From an uncultured Lachnospiraceae bacterium (GTDB taxonomy: Bacteria > Bacillota > Clostridia > Lachnospirales > Lachnospiraceae): DNA of 64,000 nt. Both the position numbers and the translations under genes were made by a program. The stretch is from positions 1 through 64,000 of the forward strand of contig CAMJAP010000002.1 of assembly GCA_946403625.1 (NCBI GenBank), in the 5' to 3' direction. The notes below the pieces were generated by a model. That model searched no databases and was not told the DNA's origin. It saw only the letters and a program-made list of their open reading frames with translations. Positions 1 through 64,000 of this stretch are shown piece by piece. Positions within the stretch are counted from its first letter, which is position 1. Each line of letters opens with the position of its first letter.

Positions 1-50
1 GATGAGCAGAAGGCAGAGATCATAGAGACGGCAAAGGAGTATCTTGAGCT

Positions 51-72
<22 letters not shown>
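1..72 (+). CDS. atpA: C-terminal end of ATP synthase alpha subunit (partial)
   Basis: Open frame from the window edge (...DEQKAEIIETAKEYLELWQTAEK*) overlapping the atpG start; identity inferred from operon order. Confidence 0.5.
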
Positions 73-2365
<2,293 letters not shown>

Positions 2366-2385
2366 GGACGGAGATATAAGCGGGA

Positions 2386-2799
2386 TTGAATACCTTTCAT
2401 CTGAAAATCTATGAATCGGACAGTGCCTTCTATGAGGGCGAGGCGGAGATCGTGGTGATCCCTGTGGAAGATGGGGAATACGGTGTGATGGCCGGTCACG
2501 AAAACGCCGTGGTCGCTGTTATGCCGGGGATCATGCATTATCGGCCGGTCGGCGGGGAGATGCAGTATGCCTCGGTCGGCAACGGTATGCTCCGGGTGGA
2601 AAAGAACGATGTGCTGGTGCTGGTGGAAACCGCGGAGCGGCCGGAAGAGATCGACGAAGCGCGGGCGCGGGCAGCGGAAGAAGAGGCCAGAGAACTGATG
2701 CTGCAGAAGAAGAGTTATCAGGAATACCGCGTTGCGGAGATGCAGCTGGAGAGGGAACTGGCCAGACTGAAGCTGATGAAGTACCGGGACAAAATATAG
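2386..2799 (+). CDS. atpC: F1 ATP synthase epsilon subunit
   Basis: TTG start; FHLKIYESDSAFYEGEAEIVVIPVEDGEYGVMAGHENAV; follows beta. Confidence 0.93.
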   Translation: MNTFHLKIYESDSAFYEGEAEIVVIPVEDGEYGVMAGHENAVVAVMPGIMHYRPVGGEMQYASVGNGMLRVEKNDVLVLVETAERPEEIDEARARAAEEEARELMLQKKSYQEYRVAEMQLERELARLKLMKYRDKI

Positions 2800-2858
2800 A
2801 CAAATACGGGAGATTATGGTAGAATTTTCCTACACACAGAAATTCGGAGGGCGTTCTT

Positions 2859-3074
2859 ATGGCAGATCTGGACAGACAGGCAGCAGAGCTGGAAACATTG
2901 ATGCATTCCTTATCTTTTGCAGATGAGGGAGCAGGTGTGGTACAGACAGCGAATACGACCATGCGTCAGAAGGATATCGATTTTCTCGTAGCAATCCTGC
3001 AGGAATTACAGGAATATCGCGAGATCGGAACTGTTGAAGAATGCCGTGCATATAAAGAAAAGGCACTTGGCTGA
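2859..3074 (+). CDS. small hypothetical protein
   Basis: 71 aa ORF with upstream GGAGGG. Confidence 0.6.
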   Translation: MADLDRQAAELETLMHSLSFADEGAGVVQTANTTMRQKDIDFLVAILQELQEYREIGTVEECRAYKEKALG

Positions 3075-3180
3075 TCTTCTGTTTTCGGGAGATCTGCAGG
3101 AATGATGTAAGTGAGCAGGACTTGAATGGGCAGGGGCGTTATGTTTCCTGTCCTTTATTATGCAAAACCAAAATCATCTT

Positions 3181-3229
3181 GCCTTCCCACCTTTTGGGGG
3201 AGGTGCCCGAAGGGCGGATGAGGGGACAA
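3181..3229. repeat. REP-like palindromic element, copy 1
   Basis: ccttcccaccttttgggggaggtgcccgaagggcggatgagggg; shares GAAGGGCGGATGAGGGG-type end with 4881-4920. Confidence 0.6.
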
Positions 3230-3236
3230 AGTATAT

Positions 3237-4874
3237 ATGTCAGCACAGTTGAAGAAATCTCTGGTGGTTCAGGGGAGTATATTGGCGATCGCGGGGCTGA
3301 TCACAAAAGTGATCGGTTTTATTTATCGTATCCCGATGGCCAATATCATGGGCAACACCGGAAACGGTCTGTATTCGGTGGCTTTCGGTATCTATAATAT
3401 CGCGCTGACACTTTCCTCTTACAGTATGCCGCTGGCCGTCTCCAAACTGATGAGTGCGAGACTGGCAAAAGGGCAGTATAAGAATGCGTATCGTTTGTTC
3501 CGCTGTGCACTGATCTTTGCGATCATCACGGGAACGATCGCTTGTGCGGCACTGTTTTTCGGAGCAGAGGCTTTTGCAAAGATGTACCAAAAGCAGGGGC
3601 TGGAATCGCCGCTGCGTGTGCTGGCGCCGACGGTCTTTGTTGTTGCGCTGTTGGGAACCTGCCGCGGCTTTTTCCAGGGACACCGGAATATGGTTCCCAC
3701 CGCAGTTTCGCAGGTGATCGAGCAGATCGTCAATGCGATCGTGAGTGTGGTGGCGGCATCGGCTTTTGTGCGCATTGCCGCCGAGCAAATGAGTGTAAGC
3801 GATCCGGGGCTGGCAGAGACCGCAGAGGCATCGGCGGCGGCAACCGGCGGAACGCTGGGGACCTTTGCCGGAGCATTCACGGCACTTCTTATGTTTGTGA
3901 TCATTTCCCTGAGAAGACAGAAAGCACGAAAGATCGAGTTGAGCGGTGATGATCTGGCGGATGAAGATTATGCGCTGATCACCAGGGCGATACTGTTAAC
4001 AGTATTCCCCGTGATCCTGAGCCAGACCATCTATCAGATCGGTTATACACTGGATGATCTGATCTTCGGTAATCTCATGGTAGCAAAGGGTTATGAAGAG
4101 GTGGCGGTCACCAGTATGCAGGGTGTGTTCAATACCCAGTACAATCAGATGGTGAACCTGCCGGTGGCGATCGCGACGGCGATGGCTTCGGCGACACTGC
4201 CCAGTATCGTGGCTTCCTTTGCAAGAGGCGAGATCGACCGCGTGAAGGAAAAGATCTCGTCGGTTTTGAAAGTAAATATGCTGATCGCCATTCCGGCAGC
4301 AGCAGGGCTGGCGGCATTGGCAGAGCCGGTCATGGGTGTGCTGTTCCCGCGCCTGGGTGATTATATGCCGATGGCGGTGATGCTGCTTCGTACCGGATCC
4401 ATCGCCGTTGTTTTCTATGCACTGTCCACACTGACCACTTCGATCCTGCAGGGCAGCGACCGTATGCGGCAGCCGGTGATCCATTCGGCAGTATCCCTGG
4501 CAATCCATGTGGTGCTGGTTGCAGCGTTAACGAAGTATACGGATCTGGGTGTGTACGGCCTGACCATCGGTAATGTCACCTTCCCGCTGCTCGTATGTAC
4601 ATTGAATTGCCGCAGCGTGATCAAGCGCGTGGGTTATCGATTTGAATGGAAAAATACCTTTATCAAGCCGGCTGTGGCAGCGATCGTTATGGGCGGTGCG
4701 GCATTTGGTATTTATTCGGCATTGGAAGAAGTGATCGGCATGCCGGCTGCTATGCTGGTGGCGATGATTGCGGCAATATCGATCTATGCCGGTATGCTGC
4801 TGGTATTGAAGGCGGTAACCCGCAGTGAGCTGAAGGCAATGCCGTTGATCGGGCGGTTCTTCCGCAAAAAATGA
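3237..4874 (+). CDS. polysaccharide/lipid II flippase family protein (SpoVB/MATE-like)
   Basis: Many TM segments; N-term GSILAIAGLITKVIGFIYRIPMANIMGNTGNGLYSVAFGIY characteristic of SpoVB-like flippases. Confidence 0.85.
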   Translation: MSAQLKKSLVVQGSILAIAGLITKVIGFIYRIPMANIMGNTGNGLYSVAFGIYNIALTLSSYSMPLAVSKLMSARLAKGQYKNAYRLFRCALIFAIITGTIACAALFFGAEAFAKMYQKQGLESPLRVLAPTVFVVALLGTCRGFFQGHRNMVPTAVSQVIEQIVNAIVSVVAASAFVRIAAEQMSVSDPGLAETAEASAAATGGTLGTFAGAFTALLMFVIISLRRQKARKIELSGDDLADEDYALITRAILLTVFPVILSQTIYQIGYTLDDLIFGNLMVAKGYEEVAVTSMQGVFNTQYNQMVNLPVAIATAMASATLPSIVASFARGEIDRVKEKISSVLKVNMLIAIPAAAGLAALAEPVMGVLFPRLGDYMPMAVMLLRTGSIAVVFYALSTLTTSILQGSDRMRQPVIHSAVSLAIHVVLVAALTKYTDLGVYGLTIGNVTFPLLVCTLNCRSVIKRVGYRFEWKNTFIKPAVAAIVMGGAAFGIYSALEEVIGMPAAMLVAMIAAISIYAGMLLVLKAVTRSELKAMPLIGRFFRKK

Positions 4875-4880
4875 TTTTTC

Positions 4881-4920
4881 TTCCGGCCTTTCTCCTTCGG
4901 GGGGAAGGGCGGATGAGGGG
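4881..4920. repeat. REP-like palindromic element, copy 2
   Basis: ccggcctttctccttcggggggaagggcggatgaggggt; inverted arms and end shared with copy 1. Confidence 0.6.
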
Positions 4921-4930
4921 TATCAAAAGA

Positions 4931-7264
4931 ATGAGACTTAGCGATTTAAAAAAAGGCGAAAAAGCAAAGATCACAAATGTTGGCGGAGAGGGCGCTCTCA
5001 GGCAGCATTTTTTAGATATGGGACTGATCCCGGGGGCGGATGTGGAACTGGTGAAGTTTGCGCCGATGGGAGATCCCGTAGAGTTTCGTGTATACGGCTA
5101 TGAGTTGACCCTGCGTCTGGCGGATGCGGAGCAGATCGATGTCGAAGAAATCAAGGCATCGGAAGAAGAGAATGCACCGAAGAAGAGCCGCGTTCGTAAA
5201 GCGGAGCATCCGGGACTGGGTGAGGAAGGCCGCTATCACGAAAAAGAAACGGAAAATCCTCTGCCGGAAGGAACGCAGCTGACCTTTGCGTTGGTCGGCA
5301 ATCAGAACAGCGGTAAGACCACCCTGTTTAACCAGCTGACCGGATCGAACCAGCATGTGGGTAATTTCCCGGGGGTTACGGTAGACCGTAAGGATGGTGA
5401 GATCCGCGGGCAGAAAGGAACACTCATCACCGATCTGCCGGGAATCTATTCCATGTCCCCCTATACCAGTGAGGAGATCGTTTCCAGAGATTTTGTTCTG
5501 AAGGAAAAGCCCAAGGCGATCGTAAACATCGTGGATGTGACCAGCATCGGGCGCAATCTGTATCTGACCATGCAGCTGTTGGAAATGGGATTGCCGATGG
5601 TTGTGGCGCTCAACATGATGGATGAGATGATCGGCAACGGCGGCTATGTGGATATCAACGCAATGGAAGCGATGCTGGGGGTGCCGGTGGTGCCCATCTC
5701 GGCAGCCAAGAACGAAGGCGTGGACGAATTGGTACATCATGCACTTCACGTGGCAAAGTATCAGGAGACGCCGCAGGTGCAGGATTTCTGTGACAGCACC
5801 GATCACGGCGGCGCCGTACACCGTTGCATTCACGCAGTGATGCATCTGATCGAAGACCATGCGGTAAATGCCGGGATTCCCGTGCGTTTTGCGGCAGCCA
5901 AGCTGATCGAGGGAGACAACCTGCTTTTGGAACAGCTGTCACTGGAACAGAACGAAAAAGAGATGCTGGAGCACATCGTGCTGCAGATGGAAAAAGAACG
6001 TGGTATGGATCACAGCGCTGCTATGGCGGAGATGCGCTATGCCTATATCAACAAGGTGTGCGAGCGCTGTGTGGAAAAGCCGGCGGAAAGCAAGGAACAC
6101 ATCCGCAGCCGTAAGCTGGATAAGGTGCTGACCGGAAAGTATACGGCGATCCCGGTGTTTGTACTGGTAATGGCAGCCGTGTTCTTCCTGACTTTCGGAT
6201 TGATCGGACCGTTTTTGCAGGACCTGCTGGCAGCGGGGATCGGCAAACTGGGGGAACTGGCGGATGGCATGATGGAGACGGCGCAGGTCAACAGTGCCGT
6301 GCGCAGTCTGGTGATCGACGGTATCTTTGAAGGCGTCGGCAGTGTCGTGAGTTTTATGCCGGTGATCGTGACGATGTTCTTCTTTTTATCCATTCTGGAA
6401 GACAGCGGTTATATCGCGAGAGTGGCTTTTGTGATGGATAAACTGCTGCGAAAGATCGGTCTGTCCGGACGAAGCATTGTCCCGATGCTGATCGGCTTTG
6501 GCTGTACGGTGCCGGCGGTTATGTCCACACGAACCCTGCCTTCGGCGAGAGACCGTAAGATGACGATACTCCTGACACCGTTTATGTCTTGTACGGCAAA
6601 ACTGCCGGTCTACGGATTTTTTGTAAGTGCCTTTTTTCCGGAGTACAGCTGGATGATCATTACCGGGCTGTATCTGCTGGGGATCGTGACGGGCATCATC
6701 GTATCGCTGCTCTTCAAAAAGACCCTGTTCAAGGGAGAGGCGGTTCCGTTTGTGATGGAGTTGCCCAACTATCGTATGCCGGGGGCAAAGAATGTGTTGC
6801 AGCTTCTGTGGGAGAAGGCCAAGGATTTCCTGCAGCGTGCCTTTTCCGTGATCCTGATCGCGACCATCGTGGTCTGGTTTTTAAAGAGTTTTGATCTGCG
6901 TTTCGAAATGGTAACTGACGCGCACGAGAGCATCCTGGCAATGATCGCCGGCCTGTTCGTACCGCTGATGCAGCCGCTGGGAATGGGGGATTGGCGCATT
7001 ATCACTGCGCTGGTGAGCGGATTTATGGCAAAAGAGAGCATGGTCTCTACGATGGAAGTGCTCTTTGCGCCGGATGGCGTGGCAGGTGCGATCCCGAACG
7101 CGACTGCGGCGGCGATGCTGGTATTCTCGCTGCTCTATACGCCCTGTGTGGCAGCAGTGGCATCCATCCGTCGGGAACTCAGCACCAAGTGGGCGGTCTG
7201 CATTGTTTTGTGGCAGTGCGGTATCGCCTGGATCGTGGCGTTTCTGGTACGCTTGCTGTTTTAG
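4931..7264 (+). CDS. feoB: FeoA-FeoB fusion ferrous iron transporter
   Basis: N-term FeoA domain (MRLSDLKKGEKAKITNVGGEGALRQHFLDMGLIPGADVELVKFAPMGDPVEF) then G domain ALVGNQNSGKTTLFNQLTGSNQHVGNFPGVTVDRK. Start moved from ORF 4871 because the first 20 codons are repeat sequence. Confidence 0.94.
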   Translation: MRLSDLKKGEKAKITNVGGEGALRQHFLDMGLIPGADVELVKFAPMGDPVEFRVYGYELTLRLADAEQIDVEEIKASEEENAPKKSRVRKAEHPGLGEEGRYHEKETENPLPEGTQLTFALVGNQNSGKTTLFNQLTGSNQHVGNFPGVTVDRKDGEIRGQKGTLITDLPGIYSMSPYTSEEIVSRDFVLKEKPKAIVNIVDVTSIGRNLYLTMQLLEMGLPMVVALNMMDEMIGNGGYVDINAMEAMLGVPVVPISAAKNEGVDELVHHALHVAKYQETPQVQDFCDSTDHGGAVHRCIHAVMHLIEDHAVNAGIPVRFAAAKLIEGDNLLLEQLSLEQNEKEMLEHIVLQMEKERGMDHSAAMAEMRYAYINKVCERCVEKPAESKEHIRSRKLDKVLTGKYTAIPVFVLVMAAVFFLTFGLIGPFLQDLLAAGIGKLGELADGMMETAQVNSAVRSLVIDGIFEGVGSVVSFMPVIVTMFFFLSILEDSGYIARVAFVMDKLLRKIGLSGRSIVPMLIGFGCTVPAVMSTRTLPSARDRKMTILLTPFMSCTAKLPVYGFFVSAFFPEYSWMIITGLYLLGIVTGIIVSLLFKKTLFKGEAVPFVMELPNYRMPGAKNVLQLLWEKAKDFLQRAFSVILIATIVVWFLKSFDLRFEMVTDAHESILAMIAGLFVPLMQPLGMGDWRIITALVSGFMAKESMVSTMEVLFAPDGVAGAIPNATAAAMLVFSLLYTPCVAAVASIRRELSTKWAVCIVLWQCGIAWIVAFLVRLLF

Positions 7265-7294
7265 CATCGGGATCGTTCAGCACTATAGGACTTG

Positions 7295-7323
7295 TTGAAA
7301 ATCGGCATCAGATGATATATAAT
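7295..7323 (+). promoter_or_regulatory. sigma-A-like promoter
   Basis: TTGAAA - 17 nt - TATAAT. Confidence 0.6.
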
Positions 7324-7372
7324 CTAAGCGTTCGGCTTTTGGAAGAATATCTTTTAAGGAGGCTTTATTCGA

Positions 7373-7603
7373 ATGAGATCGGTAATTATTCTTATTGGAA
7401 TCGTGTTTGTGATCGGCTGGGCAGGCTGGATCGTTGTCAATCCGGATGGATACCGCACATATCTGCAGAATCATCCGGAGATGGACAAGACCGGGGCCTG
7501 GAGTGATGCATCGGATGCCAAACTTCGGATCACCGGAGTTCTGATCATTATTGTGATGCTTGCCTGCGCATTTATTAAACTGAAATTGGCCGGCGTGATC
7601 TGA
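7373..7603 (+). CDS. small two-TM membrane protein
   Basis: 76 aa with two hydrophobic stretches; AAGGAGG upstream. Confidence 0.65.
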   Translation: MRSVIILIGIVFVIGWAGWIVVNPDGYRTYLQNHPEMDKTGAWSDASDAKLRITGVLIIIVMLACAFIKLKLAGVI

Positions 7604-7622
7604 TCAGATATTGTTTTTTGGG

Positions 7623-7659
7623 GTGTCAACGGGGATGGTTCTCCTTGGCACTTTTTTTC
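7623..7659 (+). terminator. intrinsic terminator
   Basis: GTGTCAACGGGGA..TTCTCCTTGGCAC followed by TTTTTTT. Confidence 0.65.
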
Positions 7660-7814
7660 TGCCATCCACCCGGAGTTCCTATGCTACTCAGGATAGCAAT
7701 TATGACAAAACGGATTGCTGGAAGAAATTATCATGTTATTGTAAAATAAGAATGTGGGAATCCGTTTGTAAGAAGACAAACGAGAAGGACTTGCAGACAG
7801 GGGGATCGGGTTTG

Positions 7815-8756
7815 ATGGAAGGGCAGATTCGAAATATCCGTTTTTCACAATGTGACAGCCGGCAGGTGACGGAGGTACTGGATCGCGCATTGGATACCCG
7901 GGATAAATATTTGTTTACGACGAGATTTCGGGGGTGTCGGATCGGTTATCTCAAAGGCGAAGAGTATAAACGAATGAATCGCGGTGGAAATACGAGCCTG
8001 TGGTCACGACTGAAAGATACATTGCGGTCAGGATATTTTTGGATACCGATGCTACTTTCCGTTATGTTCGGGCTTGGCTGCATCGCATTTTATTACAAGA
8101 AGATCGGTGAGCCGCTTTTTTCATTTTGGCCGTGTTTTGATATATTTATTGTCCTAATCTGTATTTGTATTTTCCCGGGACTTTTCGGAGCTGTTGAAGT
8201 ACCGGCCTATTGGGGAAAAAAGAAGGATATGGTACTCTGGGAAAATCGAAAGGATCATAGACATCATTTGCTGACAACACCGGTATTTTTCAGATTTTGC
8301 AAAGAACCGCTGATATCCTCGAAGGCAACTTTCAATTCGCAAACGAAGCTTCTCAGCGACCTGTATCTGGAAGCAGCAAGGGATCTTTCATGGTTGCGGT
8401 GTTTATGTCTGATCTCAGAAAAGATCAAGCCGATGGTGGAATCATACGGTGAGGAGAATATCGAGATTGAGATCCTGGCGGATGACGGATGCAATGAGGA
8501 GGATCGTAACGGTAATTATACGATCGTACTTAAGGGATGCGACCGGGAAGATGCGGATACCGTAATTCCGATGGATGCGCAGGCAGAGGAACGGTCTTTT
8601 GAGTTGCCCTTTGTGATTGGAGAGAAGATCGTAAATAAATATCATAGTTTCGGTATTTTGGATTTTTCAATCCTTGACCGGCAGGGCGAAAAGGTCATGA
8701 AAAGCGAGATCCTGCGTGATACGGGAACAAGCGGTAACGAAGGCACAGAAGAATAA
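7815..8756 (+). CDS. uncharacterised paralogous membrane protein, copy A (short form)
   Basis: Start at ATG 7815 after GGGGGAT; shares N-term DSRQVTEVLDRALDTRDKYLFTTRFRGC, MVLWENRKDHRHH, DLSWLRCLCLISEKIK and YHSFGILDFSILD with copies B-F. Confidence 0.8.
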   Translation: MEGQIRNIRFSQCDSRQVTEVLDRALDTRDKYLFTTRFRGCRIGYLKGEEYKRMNRGGNTSLWSRLKDTLRSGYFWIPMLLSVMFGLGCIAFYYKKIGEPLFSFWPCFDIFIVLICICIFPGLFGAVEVPAYWGKKKDMVLWENRKDHRHHLLTTPVFFRFCKEPLISSKATFNSQTKLLSDLYLEAARDLSWLRCLCLISEKIKPMVESYGEENIEIEILADDGCNEEDRNGNYTIVLKGCDREDADTVIPMDAQAEERSFELPFVIGEKIVNKYHSFGILDFSILDRQGEKVMKSEILRDTGTSGNEGTEE

Positions 8757-8760
8757 ATAG

Positions 8761-10152
8761 ATGATGAATGAAGAGAAGAATAAAATCGAATACTCCCGAT
8801 ATGACAGTCAGACCGTAACCGAGGCTCTGGATTATGTTCTGGATACCCGGGATGAATTTCTTTTTGCCACTATGCTGAAAGGATGTAAATGGGGATTTGA
8901 TCGCGGGGAAGACAGCCATATAGAGAATACAAAAGGGGCTTTGAATCTGAAGTGGAATGGTCTGCTGCAAGATCCGCAGTATACGATTGAAGAGAACGGG
9001 AACAACCATAAGGGCGCGGGAGATAAGAACAGGAATAAGTTTCTTCAAAAGGTCACCTGGCAGGCCGTGCTGTGTTTGATCTTGTGGTACTGGTCGGTCC
9101 GGTTCTATTGCACTTATACGGAAATCTCTATTTTTGAAGCGCAGTTCCGTGGTTTGATCCTGTTTGAGGCAGTTGTTTTTTTGGCGATGATTGCGATTGT
9201 ATATTTTTCCAAGTTGAAAAAACACAGTCAGCCGGTATTTGATGGGAAAAACAGGGATATGTTGATCTGGCATAAGAAAGAAAGCGGGATCAAAGGGGGA
9301 TTGCGCAGGCTCTTGAATAGGATCGGGAGAAAGAGTACATGGCATGCGATCCTCTGTATCGTTCCGTTGTGGCTGTTGATCATCGGTTTTAAGATGGGAG
9401 TATGGGCGTTTGAATCCTGGAGAGTTTTTGTTTATCTGGTTAAAAATATTTTTCATAACTTCCTGTACTCGTTGCCTGCTTTGATCAGCTGTTTTGTTTT
9501 TTACAAGAGTTTTTTCGGAAACTATCGTTTTTCCATTCAGGATATAACCGGGCAGGATATGGTGCTTTGGGAGGACCGGGCAGATCATAAACGGCATGTA
9601 TGGACGAAACCGTTATTCTTCGGATGCTTTACCAGAGCGAAAATGTTTGACAATATGCAAAAGAAGAATGCGGGTGTGAAGCATATTTCGGGACGCCTGC
9701 TGGAACTTGCCTGTGATCTTTCCGCAAGTCGTTATTTCAGCTTGCTTTCGGAAGAGATCCGGAAATTTACGGAAGAATATCGTGAAGGAAATATGGAGAT
9801 TGAAATCACCGCAGGAGAGGGATGCAATGACATCGATGGCGGTGGCGAATATACGATCCGGATCACGGGGGAGAAGGGAATGGATCCGGACTCGATCGTT
9901 CCCGTGGAAAGCGAAAAGAATACACGATCTTTTACGCTGCCCTACAAGATCGGAAAAAAAGTGGTGCAGGATTTTCGGCGGTATGGAGTATTACGTCTGA
10001 ACGATATGGATGATCAGGTTCGTAAGGCAGGAGAATACTTCAGGTTTCATAAGTCAGAGATGAAGAAAAATCTGAGAAGTTACGGAACAAAGGAAACAGC
10101 CGAAATTTTTCGCAGGCTGGACAGAATGGATATTTTTACAGATACGGAATAG
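8761..10152 (+). CDS. uncharacterised paralogous membrane protein, copy B (long form)
   Basis: DSQTVTEALDYVLDTRDEFLFATMLKGC; two TM modules (RDMLIWHKKE and QDMVLWEDRADHKRH); 4 nt after copy A. Confidence 0.82.
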   Translation: MMNEEKNKIEYSRYDSQTVTEALDYVLDTRDEFLFATMLKGCKWGFDRGEDSHIENTKGALNLKWNGLLQDPQYTIEENGNNHKGAGDKNRNKFLQKVTWQAVLCLILWYWSVRFYCTYTEISIFEAQFRGLILFEAVVFLAMIAIVYFSKLKKHSQPVFDGKNRDMLIWHKKESGIKGGLRRLLNRIGRKSTWHAILCIVPLWLLIIGFKMGVWAFESWRVFVYLVKNIFHNFLYSLPALISCFVFYKSFFGNYRFSIQDITGQDMVLWEDRADHKRHVWTKPLFFGCFTRAKMFDNMQKKNAGVKHISGRLLELACDLSASRYFSLLSEEIRKFTEEYREGNMEIEITAGEGCNDIDGGGEYTIRITGEKGMDPDSIVPVESEKNTRSFTLPYKIGKKVVQDFRRYGVLRLNDMDDQVRKAGEYFRFHKSEMKKNLRSYGTKETAEIFRRLDRMDIFTDTE

Positions 10153-10165
10153 AAAGAAATAAAAA

Positions 10166-11140
10166 ATGAAAGAGATCATTTATTCAAAACTGGATAGTGA
10201 AAAAACGACACTTGCAATGGATAATCTTCTGGATTTCCGGGATGAATATTTGTTTGCAACTCTTTTTGAGGGATGCAGAAAAGGGTATGTTGCAGGAGCG
10301 GAATACCAAAAGAGAAAACTGCGCAAGAAGCCGATCCTGAATGCAGTGTTGTGGATCTTCGCAGTTTGGGGCATAGTCTTTGGGCTGGAAATTAAGATGG
10401 ATCTGATGGAGCCGCAGCAAGCCATACACGATGCGGTGTGGATTGCCGGTATCTGTGCGATCCTTTACTGGATTTTTTTGAGCGCACGATCGATCCGCTT
10501 TTTGGGGAGAAGCTGGTATGCGCATCCCCACGGAATTTATAATCATGATCTGATCCCGGAAGAACGATTGGATCATCGTTATCATCTTATGATCAAGCCG
10601 GTATTTTGCGGCGCCTCAGTGATCCGGGCAAAGCGGCGGGTAAGGAAGGCGCGGAAGGATAAACAAAGGGAAGAGGAGCAACAACTGTCCGGAAAACTGT
10701 ATGAGTGTGCTTATGATCTGTTCGTTGTACGACAACTGATCCGCATCTCGGAAGAGATCCGGCAGTTAGAGGATCGATACGGAATCGATTTTATGGATGT
10801 TCAACTGCTCGTAGATAATAATAAGAGAACCTGGGAATGGGATGAGGTATACAAGATCAAGCTCACGGCAAAGATTCCGGAAGCGGAAGATACGGTAATC
10901 CCGACGGAGAAAGCCGAAGAGACAAAGGTCTTTGATCTGCCGTATGAGGCCGGATTGGCAGTAGAAAAGAAATACGGAAAGAATAAACGGATGGATCTGT
11001 CGGTATTGGACAGCGTATACTATGATGATATCAAGCACAATTTCGGTATGTATAAAAGGGCGATCAAAAACCGGATGCGTACGATGGATAAGGAGAATCG
11101 GCCCAAAGTGACGACGGCGATGGAAAAAGTAATGTTCTGA
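10166..11140 (+). CDS. uncharacterised paralogous membrane protein, copy C (short form)
   Basis: DSEKTTLAMDNLLDFRDEYLFATLFEGCRKG plus family C-terminal region. Confidence 0.8.
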   Translation: MKEIIYSKLDSEKTTLAMDNLLDFRDEYLFATLFEGCRKGYVAGAEYQKRKLRKKPILNAVLWIFAVWGIVFGLEIKMDLMEPQQAIHDAVWIAGICAILYWIFLSARSIRFLGRSWYAHPHGIYNHDLIPEERLDHRYHLMIKPVFCGASVIRAKRRVRKARKDKQREEEQQLSGKLYECAYDLFVVRQLIRISEEIRQLEDRYGIDFMDVQLLVDNNKRTWEWDEVYKIKLTAKIPEAEDTVIPTEKAEETKVFDLPYEAGLAVEKKYGKNKRMDLSVLDSVYYDDIKHNFGMYKRAIKNRMRTMDKENRPKVTTAMEKVMF

Positions 11141-11182
11141 ATCTTTGGGAACCATTAGAAAAGATACAGGGGGGAGAAGCGT

Positions 11183-12115
11183 ATGAATGAAACCAATCTT
11201 AAGATCATCTATTCGAAATGTGACAGCAGGGAAGTTACGGAAGCAATGGATTTTCTTTTAAATACCAGAGATGAATTATACTTCAATAAGATTTTTTCGG
11301 GTTGTAAATTCGCATGTGTCAACGGCGGGAACTATAACCAGTCGGAGATCCGTATGAAAGGGAATAAGTTTCCGGATTTGAAGAAATTGCTGGCAACAAA
11401 ATTTTTCCGGATCTCGATGCTGGTGAGTTTTCCGATCTGCATTTTTTCGTTCGTGGATTCCATCCTCAGCCGGAAAAGTTTGGTCGGTGTGCTCTTTTTG
11501 TTGATCATCTGGTACGCCGTATATTGGAACTGGTTTAGTACCGATACGATTCCGATCTATCAGGGGCCGGAAAAGAATATGTTGCTTTGGGAGAACCGCG
11601 AGGATCATAAAAATCATTTGTGGTGCGTTCCGGAATTTTATCATTTTTTCAGTATGATCGCCCGTTATAATTTTTTTAAAGCCGGTGAATGGGGGATCAA
11701 AGAAACCGGAGACCGTTATGCGGAAGCGGCGAGAGATCTTTCCTGGTTAAGATGCGTATGTCTGATTTCGGAAGATATCCGCAATTTTGCACAGTTGTAC
11801 GGAGAGGAAAATGTTGCGGTGGAGTTCCGCGGAAGTGACGGGGAATGTACCATCGATCTGACCGGTATGCGGATCGGAGCTTCCGACACGGTTGTTCCGG
11901 TGGAGGAACAGGCGGGCAAAAGATCCTTTACCGTACCTTCTCTGATCATAGGCAAGGTGGCAAGAATATATCGGGAACAGGGGATTCTGGATCTGAGTGT
12001 TCTTGATGAACGATATGCTGCTGTCGAGGCATCGCATATCCTGGACGGAAGAAGGAGAACGGAGATCGATTATTCCAAATTATTGGCAGGCAAGGATCAG
12101 GAGAACAGGATATAA
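11183..12115 (+). CDS. uncharacterised paralogous membrane protein, copy D (short form)
   Basis: CDSREVTEAMDFLLNTRDELYFNKIFSGC; MLLWENREDHKNHL; DLSWLRCVCLISEDIRNF. Confidence 0.8.
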   Translation: MNETNLKIIYSKCDSREVTEAMDFLLNTRDELYFNKIFSGCKFACVNGGNYNQSEIRMKGNKFPDLKKLLATKFFRISMLVSFPICIFSFVDSILSRKSLVGVLFLLIIWYAVYWNWFSTDTIPIYQGPEKNMLLWENREDHKNHLWCVPEFYHFFSMIARYNFFKAGEWGIKETGDRYAEAARDLSWLRCVCLISEDIRNFAQLYGEENVAVEFRGSDGECTIDLTGMRIGASDTVVPVEEQAGKRSFTVPSLIIGKVARIYREQGILDLSVLDERYAAVEASHILDGRRRTEIDYSKLLAGKDQENRI

Positions 12116-13444
12116 ATGGATAATACGAAGAATAAGATTACATATTCGAAATGTGACAGCCGTAAGGTGAAGTACGGGCTGGATCATATTTTGCATTTTC
12201 GGGATGAATATTTATTTGCCACATTATTTAAGGGCTGCAGACCGGGCTGGGATCGCGGTGATGATTGTTATTATGTGCCGCATAGCCAAAACGACAGTAT
12301 TTTGGACAGGATCGGGAACTGGCTTGGCCACGTGATCACCTGTGAGCTGGTGTTGTGTGTGGTCGTATGGTATTGGCTGGTCTATTTGTATTTGGAGTAT
12401 GACTGTAATTTCTATGCATACGAAGAGGGATATTGGTCGTTCTTTTTCTTTATGGGGGCACTTCCCCTGGTTCTGATCTGCATTTTATATGCTTTTCGTT
12501 TAAAAAAATACAGCAAACCGCTCTGCGATGATATCGGACGCGACCGTTTGCTTTGGCAGGAAAAAGATAACCGGATCCGGGGAATATTGCGTGACATTAC
12601 TTACCGGATCCGAAGAAGAAGCACATGGCATACCGCGTTGTGCGTTGTACCGCTTTGGGCTTGCGCGATGGGAATGTTTTTGTACTATGGCGTACTGAAT
12701 GTCAGAGCGGATAAAGACTGGTCGATAGCGATCTCACTGATGGTGGTTATCTATGTGGTTTATAAACGTTTCCTCGGGGCACATCGTATTTTGCTTCGGG
12801 AAGGAGAAGAAGATCCGGATCTGGTGCTTTGGGAAGTAAAAGCAGGACATTTGGGGAATAAACCTGTATTTTTCGGCCTTTCCGGGAGGAAAGCGCTTCG
12901 CAACTTGACATCCCTGAAGCACGCTTATCAAACGACATCGGCTGCAAAGGAATTGCTGGATCGTGCGAGGGATCTTTCGTGGCTTGACTGTCTTTGCAGT
13001 CTTTCGGAAGAGATGAAAAAATTTACGAAAGACTACGACGAAGAAAATGTGAATATCGAGATCCGGGACGGTATCGGCTGTAATGACAACGAGCGTATGG
13101 GGAAGTTTACGATCCTCCTGACGGGAGCCGTAAATGCAGATCCGGATTCGATCGTTCCGACCGAGGTAAAAGTGAAAACGCAGTCATTCACATTGCCGTA
13201 CATTATCGGGAAAAAGACGGTTCAGATGTATCGTCAAACCGGAATACTGGATCTGAGTATGTTGGATGAATGTTTTGCGGAAACGGGCATATTTCTGAAG
13301 GAGCATAAGGACAGCATCAAAAAAAGTCTGGCGATGTTCGGTGCGGCGAAGAATGCTGCCATTGAGCGCTATATGGACACAGAGATCTTTACGGAAGTAA
13401 TTTCCGACTATCCGGATACGGAGGATGTACGCAACTTAAAGTAG
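12116..13444 (+). CDS. uncharacterised paralogous membrane protein, copy E (long form)
   Basis: CDSRKVKYGLDHILHFRDEYLFATLFKGCRPG; TAAATG junction with copy D; double TM module as in B. Confidence 0.82.
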   Translation: MDNTKNKITYSKCDSRKVKYGLDHILHFRDEYLFATLFKGCRPGWDRGDDCYYVPHSQNDSILDRIGNWLGHVITCELVLCVVVWYWLVYLYLEYDCNFYAYEEGYWSFFFFMGALPLVLICILYAFRLKKYSKPLCDDIGRDRLLWQEKDNRIRGILRDITYRIRRRSTWHTALCVVPLWACAMGMFLYYGVLNVRADKDWSIAISLMVVIYVVYKRFLGAHRILLREGEEDPDLVLWEVKAGHLGNKPVFFGLSGRKALRNLTSLKHAYQTTSAAKELLDRARDLSWLDCLCSLSEEMKKFTKDYDEENVNIEIRDGIGCNDNERMGKFTILLTGAVNADPDSIVPTEVKVKTQSFTLPYIIGKKTVQMYRQTGILDLSMLDECFAETGIFLKEHKDSIKKSLAMFGAAKNAAIERYMDTEIFTEVISDYPDTEDVRNLK

Positions 13445-13615
13445 CAAAAAAGACAGATCGGAGTGGTGGAAGCATTCTTTGATGCAGGGTAGAATAATAA
13501 AATGTAGAGAAGGCGGAACGGGATGAAAAAGGAGTGGGGCCCCATAAAAAACATCATCCGAAACCGTATCTTTACAGTAACCTGTCAACCACTATTTTTC
13601 AGAGGGGAGATTTTA

Positions 13616-14458
13616 ATGAAAAACAAAACAAACAAAGTAGCACGAAAGATCACAGCGTTACTGGCCGGTGTTATGATCTCCGGGCAGCTGGCAACGCCGG
13701 GGGCTGCAATTTTGGCCCACGCAGAAAGCGGAACCGTGGATTACAGTCTGGAACAGGATGTGTTGGCCGGACTGATAGGTCCCGGCGGAGCATTTGTAGC
13801 AGAAGGCGGAGCCGGTGAAAGTGGCGGTAGTACCACCGCGGTAACATCCGGAACGATCACTACAGGATTCGATCTGGTGATCACATCGAACAACAAGTAT
13901 TATGCAAGCGTTACCAATGCGGTTGATAAGCTGGTAAAAGCGCCGCAGGTATCAAACGGAAAGAAGTATACCACATGGACTACGGTGTTGCCGTATACCA
14001 ACAGCAGCACCAAGACAGATCTTACTATTTCCGTCAATATGAGTCTTCGTGATGTCGGTAATTATCGCTCAGAAGCAGAATTGTTGAAGAACGCCGTATT
14101 CCATATCAGCGGCACCCATCGCGGTAAAAAAGTGGATCGCTATGTTTCCTATCGCAGTGAGGTGAAGAATCTGCGCGAGGCTGTGCAGAGAGCGAAGGCA
14201 GCGCAAGTTCAGCTTTATTGCAAGTCAGGAAAAGCTTTACATGGCGACTATATGATGGTGATCGACGGTTATGTGCTTGTTTGGACAGACGAGCTGGGCA
14301 GAATTGCGGTGCGTACAAATCAAAAATTGGATTTGCCGTATAATGGTAATGGAGAAGTACGCGTAAAGATCACAAATCTTAAGGCGGTGGATCCGTATGC
14401 TTCGGGAACATACAATTATGTGTGTGATCTTTCGGGCAAAATTACCGTGGTGAAATAA
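13616..14458 (+). CDS. secreted protein 1 (signal peptide, shared C-terminal domain, no CBM)
   Basis: Start at ATG 13616 after AGAGGGGAG; signal peptide MKNKTNKVARKITALLAGVMISGQLATPGAAILAHA; C-term aligns to secreted protein 2. Confidence 0.75.
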   Translation: MKNKTNKVARKITALLAGVMISGQLATPGAAILAHAESGTVDYSLEQDVLAGLIGPGGAFVAEGGAGESGGSTTAVTSGTITTGFDLVITSNNKYYASVTNAVDKLVKAPQVSNGKKYTTWTTVLPYTNSSTKTDLTISVNMSLRDVGNYRSEAELLKNAVFHISGTHRGKKVDRYVSYRSEVKNLREAVQRAKAAQVQLYCKSGKALHGDYMMVIDGYVLVWTDELGRIAVRTNQKLDLPYNGNGEVRVKITNLKAVDPYASGTYNYVCDLSGKITVVK

Positions 14459-14483
14459 TCACATCGCAGAAATGCAAAAACAG

Positions 14484-14516
14484 CACCTGTCAACAGATCG
14501 TTGGCAGGTGTTTTTT
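14484..14516 (+). terminator. intrinsic terminator of secreted protein 1
   Basis: CACCTGTCAA-cagatcg-TTGGCAGGTG TTTTTT. Confidence 0.8.
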
Positions 14517-14708
14517 ATGTCTCGCAACTTAGAGTAGCAATAAAGACAAATCGGCTTGGTAGAAGTGCACTTCTGTCTGTCGTAGAATGTGGGATGTAAC
14601 GGAAAACGGAACAAAATGAAAAATTGAATGGGTACCCATAAAAAATGTCATTTGAGACCGTATCTTTACAGTAACATAAAATTACAATTTTTCAGAGGGG
14701 AGATTCTA

Positions 14709-15860
14709 ATGAAAAACAAAGCAAGAAAAGCAACTCGTAAGATTACAGCGTTACTGACCGGTGTGATGCTTTCCGGACAGTTCGCAACCGCAGGTACGGC
14801 GATCTACGCCCACGCAGAGAGCGCAGCAACACTGGATTATTCGGTAGAGCAGAATGTATCCAGCTCCTGGTACGGCGGCTGCTGTGCAGAGATCGTCCTG
14901 ACCAATCTGGCAAACACAGAGACCGAAGGCTGGAAGATCACATTCAGCACAACGGACAAGATCAGCAATCTTTGGAACGGAAGCATTACGGAAACGATCG
15001 ATCTGGGAGATTCGTATCAGTACACCGTAGAGGCGCTGAACTATAACAGTGTGATCGCAGCCGGACAGCGTATTTCCATCGGCTACATCGGTGAAGGCAA
15101 TGACCACGATCTGCTGGATGTAAAAGCAGATATGATCTATGCCGGTGGCGAAACTGCAGCGGAAGCAGAGACCGAAACCGAGACAGAGACGGAAACAGAA
15201 ACTGAGACAGAAACCGTAGTGGAAACCGAACTTCCGGCAGTATCCGGAACGATCTATACAGGATATGGTCTGAAGGTTACAGAGGATAATCCGTATTACG
15301 AGGATCTGGTGTATTCTATCGATGAGTTGTTACAGGTAAAAGAAGTAGCAAACGGAAATCAGTATACCGAGTGGACCACGATCTGCCCGTTTGGCAACGG
15401 CGAGAGCTGCACGGATCTGATCGTAGCGATCAATATGGATCGTAACAAAATGCCCGGTTCCTTTACTTCGGAGGAAGAGATGCTGAGAGGATCCGTATAT
15501 CGCATCAGCGGTACCTATCGTGGTGAAACAGTGGAACGCTATATTGCATATTGCGAGGAACTGGATTCCCTGCGCGGTCGTCTGGAAAAGGCAAAAACTC
15601 TGCAGGTTCGTAATTACTGTGCAACCAATCAGGACCTGTACGGAGACTATATGCTTAAGATCCAGAAAGATCAGATCCTTGTTTGGACAGAAGAACTGGG
15701 CAGAATCGGTGTGATTACCGATTCCGCAGCAGATCTGCCGTATTCCGCAAGCGGAAACATTCGCGTACATATTACGGATATTCAGTTTGTAGATCCGTTT
15801 GCTACGGGAGAGTACAATCCGAATCTGTGTGTATCCGGTAATGTATCGGTAGTGAGATAA
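14709..15860 (+). CDS. secreted protein 2 with CBM2-like domain, (TE)n linker and shared C-terminal domain
   Basis: Signal peptide MKNKARKATRKITALLTGVMLSGQFATAGTAIYAHA; SSWYGGCCAEIVLTNLANTETEGWKITF..ISNLWNG..YTVEALNYNSVIAAGQRISIGYIG resembles CBM2-type cellulose-binding modules. Confidence 0.75.
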   Translation: MKNKARKATRKITALLTGVMLSGQFATAGTAIYAHAESAATLDYSVEQNVSSSWYGGCCAEIVLTNLANTETEGWKITFSTTDKISNLWNGSITETIDLGDSYQYTVEALNYNSVIAAGQRISIGYIGEGNDHDLLDVKADMIYAGGETAAEAETETETETETETETETVVETELPAVSGTIYTGYGLKVTEDNPYYEDLVYSIDELLQVKEVANGNQYTEWTTICPFGNGESCTDLIVAINMDRNKMPGSFTSEEEMLRGSVYRISGTYRGETVERYIAYCEELDSLRGRLEKAKTLQVRNYCATNQDLYGDYMLKIQKDQILVWTEELGRIGVITDSAADLPYSASGNIRVHITDIQFVDPFATGEYNPNLCVSGNVSVVR

Positions 15861-15886
15861 TCGTTTCGCCAAATAAACAACGGCAG

Positions 15887-15932
15887 CACCTGTCAACGGG
15901 AGGGGGATCCTTCGGTTGGCAGGTGTTTTTTG
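15887..15932 (+). terminator. intrinsic terminator of secreted protein 2
   Basis: CACCTGTCAAC...GTTGGCAGGTG TTTTTT; same stem as 14484-14516. Confidence 0.8.
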
Positions 15933-16048
15933 CTACTTTGGGGAGCCGTCTTGTAATATCCGGGTGGTTGAAGCTGTCGCGGTTGTGGGATAGAATAATA
16001 GTGTAGCGAAGTCGGTACGCAAGAGAAAAGATAATGACAGAGTAATGT

Positions 16049-17014
16049 ATGAAGAGTAAGATCATTTATTCAAAACATCATTTTGAGAAAATCATGGACA
16101 CGCTGGATCGGGTTTTGGCTTTTCGGGATAAATATCTGTTTGCAACCGTATTGAAAGGCTGCGAGCGGGGATATCTTCCCGGGGCGGAGCCGGAGAACTA
16201 TTTTTGGGGTGAGATGGATCCGGTCAGGATGACGAAAGCGCAAAGAAGAAAGTACAGGATCTACACTTTCGCCTGGCTTTTACCGTTTCTGCTTCTGACC
16301 GTATTCCTGTGTTTGGGGTTTGGGATGGTAATGGCTCGAAGCGGAAAAGCAGAACCGTTGCTGCTGCTTTTTGGTGTGGGTGTGATTTTGTTTTGGGCCG
16401 CTGCTTATATGCAGACTTTGGCGGCAGCACCGCTCCGTATAGGCACTTGGCGCATGCATTCCTTTACAAAGCGTGAAGATCTTAAGGATCATGTAGGGCA
16501 CAGCCCTGTGTTTTACGGCTTTTGCAGGATCAAAGCCAAAAAACAACTGGCGGCTGGAAAAAAAGCACTGGAAACCATCGATGTCCTGAGTAAAGAGATA
16601 GGGACGCTGCATATTTTAAGTTACTATAGTGAATTTTCAGATTGGCTTAGGCAAAACGCCGGGGTGTACAGAGGAGAGGATCTGCAACTGGAGATTACCG
16701 GAGGAAGAACTGAGGGGAGTACAGCCGCGAATTATAAGATCATCATCAAAGAAGCCGTTGAAACGGGACAGGATACGGTGGTTCCGGTAGATACGGAACC
16801 GAAAAGCTTTGAATTGCCTTATGATGTCGGGGCAGAGGTGATTCGAAAATATGAGCGGACCGGGGTGATGGATCTGTCCATACGGGATAAAGACTACTAC
16901 ACGCTGAAAAATACCTTCCAGCAGGCGAAAAAAAGGATCCGCCAAACGATGCTTGAGTGTGGAGTGGATGTAAATGCACCGGTGTTTCGTGAACTGGAGC
17001 AATTGAAATTTTAG
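16049..17014 (+). CDS. uncharacterised paralogous membrane protein, copy F (short form, divergent)
   Basis: YSKHHFEKIMDTLDRVLAFRDKYLFATVLKGCERG; DTVVPVDTEPKSFELPYDVGAEVIRKYERTGVMDLSIRD. Confidence 0.8.
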   Translation: MKSKIIYSKHHFEKIMDTLDRVLAFRDKYLFATVLKGCERGYLPGAEPENYFWGEMDPVRMTKAQRRKYRIYTFAWLLPFLLLTVFLCLGFGMVMARSGKAEPLLLLFGVGVILFWAAAYMQTLAAAPLRIGTWRMHSFTKREDLKDHVGHSPVFYGFCRIKAKKQLAAGKKALETIDVLSKEIGTLHILSYYSEFSDWLRQNAGVYRGEDLQLEITGGRTEGSTAANYKIIIKEAVETGQDTVVPVDTEPKSFELPYDVGAEVIRKYERTGVMDLSIRDKDYYTLKNTFQQAKKRIRQTMLECGVDVNAPVFRELEQLKF

Positions 17015-17083
17015 TCGGAAGGCAAATACGATTTGAAATTTTGGGGACTTTCGGGTAATATAGTGGAACGAGGTGAAAGAACT

Positions 17084-17320
17084 ATGCGCACGATGGATTT
17101 TAAAATGGAACGACCGGGCCTTTTGGAGGCGGGGCAGAAAGTAACGGTTACGGAAGGTCTGCTTCCGGGAAGTTACTACTATGTGATCGATCCGTCTCTG
17201 GCGATGTCAGCCAATTTCAAATTGAAGGACCGACTGTATGTCACCGAGGGCGAAGTGGAAAAGGTGGAGGAGACTCCGCGCGGATTCTATGTGACGGTTC
17301 GTTTCGACGACGGAAAGTAA
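17084..17320 (+). CDS. small hypothetical protein upstream of ridA
   Basis: 78 aa from ATG 17084; GAGGTGAAAG upstream. Confidence 0.6.
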   Translation: MRTMDFKMERPGLLEAGQKVTVTEGLLPGSYYYVIDPSLAMSANFKLKDRLYVTEGEVEKVEETPRGFYVTVRFDDGK

Positions 17321-17342
17321 AAGAAAGAGGAGGAATAAAAAG

Positions 17343-17720
17343 ATGATCAAGACAATCGCAACAGACAAGGCACCGGCAGCGATCGGGCCGTATTCACAGG
17401 CAAAGATCGCAGGGGATACCCTGTATGCATCCGGCCAGATTCCCATCAATCCGGCAACCGGCAATGTGGAAGCCGAGGGCATTGAAGCGCAGGCAGAACA
17501 GGCCATCAAGAATGTAGGAGAGATTCTGAAAGCAGCAGGTACCGACTATGCACATGTGGTAAAGACCACCTGCTTTTTGGCAGATATGGCGGATTTTGCT
17601 GCATTCAATGCGGTATATGAGAAATACTTTACCGAGAAACCTGCGAGAAGCTGTGTTGCAGTAAAGAGCCTGCCGAAGAATGTGCTTTGTGAAGTAGAAG
17701 TGATCGCATATCTGGGATAA
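17343..17720 (+). CDS. ridA: RidA family reactive intermediate/imine deaminase
   Basis: KAPAAIGPYSQAKIAGDTLYASGQIPINPATG; CEVEVIAYLG. Confidence 0.95.
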   Translation: MIKTIATDKAPAAIGPYSQAKIAGDTLYASGQIPINPATGNVEAEGIEAQAEQAIKNVGEILKAAGTDYAHVVKTTCFLADMADFAAFNAVYEKYFTEKPARSCVAVKSLPKNVLCEVEVIAYLG

Positions 17721-17788
17721 GCCGGATTTGACGAAATACAGGATCGGTGCTATGATATAGCACGACAAGTGAATAGTAACAGAGAATG

Positions 17789-17912
17789 ATCTTCAGGGCG
17801 GGGTGTGATTCCCCACCGGCGGTATAGCCCGCGAGCGATGATCCGGTCGGAGATTCGCAGGATCCGGTGAGATTCCGGAGCCGACAGTATAGTCTGGATG
17901 GAAGAAGAGACA
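17789..17912 (+). promoter_or_regulatory. FMN (RFN element) riboswitch
   Basis: cagggcggggtgtgattccccaccggcggtatagcccgcgagc...ggatccggtgagattccggagccgacagtatagtctggatggaagaag; upstream of rib genes. Confidence 0.95.
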
Positions 17913-17931
17913 ACAGTTTTTTTGATGTATC

Positions 17932-17964
17932 CGCCCCGATGTATTTCGGGGCGTTTTTTGATGC
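17932..17964 (+). terminator. riboswitch expression-platform terminator
   Basis: CGCCCCGATGTATTTCGGGGCG TTTTTT shortly upstream of the ribD start. Confidence 0.85.
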
Positions 17965-17971
17965 TGAGAAT

Positions 17972-19123
17972 ATGGAGACTATAGAAGACAGAAAAAAATA
18001 TATGCGGCGTGCGATCGAACTGGCGTGGGGCGGTATGGGATATGCAAGCCCCAATCCGATGGTGGGCGCCGTGATCGTAAAAGACGGCAGGATCATCGGG
18101 GAAGGCTTTCACCGAAGGTGCGGTGAACTCCACGCGGAACGCGATGCCTTTGCACATCTGACGGAGAATGCGAGAGGCGCTGAGATGTATGTGACGCTTG
18201 AGCCGTGCTGCCATTACGGAAAGCAACCGCCGTGCACGCTGGCGGTGGTGGAGCACGGGATCTCCAGGGTGTATGTCGGATCACGGGACCCCAATCCGCT
18301 GGTCTCCGGAAAGGGAGCAGCCTTCTTAAGAGAGAACGGCATCGAGGTGGTAGAGGATTTCCTGCGGGAGGAGTGTGACAAACTGAATCCCGAGTTCTTT
18401 CACTTCATCTCAACGGGAAAGCCCTATGTGGTGATGAAATATGCGATGACGGCCGATGGGAAGATCGCAACGAAGACCGGGGATTCCAAGTGGATCACAG
18501 GCGAGGCGGCACGGAAGAATGTGCACTTGGAGCGCAGCCGCTATGCAGCCATCCTGGCGGGGATCGGCACGGTGCTGGCAGATGATCCGATGCTGAATGC
18601 AAGGATTGATAGCAAAGAGACGCCGGGCGGATTTTTGGAAGAGTATAATGTAACGCTGCCGGATCCGGTTCACCAGCCGATCCGCGTGATCGTGGATGCA
18701 CACCTGCGCATACCGATGGATAGTAATATCGTCAAAACGGCACACGAGTACAGAACCATCCTTGCCTGTGTCGAAGCGCCGGAAGAGAAGAAGCAAAAGC
18801 TGACGGAGGCCTGTGTGGAAGTGATCTCACTTCCCGGAGAGGACGGAGAAGTCAGCCTGACTAAGTTGATGGACTACCTTGGCGAGAACAAGATCGCGAG
18901 CGTCTATATCGAGGGAGGCGGCACCGTTCACGAAGCGGCTGTCCGGGCCGGGATCGTGCAAAAGGTAAGTGCCTATATCGGACCGAAGATCTTCGGCGGC
19001 AGCGATGCCAAGACACCGGTGGAAGGCGGCGGATTTGCAAAAGTATCGGATTCGATGCAATTGCACCTGACGGGCCTGCATCAACTCGGCGAAGATGTCT
19101 GGTTAGAGTATGAGAGGAAATAA
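17972..19123 (+). CDS. ribD: bifunctional diaminohydroxyphosphoribosylaminopyrimidine deaminase / reductase
   Basis: MRRAIELAWGGMGYASPNPMVGAVIVKDGRIIGEGFHRRCGELHAE; CCHYGKQPPC; C-term reductase domain. Confidence 0.95.
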   Translation: METIEDRKKYMRRAIELAWGGMGYASPNPMVGAVIVKDGRIIGEGFHRRCGELHAERDAFAHLTENARGAEMYVTLEPCCHYGKQPPCTLAVVEHGISRVYVGSRDPNPLVSGKGAAFLRENGIEVVEDFLREECDKLNPEFFHFISTGKPYVVMKYAMTADGKIATKTGDSKWITGEAARKNVHLERSRYAAILAGIGTVLADDPMLNARIDSKETPGGFLEEYNVTLPDPVHQPIRVIVDAHLRIPMDSNIVKTAHEYRTILACVEAPEEKKQKLTEACVEVISLPGEDGEVSLTKLMDYLGENKIASVYIEGGGTVHEAAVRAGIVQKVSAYIGPKIFGGSDAKTPVEGGGFAKVSDSMQLHLTGLHQLGEDVWLEYERK

Positions 19124-19126
19124 AAA

Positions 19127-19768
19127 ATGTTTACAGGGATCATAGAAGAGACGGGGAGCGTTGCAAGAGTGTTGCAGGGCGGCACGTCGGGAGAGATCAA
19201 GATCAATGCATCCTGTGTACTGGAAGGGACTAAGCTGGGCGATTCCATCGCGGTGAACGGTGTGTGCCTGACCGTGACGGGATTGTACGATGACGGCTTT
19301 ACGGCAGATGTGATGCCGGAGACACTGCGGCGCAGTAATCTCGGAATGCTGCGATCCGGGGACAAAGTGAATCTGGAACGGGCGATGGCCGCGGACGGAC
19401 GCTTTGGCGGACACATCGTATCGGGGCACATCGACGGCACCGGAGATATCGTCTCACTTCGGAACGAGGGCAATGCCGTGTGGGTGCGGATCCGCGCAAA
19501 GGACGAGATCCTGGGCCTTATTGTGGAAAAGGGATCGATCACCATTGACGGTATCAGCCTGACGGTAGCGACACTGGCAAGCGATCATTTTGAGGTGTCG
19601 ATCATACCGCACACGGGAGCGCAGACGACGCTTTTGAAAAAGAAGCCGGGGGATAAAGTGAACCTGGAGAATGATATCATCGGAAAATACGTGCAGCGGC
19701 TGCTGGGAAAGAGTACGGGGAACGGCGGCATCACGGCGGATTTTCTGGCGGAACACGGATTTTTTTAA
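19127..19768 (+). CDS. ribE: riboflavin synthase alpha subunit
   Basis: MFTGIIEETGSV...GDSIAVNGVCLTVT; internal lumazine-binding duplication. Confidence 0.96.
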   Translation: MFTGIIEETGSVARVLQGGTSGEIKINASCVLEGTKLGDSIAVNGVCLTVTGLYDDGFTADVMPETLRRSNLGMLRSGDKVNLERAMAADGRFGGHIVSGHIDGTGDIVSLRNEGNAVWVRIRAKDEILGLIVEKGSITIDGISLTVATLASDHFEVSIIPHTGAQTTLLKKKPGDKVNLENDIIGKYVQRLLGKSTGNGGITADFLAEHGFF

Positions 19769-19790
19769 ATAATGTTGGAGGAACGATAAA

Positions 19791-21005
19791 ATGGCATTTC
19801 AGTACAATACGATCCCGGAGGCATTGGAAGCATTGCGCAACGGGAAGCTGATCATGTGCACCGACGATCCGGAACGGGAGAACGAAGGCGATCTGATCTG
19901 TGCGGCAGAGTTTGCGACCAGAGAAAACGTAAACTTTATGGCGACTTACGGCAAGGGGCTGATCTGCACCCCCATGTCCAAGGAGATCGCAGATCGTTTG
20001 AACCTTCCGCAGATGGTATCGGAGAACACGGACAATCACTGCACCGCATTTACGGTTTCCATCGATCATATCGACACCACGACGGGGATCAGCGCGGAAG
20101 AGCGCGGATACACCTGCCGCAAACTGTGTGATAAGAATACCAAGGCATCCGATCTGCGCAGACCGGGCCATGTATTTCCGCTGACCTCCAGACACGGCGG
20201 TGTGCTGGTGCGGAACGGACATACGGAAGCAACAGTGGATCTGTGCCGGCTGGCGGGACTGACCGAGTGCGGACTGTGCTGCGAGATCATGCGCGAAGAC
20301 GGTACGATGATGCGTACCGAGGAATTGCAGGCGATGGCGCAGGAACACAATCTTGTATTTATCACGATTCAGGAGTTGCAGGATTACCTGCGTCGTTATG
20401 AGAACCATATGATCCTGGAAGCTTCGGCCAAGTTGCCGACCTCCCACGGAGAGTTCCGGATCAACGGCTATGTCAACGATATCAGCGGAGAGCATCATGT
20501 GGCGCTGATCTGCGGCGAGATCGGAGACGGGGAAGACATCCTTTGCCGCGTGCATTCGGAATGCCTGACCGGTGATGTCTTCGGCTCTGCCAGATGCGAC
20601 TGCGGTCCCCAGCTGGCAAAGGCCATGGAGATGGTACAGAAGGAAGGACGCGGTATCATCCTTTATATGCGTCAGGAAGGACGCGGCATCGGCCTGATCA
20701 ACAAACTGAAAGCTTATGAGTTGCAGGAAAAAGGTTTTGATACCGTAGATGCCAATATCAAGCTGGGCTTTGCGCCGGACCTGCGCGAATACTGGAACGG
20801 AGCGCAGATCCTGCAGAATCTGGGAGTAAAATCCCTGCGGCTGCTGACCAACAACCCGGAGAAGATCTACGGATTGGAAGGGTTCAATTTCAAGATCAAG
20901 GAGCGTGTGCCCATCGAGATCGAGCCCGGAAAGTACGATGAGTTTTATCTGGAGACCAAGCAGAAGCGAATGGGACACATCTTCCAGCAGATCAAACTCG
21001 GATAA
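19791..21005 (+). CDS. ribBA: bifunctional DHBP synthase / GTP cyclohydrolase II
   Basis: [53 protein letters not shown]. Confidence 0.96.
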
Positions 21006-21041
21006 AAAGCAGAATAATAAAACAGTAAAGGAGATAAAACA

Positions 21042-21512
21042 ATGAGTATCAATCTGATCGAAGGAAAAGTAGTTGCCAAGAAGGGGCTGCGCGTAGGTAT
21101 CGTGGCATCCCGTTTCAACAGCTTTATCGTACAGAAGCTGCTGGATGGTGCAGTAGACGGCCTGGTGCGTCACGGCGTGGAAGAAAAGAATATTTCCGCA
21201 ATGTGGGTACCGGGAGCATTTGAGATCCCGCTGGCTGCCAAGAAGATGGCAGAGTCCGACAAGTACGACGCCGTGATCGCGGTAGGTGCGGTGATCCGCG
21301 GATCCACAACACATTATGATTATGTATGCGCAGAAGTGTCCAAGGGCATTGCAAGCGTATCTCTTTCCGCAAACAAGCCGGTACTCTTTGGCGTGATCAC
21401 AACGGAAAACATCGAGCAGGCGATCGAGCGTGCCGGTTCCAAGGCGGGCAACAAAGGCTATGACTGCGCGCTGGCAGCCATCGAAATGGTGAATGCACTG
21501 GAGCTGGTTTAA
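21042..21512 (+). CDS. ribH: 6,7-dimethyl-8-ribityllumazine synthase
   Basis: [51 protein letters not shown]. Confidence 0.97.
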
Positions 21513-21515
21513 TTC

Positions 21516-22160
21516 ATGATCCGGACGCTGATCTTTGATTATGACGGAACGATCCACAATACGAAGCATCTCTACGGGGAGGCGTTTCGAAGTGCGTATT
21601 CCTATCTGGTAAGCCACGGCCTGGCACCGGAGCGGGAGTATACGGATGAGGAGACGAGCATTTACCTCGGGATGACCAAGTATGAGATGTGGGAGACCTT
21701 CCGGCCGGATCTGCCGGCAGAAGTAAAAGAGCACTGTGGCAGTCTGATCGGCAGGGCAATGGACGATTATGTGCTGGAAGGACGGGCAATCCTGTATCCG
21801 CGTGCGATGGAGACGCTCCGGTACCTGAAGGACAAGGGCTATCATCTGCTGATCCTGTCCAACTGCCGTATTTCCTATATGGATGCCCATCGAAAGGCGT
21901 TTCATCTGGATGAGGTGATCGAGGAATATTTCACTGCGGAAGCGTATGACTATATTCCGAAAGAAGAGATCTTTTTAAAGATTCGGGAAAAGTATCCGGG
22001 GGAATATGCGGTCATCGGGGATCGGGATAAGGATATCAAAACCGCCATCGTTCACGGACTGCACTCGGTCGGCTGTACCTACGGGTTTGCGGCGGAGGGA
22101 GAACTGGATGCGGCAGAGATCTGCATCGGGGACATCGCGGAGTTGCGGCAGTTCTTTTAG
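21516..22160 (+). CDS. HAD superfamily hydrolase (phosphoglycolate phosphatase-like)
   Basis: FDYDGTIHNTKHLYGEAFRSAYSYL; LLILSNCR; VIGDRDKDIK; 3 nt after ribH stop. Confidence 0.88.
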   Translation: MIRTLIFDYDGTIHNTKHLYGEAFRSAYSYLVSHGLAPEREYTDEETSIYLGMTKYEMWETFRPDLPAEVKEHCGSLIGRAMDDYVLEGRAILYPRAMETLRYLKDKGYHLLILSNCRISYMDAHRKAFHLDEVIEEYFTAEAYDYIPKEEIFLKIREKYPGEYAVIGDRDKDIKTAIVHGLHSVGCTYGFAAEGELDAAEICIGDIAELRQFF

Positions 22161-22247
22161 ATTGACCTTGCCAATGGGAATGATTTGTTGTATAGTAACT
22201 TTGATTTTGGAGAAATCTATTTATTTAAGAAAAGAGAGGAAAAGATC

Positions 22248-23468
22248 ATGGCAAAAGAAAAAGTAATCCTTGCTTATTCCGGCGGTCTTGATACTACCGC
22301 CATCATTCCGTGGTTGAAAGAGAATTTTGACTACGAAGTAGTTTGTGTCTGCATCGACTGCGGTCAGGCAGAGGAGCTGGACGGCCTTGAGGAGCGTGCA
22401 AAGTTCTGCGGCGCTGAGAAGCTGTACATCCTGGATGTAACCGATGAGTTCGCAGATGAGTATATCGTTCCCTGCGTTCAGGCACACGCTGTATATGAGA
22501 ACAAGTATCTGCTGGGTACCTCTATGGCTCGTCCGCTGATCGCAAAGAAGCTGGTGGAGATCGCTCGTAAGGAAGGCGCAGCAGCCATCTGCCACGGCGC
22601 TACCGGTAAGGGTAATGACCAGATCCGTTTCGAGCTGGGTATCAAGGCTCTGGCTCCGGACATCAAGATCATCGCTGCATGGCGTAATGACAAGTGGACC
22701 ATGGATTCCCGTGAGTCCGAGATCGAATACTGCAAGGCACACGGCATCGACCTGCCGTTCTCCGCGGATTCCAGCTACAGCCGTGACCGTAACCTGTGGC
22801 ACATCAGCCATGAAGGTCTGGAACTGGAAGATCCGGCAAATATGCCGAACTACGATCATCTGCTTGTATTGGGCACCACTCCGGAAAAGGCTCCGGAAGA
22901 GGGCGAGTTTGTAACCATCTCCTTCGAGAAGGGTATTCCGACTGCAGTAAACGGCGAGAAGATGAAGGTATCCGACGTGATCCGCAAGCTGAACGAGCTG
23001 GGCGGCAAGCACGGTATCGGTATCATCGATATCGTTGAGAACCGTGTGGTTGGTATGAAGAGCCGCGGCGTATATGAGACACCGGGTGGAACCATTCTGT
23101 ACGAAGCACATCAGCAGCTGGAAGAGCTGATCCTGGATCGTGAGACCACCAAGACCAAGTTGGATATGGGCAACCTGTTTGCACAGATCGTATACGAAGG
23201 AAAGTGGTTTACCCCGCTGCGCGAAGCAGTACAGGCTTTCATCGAGAGCACACAGAAGTATGTGACCGGTGAAGTGAAGTTCAAACTTTACAAGGGCAAC
23301 ATCATCAAGGCAGGCGAGACTTCTCCGTACTCCCTGTACAATGAGAGCATTGCATCCTTTACTACCGGTGATCTGTATGATCATCACGATGCAGAGGGCT
23401 TTATCAACCTGTTTGGTCTGGCAAGCAAAGTCCGCGGCATGAAGCAGCAGGAACTGAACAAGAAATAA
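22248..23468 (+). CDS. argG: argininosuccinate synthase
   Basis: KVILAYSGGLDTTAIIPWLKE; HGATGKGNDQIRFE. Confidence 0.97.
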   Translation: MAKEKVILAYSGGLDTTAIIPWLKENFDYEVVCVCIDCGQAEELDGLEERAKFCGAEKLYILDVTDEFADEYIVPCVQAHAVYENKYLLGTSMARPLIAKKLVEIARKEGAAAICHGATGKGNDQIRFELGIKALAPDIKIIAAWRNDKWTMDSRESEIEYCKAHGIDLPFSADSSYSRDRNLWHISHEGLELEDPANMPNYDHLLVLGTTPEKAPEEGEFVTISFEKGIPTAVNGEKMKVSDVIRKLNELGGKHGIGIIDIVENRVVGMKSRGVYETPGGTILYEAHQQLEELILDRETTKTKLDMGNLFAQIVYEGKWFTPLREAVQAFIESTQKYVTGEVKFKLYKGNIIKAGETSPYSLYNESIASFTTGDLYDHHDAEGFINLFGLASKVRGMKQQELNKK

Positions 23469-23483
23469 TCATTCGTTTTATAC

Positions 23484-23537
23484 GGGCAGAACATACTCCG
23501 AGGACCAGTTTATTTCGGGGGGAGTTCTGCCCTTTTC
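23484..23537 (+). terminator. intrinsic terminator after argG
   Basis: GGGCAGAACatactcc...ggggggaGTTCTGCCC TTTT. Confidence 0.75.
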
Positions 23538-23564
23538 TACTACAGACAAATTTTCGGTATCTAT

Positions 23565-23855
23565 ATGAACGTAATACAGATTATTGCCGTCTATCTGGCA
23601 GTTTTGAATATTATCGCATTTGCAGCAATGGGGGCTGATAAATGGAAGGCGATCCATCACGCGTGGCGCATCCCGGAAGCAGTCCTTTTTCTTGTGGTGA
23701 TCCTGGGCGGAAGTCTGGGCGGTTTTGTTGCGATGCATCTGTTTCACCACAAAACAAAACACTGGTATTTCCGCTACGGATTTCCGGTGATCCTGGCATT
23801 GCATCTGATCGGCGGGGCCTATCTGATCGGCGCGGGAAATATTGTGATCATGTGA
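23565..23855 (+). CDS. DUF1294 family membrane protein
   Basis: NIIAFAAMGADKWKAIHHAWRIPEAVLFLVVILGGSLGGFVAMHLFHHKTKHWYFRYGFPV. Confidence 0.8.
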   Translation: MNVIQIIAVYLAVLNIIAFAAMGADKWKAIHHAWRIPEAVLFLVVILGGSLGGFVAMHLFHHKTKHWYFRYGFPVILALHLIGGAYLIGAGNIVIM

Positions 23856-23862
23856 GGTTTTT

Positions 23863-25218
23863 ATGAAGATCATTATTGTCGGCTGTGGTCGTGTGGGTTA
23901 TGACCTGGCCAAACAGCTTTCGGAAGAAAAACACGATATCACCATTATCGACACCAATGCGGACAAGCTGGAACGCACTTTGGCAGTTCTGGATGTGCAG
24001 GGCGTAGAAGGCAACGGTACTTCGTATCGTGTACAGTTGGAGGCAGGCGCAAGGGACTGCGACTTTATGGTGGCAGTGACCGGGCAGGACGAAGTAAACC
24101 TGCTGTGCTGTCTGATGGCCAAAAAAGCCGGCAGCCGTCATGCCATTGCGCGTGTACGTAACCCGATCTATAACGAAGAGATCGGTTATCTGACCGATGA
24201 ATTCGGGCTTTCCATGACGATCAATCCGGAGCTGGCCTGCGCGGAGAATATCGCGAAACTGATCGAGGTGCCCAGTGCGCTGGATATCACGACATTTGCG
24301 AAGGGGCAGATCGACCTGATCAAACTGCCGATTCCGAAGGACAGCCCGATCCACGATATGACGGTTTTCGATTTTTCCAATCACACCGGACATACCACTC
24401 TGATCACGGCGATCGAGCGGGACAAGCAGGTGATCATCCCCAACGGTCATACCGTACTCAAGGGAGGGGACGATATGTATGTCATCGCCCGTACCAGAGA
24501 GATCCACAAGCTGTTACCCAAGATCGGTATCCCGTCCAAACCGATCCGATCCGTACTGATCGCAGGCGGCGGTACCACGGCCTACTATCTGGCAGAGAAA
24601 CTTTCGGATCTGCCGATCGATGTGAAGATCATCGAGATCGATCGCAGTCGTTGTGAGGCGCTGAGCGAACAGTTGCCCAAAGCTATGATCATCAACGGAA
24701 ACGCTACGGATCGTCAGTTGTTGATGGAAGAGGGGATCACGGAAAAAGACGCCGTGGTATCCTTAACGGATCTGGACGAAGAAAATATGGTGCTTTCCTT
24801 ATTCTGCAGCAAGGTGGGGAAAGGCAAGACCATCACAAGACTGAATACGATCGCTTTTGACGAGGTACTGGCGGATCTGCCCATCGGTGCGGTGGTCAGC
24901 CCCAAGGCGATCACGACCAAGATGATCCTGCAGTACGTGCGTGCGCTGCAGAATGCGCATGGCAATAATATCGAGACCCTGTACCGTATTTTGGGCGGAC
25001 GTGTGGAAGTATTGGAATTCCGGGTACGCAAGGATGCAAACGTAACCGACACGCCGCTGATGGATCTGCAGCTGAAAAAGAATCTGCTGGTCTGCGCGAT
25101 CATGCGTGGCGGCGATATTATCACCCCGGGCGGTAAAGATGAGATTCACGCCGGTGACCGCGTGATCATTGTAACCACGCAATTGGGGCTGAAAGATATT
25201 AGTGAGATTTTGGCATGA
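23863..25218 (+). CDS. trkA: Trk potassium transport regulatory subunit, two RCK domains
   Basis: MKIIIVGCGRVGYDLAKQLSEEKHDITIIDTN; second nucleotide-binding domain SVLIAGGGTTAYYLAEKL. Confidence 0.94.
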   Translation: MKIIIVGCGRVGYDLAKQLSEEKHDITIIDTNADKLERTLAVLDVQGVEGNGTSYRVQLEAGARDCDFMVAVTGQDEVNLLCCLMAKKAGSRHAIARVRNPIYNEEIGYLTDEFGLSMTINPELACAENIAKLIEVPSALDITTFAKGQIDLIKLPIPKDSPIHDMTVFDFSNHTGHTTLITAIERDKQVIIPNGHTVLKGGDDMYVIARTREIHKLLPKIGIPSKPIRSVLIAGGGTTAYYLAEKLSDLPIDVKIIEIDRSRCEALSEQLPKAMIINGNATDRQLLMEEGITEKDAVVSLTDLDEENMVLSLFCSKVGKGKTITRLNTIAFDEVLADLPIGAVVSPKAITTKMILQYVRALQNAHGNNIETLYRILGGRVEVLEFRVRKDANVTDTPLMDLQLKKNLLVCAIMRGGDIITPGGKDEIHAGDRVIIVTTQLGLKDISEILA

Positions 25219-26660
25219 ATTACGGAATGATCATTTATCTGCTGGGACGGGTGCTGGAAATCGTCGGTGTGATGATGGCCTGTCCTTATGCGGTATCTTT
25301 ATACTATCACGAAAGTAACGGTGTTTTATTCCTGGGCTGCGGAGCCGCGATGCTGGTTGCGGGCGCCTTGGTCTGTGCCCTGATCAAGCCGAAGAATAAA
25401 GCGTTTTATGCAAGAGAAGGCTTTGTCATGACTTCTCTCAGCTGGCTGTTGCTTTCCGTGGGCGGTTGTCTTCCGTTCTATTTGAGCGGTGAGATCCCGT
25501 CATTCACGGATGCGTTGTTTGAGTGTATCTCCGGATTCACGACGACCGGAGCATCCGTCGTACCGGCCGTGGAAGACCTTTCCCATTGTATGAACTTTTG
25601 GCGCTGCTTCATCCAGCTGATCGGCGGCATGGGCGTGCTTGTGTTTATGCTGGCACTGATCCCCTCCACCGGCGGGCAGGATCTGTATATTATGAAGGCA
25701 GAGAGCCCGGGCCCCAGCGTCGGCAAGATGGCTCCGAAGGTACGTCAGACGGCATTCTATCTGTACGTGATCTATTTTACCCTGACAACGTTGGAGATTG
25801 TCTGCCTGATCATTGCGGGATGCCCTGTATTTGACAGCATCTGTACGGCGTTTACCACCACCAGCACCGGTGGTTTCGGTGTGCGCAATACATCCCTGAC
25901 GGACTACAATACAGCGGTACAGTATGTAGTTGCGTGCTTCCTGTTTTTTGCAGGTTTCAATTACAACTTTTTCTTTTACCTTTGGCTGCGCAAATGGAAG
26001 GATGCGTTCCGCTCGGAAGAGATCCGGCTCTATACCGGGATCTTTTGGTGTTCGGTTCTTCTGATCACCGCCAACATCGTTTTGAACAACGGTTATGATC
26101 TGGAATCGGGCTTCCGTAATGCGTTTTTCCAGGTGGGTTCGATCATCACAACCGCCGGATTTTCATCGGCAGACTTTGATCAGTGGCACTCATTTTCGCG
26201 TGAGATCATGATTGTCTTGATGCTCATCGGCGGATGCGCGGGTTCGACCTGCGGCGGTATCAAGATCTCCCGTATCCTGATCTACTTAAAGGCACTGAAG
26301 AAGGAGCTTTCCCAGCTTTGCCATCCGCGCAGTGTCAAGGTGCTGACCCTGGAAGGCAAGACGATCCCGCACGCCGTACTCCGGTCTGCGAATATCTTTT
26401 TGATCACATACGCATCCTTGTTTATCTTTTCCATACTGCTCATCAGTCTGGAAGGGTATGATTTTACGACCAATTTTACGGCAGTAGCATCGGCACTCGG
26501 CAACATCGGTCCCGGCTTTTCCTTAGTCGGCCCGACCCGGAACTTTGCGTTCTTCTCGCCGATCTCCAAATTCGTGCTGATGTTTGATATGCTGGCCGGC
26601 CGTCTCGAACTTTTCCCGCTGTTGGTAATGTTCAGCCCGGCTACATGGAAGCGGAACTAA
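25215..26660 (+). CDS. trkH: Trk/Ktr family potassium transporter membrane subunit
   Basis: SGFTTTGASVV; TTSTGGFGV; GGCAGSTCGGIKISR; 4-nt overlap with trkA. Confidence 0.94.
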   Translation: MNYGMIIYLLGRVLEIVGVMMACPYAVSLYYHESNGVLFLGCGAAMLVAGALVCALIKPKNKAFYAREGFVMTSLSWLLLSVGGCLPFYLSGEIPSFTDALFECISGFTTTGASVVPAVEDLSHCMNFWRCFIQLIGGMGVLVFMLALIPSTGGQDLYIMKAESPGPSVGKMAPKVRQTAFYLYVIYFTLTTLEIVCLIIAGCPVFDSICTAFTTTSTGGFGVRNTSLTDYNTAVQYVVACFLFFAGFNYNFFFYLWLRKWKDAFRSEEIRLYTGIFWCSVLLITANIVLNNGYDLESGFRNAFFQVGSIITTAGFSSADFDQWHSFSREIMIVLMLIGGCAGSTCGGIKISRILIYLKALKKELSQLCHPRSVKVLTLEGKTIPHAVLRSANIFLITYASLFIFSILLISLEGYDFTTNFTAVASALGNIGPGFSLVGPTRNFAFFSPISKFVLMFDMLAGRLELFPLLVMFSPATWKRN

Positions 26661-26676
26661 GTATTACCCTTTGCTT

Positions 26677-26700
26677 TCCCCCTGCTCGCAGGGGGATTTC
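26677..26700 (+). terminator. intrinsic terminator after trkH
   Basis: TCCCCCTGCTCGCAGGGGGA TTTC. Confidence 0.6.
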
Positions 26701-26837
26701 TTGTGATGTAGTGGTATCGTTATCTGGCCTAATTAGCAAGTTTCACAGAATCAGATCATTATTTTCTTGCATTTTCCCCATAAGGCATTATAATATAATA
26801 GTTATTCTATAGGTAGAAACAGGAATAGGTGTAAATT

Positions 26838-27284
26838 ATGCAGATTCGTACAATGGTGATCGAGGATTATGATAAGGTAAAGGCGCTTTGGATGACGATC
26901 CACGGCTTCGGTATCCGCAGCGTGGATGACTCCAGAGAGGGCGTGGAACGCTTTTTGCGTCGTAATCCCACCAGCAGTGTGGTGGCCGAAGAAGATGGCG
27001 AGATCATCGGAGCGATCTTGTGCGGACATGACGGACGGCGCGGGTGCCTCTACCATGTGTGCGTAGCGGAAGGACACCGACGACGAGGGATCGGAAAAGC
27101 CATGGTGGTATTTTGCATGAATGCCCTGAAGGCAGAGCAGATCAACAAGGTGTCGCTGATCGCATTTACACGAAATGATATCGGTAACGCTTTCTGGAAC
27201 TGCATCGGCTGGACGAAGCGCGAGGACTTGAACTATTACGACTTCACGCTCAACGAGGCGAATATCACGGCATTCAATCAGTAA
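26838..27284 (+). CDS. GNAT family N-acetyltransferase
   Basis: GCLYHVCVAEGHRRRGIGKAMVVFCMNALK. Confidence 0.9.
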   Translation: MQIRTMVIEDYDKVKALWMTIHGFGIRSVDDSREGVERFLRRNPTSSVVAEEDGEIIGAILCGHDGRRGCLYHVCVAEGHRRRGIGKAMVVFCMNALKAEQINKVSLIAFTRNDIGNAFWNCIGWTKREDLNYYDFTLNEANITAFNQ

Positions 27285-27345
27285 GAGATTGGCTTTTCCG
27301 TATATATAGTAACCGTTTAGTTGATATCGTATAGGAGAATATAGA

Positions 27346-28584
27346 ATGAATTCAGATAAGATAAAGGAAATCGTCGGTGGTGTGACCTCTGCAAAAGGTT
27401 TTCAGGCGGCTTGCTGCGAAGCAGAGATCAAATATAAGAATCGTACGGATATGGCAATGGTTTATTCCGATGTGCCGTGTATCTGTGCCGGAACCTTTAC
27501 CAGTAATGTGGTGAAGGCAGCGTGCGTGCAGTGGGATCAGAAGATCGTGGCATCCGGTGCAAAGATGCAGGCAGTGGTAGTCAATTCCGGTATCGCAAAT
27601 GCATGTACCGGCCAGGAAGGCTGGGATGCGTGTGAGGCTACGGCAAAAGCAGTAGAGAAGGAACTGAATGTACCGGCAGAGAGCGTGGCAGTGGCATCTA
27701 CCGGTGTGATCGGTATGCAGCTTCCGGTGGAGAAGCTGGTAAACGGCGTAGCAAAGATGAGTAAGACTTTGGCAGCAACTGCAGAAGCCGGTACGGCAGC
27801 ATCCAAAGCGATCATGACGACGGATACGATCAACAAAGAGATCGCCGTAACCTTTGAGATCGGCGGCAAGACCGTAACTCTGGGCGGTATGAGCAAGGGT
27901 TCCGGTATGATCCATCCCAATATGTGCACCATGCTCGGGTTCCTTACCACGGACCTGGCGATCGAAAAGGCGCTGTTGCAGGAAGCGCTCAGCGAAGTGA
28001 TCAAAGATACCTTCAATATGATCACGGTGGACGGGGATACTTCTACCAACGATACATTGCTGATCATGGCAAACGGCCTGGCGGAAAACCCGGTCATTGC
28101 CGATAAGGGAGAGGCATATCAGACATTTTACGAAGCATTGTTTACCGTATGCAGATATTTGGCACGCCGGATGGCCGGAGACGGCGAGGGTGCCAGCAAG
28201 CTGTTTGAAGCACGCGTGATAAATGCCAAAACCAAGGATGATGCAAGAACACTGTCCCGCGCGATCGTAGGATCCAACCTGTCTAAGGCAGCCATCTACG
28301 GATGCGATGCAAACTTCGGACGTTTCCTGTGCGCGATGGGATATTCCGGTGCACAGTTCGACCAGAACGATGTGGAACTGTTCTTTGAAAGCAAAGCCGG
28401 CAGACTGCAGGTGTTTGACAAAGGTACGCCGCTGGCATTCGATGAAGATCTGGCAAAGAAGATCATGGAAACGGATGAAGTGACGGTGTTTGTAGATATG
28501 CATGAAGGGACGGAAGAAGCTACCGCTTGGGGCTGCGACCTGACCTATGATTATGTCAAGATCAATGCCGATTATCGGTCATAA
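27346..28584 (+). CDS. argJ: bifunctional ornithine acetyltransferase / N-acetylglutamate synthase
   Basis: NSGIANACTGQEGW; STGVIGMQLP; GGMSKGSGMIHPNMCTMLGFLTTD. Confidence 0.96.
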   Translation: MNSDKIKEIVGGVTSAKGFQAACCEAEIKYKNRTDMAMVYSDVPCICAGTFTSNVVKAACVQWDQKIVASGAKMQAVVVNSGIANACTGQEGWDACEATAKAVEKELNVPAESVAVASTGVIGMQLPVEKLVNGVAKMSKTLAATAEAGTAASKAIMTTDTINKEIAVTFEIGGKTVTLGGMSKGSGMIHPNMCTMLGFLTTDLAIEKALLQEALSEVIKDTFNMITVDGDTSTNDTLLIMANGLAENPVIADKGEAYQTFYEALFTVCRYLARRMAGDGEGASKLFEARVINAKTKDDARTLSRAIVGSNLSKAAIYGCDANFGRFLCAMGYSGAQFDQNDVELFFESKAGRLQVFDKGTPLAFDEDLAKKIMETDEVTVFVDMHEGTEEATAWGCDLTYDYVKINADYRS

Positions 28585-28602
28585 GGTTGGGAGGATAGAA
28601 AG

Positions 28603-29493
28603 ATGTATACAAAAGATATTGATAAACTGATCGAAAAGGCGGAAGTGCTGATCGAGGCCCTTCCTTATATCCAGAAGTTTAATCGTCGCATCATCGTCGT
28701 AAAATACGGCGGGAGCGCGATGGCAGATCCGGAACTGCAGAAGAATGTCATTAAGGATGTGACACTGCTCAAGCTGGTTGGTTTCAAGCCGATCATCGTT
28801 CACGGCGGCGGTAAGGAGATCTCTTCCTGGGTGAAGAAAGTCGGCAAGGAAGCAGAGTTCGTAAACGGCCTGCGTGTAACGGATGCCGAGACTATGGAGA
28901 TCGCCGAGATGGTGCTGAACAAGGTCAACAAGCGTCTCGTATCCATGGTAGAAGAACTGGGCGTGCATGCAGTCGGTGTATCCGGTAAGGACGGCAATCT
29001 GCTGAAGGTAGAGAAGCGTTATTCCGACGGTAAGGATATCGGATTTGTCGGACAGATCACCGAAGTAAATCCGAAGATCCTGTTCGATCTGATCGACAAG
29101 GATTTCCTTCCCATCGTTTGCCCGATCGGTATGGATGATCATTTTGACAGTTACAACATCAATGCGGATGATGCGGCTTGCGCGGTAGCAAAGGCAGTCG
29201 GCGCAGAGAAACTGGCATTCTTAACGGATATCGAAGGATTGTATCGCGACATCAATGACAAGTCTTCCTTCATCTCCAGGATCAGCGCATCCGAAGCAAA
29301 GGGCCTGATCGACGGCGGTATTATCGGCGGCGGTATGTTGCCGAAACTGGGCAACTGCATCGATGCGATCGAGAGCGGCGTACAGCGCGTACATATTCTG
29401 GACGGACGATTGGCACACTGCCTGCTGTTGGAGGTATTTACCAATCAGGGTATCGGTACGATGATCGCACCGGATGGTGTGAACCTGGAATAA
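28603..29493 (+). CDS. argB: acetylglutamate kinase
   Basis: [39 protein letters not shown]. Confidence 0.97.
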
Positions 29494-29519
29494 GTTCAGA
29501 CAGAGAAAGGCGGTAAATG

Positions 29520-30710
29520 ATGATGAGTCAGATGCAGGAATATATTAACGAAGCAGAAGCAGCCCTGCTGCATACCTACAACCGGTATCAGGTGGTATTT
29601 GACCACGGCGAGGGCGTTCATCTGTATGATATCGAAGGTAAATCGTATCTGGATTTTGTCTCCGGCATCGGCGTGTTTGCGCTGGGTTACGGAAACAAAG
29701 AATACAATGATGCCGTAAAGGCACAGGTGGATAAGATCCTTCATACTTCCAACTATTACTATAATGTACCGGCGATCGAAGCGGCAAAGGCGGTTAAGAA
29801 GATCTCCGGAATGGATCGTATCTTCTTCACCAACAGCGGTGCGGAAGCAATCGAAGGTGCCATCAAGGCAGCCAGAAAATACGGTTATCTGAAAGACGGA
29901 AGAACCGATCACGAGATCATCGCGATGGAGCATTCCTTCCATGGACGTACCATGGGTGCGCTGTCCATTACCGGAAAGAGGGCATATCGTGATCCGTTTG
30001 AGCCGATGATCGGTAACATCCGTTTTGCGGAGTATAACGATATCGACAGTGTCAAAGCGCTGGTGAATGATAAGACCTGTGCGATCATTATGGAGACCGT
30101 ACAGGGCGAAGGCGGTATCTATCCGGCACAGGAAACGTTCTTGAAAGAAGTGCGTGCGATCTGTGATGAGAAGGATATCCTGTTGATCTTAGATGAGATC
30201 CAGTGCGGTATGGGACGTACCGGCGAGTATTATGCATGGCAGCGGTTCGGTGTGAAGCCGGATATCCTGACCACGGCAAAAGCACTGGGCGGCGGTGTGC
30301 CGGTAGGTGCATTTTTGATGACCGAAAAGGTAGCACAGAACAGTCTGGTAGCCGGCGATCATGGTACGACTTACGGCGGCAATCCGCTGGCAGGTGCGGC
30401 GATCGTGGAAGTGATGCGTCAGTTCGAAGAAAAGAAGGTATTGGAAAATGTACGCCGGGTAGGTGCATACCTGTATGAGAAACTGGATGAGATCGCAGCA
30501 TCCCATGCAGACGTGGTAGAACACAGAGGTGTGGGCCTGATGCAGGGACTGGAGTTTGAACATCCGGTAGCGGAGATCATCAACAAGGCTCTGGACAAGG
30601 GACTGGTGCTGATCAATGCCGGTACCAATATCATTCGTTTCCTGCCGCCTCTGGTGATCACGGAAGCAGATGTAGACGCTATGCTGCAGATCCTGAAGGA
30701 GTGTCTGTAA
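29520..30710 (+). CDS. argD: acetylornithine aminotransferase
   Basis: YLDFVSGIGVFALGYGN; FFTNSGAEAIEGAIKAARKYG; LDEIQCGMGRTG. Confidence 0.95.
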   Translation: MMSQMQEYINEAEAALLHTYNRYQVVFDHGEGVHLYDIEGKSYLDFVSGIGVFALGYGNKEYNDAVKAQVDKILHTSNYYYNVPAIEAAKAVKKISGMDRIFFTNSGAEAIEGAIKAARKYGYLKDGRTDHEIIAMEHSFHGRTMGALSITGKRAYRDPFEPMIGNIRFAEYNDIDSVKALVNDKTCAIIMETVQGEGGIYPAQETFLKEVRAICDEKDILLILDEIQCGMGRTGEYYAWQRFGVKPDILTTAKALGGGVPVGAFLMTEKVAQNSLVAGDHGTTYGGNPLAGAAIVEVMRQFEEKKVLENVRRVGAYLYEKLDEIAASHADVVEHRGVGLMQGLEFEHPVAEIINKALDKGLVLINAGTNIIRFLPPLVITEADVDAMLQILKECL

Positions 30711-30714
30711 GAGC

Positions 30715-32139
30715 ATGCGTGCAAAGACTTATATCTTTATGTTTTTAATCGTGTTCCTTTTGGGCGGCCTGTATCTGGCGCTGCAACCGGCAGACGGTGA
30801 TGACGCGCAGCAGATCCTGCCGATACCAAAGGAAACACAGATCATATCCTTGTGGTATACGGATGCTGCGCTGACAGATTATATCAACAGCGCAGCACTT
30901 ACTTTTTATGAGCGGGAAGGTGTGCGTGTAGAGCCGGTATTAAAGAGCGGTCTGGAGTATATCGAAGAGATCAATATCGCAAGCGTCAGACCTACCGAGG
31001 ATACACCGATCCCGGATCTGTATATTGCGGGATCGGATACTTTGGAAAAAGCGGCGCTGGCAGGTTTGGTGCGCGTGCCGGAAGATCCGGAAAATATCCT
31101 GAACGATTTTAATTTCCCGTCCAATGCGTTGGATGCCGTGACCTATCACGGAGAGAAATACGCGTATCCGTTTTATTTTGACACTGCCTTTTTGCTGTAC
31201 AATCAGACATGGCTTTCGCAGATGGCAGAGGCATCGTTACGCAGCGAGCTGGCCGGACAGGGGCCGGAGGAAGACGGCGATGATGATGCGGCAATGGCAA
31301 TGCAGGAAATGGCGGGAGACGCCGGCGTGCCGGAAGGCTTCACGGAAGAAGAGTGGCAGCAGATGATCGCGGATCGTACACAGGAAATGATCCCGTCTTC
31401 CATCGAAGATATCATGGAACTGGCATCGGAGCAGGCGGCACCGGAAGGCATGGAAAACTTTTTCCTGTGGGATGTATCGGATATCTATTACAACTATTTC
31501 TTCACCGGAGCGTATATGGATGTGGGCGGAAGTTACGGAGACAATCCGGAGATCCTGGACATCTGTAACGAAGACACCGTGCAGTGTATGACCGTGTATC
31601 AGGGATTGCATGAATTCTTTTCCATTGAATCCAAAGAGAGCAGTTATGATTCCGTGCTGCAGGAATTTCTTGAAGGAAAGACCCTGTTTACGATCGCAAC
31701 CACCGACGCGTTATCCACTTTGAAAAAGATGTGTGACAGCGGTGAGTTTATTTACGGTTACGGTGTGGCGGAACTGCCGGGCGTAGACAATGCACATATC
31801 GCACGCGGGCTTTCGGAAACCAGTTGTATTGTTGTGAACGGATATACCGAGCACGCAAAGAATGCAAACCTGTTTGCGGAATATCTGATGTATGAGATGA
31901 CGGATTCGTTGTACGAGCGCACGGGAAAACTTCCATGCATCGGTAGTCTTGCGGAAGATATTCATTCGGCGGAAGATGTGGTGCGACGCATTTATCGTGA
32001 CAGCACGCCGCTGCCGAAAATGCTGCGGCTCAGTAATTTCTGGGCAGAGCTGGAGCAGGCTTATACAAGAGTGTGGGATGGCGAAGATCCCCGCACGGAA
32101 CTGGAAGAACTGGATGCGCAGATGCGTTCGCAGTTGTAA
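30715..32139 (+). CDS. extracellular solute-binding-like protein, N-terminal membrane anchor
   Basis: TM FMFLIVFLLGGLYLAL; IISLWYTDAALTDYINSAALTFYEREGVRVEPV; no lipobox Cys. Confidence 0.7.
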   Translation: MRAKTYIFMFLIVFLLGGLYLALQPADGDDAQQILPIPKETQIISLWYTDAALTDYINSAALTFYEREGVRVEPVLKSGLEYIEEINIASVRPTEDTPIPDLYIAGSDTLEKAALAGLVRVPEDPENILNDFNFPSNALDAVTYHGEKYAYPFYFDTAFLLYNQTWLSQMAEASLRSELAGQGPEEDGDDDAAMAMQEMAGDAGVPEGFTEEEWQQMIADRTQEMIPSSIEDIMELASEQAAPEGMENFFLWDVSDIYYNYFFTGAYMDVGGSYGDNPEILDICNEDTVQCMTVYQGLHEFFSIESKESSYDSVLQEFLEGKTLFTIATTDALSTLKKMCDSGEFIYGYGVAELPGVDNAHIARGLSETSCIVVNGYTEHAKNANLFAEYLMYEMTDSLYERTGKLPCIGSLAEDIHSAEDVVRRIYRDSTPLPKMLRLSNFWAELEQAYTRVWDGEDPRTELEELDAQMRSQL

Positions 32140-32154
32140 GAATATGCAAAACAG

Positions 32155-32208
32155 ATCGGACATGATTCTCTGGAAAATGACAGTGAATGTGTCCGATTAA
32201 TTTTTTTT
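32155..32208 (+). terminator. intrinsic terminator
   Basis: ATCGGACA...TGTCCGAT then TTTTTTTT. Confidence 0.6.
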
Positions 32209-32310
32209 GAAAACTTCTTGAATCTTGAATCGTGATATCTTACAATAAAACTTGCAAGTGATGTCTGAGAAGGCCTTTTATACGACTAGCACGTGTAGAA
32301 GGAGCACATC

Positions 32311-32955
32311 ATGAGAAACAGGAAAACAGATTTTCTGAAAGTAGTTGCGATAGTTTTATTTCTGACAGGGTGCGGATCCGCACAGACATATCTGACGGGA
32401 CAGTTGGAACGGGCGACCGGAGGAAGGGATACCTTCACGGTGTCGGAAACGGAGCAGTCCGAAACAGAGGAAACTGAGGACGCGCACACACAGGCAGAGG
32501 AAGAAGAGCCGGCTGTGTGTTTTGTGCATGTCAGCGGTGCCGTACAGGATCCGGGAGTGTATGAACTGCCGGCGGGAAGTCGTTTGTATGAGGCAGTCGA
32601 TCTGGCCGGTGGTCTTACGGAGGATGCTGCAGAGGCGTACTGCAATCTGGCGGCCCCGATCGAGGATGGCACGCAGTATCATATTCCCACGAAGGAAGAG
32701 GCGGAAGCACTCGGTACACCGTCCGGAGGAACGACACAGACAGGTGCGCGAACCGCAGACGGCAAGCTGGATCTGAACCGTGCCACCAAAGAAGAACTGA
32801 CGGAGCTTCCCGGGATCGGGGAAAGCAAAGCGGAAGCGATACTGACTTATCGTGAAGAGCACGGAGGTTTCGGTAGCACGGAAGAACTGAAACAGGTATC
32901 CGGGATCGGAGACGCGACCTTTGAAAAACTACGGGATGATATTACAGTGAAATGA
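32311..32955 (+). CDS. comEA: ComEA-like DNA-binding protein (SLBB + helix-hairpin-helix), lipoprotein form
   Basis: VHVSGAVQDPGVYELPAGSRLYEAVDLAGGL; LDLNRATKEELTELPGIGESKAEAILTYREEHGGF; lipobox FLTGC. Confidence 0.9.
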   Translation: MRNRKTDFLKVVAIVLFLTGCGSAQTYLTGQLERATGGRDTFTVSETEQSETEETEDAHTQAEEEEPAVCFVHVSGAVQDPGVYELPAGSRLYEAVDLAGGLTEDAAEAYCNLAAPIEDGTQYHIPTKEEAEALGTPSGGTTQTGARTADGKLDLNRATKEELTELPGIGESKAEAILTYREEHGGFGSTEELKQVSGIGDATFEKLRDDITVK

Positions 32956-32998
32956 CAGGCGTCCGTGCATTGGCCGGACGCATAGAGGGATATAGAGT

Positions 32999-33691
32999 AT
33001 GGCCGGAAAAGTATTGATCGTTGATGACGAAAAAGCAATTGTAAAAGGTTTGAAATACAGTATCGAGCAGGATGGTCTGGAAACGGACGCAGCGTATGAC
33101 GGTGAGGAAGCACTGGAGCTGGCACGCACCAATGCGTATGACCTGATCCTTTTGGATCTGATGCTGCCCAAGATCGACGGTATGGAAGTGTGCCGTCAGA
33201 TCCGTTCGTTTTCGGATGTGCCCATTATCTTCCTGACGGCAAAGGGCACGGATATGGACAAGATCATGGGATTTGAATCCGGAGCCGATGATTACATCAC
33301 CAAGCCGTTTAATATTCTGGAAGTGAAAGCGCGTATCAAAGTATTTATGCGTCGCGGGAAAAAGAAGGAAGCACCGAAGCCGGTTAATCCCGGGATTGTG
33401 GAGAACGGTGAGTTTCGTTTTGATATTGATAATCGCAGATTGTATATTCAGGGCAGAGAGATCAATCTGACTGCCAAAGAGTTTGATATCCTGGAACTTT
33501 TGGTAACACATCCGGGCAAGGTCTACAGCAGAGATCAGCTGAAGGAAATGGTGTGGGGCAAAGAGTATACGGGAGATGCGCGTACCGTGGATGTGCATGT
33601 GCGTCGTCTGCGCGAGAAGGTGGAAGAAACACCGGGTGCACCGAAGTATGTACAGACCAAATGGGGCGTAGGTTATTTTTACAAGGGCTAA
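32999..33691 (+). CDS. OmpR/PhoB-family response regulator
   Basis: KVLIVDDEKAIVKGL; LILLDLMLPKIDGMEVC; C-term winged helix TVDVHVRRLREKVEETPG..VQTKWGVGYFYKG. Confidence 0.95.
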   Translation: MAGKVLIVDDEKAIVKGLKYSIEQDGLETDAAYDGEEALELARTNAYDLILLDLMLPKIDGMEVCRQIRSFSDVPIIFLTAKGTDMDKIMGFESGADDYITKPFNILEVKARIKVFMRRGKKKEAPKPVNPGIVENGEFRFDIDNRRLYIQGREINLTAKEFDILELLVTHPGKVYSRDQLKEMVWGKEYTGDARTVDVHVRRLREKVEETPGAPKYVQTKWGVGYFYKG

Positions 33692-35134
33692 ATGAAAAAA
33701 ATAACGTTTCTTCGGAGTTTCCGACTCCGGATATTTATCATCATTTTGCTGGTGGGTTTGCTGACCGCAGAAACCATGCGCTACGCACAGTTGGGAAACT
33801 ATCGTTCCCAGCTGGTGCAGGAGCGGACCATGGAAGTGACGGAAGCAGCCCGCGTTATGGCAAACAAACTGATCAACTATAACTATCTGCAAAATCCATC
33901 TTCGGAATTGATCGAGTCGCAGTTGGAACAGCTGTCTATGCTGTTTGAAGGGCGCATTATGGTCATCGACGAAAACTTTCGCGTGATCCGGGACACCTAT
34001 GATATCAGTGTCGGCAAAACCATGATCGGCGAAGAAGTGATCCGCAGTTATCAGGGAAAGACGATCACCAATTATGATTCCGGCAGCCGCTATATCGAAG
34101 TGGCGGTGCCTGTGATGCCGCTGACCAAGGCGGGGGACTGGACGCAGACGGAAGGCGTGCTGCTGATCAGTGCTTCAACCGATGACATCTTTCGTAAGGC
34201 GGAAGATATCGGGCGGCGTGCATTGATCATTGAGATCGTGTTTATGATGCTGGTGGTCGGTGTGGCAGCCATCGTAGCCACGGTGATCGTTAAGCCGTTT
34301 GACCGTGTCACCAAAGCTATCGGCAGTGTGGTCACCTTTGATGACGAGACCCCTGTGGTATCGGATTACAAAGAGACGCAGGAAATCGTAGAGGCATTTA
34401 ACAAATTGCGGCAGCGACTCAAAGTGCTGGACGATTCCAGACAGGAATTTGTAAGTAATGTCTCGCATGAATTAAAGACGCCCATCGCTTCAATCAAGGT
34501 GCTTGCGGACTCGCTGAATGTGCAGGAAGAAGTGCCGGTAGAAGTCTACAAAGATTTTATGCAGGATATTTCGGTGGAGATCGATCGTGAGAACGAGATC
34601 ATCACGGACCTGTTGAACCTGGTGCGCATGGAAAAGGGTGCATCCGGACTGAGGATCGAAAACCGCAATATCAATGAACTGCTGGAGCAGGCGGTAAAAC
34701 GTCTCGGTCCTCTGGCACGAAAGAATGAAGTGGACCTGATCCTGGAAAGTCATCGTACCGTGAATGCGGATATCGATGAGGTGAAGTTTACACAGGCGAT
34801 CACCAACCTGATTGAGAACGGGATCAAGTACAACAAACATCCCGGCTGGGTAAAGATCACACTGGATGCGGATCACCAGTATATGACGGTGAATGTTGCC
34901 GATAGCGGTGTGGGTATCCCCGAAGCGGAACAGGGACACATCTACGAGCGATTTTACCGGGGGGACAAATCGCATTCCAAAGAGATCAGCGGTACCGGAC
35001 TGGGGTTGTCGCTGACGCGTAAATCGATCCTGCTGCACCGTGGTTCCATTGAGGTGAAGAGTGTGGTGGGCGAGGGGACGGATTTTGTAGTAAAGATCCC
35101 GTTGAGTTACATTCAGGAGCAGGAAAAGAAATGA
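33692..35134 (+). CDS. membrane sensor histidine kinase (HAMP-HisKA-HATPase)
   Basis: EFVSNVSHELKTPIASIKVLADSL; NLIENGIKYNK; GTGLGLSLTRKS. Confidence 0.95.
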   Translation: MKKITFLRSFRLRIFIIILLVGLLTAETMRYAQLGNYRSQLVQERTMEVTEAARVMANKLINYNYLQNPSSELIESQLEQLSMLFEGRIMVIDENFRVIRDTYDISVGKTMIGEEVIRSYQGKTITNYDSGSRYIEVAVPVMPLTKAGDWTQTEGVLLISASTDDIFRKAEDIGRRALIIEIVFMMLVVGVAAIVATVIVKPFDRVTKAIGSVVTFDDETPVVSDYKETQEIVEAFNKLRQRLKVLDDSRQEFVSNVSHELKTPIASIKVLADSLNVQEEVPVEVYKDFMQDISVEIDRENEIITDLLNLVRMEKGASGLRIENRNINELLEQAVKRLGPLARKNEVDLILESHRTVNADIDEVKFTQAITNLIENGIKYNKHPGWVKITLDADHQYMTVNVADSGVGIPEAEQGHIYERFYRGDKSHSKEISGTGLGLSLTRKSILLHRGSIEVKSVVGEGTDFVVKIPLSYIQEQEKK

Positions 35135-36078
35135 GCCGTATTGTCTTGAAAAAAAAGAGCGTATGCTTGTGGGCGATGCTGTTATGGTTTGGTGTCTTTC
35201 TTCTGAATGCCTGCGGAAAAGCGGATGAGGAAAAGGACAAGGAAGGAACCTATCGAATCTATTATCTGAACAAAGCAGAGACGGCACTTGTATACGAATC
35301 GTATCAGCCCAAGAGCGGCGTGGGAGATGCGGAAAGTTTATTGCCGGAGTTGCTGGGCAAGATGGCAGAGGTGCCGGAGTCGCAGGACTGGCACGCACCG
35401 CTGCAGACAGACTTTTCGATACAGAGCAGTTTTCTGGAAGGCAATCAGGTGGTACTGGTTGCGGATGCGGCTTACAAAGAAATGTCCGCCACCAGAGAAG
35501 TATTGGTACGCGCAGCGTTGGTACGTACGCTGGTACAGATCCCGGGGATCGAGGGCGTAAGCATGCGCATCGGAGAAGAACCGCTTTTGGATCGGTCCGG
35601 CAATCCGATCGGTGTAATGCAGAAAGATACGTTTGTAGATAACGAAGGCGCCGAGATCAATGCATATGATATGGCGGCATTGCATCTTTATTTTGCAGAC
35701 GAGAGCGGAACGCAGCTGATCGAGACCACGCAGAATGTACTCTATAACACCAACCTGTCGATGGAGCGACTGGTGGTAGAGAGCCTGATCGCAGGCCCGG
35801 AAGGAAAAGAAATCTACCGCACCGTGGATCCCGACACCAGGATCCTTTCCGTCACGGATACGGACGGTGTATGCTATGTCAATCTGAGTTCGGAGTTTTT
35901 GAATGCAGCCGGAAATGTTACACCGGAAGTCACGCTGTATTCGATCGTAAATTCGCTGGCGGAACTCAAGGATGTCCACCGCGTGCAGTTCATGGTGAAC
36001 GGTGAGACACAGGTGCTGTACCGTGAGATGATACAGCTGGACAACAGTTTTTCCCGTAATTTGGATATTGTGAAATAA
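35131..36078 (+). CDS. GerMN-domain lipoprotein
   Basis: Lipobox LLNAC; two GerMN-like repeats (LVRAALVRTLVQIPGIEGVSMRIGEEPLLD; LVVESLIAGPEGKEIYRTVDPDTRILSVTDTDGVCYVNLSSEF). Confidence 0.82.
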   Translation: MSRIVLKKKSVCLWAMLLWFGVFLLNACGKADEEKDKEGTYRIYYLNKAETALVYESYQPKSGVGDAESLLPELLGKMAEVPESQDWHAPLQTDFSIQSSFLEGNQVVLVADAAYKEMSATREVLVRAALVRTLVQIPGIEGVSMRIGEEPLLDRSGNPIGVMQKDTFVDNEGAEINAYDMAALHLYFADESGTQLIETTQNVLYNTNLSMERLVVESLIAGPEGKEIYRTVDPDTRILSVTDTDGVCYVNLSSEFLNAAGNVTPEVTLYSIVNSLAELKDVHRVQFMVNGETQVLYREMIQLDNSFSRNLDIVK

Positions 36079-36184
36079 CGGATATCGGTTCTGCGTTGGG
36101 AGCTGCAGTATCCTTTAGTAAAGGGTACACTGCGCAGGGGATATTCCGATTATCAGTAGGGATAGGGATAAAAAAGGAATCACA

Positions 36185-38536
36185 ATGAAAAGACCATTAT
36201 GTTCCGCGTGTCTTTTCTTTTTACTGATCGTATGGCTTGGCTTGCGATGGCTTGGGCCGCCCGAAAATCCGTATCGGGAATATTCGGGAGAAACGGTTAC
36301 GCTCACCGGTGTGGTGGAGTGGAAGGAAGAAAAGAACGGGAAGCAGATTTTTTATCTGAATGATGTCAGATTCTCTGACGGAAGATCTCAGGAAAAAACT
36401 CAATATAAAACGCAATACGAAACAAGTGCAGGCCGGCTCGGTGTGATATGCAGCCTGGCGGAAGAGGATGTATTGCCGATGCTCGGCAGTACGGTTGTGG
36501 TGCGCGGAAAACTTTCGCTCTATCGCTATGCAACCAATCCGGGGGAGTTTGATCTGTATGAGTATTATCTGTACAAAGGTTACGGAGCAAAAATTGCGGT
36601 GCAGGAATGGACAGCACCGGAAGCATCGTATGGCGTTTGGAAAGAAGGCTTATGGCAGTTGCGCAGCAGGCTCGGAAAAATCTATGATGCCTGTCTTCCG
36701 AAAGAAGATGCTGCCGTGATGAAAGCGATGGTATTGGGAGATAAGGGAGAACTGTCTTCGGATATCAAGGATCTGTATCGTGTGAACGGTATCGCGCATA
36801 TCTTAGCGATCAGCGGTCTGCACATCAGTATCCTGGGAATCGGATTGTATAAGGGAATGCGTAAGGCGACGGTGCCAATCCTTCCGGCGGCAGCGGTGGC
36901 GATCTTTTTGATGGTGAACTATGCGATGCTGACGGGAGCGAGTACTTCCACGGTACGGGCAGTGATCATGTTCGGACTGATGGCGGGAGCGGATGTGGAG
37001 CGGCGCAGTTATGATCTGCCGACGGCACTGGCACTGTCGGCGGCGAGTACGGTATTTTTTTCGCCATATGAATTGATGCTTTCGGCGTTTTGGATGTCGT
37101 ATACGGCAGTGGCCGGGATTGCGATCTTTTACCCGGCACTTATCGAAGGCATACGATTCGGACAGGACCTGCGGAGCCGCTTATTAAAAGCGCTGACCGG
37201 AAGTGTGGCGGTGTCAGTATTTTCACTTCCGCTGATATTACTGAATTATTATGAAACACCGGTGTATTCGGTGCTGCTCAATCTGATCGTGATACCACTG
37301 ATGAGTATCCTGATGATCTGCGGATTGCTGGTGTTGCTTTTCGGAAGTATTTTCTTGCCGGCAGGGATTCTCGTCGGATGGCCGTGTCATGGGATTTTAA
37401 AAATCTATTCCATGTTATGCACGTTTTTGCAGAGGCTGCCGTTTCATACCTATATCGCGGGCTGTCCTTCGGCAGTACAGGTGGTGATTACTTATCTGTT
37501 TTTTGGCATGGTGTTTCTTTTGGGACGCAGGTTGGTATTGAAGATGGCAGGCATCGTAAAGGAGAAGAAGACAAAGACGACATGGTACGGACAATTACTG
37601 AGAACGATCGGCGGAGATAAGATTTATGCAAAGGAGCCGGAGGTAAATCTGAAACGGTTACTGTTATGGCGCTGCGGATTCGTTGCCGCTGCAGTGTTGA
37701 TCCTGTTAACGCGTTTTCGTCCGCAGGTGGGGATCACCTTTCTCGATGTGGGACAGGGAGACGGCATCTGTTTTGAAAGCCCGGATCTGACGGTGATGCT
37801 GGATGGCGGAAGTACAAGCAAGGATGCGTTGTTTCAATACCAGATCGAGCCGTTTTTGAAATATCGCGGGATCGCGAAAGTGGATTATTGGTTTGTAACG
37901 CATCCGGATACGGATCATTGCTCCGGCTTGCTAGAGATGCTTGCGACGTACAACAGCGGTATAACTATTGGCGCGATCGTATTGCCGGATGCATGTGGAG
38001 CACAGGAAGATTTTACAGAATTGATTACATTGGCAGAGCAGCAGGATATCCCGATCTTGTGGAATGCTGCCGGTTCGGTTTTGCAGGGCGAGCAGCTGCG
38101 TTTTGTGTGTCTGCATCCGAAGAGCGGATACCGGACAGAAGATGTGAATGCATACTCGCAAGTACTGGAAGTGAGTGGCGGCGGATTTACGGGACTGTTT
38201 ACCGGAGATGCCACGGTGGAAAGTGAGCAGACGATACTGGAGCAAATAGGAAACTATAGCGATACGCTTTCCCGACCGCAGGACGGATACTTTTGTTTGA
38301 AACTAGGTCACCATGGTTCGCATACTTCGACATCGCAGGAATTTTTGGAGTGGGCATCGCCGCGTATCGCGGTCGTATCATGTGGTTATCATAATGTCTA
38401 CGGTCATCCGCATGCCGATGTGATGGAGCGTGTAGAGGCGATGGGCTGCGATGTGTTTCGTACGGATGAAGAAGGGGCGATCATGCTAAAGGGAGCGAAC
38501 GGAAAGGTTTCGGTGACGCGCTTTCTGCAACGGTAG
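36185..38536 (+). CDS. comEC: ComEC/Rec2 DNA internalisation channel protein
   Basis: GIAHILAISGLHISILGIGLY; C-term metallo-beta-lactamase-like domain VGITFLDVGQGDGICFESPDLTVMLDGG; THPDTDHCSGL. Confidence 0.95.
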   Translation: MKRPLCSACLFFLLIVWLGLRWLGPPENPYREYSGETVTLTGVVEWKEEKNGKQIFYLNDVRFSDGRSQEKTQYKTQYETSAGRLGVICSLAEEDVLPMLGSTVVVRGKLSLYRYATNPGEFDLYEYYLYKGYGAKIAVQEWTAPEASYGVWKEGLWQLRSRLGKIYDACLPKEDAAVMKAMVLGDKGELSSDIKDLYRVNGIAHILAISGLHISILGIGLYKGMRKATVPILPAAAVAIFLMVNYAMLTGASTSTVRAVIMFGLMAGADVERRSYDLPTALALSAASTVFFSPYELMLSAFWMSYTAVAGIAIFYPALIEGIRFGQDLRSRLLKALTGSVAVSVFSLPLILLNYYETPVYSVLLNLIVIPLMSILMICGLLVLLFGSIFLPAGILVGWPCHGILKIYSMLCTFLQRLPFHTYIAGCPSAVQVVITYLFFGMVFLLGRRLVLKMAGIVKEKKTKTTWYGQLLRTIGGDKIYAKEPEVNLKRLLLWRCGFVAAAVLILLTRFRPQVGITFLDVGQGDGICFESPDLTVMLDGGSTSKDALFQYQIEPFLKYRGIAKVDYWFVTHPDTDHCSGLLEMLATYNSGITIGAIVLPDACGAQEDFTELITLAEQQDIPILWNAAGSVLQGEQLRFVCLHPKSGYRTEDVNAYSQVLEVSGGGFTGLFTGDATVESEQTILEQIGNYSDTLSRPQDGYFCLKLGHHGSHTSTSQEFLEWASPRIAVVSCGYHNVYGHPHADVMERVEAMGCDVFRTDEEGAIMLKGANGKVSVTRFLQR

Positions 38537-38550
38537 AGGAATTGGGGGTA

Positions 38551-38736
38551 ATGCCCAATCCCTATATCAAACCGTTATACGATGGTTTTACTCCGTATAC
38601 GGAAATGTGGAAGATCAGCAAAAGCGTTCCGGGTTCAATGCGTTCGGAGATAAGATTACCGCTCTCGGGATGGAGTGGAGATCATCCTTTAGATGAGGAA
38701 CGACTGGAACAGTTCTTCGGAAAATATTTAGTGTAA
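38551..38736 (+). CDS. small hypothetical protein
   Basis: Short ORF after comEC (MPNPYIKPLYDGFTPYTEMWKISKSVPGSMRSE...), preceded by TTGGGGG. Confidence 0.4.
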   Translation: MPNPYIKPLYDGFTPYTEMWKISKSVPGSMRSEIRLPLSGWSGDHPLDEERLEQFFGKYLV

Positions 38737-38842
38737 AAAATTTTTCCATACATCCATAAAATCCTTATACCATTTCCGTATCCTAATCAGAAACAGAGAT
38801 TACACGGTCAATGGGGCCGTGTCAAAACGGGAGGAAATCATT

Positions 38843-40459
38843 ATGAGAAAAAAATGGTGGAGAGGATTTGCAGGAGTATCATTTGCGACAGCTGCCTTAC
38901 TGAGCGCGTGCGGAGAAACAGGCGCCTATTCCGGAATGGGTGGGAAATCGGCAGGTGCAGCGGCTGGTGTTGAAGTACAAGCGGATTCGTGTTCTGTGAG
39001 CACGAGCTATGCCGGCGCGTGTTATGAGGCGGAATATTATGATACGGAAGAGTATGACAGCATCGAGGAAACCGGATTTGCATCGGTGTCATTGAGTCCG
39101 TTATCTACCTTTGCAGCAGATGTAGATACGGCATCGTACGCGAATGTTCGAAGGATGATCCGGGAGGGCTATCGGGCAGAAGATATTCCGACCGGAGCGG
39201 TTCGCGCGGAAGAGATGATCAACTATTTCAGTTATGATTATGACGGACCGGAGAACGGAGAGCCTTTCGGAATCAATGCGACGATTGCTGAGTGCCCTTG
39301 GAATCAGGAGAATCTTTTACTGCGGTTGGGCTTGCAGACGGAAGCAGTCGATTTTTCGCAGGCAGGAGACAGCAACATCGTATTCCTGATCGATGTGAGC
39401 GGATCGATGTCGGATGCGAATAAACTGCCGTTACTGCAGCAGTCATTCGGATTGCTGGTCGATGAGCTGGGACAAAAGGACAGAGTATCTATTGTGACTT
39501 ATGCCAGCGGAAATCAGATCGTGATCGACGGTGTGCCGGGAAATGAGAAGCAGACGATTATGGATGCACTGAACGGTCTGCAGGCAGGGGGCTCTACCAA
39601 CGGCGGATCTGCATTGGAAATGGCATATCAGGTTGCGGAACAGTACTTTATTGAGAATGGAAACAATCGTGTGATCATCGCTTCGGACGGTGACTGGAAT
39701 GTAGGAATTACCAGCCAGAGCGAGATGAGTGATCTGATCAAGAAGGAGAAAGAGAGCGGCATTTACTTATCGGTACTCGGATTTGGTATGGGAAATTACA
39801 GTGATTCCCGTATGCAGACACTGGCAGATGACGGTAACGGAAACTATGCGTACATTGACTCTTTGAATGAGGCAAAGAAAGTATTGGTAGAGGAACTCGG
39901 CGCCAATATGATTACGGTAGCGGATGATGTGAAGCTGCAGGTTGAGTTCAATCCGCTGTATGTTGCAGAATACCGACTGATCGGTTACGAAAACAGACGA
40001 CTGAATGCGGAAGATTTTGCGGATGATACCAAGGATGCCGGAGAGATCGGCGCAGGACACAGTGTGACTGCATTGTACGAACTGGTTCCGGCCGGTGCAC
40101 AAACGGAAGAAAATGAGCAGGCAGAAGATACGGAATTGAAATATCAGGAAGCCACACTTACCGAAGAAGCAATGAACAGCAATGAGTGGCTGACCCTGCA
40201 GATCCGCTACAAGGAGCCGGGCGAGCAGGATTCCAAGCTGTTGGAATACCCGATCGGTGCAGAGAATGTAGTCGATGCTCCGGAAAATGATTTCATCTTC
40301 TCGGCAGCAGTGGCAGAGTTTGCGATGGTATTGAGTGACAGTGATTACAAGGCAGATGCAAGCTATGACCACATTTTGGCAGAACTTTCCCAGCTGGATC
40401 TGAGTGATGAATATCGCGCAGAGTTCAAGACGCTGGTAGAGACCGTAGAACAGAATTAA
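38843..40459 (+). CDS. von Willebrand factor A-domain lipoprotein (YfbK-like)
   Basis: Lipobox LLSAC; PLSTFAADVDTASYANVRRMI; IVFLIDVSGSMSDANKLPLLQQS. Confidence 0.93.
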   Translation: MRKKWWRGFAGVSFATAALLSACGETGAYSGMGGKSAGAAAGVEVQADSCSVSTSYAGACYEAEYYDTEEYDSIEETGFASVSLSPLSTFAADVDTASYANVRRMIREGYRAEDIPTGAVRAEEMINYFSYDYDGPENGEPFGINATIAECPWNQENLLLRLGLQTEAVDFSQAGDSNIVFLIDVSGSMSDANKLPLLQQSFGLLVDELGQKDRVSIVTYASGNQIVIDGVPGNEKQTIMDALNGLQAGGSTNGGSALEMAYQVAEQYFIENGNNRVIIASDGDWNVGITSQSEMSDLIKKEKESGIYLSVLGFGMGNYSDSRMQTLADDGNGNYAYIDSLNEAKKVLVEELGANMITVADDVKLQVEFNPLYVAEYRLIGYENRRLNAEDFADDTKDAGEIGAGHSVTALYELVPAGAQTEENEQAEDTELKYQEATLTEEAMNSNEWLTLQIRYKEPGEQDSKLLEYPIGAENVVDAPENDFIFSAAVAEFAMVLSDSDYKADASYDHILAELSQLDLSDEYRAEFKTLVETVEQN

Positions 40460-40475
40460 ACAGAATTAAGGAATT

Positions 40476-40496
40476 CGCCCCGCAAGGGGCGTTTTT
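40476..40496 (+). terminator. intrinsic terminator
   Basis: CGCCCCGCAAGGGGCG TTTTT. Confidence 0.8.
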
Positions 40497-40518
40497 CTTA
40501 TGCTCACGGTCACGCTGA

Positions 40519-40842
40519 TCACAGGCATTTTTTGATCAGCTCATTGTCGGAAAGACCAAGCTCCAAAATCCTGGCCAATACGGAGGTATATCCTTTGCCG
40601 AGAGATTTGGCCTTTGCCAAAGCCTGAGGGGATAAGCGCAGGGTAACCGTCTGCTTATTCTTTTGGGCTTTTTTGATGTCGGAGATTCTTTTGAATTCGG
40701 CCAACTGTTCCTCCGTAAGTTCCGGGCAGTCATCGTCATAGACGATGGGCATTTTTTCGGCGGCTTCCAACTGCGCCAGTTCCTCACTTGTTAAGCCTTT
40801 GGTGAAATCGATTTCATGTAAAGTCATCTTTACCATATTCAT
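40519..40842 (-). CDS. brnA: BrnA-family antitoxin
   Basis: QTVTLRLSPQALAKAKSLGKGYTSVLARILELGL; start inferred at MNMVKM after AGAGAGG; overlaps brnT end. Confidence 0.82.
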   Translation of the reverse strand: MNMVKMTLHEIDFTKGLTSEELAQLEAAEKMPIVYDDDCPELTEEQLAEFKRISDIKKAQKNKQTVTLRLSPQALAKAKSLGKGYTSVLARILELGLSDNELIKKCL

Positions 40843-41128
40843 ACCTCTCTTTTTCCGGTTGGCTGGCAATTCTTGCGGAGATGATTCGTATGACCTTATT
40901 TTTGCGAAAAGCAAAAACAACAAATACGATCTTTCCGATTTTGCCGATTACATTGTAGCGTAATTCTACAGGATGCTCTTCATCCTCACGGATCAGTTTC
41001 ATAGGATCAAGGAAAACTTTTATTGCGGTTTTAAAATGGATTCCGTGATCCTTAAAATTTTTTTTCTCCTTTTCTTCGTCCCAAACAAAATTATACTTAG
41101 TAAAATCCGTGTTAAAGTGATGATACAT
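40814..41128 (-). CDS. brnT: BrnT-family toxin
   Basis: FVWDEEKEKKNFKDHGIHFKTAIKVFLDP..; IRIISARIASQPEKERYE; start MYHHF after ACGAGGA. Confidence 0.88.
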   Translation of the reverse strand: MYHHFNTDFTKYNFVWDEEKEKKNFKDHGIHFKTAIKVFLDPMKLIREDEEHPVELRYNVIGKIGKIVFVVFAFRKNKVIRIISARIASQPEKERYEYGKDDFT

Positions 41129-41150
41129 TAATAATCCTCGTTTCATTTAT

Positions 41151-41179
41151 ATTGTAAAGCGAAATAAAGCTATATGCAA
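41151..41179 (-). promoter_or_regulatory. brnTA promoter
   Basis: On minus strand: TTGCAT - 17 nt - TACAAT. Confidence 0.65.
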
Positions 41180-41188
41180 GTAAAAAAA

Positions 41189-41220
41189 CACAAAAAGTAA
41201 TACAAAAAGTAACACAAATA
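41189..41220. repeat. 12-bp tandem direct repeats upstream of brnTA
   Basis: cacaaaaagtaa|tacaaaaagtaa|cacaaata. Confidence 0.7.
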
Positions 41221-41358
41221 ATCATATCCAAACCACCCCTTCCGGGTGGGCGTGGCGAGAAAAAAAGATTTTCAGATGGAAAGGTACTACAAAATGAAAA
41301 ACCAGATCCGCACGCGCCCGGCATCAAGAATATGATATTGTTTTTTACCTGGTGATTG

Positions 41359-41376
41359 AAACGGTGGCCACCGTTT
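41359..41376. repeat. 18-bp perfect palindrome
   Basis: AAACGGTGGCCACCGTTT. Confidence 0.8.
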
Positions 41377-41461
41377 GCTTTGACGGGAGAAATCCCCGAA
41401 CCACACGCGACCGATGATAATGTAAATACACACTGCTGTCAAGCACATCTTTTAAACAAAA

Positions 41462-41515
41462 TTATCCACAGAAAAAGGCCGGGTTACGCACAGGCTATCA
41501 ACATTTTTATCCACA
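41462..41515 (+). promoter_or_regulatory. cluster of DnaA-box-like 9-mers
   Basis: TTATCCACA at 41462 and 41507 with TTACGCACA at 41484; 22- and 23-bp spacing, same orientation. Confidence 0.5.
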
Positions 41516-41620
41516 TTTTCCGGGAAAGATCCGGTTTTAGAGCAGGATTTCCCGGCATATAAAACGAGATAACTATCCGTTTTAGCACGCCGGTAAGCAA
41601 AGATAAAACAGATTGCAAAT

Positions 41621-41650
41621 AAAAAACGGACAGGAGCGATCTCCTGTCCG
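41621..41650 (-). terminator. intrinsic terminator of the symporter gene
   Basis: Minus strand CGGACAGGAGATCGCTCCTGTCCG TTTTTT. Confidence 0.85.
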
Positions 41651-41674
41651 AAATACTTTGTAGGATCAATGGTT

Positions 41675-43213
41675 TCAGTCGCTGAGGGACTGGGTTACGG
41701 GAACCTCGTTCTTCTTGTTGTAGCAGCTGAAGATCTTGTCCACTTCGTTTGCATCCTGCTTCGGTGTGATCAGGGAAACCACCGGAACGATGACCAATCC
41801 GGCCAGCATTACAAATGCACCCGCATTGATGGGGGACTGCAGCAGCGCAGGAAGGGTCGAACGGAACAGCATGTTGTAGGTCATAAAGCCTGCACCGAAG
41901 ATGAAGTTAACGAGGCAGGCAGCCTTGGTGGTCTTTTTCCAGTACAGACCATAGAGGAACGGAGCAAGGAATGCACCGGCCATAGCGCCCCAGGAAACAC
42001 CCATCAGCTGGGCAATGAAGGTTACATTGGATTTGTACTGAACGATGGCAAGGACAACTGAGATCGCGATGAAGACAACGATCAGTACACGGATGCACAG
42101 TACCTGCTTCTTATCTTTCATATCCTTAACGATCGTACCCTTGATGAAGTCGATCGTCAGAGTGGAGCTGGAAGTCATAACCAGAGAAGACAGTGTGGAC
42201 ATGGATGCGGACAGGACAAGGATCACGACCAGACCGATCAGTGCCGGGCTTAAGTTGGAAAGCATCGCCGGGATGATGGCATCGAAGCCTTCGGCCTTGA
42301 CATCCACCTGATCACTGAAGAGACGGCCGAAACCGCCGAGGAAATAACAGCCGCCGGCAACCACACCTGCAAAGAGTGTGGAGATGATGGTGCCCTTGGT
42401 GATGGACTTTTCGGATTTGATCGCATAGAATTTCTGAACCATCTGCGGCAGGCCCCAGGTTCCCAGGGAGGTAAGGATAACTACGCCGATCAGGTTGATG
42501 GGATCCGGTCCGAAGAAGGAATTGAAGATACCGGGTGTAGTGCTCACGGTTTCATCGGATACCTGAGCCAGACCATCCAGAGCAGCCAGGAATCCGCCCT
42601 TGGAATTGAGCACTGCCAGGATAACGGCTACGATACCGAAGAGCATGATGATACCCTGAATAAAGTCGTTGATCGCGGTCGCCATATATCCGCCGACGAT
42701 AACATAGATACCGGTAAGGATTGCCATCAGGATGATGCAGTAGATGTAGTCAATATTGAACGCCATACCGAACAGTCGGGAAAGACCGTTGTACAGGGAA
42801 GCGGTGTAAGGGATCATAAAGATGAATACGATCAGGGAGGCAAAAAGCTTGAGTGCCTTGGAATCGAAACGCTGACCGAAAAATTCCGGCATGGTTGCGG
42901 AATTCAGATGCTGGGACATGATCCTGGTGCGTCTTCCGAGTACGCGCCATGCGAGCATGGAACCGAGCAATGCATTTCCGATACCGATCCAGGTAGAAGC
43001 GATACCGTATTTCCAACCGAACTGTCCGGCGTAACCGACAAAGATAACGGCGGAAAAGTAGCTGGTACCGTAAGCAAAAGCGGTAAGCCAGGGACCTACG
43101 CTTCGGCCGCCGAGTACGAAGCCGTTGACATCGGTGGAGTTCTTGCGGCAGTAGAAACCTACGCCGATCATCACGCCGAAAAAGAGTACAAGCATCATGA
43201 CCTTGATAATCAT
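41675..43213 (-). CDS. sodium:solute symporter (SSS family, PutP-like)
   Basis: DVNGFVLGGRSVGPWLTAFAYGTSYFSAVIFVGYAGQFGWKYG; LSASMSTLSSLVMTSSSTLTID; start at MIIKVMML. Confidence 0.92.
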   Translation of the reverse strand: MIIKVMMLVLFFGVMIGVGFYCRKNSTDVNGFVLGGRSVGPWLTAFAYGTSYFSAVIFVGYAGQFGWKYGIASTWIGIGNALLGSMLAWRVLGRRTRIMSQHLNSATMPEFFGQRFDSKALKLFASLIVFIFMIPYTASLYNGLSRLFGMAFNIDYIYCIILMAILTGIYVIVGGYMATAINDFIQGIIMLFGIVAVILAVLNSKGGFLAALDGLAQVSDETVSTTPGIFNSFFGPDPINLIGVVILTSLGTWGLPQMVQKFYAIKSEKSITKGTIISTLFAGVVAGGCYFLGGFGRLFSDQVDVKAEGFDAIIPAMLSNLSPALIGLVVILVLSASMSTLSSLVMTSSSTLTIDFIKGTIVKDMKDKKQVLCIRVLIVVFIAISVVLAIVQYKSNVTFIAQLMGVSWGAMAGAFLAPFLYGLYWKKTTKAACLVNFIFGAGFMTYNMLFRSTLPALLQSPINAGAFVMLAGLVIVPVVSLITPKQDANEVDKIFSCYNKKNEVPVTQSLSD

Positions 43214-43337
43214 TTTTTCAAATCCTCCGGTTTGATTAGAATACTGGATCCGGCGATTTTGGCCGGACGAAAAATAGTTTATCATGGCGGTGTAGTAATG
43301 TAAATAGGAGCGGGAGAGCCACAGGGGCATTTTTGGG

Positions 43338-43367
43338 TTGACGGATAACAGGGCGGGAAGGTAGAAT
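43338..43367 (+). promoter_or_regulatory. promoter upstream of holA
   Basis: TTGACG - 18 nt - TAGAAT. Confidence 0.55.
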
Positions 43368-43394
43368 GAATATGTTTTATTCGGAGGAAAGAGT

Positions 43395-44402
43395 ATGGCA
43401 GCAAAGAAGGCCGCGGAAGCATCCGTAAACTGGGTGGCAGAGGATCTGAAAAAGGGTGAACTGAAGAATATCTATCTGCTCTACGGTGAGGAAGCGTTCC
43501 TGAAAAAACAGAATACCGACTGGCTGCTGAAGTACCTGATGCCGGAAGACGACGGAATGAACTTTGCAAGGTTTGACGGTAAGAAGGCAACGGTGGAGCA
43601 GATCATCGAATTTGCCGATACCATGCCGCTGTTTGCCGACCATCGCGTGGTGCTGGTAACGGACAGCGGATTTTTCAAAAACGGAAATGCGGAGATGAAT
43701 GACTACATCAAGCATATGCCGGATACCACCTATCTGATCTTTGTGGAAAAAGAGGCCAGCGGCGTGACGGCTTTGTTCAAGACCGTGAAGGAACTGGGCC
43801 GGGTGGTGGCCTATAATGAAATGACCGAGGACGAGATCCGTATGCAGGTATTACGCATCCTGAAGCGGGAAGGCAAGCAGATGCGCGGTTCGACATTTTC
43901 CTATCTGCTGATGAAGACCGGTACGGATATGATGAACATTTCTTCGGAACTGGAGAAACTGATCTGCTATTCGTTAGGAAGAGAAGAGATCACGGCGGAG
44001 GATATTGATGCCGTCACAACCGCCAGGATCGAGGAGCATGTCTTTGTGCTGACCAATGCGATCGCGGAGAAGCAGCAGAAGAAGGCGCTGGACAGTTATT
44101 ATGAAATGCTGAGTCTAAATGCAAAGCCGATGGGTATCATCTCCCTGCTGGCGGGGCAGTTTAACCGTATGCTGCGGGTGAAGGATCTGCGCAGCATCGG
44201 AATGGATCAGAAGCAGATCGAGACAAAACTGAAAATGAAGCCCTACGCCGTGCAGGAAAACGGACGACTGGCATCGCGTTTCAGTATGGAAGAACTGAAG
44301 GAAGCGATCGAAGACTGCGTAAAGGCGGAAGAGGCCATCAAGACCGGGCGGATGAGTGACCGGCTGAGTGTGGAGACACTGATCATTAAACATAGTGTAT
44401 GA
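43395..44402 (+). CDS. holA: DNA polymerase III delta subunit
   Basis: NIYLLYGEEAFLKKQNTDWLLKYLMP; holA-type C-term. Confidence 0.93.
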   Translation: MAAKKAAEASVNWVAEDLKKGELKNIYLLYGEEAFLKKQNTDWLLKYLMPEDDGMNFARFDGKKATVEQIIEFADTMPLFADHRVVLVTDSGFFKNGNAEMNDYIKHMPDTTYLIFVEKEASGVTALFKTVKELGRVVAYNEMTEDEIRMQVLRILKREGKQMRGSTFSYLLMKTGTDMMNISSELEKLICYSLGREEITAEDIDAVTTARIEEHVFVLTNAIAEKQQKKALDSYYEMLSLNAKPMGIISLLAGQFNRMLRVKDLRSIGMDQKQIETKLKMKPYAVQENGRLASRFSMEELKEAIEDCVKAEEAIKTGRMSDRLSVETLIIKHSV

Positions 44403-44445
44403 TGCACCGGCGAAAGCGGGTGCTTTTCATTAACAAGGAGGGTTT

Positions 44446-45165
44446 ATGCGTATACTGGTAACGAACGATGACGGGATCGAGGCAGAGGGCCTGCGGCACC
44501 TGGTGGAGGTGGCAAAGCGCTTCGGTGAGGTGTGGGTGGTAGCACCGGCATCCCAGTGCAGTGCGATGTCTCAGAGCGTCACCATACGCAAATCCCTGAT
44601 CGTGCGGCCGGTGGAATATCCCATAGCCGGAGTGAAAGCCTACAGCGTATCCGGGACGCCGGCGGACTGTGTGGATGTTGCACTGGCATATCTGATGAAG
44701 GATTGCCGTCCGGACTGGTGTTTCTCCGGGATGAACCGCGGGTATAATGCCGGCTTTGATGTGGCCTATTCGGGAACGGTAGGTGCGGCGATGCAGGCAC
44801 GGATGCTGGGAGTACCGGCGGTTGCGTTTTCCAATCAGATGGGCGATGTGTATGAGGTGGCGGACCACTATATGGCACAGATCGCGGAAGAGATCCTGAA
44901 AAAAGAAAAACCGACCCGCGAGATCTGGAATGTTAATTTCCCGGGCTGTGCACTGGCGGACTGCAAAGGGGTAGCGTGGGATGCGGCGATCGAGTCCCTC
45001 CCGTATTATTACGGCGATTATCCGACGGAGCAGGGTGAGGACGGCAGCGTGATCCTTCACGACCGCACGGTTTACCACGAAGATCACGGCGAGCGGAATA
45101 CGGATGTGTCGGCCCTGCTGCGAAATAAGGTAGCGGTAGGAAAGATCCGCAGTATGGTATTGTAA
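44446..45165 (+). CDS. surE: 5'/3'-nucleotidase SurE
   Basis: MRILVTNDDGIEAEGLRHLVEVAKRFGEVWVVAPASQCSAMSQSVT. Confidence 0.96.
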   Translation: MRILVTNDDGIEAEGLRHLVEVAKRFGEVWVVAPASQCSAMSQSVTIRKSLIVRPVEYPIAGVKAYSVSGTPADCVDVALAYLMKDCRPDWCFSGMNRGYNAGFDVAYSGTVGAAMQARMLGVPAVAFSNQMGDVYEVADHYMAQIAEEILKKEKPTREIWNVNFPGCALADCKGVAWDAAIESLPYYYGDYPTEQGEDGSVILHDRTVYHEDHGERNTDVSALLRNKVAVGKIRSMVL

Positions 45166-45183
45166 GAGAACAGGAAGAAAAGT

Positions 45184-45375
45184 ATGCGAAACTTTATGGC
45201 GGCAATGGAATCCTTCCTGAAAGGGATGGGATATTTCAAAGACTGGTATGTATTTCAAAGGCTGAGACGCCATCCGAAGGTGGAGATGGTCTTGTTTTCC
45301 GTTGTTGTGATATTGCTTATGATCGCTTTCTTCGGAATCTGTTTCTATTATATGAAAGACATCATTCCGTTATAG
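45184..45375 (+). CDS. small single-TM protein
   Basis: VEMVLFSVVVILLMIAFFGICFYYM hydrophobic helix. Confidence 0.6.
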   Translation: MRNFMAAMESFLKGMGYFKDWYVFQRLRRHPKVEMVLFSVVVILLMIAFFGICFYYMKDIIPL

Positions 45376-45454
45376 GCATTTGGAGATTAAGATGAAAAAG
45401 GTCGCCGGTCGGCGGCTTTTTTTGTGGAATCTCTGGGATAAGTGCGGGAGCGGA

Positions 45455-45730
45455 CTACTTGACTGCTTTGGAAGAAACGGAATCGGAAAAAGTAAACAGG
45501 GTGTTCATATCGCATTTCAGAATATCTGCCAGATACATCAACTCGGAAACACGAATGTTGTAGGTGCCGCACTCGATCTGTGCATATATACTGCGGGTGA
45601 TATTGCATCCCTGTAACTGCATTTTAAGAGTAACATCCTCCTGTGTGAGATGCTGCTCTTTTCTTAATTGTCGGATACGCTTGCCTAAAGTTGCATCTTG
45701 CCGAATTTTTTGTGACATTTTCCCTACCAT
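45455..45730 (-). CDS. Xre-family HTH transcriptional regulator
   Basis: LGKRIRQLRKEQHLTQEDVTLKMQLQGCNITRSIYAQIECGTYNIRVSELMYLADILKCDMNTLF. Confidence 0.88.
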   Translation of the reverse strand: MVGKMSQKIRQDATLGKRIRQLRKEQHLTQEDVTLKMQLQGCNITRSIYAQIECGTYNIRVSELMYLADILKCDMNTLFTFSDSVSSKAVK

Positions 45731-45735
45731 AAAAA

Positions 45736-45803
45736 GCAATGTATTTATTGCAAAGTTATTATAGGTGGTGTATAATTCATTTTTGCAATGTATAGGTTGC
45801 AAA
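45736..45803. promoter_or_regulatory. divergent regulatory region with duplicated operator around a promoter
   Basis: GCAATGTATTTATTGCAAA (45736-45754) and GCAATGTATAGGTTGCAAA (45785-45803); TTGCAA-17-TATAAT between/overlapping. Confidence 0.75.
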
Positions 45804-45833
45804 ATTCAGAAAAAAAGAAGGGAGAAACATTTT

Positions 45834-46739
45834 ATGAAGAGAAGATTCTCAGTAATGGCAGCAACCGTTACCATGGTAGCCGCAATGGCTGCAAACAGCT
45901 TATCCGCACTGGCAGCTCCGAAGACTATGCCGGACGGTAATATCTTTGACGCAGAGTTCTATGCGGCAACTTATCCGGATGTGGCGGCCGTATGCGGTAA
46001 CAACGAGGCACTTTTGTATCAACACTATGTACTGTGCGGAAAAGCAGAGGGGCGTCTGCCGTATGCCCAAGGAGCGGCTGCACCGGCTGCGGCATCTGTC
46101 GGTGGCGGCGTTCGAACCATGCCGGACGGCGGAAAATTTGATCCGGCATATTATGCGGCAACCTATCCGGATATCAAGGCGGCATTGGGAACGGATGCAA
46201 ATGTGCTGTATGCGCACTATGTGAATTGCGGAAAGGCGGAAGGACGCAGACCGTATGCTCCGGGAAGTGTAGCAGTGAATTATGCGACGACGAGCCTCAG
46301 AGAGATTAAGCCGTATGAATCGAAGGGATCAGGGGTGCAATTCTTCACTGAGGGACGCTCGATATCAGATTGTTACACGGATCTTTATGGGAATAAGTAC
46401 CAAACAGCATTGAGAGGACTTACATATAAATCGCCATATACCGGAGAACAATATCTGAGATATTATTTGAATGGACAGTACAATCGTTTTCAGGCTACCG
46501 TGGTAGGGTGTTCTCTGCTTCAGATCAAAAATCCGGATACTGCGGGATCTGTTAAGATCGTTGCAGATGGAAGAGTACTGTTTTCGGATGAAAGAATTAA
46601 TACACAGACTCGCCCGTACAAGATCAATCTGGATCTGACCGGTGTACAGGATCTGAAGATTGAAATGTATGCTGCAGAGGGGTTATATGGTATTGATGTT
46701 ATGCTGGGTGACCCGGTACTTTTGAAAGAGGTTCCGTAA
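45834..46739 (+). CDS. secreted protein with two YPDV/HYxxxGxxEGR repeats and an NPCBM-like C-terminal domain
   Basis: Signal peptide; repeats MPDGNIFDAEFYAATYPDVAAVCGNNEALLYQHYVLCGKAEGRLPYA and MPDGGKFDPAYYAATYPDIKAALGTDANVLYAHYVNCGKAEGRRPYA; RYYLNGQYNRFQATVVG...VKIVADGRVLFSDERI. Confidence 0.8.
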   Translation: MKRRFSVMAATVTMVAAMAANSLSALAAPKTMPDGNIFDAEFYAATYPDVAAVCGNNEALLYQHYVLCGKAEGRLPYAQGAAAPAAASVGGGVRTMPDGGKFDPAYYAATYPDIKAALGTDANVLYAHYVNCGKAEGRRPYAPGSVAVNYATTSLREIKPYESKGSGVQFFTEGRSISDCYTDLYGNKYQTALRGLTYKSPYTGEQYLRYYLNGQYNRFQATVVGCSLLQIKNPDTAGSVKIVADGRVLFSDERINTQTRPYKINLDLTGVQDLKIEMYAAEGLYGIDVMLGDPVLLKEVP

Positions 46740-46775
46740 GCAGCAAAGAAACAACGCAAACAAGACATTGGAAAA

Positions 46776-46799
46776 AGTCGTCATTTGACGGCTTTTTTC
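46776..46799 (+). terminator. intrinsic terminator
   Basis: GTCGTCATTTGACGGC TTTTTT. Confidence 0.7.
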
Positions 46800-46817
46800 T
46801 TTTTGCGGGAGCAAGGT

Positions 46818-47042
46818 GGCCAGGGAGCCGGATCAGATAAAGCAGTTTTCGAAGCCTGCCGCAGCAGTTTGTGAGACCAAGCATCCCCCACTCGCCCGCA
46901 GCATCTGTTCGAAACGCAGCTCGTGCCCCGCTCTTTTTAGGCACGAGCAAGTAAGTTTGCAAGGGCGAGTCGGTTTGGAGGGGATGCGCAGGGCGAGCAA
47001 ACTTCTTGCGGAGGCACAGCGAGAAAACTGTCTTTACTGGCC
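46818..47042. ncRNA. candidate structured RNA or palindromic repeat element of unknown family
   Basis: Seven nested complementary arm pairs, listed in findings; orientation unknown. Confidence 0.55.
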
Positions 47043-47191
47043 GGTTCCAGTTGGAAATTTCAACGAAAAAAGAACAAATATTCGTCAAAGTCCAAAATAT
47101 TGTACTTGATATGGATATAATAGGTTTCAGAACAAGGGAAAAGCCGGAAATGGCGGGGAACAAAACGGTGGATACCGGGGAGGACAGAGCG

Positions 47192-47320
47192 ATGGATATC
47201 AAGGTGACGAGCAGAATGGGACATTACGAGATCTATGTGATGGGCAAGTTCTACTGCGCTTGCGAGGATATGAGAGAAGTAGAAGAGGAATTGGAAGAAC
47301 TGAAGGAGCAGGCGGCATAA
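47192..47320 (+). CDS. small hypothetical protein
   Basis: MDIKVTSRMGHYEIYVMGKFYCACEDMREVEEELEELKEQAA; start uncertain (47108 also possible). Confidence 0.45.
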   Translation: MDIKVTSRMGHYEIYVMGKFYCACEDMREVEEELEELKEQAA

Positions 47321-47393
47321 AAGCGGAAGGTCGGTAAACGGATTTCGTATCAGAATCAAGAGTGACAGTAACAGAAGTTTCGACAGCAAACAG

Positions 47394-47939
47394 ATGAGGG
47401 AGGAAAAACAAATGGCTATGCAGGCAAGAGAAATGTATCGGGAAGAGCAGATGACATATAGAAGACAGAGAGTAGCGCAGGGGAGTGCACGCAAACTGGC
47501 AATGGTTACACCGAAGGACAAGCATCCGGAAAGAAGCGTTCAGACCGGACGAAACGGGAAATACCGGAGACGGAAAGAAAAGAATGACAGAATGTTTTAT
47601 GCGCTGGTAGTGGTTGCGGTTTTGATGCTGCTCTTCTACTCGCGGGTAAAGGCCATCGGTCAGGAAGATGTCGCAGGGGATGAAAGTCTGTATTATCAGG
47701 ATCTGGTGGAAGGATATACCCGGACGCTGAGAGGTGAATTGACGGAGAACGGGTATGCGAACAGCGGGATCACCACGACTTGTATTATCGACGGCCAGAT
47801 CCGTACCTACCGGATCGGTATCCATCACGAACGCATCAATCATCTGGAAGAGGAAGAGCAGGCGCAGCTGTTGGATGCACTGGAGAATATCCCGTTTGAT
47901 GTAGCGGGTGTAAAGACGGAGCTGCACATTATCCGGTAA
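47394..47939 (+). CDS. hypothetical single-TM protein
   Basis: Basic N-term, TM MFYALVVVAVLMLLFYSRV, extracytoplasmic C-term; start could be the internal MAMQAREMY. Confidence 0.7.
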   Translation: MREEKQMAMQAREMYREEQMTYRRQRVAQGSARKLAMVTPKDKHPERSVQTGRNGKYRRRKEKNDRMFYALVVVAVLMLLFYSRVKAIGQEDVAGDESLYYQDLVEGYTRTLRGELTENGYANSGITTTCIIDGQIRTYRIGIHHERINHLEEEEQAQLLDALENIPFDVAGVKTELHIIR

Positions 47940-48151
47940 GAACACGATAAAATTCAGAATAATGTTTTCTGCCGGGAAAAGTGTCAAATCAAAATGCCTT
48001 GGAACTGCAAGCATTATCTTGTACTTTTTGCGATTTTAAGGTACAATATATGCTGTTATGTTATGCACGAAAAGTGCCGGGGAACAACATTTCAGCAGTC
48101 CGGAGCGTGACGAAAAAACGTGGCCGGACAGATACGAAGGGGAGAGAAGAT

Positions 48152-48964
48152 ATGCGGCCGGAACCAAGACCATATGAGAGGTACAGACACTTTAAGGGAC
48201 GGGATTATCAGGTGTTGCTGATCGCTACGGATGCGGGCAGCGGCAGAAAAAGCGTGGTATATCAGGGTCTGTATGAACCGTTTCGTATCTATGTACGGGA
48301 TATGGAAGAGTTTCTGAGCGATGTGGATCGGGGAAAATATCCCTATGCGCAGCAGAAAGAACGATTTGTTCTGATCGAAAATGCATCGGAAGACGAGGGT
48401 GCCAAGGGGATCAGCAAGGATATCCATATCGATACGCCGGCAGATAAAAAGACAGATACGGCAGGAAAAGAAACTGACGGTGAAGTAAAAAAGGAGAATG
48501 GCGTAAAAGCGGAGGCACCGCAGAAACCGGAGAAGCATTCGGAAAATGCGGAAAAACTGTCACTGTTTCACAAGACCGAAGGAAAGAGTATCTTCAAGAA
48601 AAAAGACGGGGCGGAACGAACCGAAGACAACACGATCCGTGTGGTTGATCCGAGCGTAAAGAAACATGCGGAAGAGCCGGCGGATCCGGAAGATAAGGAA
48701 CAAGAGGCTGTGACAGAGGGCGGTGAGCAGGCCGGAGCATCTGCGGTAGACCCGTCGCTGACCAAGTTTTTGGATGCGGATACCGTGGAAAAGAAGCTGG
48801 ATGTGCTGCAAAAAGAACGCAACCGGCTGACTCCGAAGACGCTGATGCTGATCGAATTGTCTCTGGGACTGGAAGTGCAGGATGGAGATATTGAGGACCG
48901 GTATTATCGTATCCGCAATAATCTGCAGACCAGACAGAAATATGAAAGACACCGGCCGGGGTGA
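48152..48964 (+). CDS. DUF1653 domain protein with long charged C-terminal extension
   Basis: YRHFKGRDYQVLLIATDAGSGRKSVVYQGLYEPFRIYVRDMEEFLSDVD. Confidence 0.8.
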   Translation: MRPEPRPYERYRHFKGRDYQVLLIATDAGSGRKSVVYQGLYEPFRIYVRDMEEFLSDVDRGKYPYAQQKERFVLIENASEDEGAKGISKDIHIDTPADKKTDTAGKETDGEVKKENGVKAEAPQKPEKHSENAEKLSLFHKTEGKSIFKKKDGAERTEDNTIRVVDPSVKKHAEEPADPEDKEQEAVTEGGEQAGASAVDPSLTKFLDADTVEKKLDVLQKERNRLTPKTLMLIELSLGLEVQDGDIEDRYYRIRNNLQTRQKYERHRPG

Positions 48965-48998
48965 GGGATTGCCTGAGAGGCGGTAAAAGATACGGGGG

Positions 48999-49910
48999 TT
49001 GATCATGGCATACGAATTGGATAAAAAACTGGTGATCGGGGTTTCTTCCAGGGCATTGTTTGATATGTCTATGGAGAACGATATCTTTGAGCGACAGGGC
49101 GTGGAAGCCTACTGCAAGTATCAGGTGGCGCATGAAAACGAACCGCTCAAGCCCGGACCGGGATTTTCACTGATCCGATCCCTGCTGGCGATCAATCAAC
49201 TGCCCGGACAGGAAGGACGTGTGGAAGTGATCATTATGAGCCGCAACAGTGCGGACACTTCCCTGCGCGTGTTCAATTCCATCGGGCATTACAATTTGAA
49301 TATTACCCGGGCGGCACTGGTGAGCGGGGCACAACTGGCACAGTATCTGAACGCTTTTAAGACGGATCTGTTTTTGTCGGCGTATGAGGATGATGTGCTG
49401 GAGGCGATCCGGTCCGGTGTGGCTGCCGGTATCATATACAGTGATGGTGTGCATCACTATGAAACGGACAATAAACATGGCAGCGAGCTGATCCGTATCG
49501 CATTTGACGGTGATGCCGTGCTGTTTTCGGATGAATCGGAGCAGATCTATCAGAAGGATGGCCTGGAGGCGTTTGAGGAAAACGAACGGGAGAATGCCAA
49601 AGATCCTCTGAAGCAGGGGCCTTTTGCCAAGCTGCTCAAGACGATCTCGGATCTGCAAAAGGAGTTTCCGCCCGATGAAGTGCCGATCCGTACGGCACTG
49701 GTAACTTCCAGAAGTGCGCCGGCGCATGAACGCGTGATCCGTACACTGCGCGCGTGGAATGTGCGTATTGACGAAGCATTTTTCCTGGGAGGGGTTTCCA
49801 AGCGGGATGTTCTGGAAGCATTCGGGGCGCAGATCTTTTTTGATGATCAGGCGGTACATACGGATCGTGCCAGTGAGGTAGTGCCTTCGGCGCGTGTGCC
49901 GGTAGGCTGA
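48999..49910 (+). CDS. 5'-nucleotidase (cytosolic NT5C1-like)
   Basis: LVIGVSSRALFDMSMENDIFERQGVEAYCKYQ; VEVIIMSRNSADTSLRVFNSI; HIYFDDQ-type end AQIFFDDQAVH. Confidence 0.88.
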   Translation: MIMAYELDKKLVIGVSSRALFDMSMENDIFERQGVEAYCKYQVAHENEPLKPGPGFSLIRSLLAINQLPGQEGRVEVIIMSRNSADTSLRVFNSIGHYNLNITRAALVSGAQLAQYLNAFKTDLFLSAYEDDVLEAIRSGVAAGIIYSDGVHHYETDNKHGSELIRIAFDGDAVLFSDESEQIYQKDGLEAFEENERENAKDPLKQGPFAKLLKTISDLQKEFPPDEVPIRTALVTSRSAPAHERVIRTLRAWNVRIDEAFFLGGVSKRDVLEAFGAQIFFDDQAVHTDRASEVVPSARVPVG

Positions 49911-49924
49911 ATACAGACAGTTTT

Positions 49925-51025
49925 ATGAGTGAAAAGAAACAGGATAAGACCCTGCTGAAAGCAATGGTATCACCGCTGCTGACTTGGTATGGGGAACATA
50001 AACGCAGCCTGCCATGGCGCGATGATCCTTCCCCCTATCATGTATGGGTATCGGAGATCATGCTGCAGCAGACCAGAGTAGAGGCGGTCAAGGGCTATTA
50101 TGCGCGGTTTCTGGCGGAATTGCCCCGGATTGCGGATCTGGCTTCGGTTCCGGAGGAAAAACTGCTCAAACTCTGGGAGGGGCTGGGATATTATAACCGG
50201 GCGCGCAATCTGCAAAAAGCAGCGCAAAAAATTGTTGAAGAGTATGCCGGTGAAATGCCGGAAGATTATGAAGAGATATTGGCATTGCCGGGGATCGGTG
50301 TCTATACGGCCGGAGCGATCGCATCGATTGCGTACCATCAGCCGGTGGCAGCGGTGGACGGCAATGTGTTGCGTGTGTTTGCCAGATATCTGGCGGATCC
50401 GACGGATATATCCGATGAGAGCCTAAAGAAGCAGCGCAAAGCCGAGATCGAAGCGGTGATCCCGGGGGAGCATCCGGGGATCTTTAATCAGGCATTGATG
50501 GATCTGGGAGCGATGATCTGTCTGCCCAACGGGGAACCGAAGTGTGCGGAATGCCCGCTTAAGAAAAAATGCCGTGCATATCTGGAGCAAAGAACCGCGG
50601 AACTGCCGGTAAAAGCACCCAAGGCCAAGCGGCGCATTGAAGAGAAAACCGTATTTGTGATACAGTATCAGGACAAGGTGCTGATCCGTAAGCGGCCGAC
50701 GAAAGGATTGCTTGCAGGGCTGTATGAACTTCCGGCGGCAGCAGGGCATTTGTCGAAAAAGGATGCGCTGGTCTATGTCGAAGAACTGGGATTTGAACCG
50801 CTGCACATTGAGGGATTGCCGGACAGCAAGCATATATTTTCGCATCTGGAATGGCGGATGAAAGGATATCTGGTACGGGCCGACGAATTGGTTCCGAAGC
50901 CGGGGGCGTGGCAGACGGATGCGAACTGCCGGATGGAAACGCCGGAAAGCATTGATGCGGATTATCCGATCCCGTCGGCATTTGCGGCGTATGCACCGTA
51001 TATCCGCAAGAAGAAAGAAGATTAA
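49925..51025 (+). CDS. mutY: A/G-specific adenine glycosylase
   Basis: LPWRDDPSPYHVWVSEIMLQQTRVEAV; CxxC Fe-S region C-PLKKKC. Confidence 0.96.
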   Translation: MSEKKQDKTLLKAMVSPLLTWYGEHKRSLPWRDDPSPYHVWVSEIMLQQTRVEAVKGYYARFLAELPRIADLASVPEEKLLKLWEGLGYYNRARNLQKAAQKIVEEYAGEMPEDYEEILALPGIGVYTAGAIASIAYHQPVAAVDGNVLRVFARYLADPTDISDESLKKQRKAEIEAVIPGEHPGIFNQALMDLGAMICLPNGEPKCAECPLKKKCRAYLEQRTAELPVKAPKAKRRIEEKTVFVIQYQDKVLIRKRPTKGLLAGLYELPAAAGHLSKKDALVYVEELGFEPLHIEGLPDSKHIFSHLEWRMKGYLVRADELVPKPGAWQTDANCRMETPESIDADYPIPSAFAAYAPYIRKKKED

Positions 51026-51103
51026 AGAAGATAAAGATCCGCGGAAGGATCGGTAAAGAGTTAATTTGTCCATCACGGATGGATGGTAATATCGGAGGAG
51101 ATT

Positions 51104-51991
51104 ATGAAAATTTCGGAGATTTTTAAGAGCGGACAGCCGACGTTGTCGTTGGAGGTGTTTCCGCCCAAGACCAGCGAAGTGTATGACAGCGTGGAGAAAG
51201 CGACCAATGAGATCGCATCACTGAAGCCGGATTTTATGAGTGTGACCTATGGCGCGGCGGGCAGTACCCGTACCTACACCACGGCGATCGCATCCAACAT
51301 TGAGAAGGCCGGTGTTACGGCATTGGCGCATCTGACCTGTGTGAATGCATCCAAAGAGAGCATCCGGGAACAGGTGGAGGCACTCAAAGCAGCGGGGATC
51401 GAGAATATCCTGGCGCTGCGAGGGGATCTTCCCGAAGGCATGGAGAGTACCGAGGACTGGGTTTACAAACATGCCAGCGAACTGATCCCGGTGATCAAGG
51501 AGTTCGGCGATTTCTGCATCGGCGGTGCCTGCTATCCGGAGAAGCACCCGGAGGCGGCGGATCTGAAGACGGATATTGCCAATATGAAGAAAAAGGTGGA
51601 TGCCGGCTGTGAATTTTTGACCACACAGATGTTTTTTGACAACAACCTGTTGTACAACTATCTGTATCGTCTGCGGGAAGGCGGTGTGACTGTGCCGGTG
51701 GTAGCGGGTATTATGCCGGTGACCAATGCAAAACAGATGGCAAGGATCATCAAACTGTCCCAGGCATTTATCCCGAGACGCTATGTGGCTTTGCTGGATC
51801 GTTATTCGGACAATCCGGCAGCGCTCAAGCAGGCGGCGATCGCGTATGCAACGGATCAGATTATCGATCTGCTGGCAAACGGCGTGGAACATATCCATGT
51901 ATATACGATGAACAAACCGGAAGTAGCGGCACAGATTCAGCAGAATCTGTCCGAGATCATTCCTTCATGTAAAAAGAGCGTGGGTGTTTGA
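51104..51991 (+). CDS. metF: methylenetetrahydrofolate reductase
   Basis: PTLSLEVFPPKTSEVYDSVEKATNEIASLKPDFMSVTYGAAGST. Confidence 0.95.
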   Translation: MKISEIFKSGQPTLSLEVFPPKTSEVYDSVEKATNEIASLKPDFMSVTYGAAGSTRTYTTAIASNIEKAGVTALAHLTCVNASKESIREQVEALKAAGIENILALRGDLPEGMESTEDWVYKHASELIPVIKEFGDFCIGGACYPEKHPEAADLKTDIANMKKKVDAGCEFLTTQMFFDNNLLYNYLYRLREGGVTVPVVAGIMPVTNAKQMARIIKLSQAFIPRRYVALLDRYSDNPAALKQAAIAYATDQIIDLLANGVEHIHVYTMNKPEVAAQIQQNLSEIIPSCKKSVGV

Positions 51992-52656
51992 GATTGATGG
52001 AAGAATCAGGGGAAACAATCGCATACCCGGTCATTACGTATATTCCGTCGGCGGATGAACTGGAGATTTCCTATCCGGAGATCCACCGGTATCTCGGTTA
52101 CGGCCGTTCGGAGGTTCCGGAATGGGATCATGCGTTGATCGACCGTTGTCTGGATAAAGTAAAGAAGGTAATGGCAGGCAAGGCGTGTTATTCACGCTTT
52201 CCTGTCATTTGTCATGAAGACGGTCAGATCCGTATGCCGTACGGTGATATCGTCAGCCGGCATCTGGCGAGAAATCTGAGGGGCTGTGATGAGATCTATA
52301 TATTTGCGGCCACGATCGGTGCGGCATTTGACCGTATGCTGGTGCGGACCAGGCTGACCTCTATGGCAGAGGCGGCGGTGATGCAGGCATGTGGTGCGGC
52401 GGCAATCGAAGCGGTATGCAATGCGCTGAATGACAAACTGGAAAAAGAGGCGGCAGAAGAGGGGCGGTCGTTATGTACCAGATACAGTCCGGGATATGGG
52501 GATCTGGCGCTGGAAAATCAGAAAGGGGTATTTGAAGTACTCCATCCGTCCAAATACATCGGCTTGTCCCTGATGGACACGATGATCATGACTCCGGAAA
52601 AGTCGGTTACGGCGATCATCGGCATCCGGAAAGCGGAGGAAGGCAATATGCGTTGA
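51988..52656 (+). CDS. stand-alone vitamin B12-dependent methionine synthase activation domain protein
   Basis: IYIFAATIGAAFDRMLVRTRLTSMAEAAVMQACGAAAIEAVC; RYSPGYGDLALENQKGVFEVLHPSKYIGLSL; start could be ATG 51997. Confidence 0.88.
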   Translation: MRLMEESGETIAYPVITYIPSADELEISYPEIHRYLGYGRSEVPEWDHALIDRCLDKVKKVMAGKACYSRFPVICHEDGQIRMPYGDIVSRHLARNLRGCDEIYIFAATIGAAFDRMLVRTRLTSMAEAAVMQACGAAAIEAVCNALNDKLEKEAAEEGRSLCTRYSPGYGDLALENQKGVFEVLHPSKYIGLSLMDTMIMTPEKSVTAIIGIRKAEEGNMR

Positions 52657-52743
52657 TCCGGTGGGGGGGCCGGAAAGGATACCGTGATCAGAAACGAAAA
52701 CGGTATCGGAAACACAGCAGATTTGTATTGATACAGGAGAAGG

Positions 52744-55700
52744 ATGAAACAGAACCGTAAAACAACCGGTATTATCATAGTGGTCACTTTGGTGCTTGCC
52801 GTGGTTACGATCACGAATACTCTGTTGGTATTTCAGATGACATCACAGCAGACCAAAGATTCCGGCGCGTACCAGTTGGCGGGTATCAGCGGGCGTATGG
52901 AGTCGGTGATCAGTGATTCCGAAGCGCTGACGATGAAACTGGGGATGCAGGCGCAGACGTATCTCGGGGATTACGATGCGCTTAAGAGTTTTGTGTACGA
53001 AAAGCAGAAGGAACTGCTGGAAGAAACCGAAGGAAATCTGTTCAGTTTCTATGTCGCCGGAGACGGCTGGGATATCATGCCGGAGTTTAACGACCGGCCG
53101 GAGGGGTATGTTCCTACGGAGAGAGACTGGTACACCGGCGCGATCCGTAACGGCGGCAATCCCTATATCACATCACCTTATATTGATGCCCGAACAGGGA
53201 GCATCTGCTTTACGATCTCGGTAATGCTGAGTGACCACACCACCGTGGCGGCGGTGGACTATACGATGGATACCATCCGCAATTATATCCGCGAGATGTA
53301 CGAGAACGGTACGCGTATGGCCGTGATCGTTACGGATGACGGAACGATCGCAGGATGTACGAATGACCAAATGGTCGGGGAAAACCTGGCGGAAGTGATG
53401 CCGGATTACAGCGGTATCTTCGGGTTGGCCAAGGGCAGCGACGGTGTCGTGATGAGCCATATCCGCAGCGGAGTGCATTCGGAAACCCTTTTCGCGACGC
53501 GGTCCTCGTCCGGCTGGAATATGATCGTCGGCGTCAGCAACTGGTCTTTGTACCAGAATTCCTATCTGCAGCTGGCGGCGATGAGTTTGATCAACCTGGG
53601 CCTGTTTCTGGTGATCCTGATGCTGTATACGAGCAGTATCCGAAACCGCAAGAAGGCGGAAGATGCGCTGTCTTCCAAGGAAGCGTTTCTGGACAAGATC
53701 ACCGGAGAACTGCGGGATCCGCTGCATCGCATCGTAGATTGTGCCAGCGTGGAAAACATTCGACACAGCGCTGACTATGAAGAGGAATTCATCAAGATCC
53801 GCGAGGCTTCCGGGCGTTTGTCCGAGATGATCGGTCAGATCATTTCCTACAAGACCATTGCGCAGAATGAGACCCGGGAAAAACGGGAGCGGAAGCACAT
53901 TCCGGAAGGCGGTATTAACGAGCGGTTTCGTGCCGTTATCATCAGTGTGTTGCTGTTTGTTATGGGCATCAGCCTGTATACGAATATTTCGGCTACACTG
54001 CGCTGGGGAACGAACCGGATGCGCAGTGAAGTGGAGAGTTACGAGTACAAACTGTCCGAGTGGCTGGATACGCAAAAGAGCATTCTGGATATGTTTTGCA
54101 GCATCATCTCCACACATCCGGAGATGCTTGCGGACTATGACGGTACCGTCGAGTATCTGAACCGTATCACACAGCAGTATCCGGAAATTTCCGTGACCTA
54201 TATGACCAATCCCAATCTGGAGCCTACGGTTTTTATGAATAACGGATGGCTGCCGGATGAAAACTGGCATGTGGAAGAGCGGGAATGGTATATCGATACG
54301 CTGCATTCGGAAAAGGGGTGGAGCATTTCCGCACCCTATTTCGATGAACAGACGGGACTGTACTGTCTGACGATCTCGGAGCAGGTATACGATGCCAGAA
54401 CCGGGGAATGGCTGGGCATCTTCGGCATCGACTTCTATATGGACAAGCTGACGGATATCCTGGGCAGCAGTTATTCCGATAAGGGATATGCGTTTCTGGC
54501 CGATGCAAGGGGCGAGATCATCAACCATCCTTACGGCAGCTATCAGATGTCGGAGAGCCGTTCCACAAATGTTTCGCAGCTGACGTATCGCGAGATTCCG
54601 ACGGACGGAACGGTTCATATCTGCCGGGATTATGACGGGCAGAATCGTATCCTGATCGCCAGCCGGGACGAGAGTTCGCACTTTACGGTGTATGTGGCGA
54701 GCAGCATCTGGAAGATCTACGGCAATGTATTGGTATACGGTGTGATCTCGCTGGTTGCCTTCCTGATCTGCATCATCATGGTTTATCGCCTGCTGACGGC
54801 GCAGATCAATTGGCAGGAGGAAGTGAACCGCAAGCTGAAGGAGTCGGCAGATACGGCGATCGCCGCCGGAAATGCCAAGAGCCGTTTCCTGGCGCAGATG
54901 TCCCACGAGATCCGTACTCCGATCAATGCGGTGCTCGGTATGAACGAGATGATCCTGCGGGAATCGGAGGATGCTTCCATCCGGGAGTATTCGAATAACA
55001 TCCAGAGTGCCGGACGGACGCTGCTTTCGCTGATCAACAGCATTTTGGATTTTTCCAAGATCGAAGACGGCAAGATGGAGATCCTGCCGGTGGAATACGA
55101 CAGTGCGGCAATGATCCATGATATGGTCAATTCGGTTTCCGAGAGGGCCAAAGCCAAGGGGCTGCAGATGAAGGTTTCCGTCGATGAAAAATTGCCGGTA
55201 AAGCTCTACGGAGATGACGTAAGATTGCGTCAGGTAGTTGTCAATCTATTGACAAATGGTGTAAAATATACGGAGACTGGCTGTGTATCATTGACGATCC
55301 GCGGCACAGAACGGACCGCCGATAAGATCCGTATTTATGTGGAAGTCAAGGATACCGGAATCGGTATACGGGAAGAGGATCGGGAGAAACTTTTTGAGTC
55401 TTTCCAGAGGCTGGATGAGACCCGCAACCGTAATATCGAAGGCACCGGACTGGGCATGTCCATTGTAACGGGACTTTTGGAGATGATGGGCAGCAGCCTG
55501 CAGGTGGACAGCGTCTACGGAGAAGGCTCTTCGTTCTCGTTCTACATCGATCAGGGCATCGTGGATGCGGAACCGATCGGGGATTATGAGGAACATCTGG
55601 CAAAGAGCGTGCAGACCAAGACCGAAACAGGACATCTGTATGCGCCGGATGCAAAGGTGCTGGTCGTTGATGACAATGAAATGAATCTGAAGGTGATCCG

Positions 55701-56496
55701 CAGCCTTCTGAAAGTAAACGGTATCCTTCCGGATACCGTGCTCTCCGGGGCAGCAGCACTGGAATCGGTACGGCAGAAGAAGTATGATCTGATCTTTATG
55801 GATCACATGATGCCGAAGATGGACGGTATGGAAACACTGGCCAAGATGCATTCGGAGCATCTGCTGTCGGAGGATACCGTGGTGGTGGCGCTGACCGCCA
55901 ACGCTATTGTAGGCGCCCGGGATATGTATATTCAGGCAGGATTTGCGGATTATCTGACCAAGCCGATCGAGATCCCGGCACTGGAAAAGACATTGGAAAT
56001 GTATCTGCCGGAGGGGATCGTCGGTTTTCGGGAGATACAAAGCGGCAGACCGGATTCCGAAGCAACGCCGGAAGATGCGAAAGAAAGCGACTCCGGACAG
56101 TTCACACTGGAGGAAATGCGGGAATTTCATGAGCAATGTCCCGCGATCGATCTGCTGACGGCGCTGAGTTATTGCATGGATTCTAAGGAATTTCTTTATG
56201 ATACTTTAGCAATCTATCTGGAAGAAGACCGTCGGGAAGAAATGGAAACGCTGTTTGCGCAGAAGGATTGGGAGAATTACCGGATCCGTGCGCACAGTTT
56301 AAAGAGCATTTCCAAAACGATCGGCGCGATGGTGTTTTCCGAACATGCCAGAGCGATGGAATTCGCACTGAAAGATCATAATATTGATTATGTTACATTA
56401 CATCACGGGGAACTGCTCACGGAGTACGGCGAGTTGCTCGGGATGATCCGAAAAGTTGTGGGGGAAGACAGTAATGAGCAAAGCAGTGGTGATTGA
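52744..56496 (+). CDS. hybrid histidine kinase: Cache - degenerate HisKA - Cache - HisKA - HATPase - REC - HPt
   Basis: SRFLAQMSHEIRTPINAVLGMNEMIL; GTGLGMSIVTGLLEMMGS; VLVVDDNEMNLKVI...DLIFMDHMMPKMDG; HPt-like RIRAHSLKSISKTIGA. Confidence 0.93.
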   Translation: MKQNRKTTGIIIVVTLVLAVVTITNTLLVFQMTSQQTKDSGAYQLAGISGRMESVISDSEALTMKLGMQAQTYLGDYDALKSFVYEKQKELLEETEGNLFSFYVAGDGWDIMPEFNDRPEGYVPTERDWYTGAIRNGGNPYITSPYIDARTGSICFTISVMLSDHTTVAAVDYTMDTIRNYIREMYENGTRMAVIVTDDGTIAGCTNDQMVGENLAEVMPDYSGIFGLAKGSDGVVMSHIRSGVHSETLFATRSSSGWNMIVGVSNWSLYQNSYLQLAAMSLINLGLFLVILMLYTSSIRNRKKAEDALSSKEAFLDKITGELRDPLHRIVDCASVENIRHSADYEEEFIKIREASGRLSEMIGQIISYKTIAQNETREKRERKHIPEGGINERFRAVIISVLLFVMGISLYTNISATLRWGTNRMRSEVESYEYKLSEWLDTQKSILDMFCSIISTHPEMLADYDGTVEYLNRITQQYPEISVTYMTNPNLEPTVFMNNGWLPDENWHVEEREWYIDTLHSEKGWSISAPYFDEQTGLYCLTISEQVYDARTGEWLGIFGIDFYMDKLTDILGSSYSDKGYAFLADARGEIINHPYGSYQMSESRSTNVSQLTYREIPTDGTVHICRDYDGQNRILIASRDESSHFTVYVASSIWKIYGNVLVYGVISLVAFLICIIMVYRLLTAQINWQEEVNRKLKESADTAIAAGNAKSRFLAQMSHEIRTPINAVLGMNEMILRESEDASIREYSNNIQSAGRTLLSLINSILDFSKIEDGKMEILPVEYDSAAMIHDMVNSVSERAKAKGLQMKVSVDEKLPVKLYGDDVRLRQVVVNLLTNGVKYTETGCVSLTIRGTERTADKIRIYVEVKDTGIGIREEDREKLFESFQRLDETRNRNIEGTGLGMSIVTGLLEMMGSSLQVDSVYGEGSSFSFYIDQGIVDAEPIGDYEEHLAKSVQTKTETGHLYAPDAKVLVVDDNEMNLKVIRSLLKVNGILPDTVLSGAAALESVRQKKYDLIFMDHMMPKMDGMETLAKMHSEHLLSEDTVVVALTANAIVGARDMYIQAGFADYLTKPIEIPALEKTLEMYLPEGIVGFREIQSGRPDSEATPEDAKESDSGQFTLEEMREFHEQCPAIDLLTALSYCMDSKEFLYDTLAIYLEEDRREEMETLFAQKDWENYRIRAHSLKSISKTIGAMVFSEHARAMEFALKDHNIDYVTLHHGELLTEYGELLGMIRKVVGEDSNEQSSGD

Positions 56497-56830
56497 TGAC
56501 GATCCTATGTTTCGCCGATTGGCCCAGATGGTATTGAAGAAGAAAAACGTGGAGATCCATGAGGCCGATAATGCTACGGACGGTATCGCACTCATTCGTC
56601 GGGAAAAACCGGATGTCGTATTTCTGGATGTGGCAATGCCGGGGATCGGCGGGCTGGAAGCTTTGGGGATGATCCGGCAGGATGCGGAGATCGCGGATAC
56701 CAAAGTGTTTTTCCTTACCGGCGCGGAGGAGGAAGGCGTAAAGCAGCAGGCAGAGGAACTGGGAGCAGCCGGATTTATCGCAAAACCCTTTACTGCGGAT
56801 ATGCTCTATGCGGCTCTCGGATCGGAATAA
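56474..56830 (+). CDS. single-domain response regulator (REC)
   Basis: KAVVIDDDPMFRRLAQ; PDVVFLDVAMPGIGGLE. Confidence 0.93.
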   Translation: MSKAVVIDDDPMFRRLAQMVLKKKNVEIHEADNATDGIALIRREKPDVVFLDVAMPGIGGLEALGMIRQDAEIADTKVFFLTGAEEEGVKQQAEELGAAGFIAKPFTADMLYAALGSE

Positions 56831-56875
56831 TACAACACTTGTAAAGAATAATGTTTCACAGGAAGGATGAGAAGT

Positions 56876-58213
56876 ATGAAACATGTCCTGGTCGTGGACG
56901 ACGAAAAAATCAATCTGAATTGCGCAAGTGCTGCACTGAACGGACATTATAAAGTAACAACGGCGATTTCAGGAAAACAGGCGTTACAGTTTTTATCTGT
57001 AACCATACCGGATATTGTTTTGCTCGACATTAATATGCCTCTGATGGATGGTTATCAGGTGATGGAGCAGATGCGTGCACAGGAGCGGACCAAGTCGGTT
57101 CCGGTGGCATTTATGTCTGCCGAAAAAGATGCCGTAACCGAAGGCAAGTGTCTGGAGATGGGGGCGGTGGACTTTTTGCCCAAGCCTTTTGTACCGAGTA
57201 TCCTGCTGGGACGCATTGAAAAGATCATGCGTACGCTGGATACCCAGCAGACGCTGACCGCAGAACTAAAAGATATCAAGGACAAATCTCAAAAGGATGC
57301 CCTGACCGGTCTTTGGAACCGCAACTATACCTCACAGGTGGTGGAGGAGCGGTTGCGTAAAGGCGGTAAGGGTGCGCTCTTTATGATCGATATGGATAAC
57401 TTCAAAGCCATTAACGACAATTACGGGCATGATGCCGGGGATAAGACTTTGGAGATGTTTGCGGATACCCTGCGGGATCATACCGGCAAGAAGGATGTGG
57501 CATGCCGTATCGGCGGTGACGAATTTGTGGCCTATATCGACAGTAACGTGGATAAGGCAAAGCTCGGGGAGATCGCGGGCAGTATCATCAAGGAACTGTG
57601 TCACAAACTGGAAGAATGCAAGTACGAGACCAATTCTTCGGTGTCCGTAGGTATTGCGCTGGCACCCGAGGACGGACAGGATTTTACCGCGCTGTATAAT
57701 GCGGCGGATAAGGCACTTTACCACGTGAAGCAAAACGGTAAAAATGCATACCATTTCTTCAGCGACCAGACCCCTGCGGATATGGAGCAGGCAGCGCGTT
57801 ATGCGGACATCCGCTATTTCCACGAACTGGCGAGACGGACCGACGGACACAGAGGGGCTTATCAGGTGGACCTGCGCGGCTTCCAGTATGTATACAATTT
57901 CCTGGTGCGTCAGGCAGAGCGCGGGCGTTTTGATACCCGTGTGCTGTTGCTCAATCTGATGCCGGACGAAGGCTATGTTCCGCAAAAGGATGAGCTGGAA
58001 AAAGATATGGAACTGTTGGAAGAGGCTTTGTTCAACGGCTTGCGCAGAGGGGATATCTTTACGAGATATTCCGACAAGCAGGTGGTGCTGCTGCTGCCGG
58101 AGACGGGAGAAGAGGAAGCCAAGGGGATCGTTGCCAGAGTTGCCGCAGACTATGAAGGACGGTACAACGGCGGAAAGATCCATGTATATTACGAAACCGT
58201 AGTATTAAAGTAA
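56876..58213 (+). CDS. REC-GGDEF diguanylate cyclase with a degenerate second GGDEF-like domain
   Basis: VLVVDDEKINLNCA; DALTGLWNRNY; RIGGDEFVAYID; C-term FTRYSDKQVVLLLPET. Confidence 0.92.
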   Translation: MKHVLVVDDEKINLNCASAALNGHYKVTTAISGKQALQFLSVTIPDIVLLDINMPLMDGYQVMEQMRAQERTKSVPVAFMSAEKDAVTEGKCLEMGAVDFLPKPFVPSILLGRIEKIMRTLDTQQTLTAELKDIKDKSQKDALTGLWNRNYTSQVVEERLRKGGKGALFMIDMDNFKAINDNYGHDAGDKTLEMFADTLRDHTGKKDVACRIGGDEFVAYIDSNVDKAKLGEIAGSIIKELCHKLEECKYETNSSVSVGIALAPEDGQDFTALYNAADKALYHVKQNGKNAYHFFSDQTPADMEQAARYADIRYFHELARRTDGHRGAYQVDLRGFQYVYNFLVRQAERGRFDTRVLLLNLMPDEGYVPQKDELEKDMELLEEALFNGLRRGDIFTRYSDKQVVLLLPETGEEEAKGIVARVAADYEGRYNGGKIHVYYETVVLK

Positions 58214-58226
58214 CGGATATTTGATC

Positions 58227-58264
58227 GCTGCCGGGTTTGGAACCGATACCCGGCAGCCTTTTAT
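58227..58264 (+). terminator. intrinsic terminator between GGDEF and ABC genes
   Basis: GCTGCCGGGTttggaaccgatACCCGGCAGC CTTTTA. Confidence 0.75.
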
Positions 58265-58300
58265 TGTCTGCAGGTACAGAAGATCGGAGGAGTGTGTTCC

Positions 58301-59398
58301 ATGAAAGTGGTGCTGGAGCATCTGACAAAAGTATTTCCGGGAAGAGAAAAGAAGAATCCGAAAGATGTGGTCGCCGTGAGCGACTTTCATTTTGTGATCC
58401 CGGACGGCAAGCTGGTGGGGCTTTTGGGGCCTTCCGGCTGTGGGAAGAGTACCGCACTCAATCTGATCAGCGGGCTGGAGGTGCCGACGGAAGGGCGCAT
58501 CTTTTTCGGAGACGATGATGTGACGGATCTGCCGCCGGAGCACCGCGGCGTGGGACTGGTGTTTCAGAACTATGCGCTGTATCCGCATCTGACGGTACGG
58601 CAGAACATCCGCTTTCCGTTGGAAAATTTAAAAGGCGATGCCAAACTCTCTAAAGAAGAGATGGAAGATAAGGTGCTGGAAGCGGCCAAGGTCGTACAGA
58701 TCGAAGGCTTGTTGGATCGCAAGCCGGCGGAGATGTCCGGCGGGCAGCAGCAGCGCGTGGCGATCGCAAGAGCACTGGTTAAGAAGCCCAAGGTACTGCT
58801 TTTGGATGAGCCCTTGTCCAATCTGGATGCGCGACTGCGTCTGCAGACCAGAGAGGAGATTCGGCGGATCCAGTGCGAGACCGGGATCACGACGATCTTT
58901 GTTACCCACGATCAGGAAGAGGCCATGAGCATCTCGGACAGCATCGTGGTGATGAAGGAAGGTAAGGTGCAGCAGGTGGGCGCGCCGCAGGAAGTCTATG
59001 ACAGCCCGGCCAATCTGTTCGTGGCCAAATTCCTGGGAAATCCCCAGATTAATGTATTTGAAGGAACGGTAACGAAGGAACGCCTGTACATCGGCGACGA
59101 TGATCTGCTGGAGGTGAAGGGTGTACCGGACGGCAAGGTGCTGGTGGGGATCCGGCCGGAAGCCTTTATCTGGAACCGGGAAGGCGCCTTCTGCTGTGAC
59201 AAAAAATCCGTGGAAGTGATGGGACGCGACAGCAGTATCGTATTCGGACACGCAGGAGCGGTGACTACACAGCCCAGAGCCATCATTGATTCGGAGCTGG
59301 TTTCCGAAAAGATGGAAGATCAGGTGCGTTTTGATCTGCGTCCGAAAAAAGTATTTCTGTTTCATCCCGAGACGGAAGAAAGGATCTCGTTTTCATGA
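58301..59398 (+). CDS. ABC transporter ATP-binding protein (MalK/UgpC-type)
   Basis: LLGPSGCGKSTALNLISGLE; MSGGQQQRVAIARALVKKPKVLLLDEPLSNLDARLR; C-term OB-like regulatory domain. Confidence 0.95.
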   Translation: MKVVLEHLTKVFPGREKKNPKDVVAVSDFHFVIPDGKLVGLLGPSGCGKSTALNLISGLEVPTEGRIFFGDDDVTDLPPEHRGVGLVFQNYALYPHLTVRQNIRFPLENLKGDAKLSKEEMEDKVLEAAKVVQIEGLLDRKPAEMSGGQQQRVAIARALVKKPKVLLLDEPLSNLDARLRLQTREEIRRIQCETGITTIFVTHDQEEAMSISDSIVVMKEGKVQQVGAPQEVYDSPANLFVAKFLGNPQINVFEGTVTKERLYIGDDDLLEVKGVPDGKVLVGIRPEAFIWNREGAFCCDKKSVEVMGRDSSIVFGHAGAVTTQPRAIIDSELVSEKMEDQVRFDLRPKKVFLFHPETEERISFS

Positions 59399-60294
59399 AA
59401 AAGAGATCATCTTCCCAATTTAAGGCGTGGTTATACCTGCTGCCGGCAGCGCTTTTCCTGGCAGTGTTTTTGGTATATCCGCTGATCGACGTGCTGATCT
59501 ATTCCTTTGAGGAAGGATTCAATTTTGCTTCGCAGACCTATCAGGGGACGGGACTGTACAACTATTCCTATGTCCTGCATGATCCCTATTTTATCCAGGC
59601 GCTCAAAAATACTTTCCTGATCGTGATCATCACGGTGCCGCTCTCCACCGGGCTGGCGCTGCTGATCTCGCTGGGCTTAAACAAGATCAAAGCGCTGAAA
59701 GACCTGTTCCAGACCATCTTTTTTCTTCCGTATGTGACCAATACGCTGGCGGTCGGTCTGGTCTTTATGATCCTGTTCAAAAAGACCGCGTATACGGACG
59801 GTATGATCAATGTGCTGCTCCATGCCTTCGGATCTCCGGGAGTGGATTTTATCGAGGGACCGTATTGGGCAAAGATGTTTGTGATGTGCCTGTATACGAT
59901 CTGGGTGGTGCTGCCCTTCAAGATCCTGATCCTGACCAGTGCGCTGGCCAGCGTAAATCCGATGTATTACAAGGCGGCAAGAGTGGACGGAACTTCTCCG
60001 GCCAGAATCTTTTTCCGCATTACACTGCCGATGATCTCGCCGATGATCTTTTATCTGGTGATCACGGGTTTCATCGGGGCGTTTAAGGCCTACAGCGATG
60101 AGGTGGCATTGTTCGGAACCAATCTGAATGCGGCCGGGATGAATACCATCGTGGGTTATGTGTACGATATGCTCTACGGTGACAGCGGCGGCTATCCGTC
60201 GTATGCATCGGCGGCGGCGCTGATCTTGTTTATCGTGATCCTGACCATCACGGCGATCAATCTGTTGGTCAGCAACAAAAAGGTGAGTATGTAA
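59395..60294 (+). CDS. carbohydrate ABC transporter permease (MalF-type)
   Basis: Six-TM pattern; EAA loop YYKAARVDGTSPARIFFRITLPMISPM. Confidence 0.94.
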   Translation: MKKRSSSQFKAWLYLLPAALFLAVFLVYPLIDVLIYSFEEGFNFASQTYQGTGLYNYSYVLHDPYFIQALKNTFLIVIITVPLSTGLALLISLGLNKIKALKDLFQTIFFLPYVTNTLAVGLVFMILFKKTAYTDGMINVLLHAFGSPGVDFIEGPYWAKMFVMCLYTIWVVLPFKILILTSALASVNPMYYKAARVDGTSPARIFFRITLPMISPMIFYLVITGFIGAFKAYSDEVALFGTNLNAAGMNTIVGYVYDMLYGDSGGYPSYASAAALILFIVILTITAINLLVSNKKVSM

Positions 60295-60311
60295 AGGACC
60301 GGGCGTAGTAA

Positions 60312-61181
60312 ATGGAAGAGAACTATCAGCAGATCATAAAAAAGAATAAAGCCGTAACGACCGGCAAGACGGTGCTGTTGTACCTGGGCCTTACCGTATG
60401 GGGCGTGGTGGTGCTGTTTCCGTTTTACTGGATGCTGCTTACTTCCGTAAAGAGCTATTCGTCGTATAATGCGGAATATGTGCCGAAGCTGTATACGCTC
60501 GCACCGACGATCCGCAATTACATCGATGCGTTCACGGCGGTTCCGCTGGCGCGATATTTTCTGAATACCCTGATCTTTACGGTGCTGACCACATTGTTTA
60601 TGCTGTTTGTGACGATTCTGGCGGCCTTTGCCTTTGCGCGTCTTTCCTTTAAGGGGAAGGATATCGTCTTTGCCTTTTTCCTGTCACTGATGATGATCCC
60701 GAACGAGCTGGTGGTGATCACCAACTTCGTGACGGTGACCAATCTGGATCTGCGCAACAGTTTTGCCGGCCTGATCCTGCCGAGCGTGACTTCGGTCTTT
60801 TATATCTATCTGCTGAAAGAAAATTTCGAGCAGATCCCGGAGGAACTGTATAAGGCGGCAAAGGTGGACGGCACTTCCGACTGGCGGTATCTGTGGAAGG
60901 TGATGATCCCCATCTGCCGGCCGACCATCGTAACGATTACCATATTGAAAGTGATCGAGTGCTGGAATTCCTATATCTGGCCGCGACTGATCACCGACGA
61001 TGCGGCGTATTTTCTGGTATCCAACGGCATTCAGGAGATCCGGGAGAACGGTTTCGGCCGTGAGAATATTCCGGCGATGATGGCAGCAGTGGTCGTGATC
61101 TCGCTGCCGCTTGTGATTTTGTTTCTGATCTTCCACAAAAAGATCATGGAAGGGGTATCCAGGGGAGGAACCAAAGGATAA
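60312..61181 (+). CDS. carbohydrate ABC transporter permease (MalG-type)
   Basis: ELYKAAKVDGTSDWRYLWKVMIPICRP. Confidence 0.94.
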   Translation: MEENYQQIIKKNKAVTTGKTVLLYLGLTVWGVVVLFPFYWMLLTSVKSYSSYNAEYVPKLYTLAPTIRNYIDAFTAVPLARYFLNTLIFTVLTTLFMLFVTILAAFAFARLSFKGKDIVFAFFLSLMMIPNELVVITNFVTVTNLDLRNSFAGLILPSVTSVFYIYLLKENFEQIPEELYKAAKVDGTSDWRYLWKVMIPICRPTIVTITILKVIECWNSYIWPRLITDDAAYFLVSNGIQEIRENGFGRENIPAMMAAVVVISLPLVILFLIFHKKIMEGVSRGGTKG

Positions 61182-61184
61182 GTT

Positions 61185-62774
61185 ATGGCGATGTTTTTGA
61201 ATAAAAAGAGAATCGTATCTTTTTGCGGAGCGGTGCTGGCGGCTTCTTTTTTGTGCGGCTGTCACGGGGCAAAGGAAAAGCATGAGTTTGTGGTGCCGGA
61301 AACACTGGACACCACCCGGAATATGGAACTGACCTTTTGGGCCAAGAACGATACCAACATCACGCAGACCAGGATCTATGAAAAAGCCATCGCGGATTTT
61401 GAAGAACTGTATCCCAATATCAGCGTGAACCTGCGTCTGTATACGGATTACGGCAAGATCTACAACGATGTGATCACAAACATTGCCACCGATACGACAC
61501 CGAATATCTGCATCACTTACCCGGATCATATCGCAACCTATATCTCCGGCGCGGATACCGTGGTGCCGCTGGATCAGTTATTTTCGGATGCGCGTTACGG
61601 GCTTGGGGGCTCGGAACTGCGTTACGACGGGCCGACGGAAGCAGAAGTGATCCCGCAGTTTCTGAAGGAATGCGAGATCGGGGGTGTGCATTATGCGGTG
61701 CCCTATATGCGCTCCACAGAAGCATGTTATGTCAATAGAGATATGGTGGAGGCTCTGGGCTATACGCTGCCGGAGACACTGACATGGGATTTTGTCTGGG
61801 AAGTGTCCGATGCAGCGATGAAAAAGGATGCCGACGGAAATTTTGCAATCAACGGGCAGCAGGTGATGATCCCGTTCATCTACAAGTCTACGGACAATAT
61901 GATGATACAGCAGTTACGGCAGAGGGGCGCCGGTTATTCCGATGCTTCCGGCAATGTGGAGATTTTTAACGATACCACGAAGGAACTGCTGCAGACGATC
62001 TCAAAACATGCGGCCAACAAAGCCTTTTCTACCTTTAAGATCTCCAGTTATCCGGGAAACTTCTTAAATGCCGGACAGTGTATCTTTGCGGTGGATTCCA
62101 CTGCCGGTGCGACCTGGATGGGGCATCAGGCAACGCACCTGGATATCAGCGCGGACAAACTGGTGGATTTTCAGATGGAAGTAATGACGGTGCCGCAGTT
62201 CGATCCGGCCAATCCGCAGATGATCTCTCAGGGGCCGTCCCTGTGCATCTTTAACAAGAGCGACCCGCAGGAGGTGCTGGCCAGCTGGCTGTTTATGCAG
62301 TATCTGCTGACCAACGAAGTGCAGATCGCCTACTCCCAGACGGAAGGGTACGTACCGGTGACCTCCAAGGCGCAGCAGTCCGCGGAATATCAGGACTATC
62401 TGTCCCGGGCCGGTGAAGATAACGATCTGTATTATGATGTAAAGATCGCAGCAGCCAGACTGCTTTTGGATAACACGGAGCATACGTTTATCACGCCGGT
62501 ATTTAATGGCTCGGCATCGCTTCGGGATGCGGCGGGGCAGATGATCGAAAATGTGACCAAATCCACCAGGCGCAAGGAGACGGTGGATGATGCGTATTTT
62601 GAGAAACTGTATGCGGATATGAATGCGCTGTACCATCTGGATCAGTATGCGGATTCGGAAGGAAAGCGGGAACTGGGGCCTCTGCCGGCGGAGTCCAAGA
62701 TGCTGTTGGGCGGTCTGGCGACAGCCTGGGTCGGTATTTTCGTATATTTTGTACGAATCAGAAAGAAAAAATAA
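61185..62774 (+). CDS. ABC transporter substrate-binding lipoprotein with C-terminal TM helix
   Basis: Lipobox FLCGC; MELTFWAKNDTNITQTRIYEKAIADFEELYPNISVNLRLY; C-term MLLGGLATAWVGIFVYFVRIRKKK. Confidence 0.92.
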   Translation: MAMFLNKKRIVSFCGAVLAASFLCGCHGAKEKHEFVVPETLDTTRNMELTFWAKNDTNITQTRIYEKAIADFEELYPNISVNLRLYTDYGKIYNDVITNIATDTTPNICITYPDHIATYISGADTVVPLDQLFSDARYGLGGSELRYDGPTEAEVIPQFLKECEIGGVHYAVPYMRSTEACYVNRDMVEALGYTLPETLTWDFVWEVSDAAMKKDADGNFAINGQQVMIPFIYKSTDNMMIQQLRQRGAGYSDASGNVEIFNDTTKELLQTISKHAANKAFSTFKISSYPGNFLNAGQCIFAVDSTAGATWMGHQATHLDISADKLVDFQMEVMTVPQFDPANPQMISQGPSLCIFNKSDPQEVLASWLFMQYLLTNEVQIAYSQTEGYVPVTSKAQQSAEYQDYLSRAGEDNDLYYDVKIAAARLLLDNTEHTFITPVFNGSASLRDAAGQMIENVTKSTRRKETVDDAYFEKLYADMNALYHLDQYADSEGKRELGPLPAESKMLLGGLATAWVGIFVYFVRIRKKK

Positions 62775-62867
62775 AGATATATTGCATAAAATAGCAATAG
62801 AATAATTGTGGAATGTGTGTATAATACTCGTTGGAGATGTGGAGAGTCTCCGGTGGGAGGAAACACT

Positions 62868-63068
62868 ATGAAAAAGAAAATGATGCTTGGGATCGCGGGC
62901 ATCACGGCAATTCTCTCACTGAGTGCCTGTGGCGAGTTTGAGTGTGATATGTGCGGTGAGGAAAAGACCGGCAAATCCTACACGGTAACGGTTCTGGGCG
63001 ACGAAGAGATGACGATCTGCGAGGATTGTTATCAGACAGTGAAAGAATTGATGGATGCGATCAACTAA
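62868..63068 (+). CDS. small lipoprotein with two CxxC motifs
   Basis: Lipobox LSAC; CDMCGEEKTGKSYTVTVLGDEEMTICEDC. Confidence 0.75.
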   Translation: MKKKMMLGIAGITAILSLSACGEFECDMCGEEKTGKSYTVTVLGDEEMTICEDCYQTVKELMDAIN

Positions 63069-63085
63069 TAAGGAGGAAAGAAACT

Positions 63086-63967
63086 ATGAAAAAGAGAATG
63101 GCAATGGTAATGGCACTTGGAATGACCGTAGCACTGGCTGCTTGCGGTACCGAAGCACCGGCACAGACAACGGATGCAGCAGCTCCGACCGAGGCTGAGG
63201 TTGCAGCAGAGCCGACCGAAGCAGAAGCTGAGCCGACCGAGGCAGAAGCAGAGCCGACCGAAGCAGAGGCAGAGCCGACCGAGGCAGAAGCAGAGGCAAC
63301 GGATGCAGAGGTAATGAGCTATGCAGATTATGCTGCAGCTGAGGTTGACGATCCGGTTTGTGTAGATGTTTATGTACAGGCTACACAGGCTTGGTGGGAG
63401 AAGGACGGCCAGGGCCTGATCACTGTTTATGCAGCAGATGAGGATGGCGCATACTTCATCTACAACATGGCTTGCACCGAGGAAGATTCCGCAAATCTGA
63501 CCCAGGGTGCTCACATTCTGGTAAGCGGATTTAAGTCCGAGTGGTCCGGCGAGGTGGAGATCATCGATGCAACCTTCGAACTGGTAGAGGATGACGCTAC
63601 TTTCGTAGCAGAGGCAGAGGATGTTACCGAACTGCTTGGTACCGATGAGCTGATCGATCATCAGAATCAGTTTGTAGCATTTACCGATCTGGAAGTTGTT
63701 GCAAAGCAGGATGCTGACGGCAACGATGCAGCTTTCCTGTACAACTGGGACGGCTCCGGTGAGGCAGGCAGCGATCTGTACTTTGATGTAAAGGCTGCAG
63801 ATGACGCTGTATACACCTTCACGGTAGAGTCTTATCTGTGCGGCGAAGATACCGATGTTTACAAGGCTGTGGAAGCTCTGAACGTTGGTGACAAGATCGA
63901 TGCAGAAGGTTTCCTGTACTGGTATGAGGGCGTTAACCCGCACATCACCGCAGTAACCGTAAAATAA
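63086..63967 (+). CDS. secreted lipoprotein with (PTEAEAE)n linker
   Basis: Lipobox LAAC; PTEAEAE repeats then globular domain. Confidence 0.8.
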   Translation: MKKRMAMVMALGMTVALAACGTEAPAQTTDAAAPTEAEVAAEPTEAEAEPTEAEAEPTEAEAEPTEAEAEATDAEVMSYADYAAAEVDDPVCVDVYVQATQAWWEKDGQGLITVYAADEDGAYFIYNMACTEEDSANLTQGAHILVSGFKSEWSGEVEIIDATFELVEDDATFVAEAEDVTELLGTDELIDHQNQFVAFTDLEVVAKQDADGNDAAFLYNWDGSGEAGSDLYFDVKAADDAVYTFTVESYLCGEDTDVYKAVEALNVGDKIDAEGFLYWYEGVNPHITAVTVK

Positions 63968-64000
63968 TCGGCTGCAAATAAAACATTGTATTTTTTTGCA

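Follow-up and report, generated by a model that had tools for sequence, protein, structure and literature searches.

SLATT-type two-transmembrane (TM) effector domains have a TM hairpin with helices on either side and a cytosolic soluble part. Orphan immunity arrays have been described from the T6SS clusters of V. cholerae, where their genes match the immunity genes of known effector-immunity pairs and where one described array keeps a partial effector gene (PMC5361080). In gut Bacteroidales the rAID orphan immunity genes also match known effector-immunity pairs, and they neutralise an effector (PMC12247911). Here we describe a run of paralogous membrane protein genes in rumen Lachnospiraceae. 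The family is apparently undescribed and lineage-restricted within the genomes searched, and it is a clear case of genes that duplicate, move and diverge far faster than their genomic surroundings, in a gut group represented here mainly by metagenome assemblies.

The window is a 64-kb part of a 69-kb contig (C2) from an assembly of 3.52 Mb that is 99% complete (genome G000). Its same-genus relatives, among them the related genomes G032, G021 and G017, are MAGs of Lachnospiraceae that come from the rumen of sheep and deer or the omasum of sheep; L-numbers denote loci in this set. The family, which we named M, has six members in the window (A to F, 7815-17014; 310-463 aa, 25-40% identical). As the first-pass annotation had proposed, these are true paralogues: each of the six ORFs is intact at its stated position, and blastp relates all pairs, the best E being 8e-93 for B and E. 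They lie in the interval between feoB (4871-7264) and ridA (17343-17720) together with two other genes, S1 and S2, and all eight are on the + strand. Copies A (7815-8756, 313 aa), B (8761-10152, 463 aa), C (10166-11140, 324 aa), D (11183-12115, 310 aa) and E (12116-13444, 442 aa) follow one another with gaps of 4, 13, 42 and 0 nt, the spacings of 4 nt (A-B) and 0 nt (D-E) given at first pass being exact. The notion of a six-copy array holds for the number of paralogues but not for their contiguity, as only five adjoin and F (16049-17014, 321 aa) is set apart by S1 (13523-14458) and S2 (14628-15860). A small membrane ORF of ~75 aa, read from the sequence, lies between feoB and A (7374-7601, + strand), with the best sigma-70-like promoter match (11/12; 7295-7323) upstream of it. 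Directly after S1 is a strong terminator-like hairpin (14482-14512); both signals are consensus matches only. The GC content of the block is 44-48%, compared with 51-56% in the adjoining segments.

Topology was predicted from hydropathy and charge counts. A, C, D and F showed one hydrophobic hairpin and E showed two. Three segments were called in B, which we read as two hairpins from the alignment with E and from the resemblance of the second hairpin to the first (blastp E 4e-5). The central TM segments that had been annotated as shared are correct in that all copies have a TM hairpin, but there are two architectures, one with a single hairpin (A, C, D, F) and one with two (B, E). As predicted by hydropathy, M proteins are N-in/C-in membrane proteins. 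The predicted extracellular loops are mostly 4-19 aa long and the inner loops are strongly basic; the inside segments comprise ~50-80 aa at the N-terminus (130 in B before the first called segment) and ~185-230 aa at the C-terminus. No signal peptide was seen in the M proteins.

The strongest features common to A-F are an N-terminal YSK..DS/..D..L..RD..F helix and a C-terminal DTVVP...F.LP...(L/M)DLS..D segment. Among the best-conserved columns of 14 members are S and the R-D pair in the N-terminal region and P and D in the C-terminal one. Two further motifs reported as shared, DLSWLRCLCLISEEIR and (M/V)LWE, were found in A and D and roughly in B and E, but not in C and F. When orthologues are compared, conservation is lowest in the hairpin, whereas the N- and C-terminal segments, predicted to be cytoplasmic, are conserved. 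Identity in the hairpin versus the other parts was 24% versus 48-57% for A, 33-44% versus 60-82% for the L040 group and 42% versus 44-70% for C. The AlphaFold model of D (pLDDT 76.6, pTM 0.69) begins with a short strand and a helix, followed by the TM hairpin, a pair of long helices and a three-stranded meander with helices. In a distant member on contig C47 of G021 (L117:8723-9817) both terminal parts are present, but the central hairpin is missing and the protein ends in a hydrophobic stretch. Given that the hairpin is the least conserved region and that this member lacks the central hairpin, the soluble part appears to be the constant unit of the family and the hairpin its anchor. The neighbours of the distant member are IscB-like and TnpB-like by eye.

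The description of M as an uncharacterised membrane family with divergent expansion was borne out by searches with the M proteins against Pfam, NCBIfam, PADLOC and PHROGs, which gave scattered weak matches, none convincing, and against PDB sequences, which gave no convincing match. A Foldseek check for a characterised family, run with the D model against PDB and BFVD, gave no match at E <= 0.001. A likeness to USP4-type ubiquitin hydrolases, seen with one profile (E ~0.01), was gone with a second profile and was treated as chance. No immunity model of PADLOC or Pfam resembled the M proteins, which also had no Pfam match to SLATT even at E 0.5 and no PADLOC match to two-TM defence effectors. 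The genes beside the array gave no recognisable toxin domain or effector remnant, and no LXG protein was found in the four genomes. Among the recurrent neighbours of M genes, which were read by eye and in some cases scanned with Pfam, there was no nucleotide cyclase or sensor, and no SLOG gene was seen. A contig scan of genomes with E as the query gave no match and a second contig scan matched three rumen or omasum MAGs. Viral contigs scanned with D gave no match, and tblastn against plasmid and phage sequences came back empty.

Members of the family were found in 4 of the 35 genus genomes examined (six-copy profile, E <= 0.001), which belong to one clade of a rumen Lachnospiraceae genus. The most similar feoB genes are also those of these four, with 89-100% identity over the part searched compared with <=72% elsewhere. 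A wider profile gave one extra marginal match in the genus (G012, E 5e-4), its sequence being unlike a member by eye. In wider sampling, genomes of the family (299, and 397 with another profile), the order (392) and the phylum (399) yielded only two marginal matches (E 8e-4 and 1e-3), in searches that score the top few candidates per genome and may miss very distant relatives. Apart from its six intact genes, G000 has no further intact M copy in a search of its own genome, the sole extra being a deletion remnant on contig C121. G032 has six intact copies, one that is frameshifted and one tail fragment, G021 has five and the divergent L117 member, and G017 has one.

A tree paired A, C and D with G032 genes as orthologues, A less firmly, and supported a group of L036/L040/L042-type members, which are single-copy and 63-68% identical; F has no clear orthologue in the other genomes. 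The orthologue of A (L033:8662-9603, - strand) shows 45% identity, that of C is a solo gene elsewhere in G032 (L035, 50% identity) and that of D lies at the same locus with a frameshift, which could be an assembly error. We also asked whether every homologue stands as a single gene on its own. This is partly so: away from the feoB-ridA site the copies are mostly solo, with one further tandem pair on contig C47 of G021, and this weakens the idea of an obligate partner though not the idea of a function. That pair (L041:7969-10289, two divergent genes on the same contig as L117) stands in a run that includes a weakly spore cortex-lytic enzyme-like protein. Copy-level events include gain, loss, frameshift, a deletion remnant, relocation and carriage on a mobile contig. 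Because copies are gained, lost and moved singly, each probably works alone and not as the subunit of a fixed complex. The same one-by-one loss, frameshift or relocation of orthologues disfavours an obligate hetero-oligomer of A-E.

The window is collinear with contig C139 of G032 over ~60 kb, and syntenic real genes are mostly 75-98% identical. For the M genes, the most divergent of those retained in the collinear segment, the longest match on C139 has 26-45% identity; the intact part of the frameshifted D orthologue reaches ~65%. For A and its orthologue (L033) dN was 0.51 and dS 1.28, for C and L035 0.36 and 1.27, and for the feoB orthologues 0.024 and 1.21. The similar dS values fit the same divergence time, and at this equal synonymous divergence the dN of the A and C pairs is 15-21 times that of feoB. 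With a dN/dS of 0.28-0.40 for the C and A pairs, that is below 1, relaxed constraint and diversifying selection account for the rate equally well. Among the remaining M pairs, most approach dS saturation and were left uninterpreted.

The interval from feoB to ridA/ribD (window 4871-17720; L033, L150, L151) is a hotspot, and no two of the four related species have the same cargo there. The interval holds M plus S in G000; M, a flavodoxin-like gene, a histidine kinase, an ABC-2 transporter and S2 in G032; a pilin-like gene, a sensor and a regulator in G017; and one unrelated gene in G021. At non-orthologous M loci the recurrent neighbours besides S are two-component, ABC, nucleotidyltransferase-like and radical-SAM-like genes. 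One protein of an uncharacterised family recurs beside M at two sites (L037:5037-6023 and L039:10037-11023); an Imm49-like identity for it was a guess, unsupported by Pfam and NCBIfam. The M copies on contig C47 of G021 are accompanied by TraG and Rep3 genes, marking a mobile contig.

Several of the solo loci have further neighbours. An SUKH-1 gene (L039:2033-2599) and a truncated SUKH-1 gene (11176-11526) lie near a solo M gene, and the G000 site orthologous to L039 (L043) holds the M deletion remnant only. Two MutS-domain-V genes (L042:14253-17410) are directly upstream of another solo M gene with a gap of 27 nt, and the M gene at L037 is preceded by what looks by eye like a MutS2 fragment. 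Genes of vWA-type lipoprotein-like proteins occur at variable sites. The syntenic G032 contig has nothing that matches the one in the window (38819-40459), and a gene of related appearance (L043:2436-4160) lies beside the M remnant on C121.

That the block holds a duplicated pair of secreted-looking proteins was also confirmed, as S1 and S2 are true paralogues with 48% identity. S1 carries an S domain, with an OB-like fold as a tentative assignment, and S2 combines a CBM_2 domain (E 2.1e-13), a Thr/Glu-rich linker and an S domain. S2 shares CBM2 (PF00553) at residues 73-158 (50.9 bits versus a cut-off of 24) and differs by its C-terminal S domain, for which there was no convincing Pfam match; the S domain model (pLDDT 84.7) gave weak OB-fold-like matches in PDB. 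An S2 orthologue (77-81% identity) stands beside M genes at the feoB-ridA site in G032, and an S1-like gene lies ~3.5 kb from an M gene on contig C299 of the same genome. S is thus near M at the feoB-ridA site of two species (G000, G032) and at C299 only and is missing from the remaining M loci, and some genomes without M do have S-domain proteins. Probability estimates for this association, which depend on few events and an assumed coverage, were given no weight. Since S adjoins few M loci, the S proteins are no obligate partner of M, and the functional link to secreted proteins suggested by the first-pass annotation is weak. The S domain is common to secreted and membrane proteins in the genus (L086, L087, L090, L088, L089, L092), and one S-domain gene is next to a secG-like gene in three genomes. 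In G021, L093:15234-19604 encodes a secreted-looking protein of 1456 aa with a CBM2-like N-terminus and, by eye, lectin-like repeats.

Only tentatively do we infer what the M proteins do, namely that each acts on its own as a cytosolic binding protein tethered to the membrane and is under selection of the conflict type, like the genes of orphan immunity arrays. The N-terminal strand-helix and the C-terminal alpha/beta segment are predicted to face the cytoplasm, and the one or two poorly conserved TM hairpins would merely anchor the proteins to the inner membrane face. The likeliest role of M proteins would then be to bind and neutralise variable foreign proteins that reach the cytoplasm or the inner membrane face, candidate targets being toxins of competitor strains or phage proteins, and the divergent copies would together supply a range of specificities, in the manner of orphan immunity arrays. 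The predicted topology, the variable hairpin, the fast dN, the birth and death of copies, the hotspot cargo, the mobile contig and the SUKH-1 immunity-type genes at one locus all suggest such conflict. Against it stand the findings of no toxin, remnant or LXG protein and of no immunity-model match, a dN/dS below 1 and SUKH-1 neighbours at one locus only. To our knowledge, large membrane-tethered cytosolic immunity proteins are also not the usual form, which counts against an immunity function. Of the signalling or conflict role originally put forward, conflict is the part favoured by fast evolution, copy turnover and mobile copies, although neither a toxin nor a partner was found. The fuller claim, that M proteins are apparently undescribed membrane-tethered cytosolic neutralisers with a new fold, forming a clade-specific conflict array in rumen Lachnospiraceae, we consider unlikely.

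Conserved cytoplasmic parts on a variable anchor would also be expected of lineage-specific membrane-tethered regulators or signalling adaptors, whose cytoplasmic domain senses or binds a cellular protein and whose duplicates have different partners. The solo C orthologue is flanked by pyrG and by the gene of a GGDEF-type response regulator, and an AraC-like gene adjoins the L036 copy (by eye). However, no regulatory neighbour recurs across M loci beyond generic two-component genes, and the excess of dN over that of feoB is unusual for internal regulators, and we rate this reading as fairly unlikely. The two-TM anchor with a cytosolic domain, the patchy distribution and the mobile-contig copies could also belong to membrane effectors of phage defence by abortive infection, the cytosolic domain being the sensor and the hairpin the membrane-damaging part. 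That is quite unlikely, given that PADLOC gave no match, that no co-encoded sensor or nucleotide cyclase was recognised and that the hairpin, the expected effector, is the least conserved part.

The tight spacing of A-E, with S1 and S2 in the same block, the S2 orthologue by M genes at the same site in G032 and the S1-like gene near M on another G032 contig would suit one envelope machine or complex in which M proteins are the membrane subunits, for example one linked to fibre attachment via the CBM2 protein S2. We regard this as improbable, because S accompanies M at so few sites and occurs in genomes without M, and because the supposed subunits are not co-retained, D being frameshifted and C moved in G032 and G017 having one M gene with no S near. 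Frameshifted and deleted copies, the hotspot location, the mobile-contig copies and a GC content below that of the flanks might instead mark cargo or selfish genes of mobile elements and hotspots, of little benefit to the cell and in steady decay. Most copies are intact, however, and the dN of orthologues remains well below dS after dS has exceeded 1, which argues that a coding function is maintained and makes this account improbable. The cell-surface role first proposed, as a receptor or adhesin family, would agree with membrane proteins that have secreted-looking neighbours. It is highly improbable, since the predicted outside loops are so short, no signal peptide was seen and conservation falls on the parts predicted to be cytoplasmic.

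If M is an immunity or defence family, its existence would hint at a weapon or phage threat in the rumen that has gone unrecognised. Otherwise M is a well-framed orphan family, and its single-copy L036/L040/L042-type members are good subjects for structure and knockout work.

Among described systems, M resembles SLATT in its TM hairpin, flanking helices and cytosolic soluble part, but it differs in having no Pfam match, no partner cyclase or SLOG gene seen and a hairpin that is not conserved. The M copies are divergent, lie in a variable interval and are gained and lost between close relatives, as expected of an orphan toxin-immunity array. We nevertheless do not class M with the orphan immunity arrays, because it shows no convincing match to an immunity family and no toxin was recognised beside the array. 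Unlike the V. cholerae arrays, that of M has no recognised secretion cluster, effector, remnant or known immunity homologue, and unlike the rAID genes M has no match to effector-immunity pairs and its neutralising role is putative. With the V. cholerae arrays M shares runs of immunity-type genes in a variable interval that differ between close relatives and stand without a cognate effector (PMC5361080). With the rAID genes it shares the occurrence of several divergent copies in one gut bacterium and a fast rate of non-synonymous change (PMC12247911).
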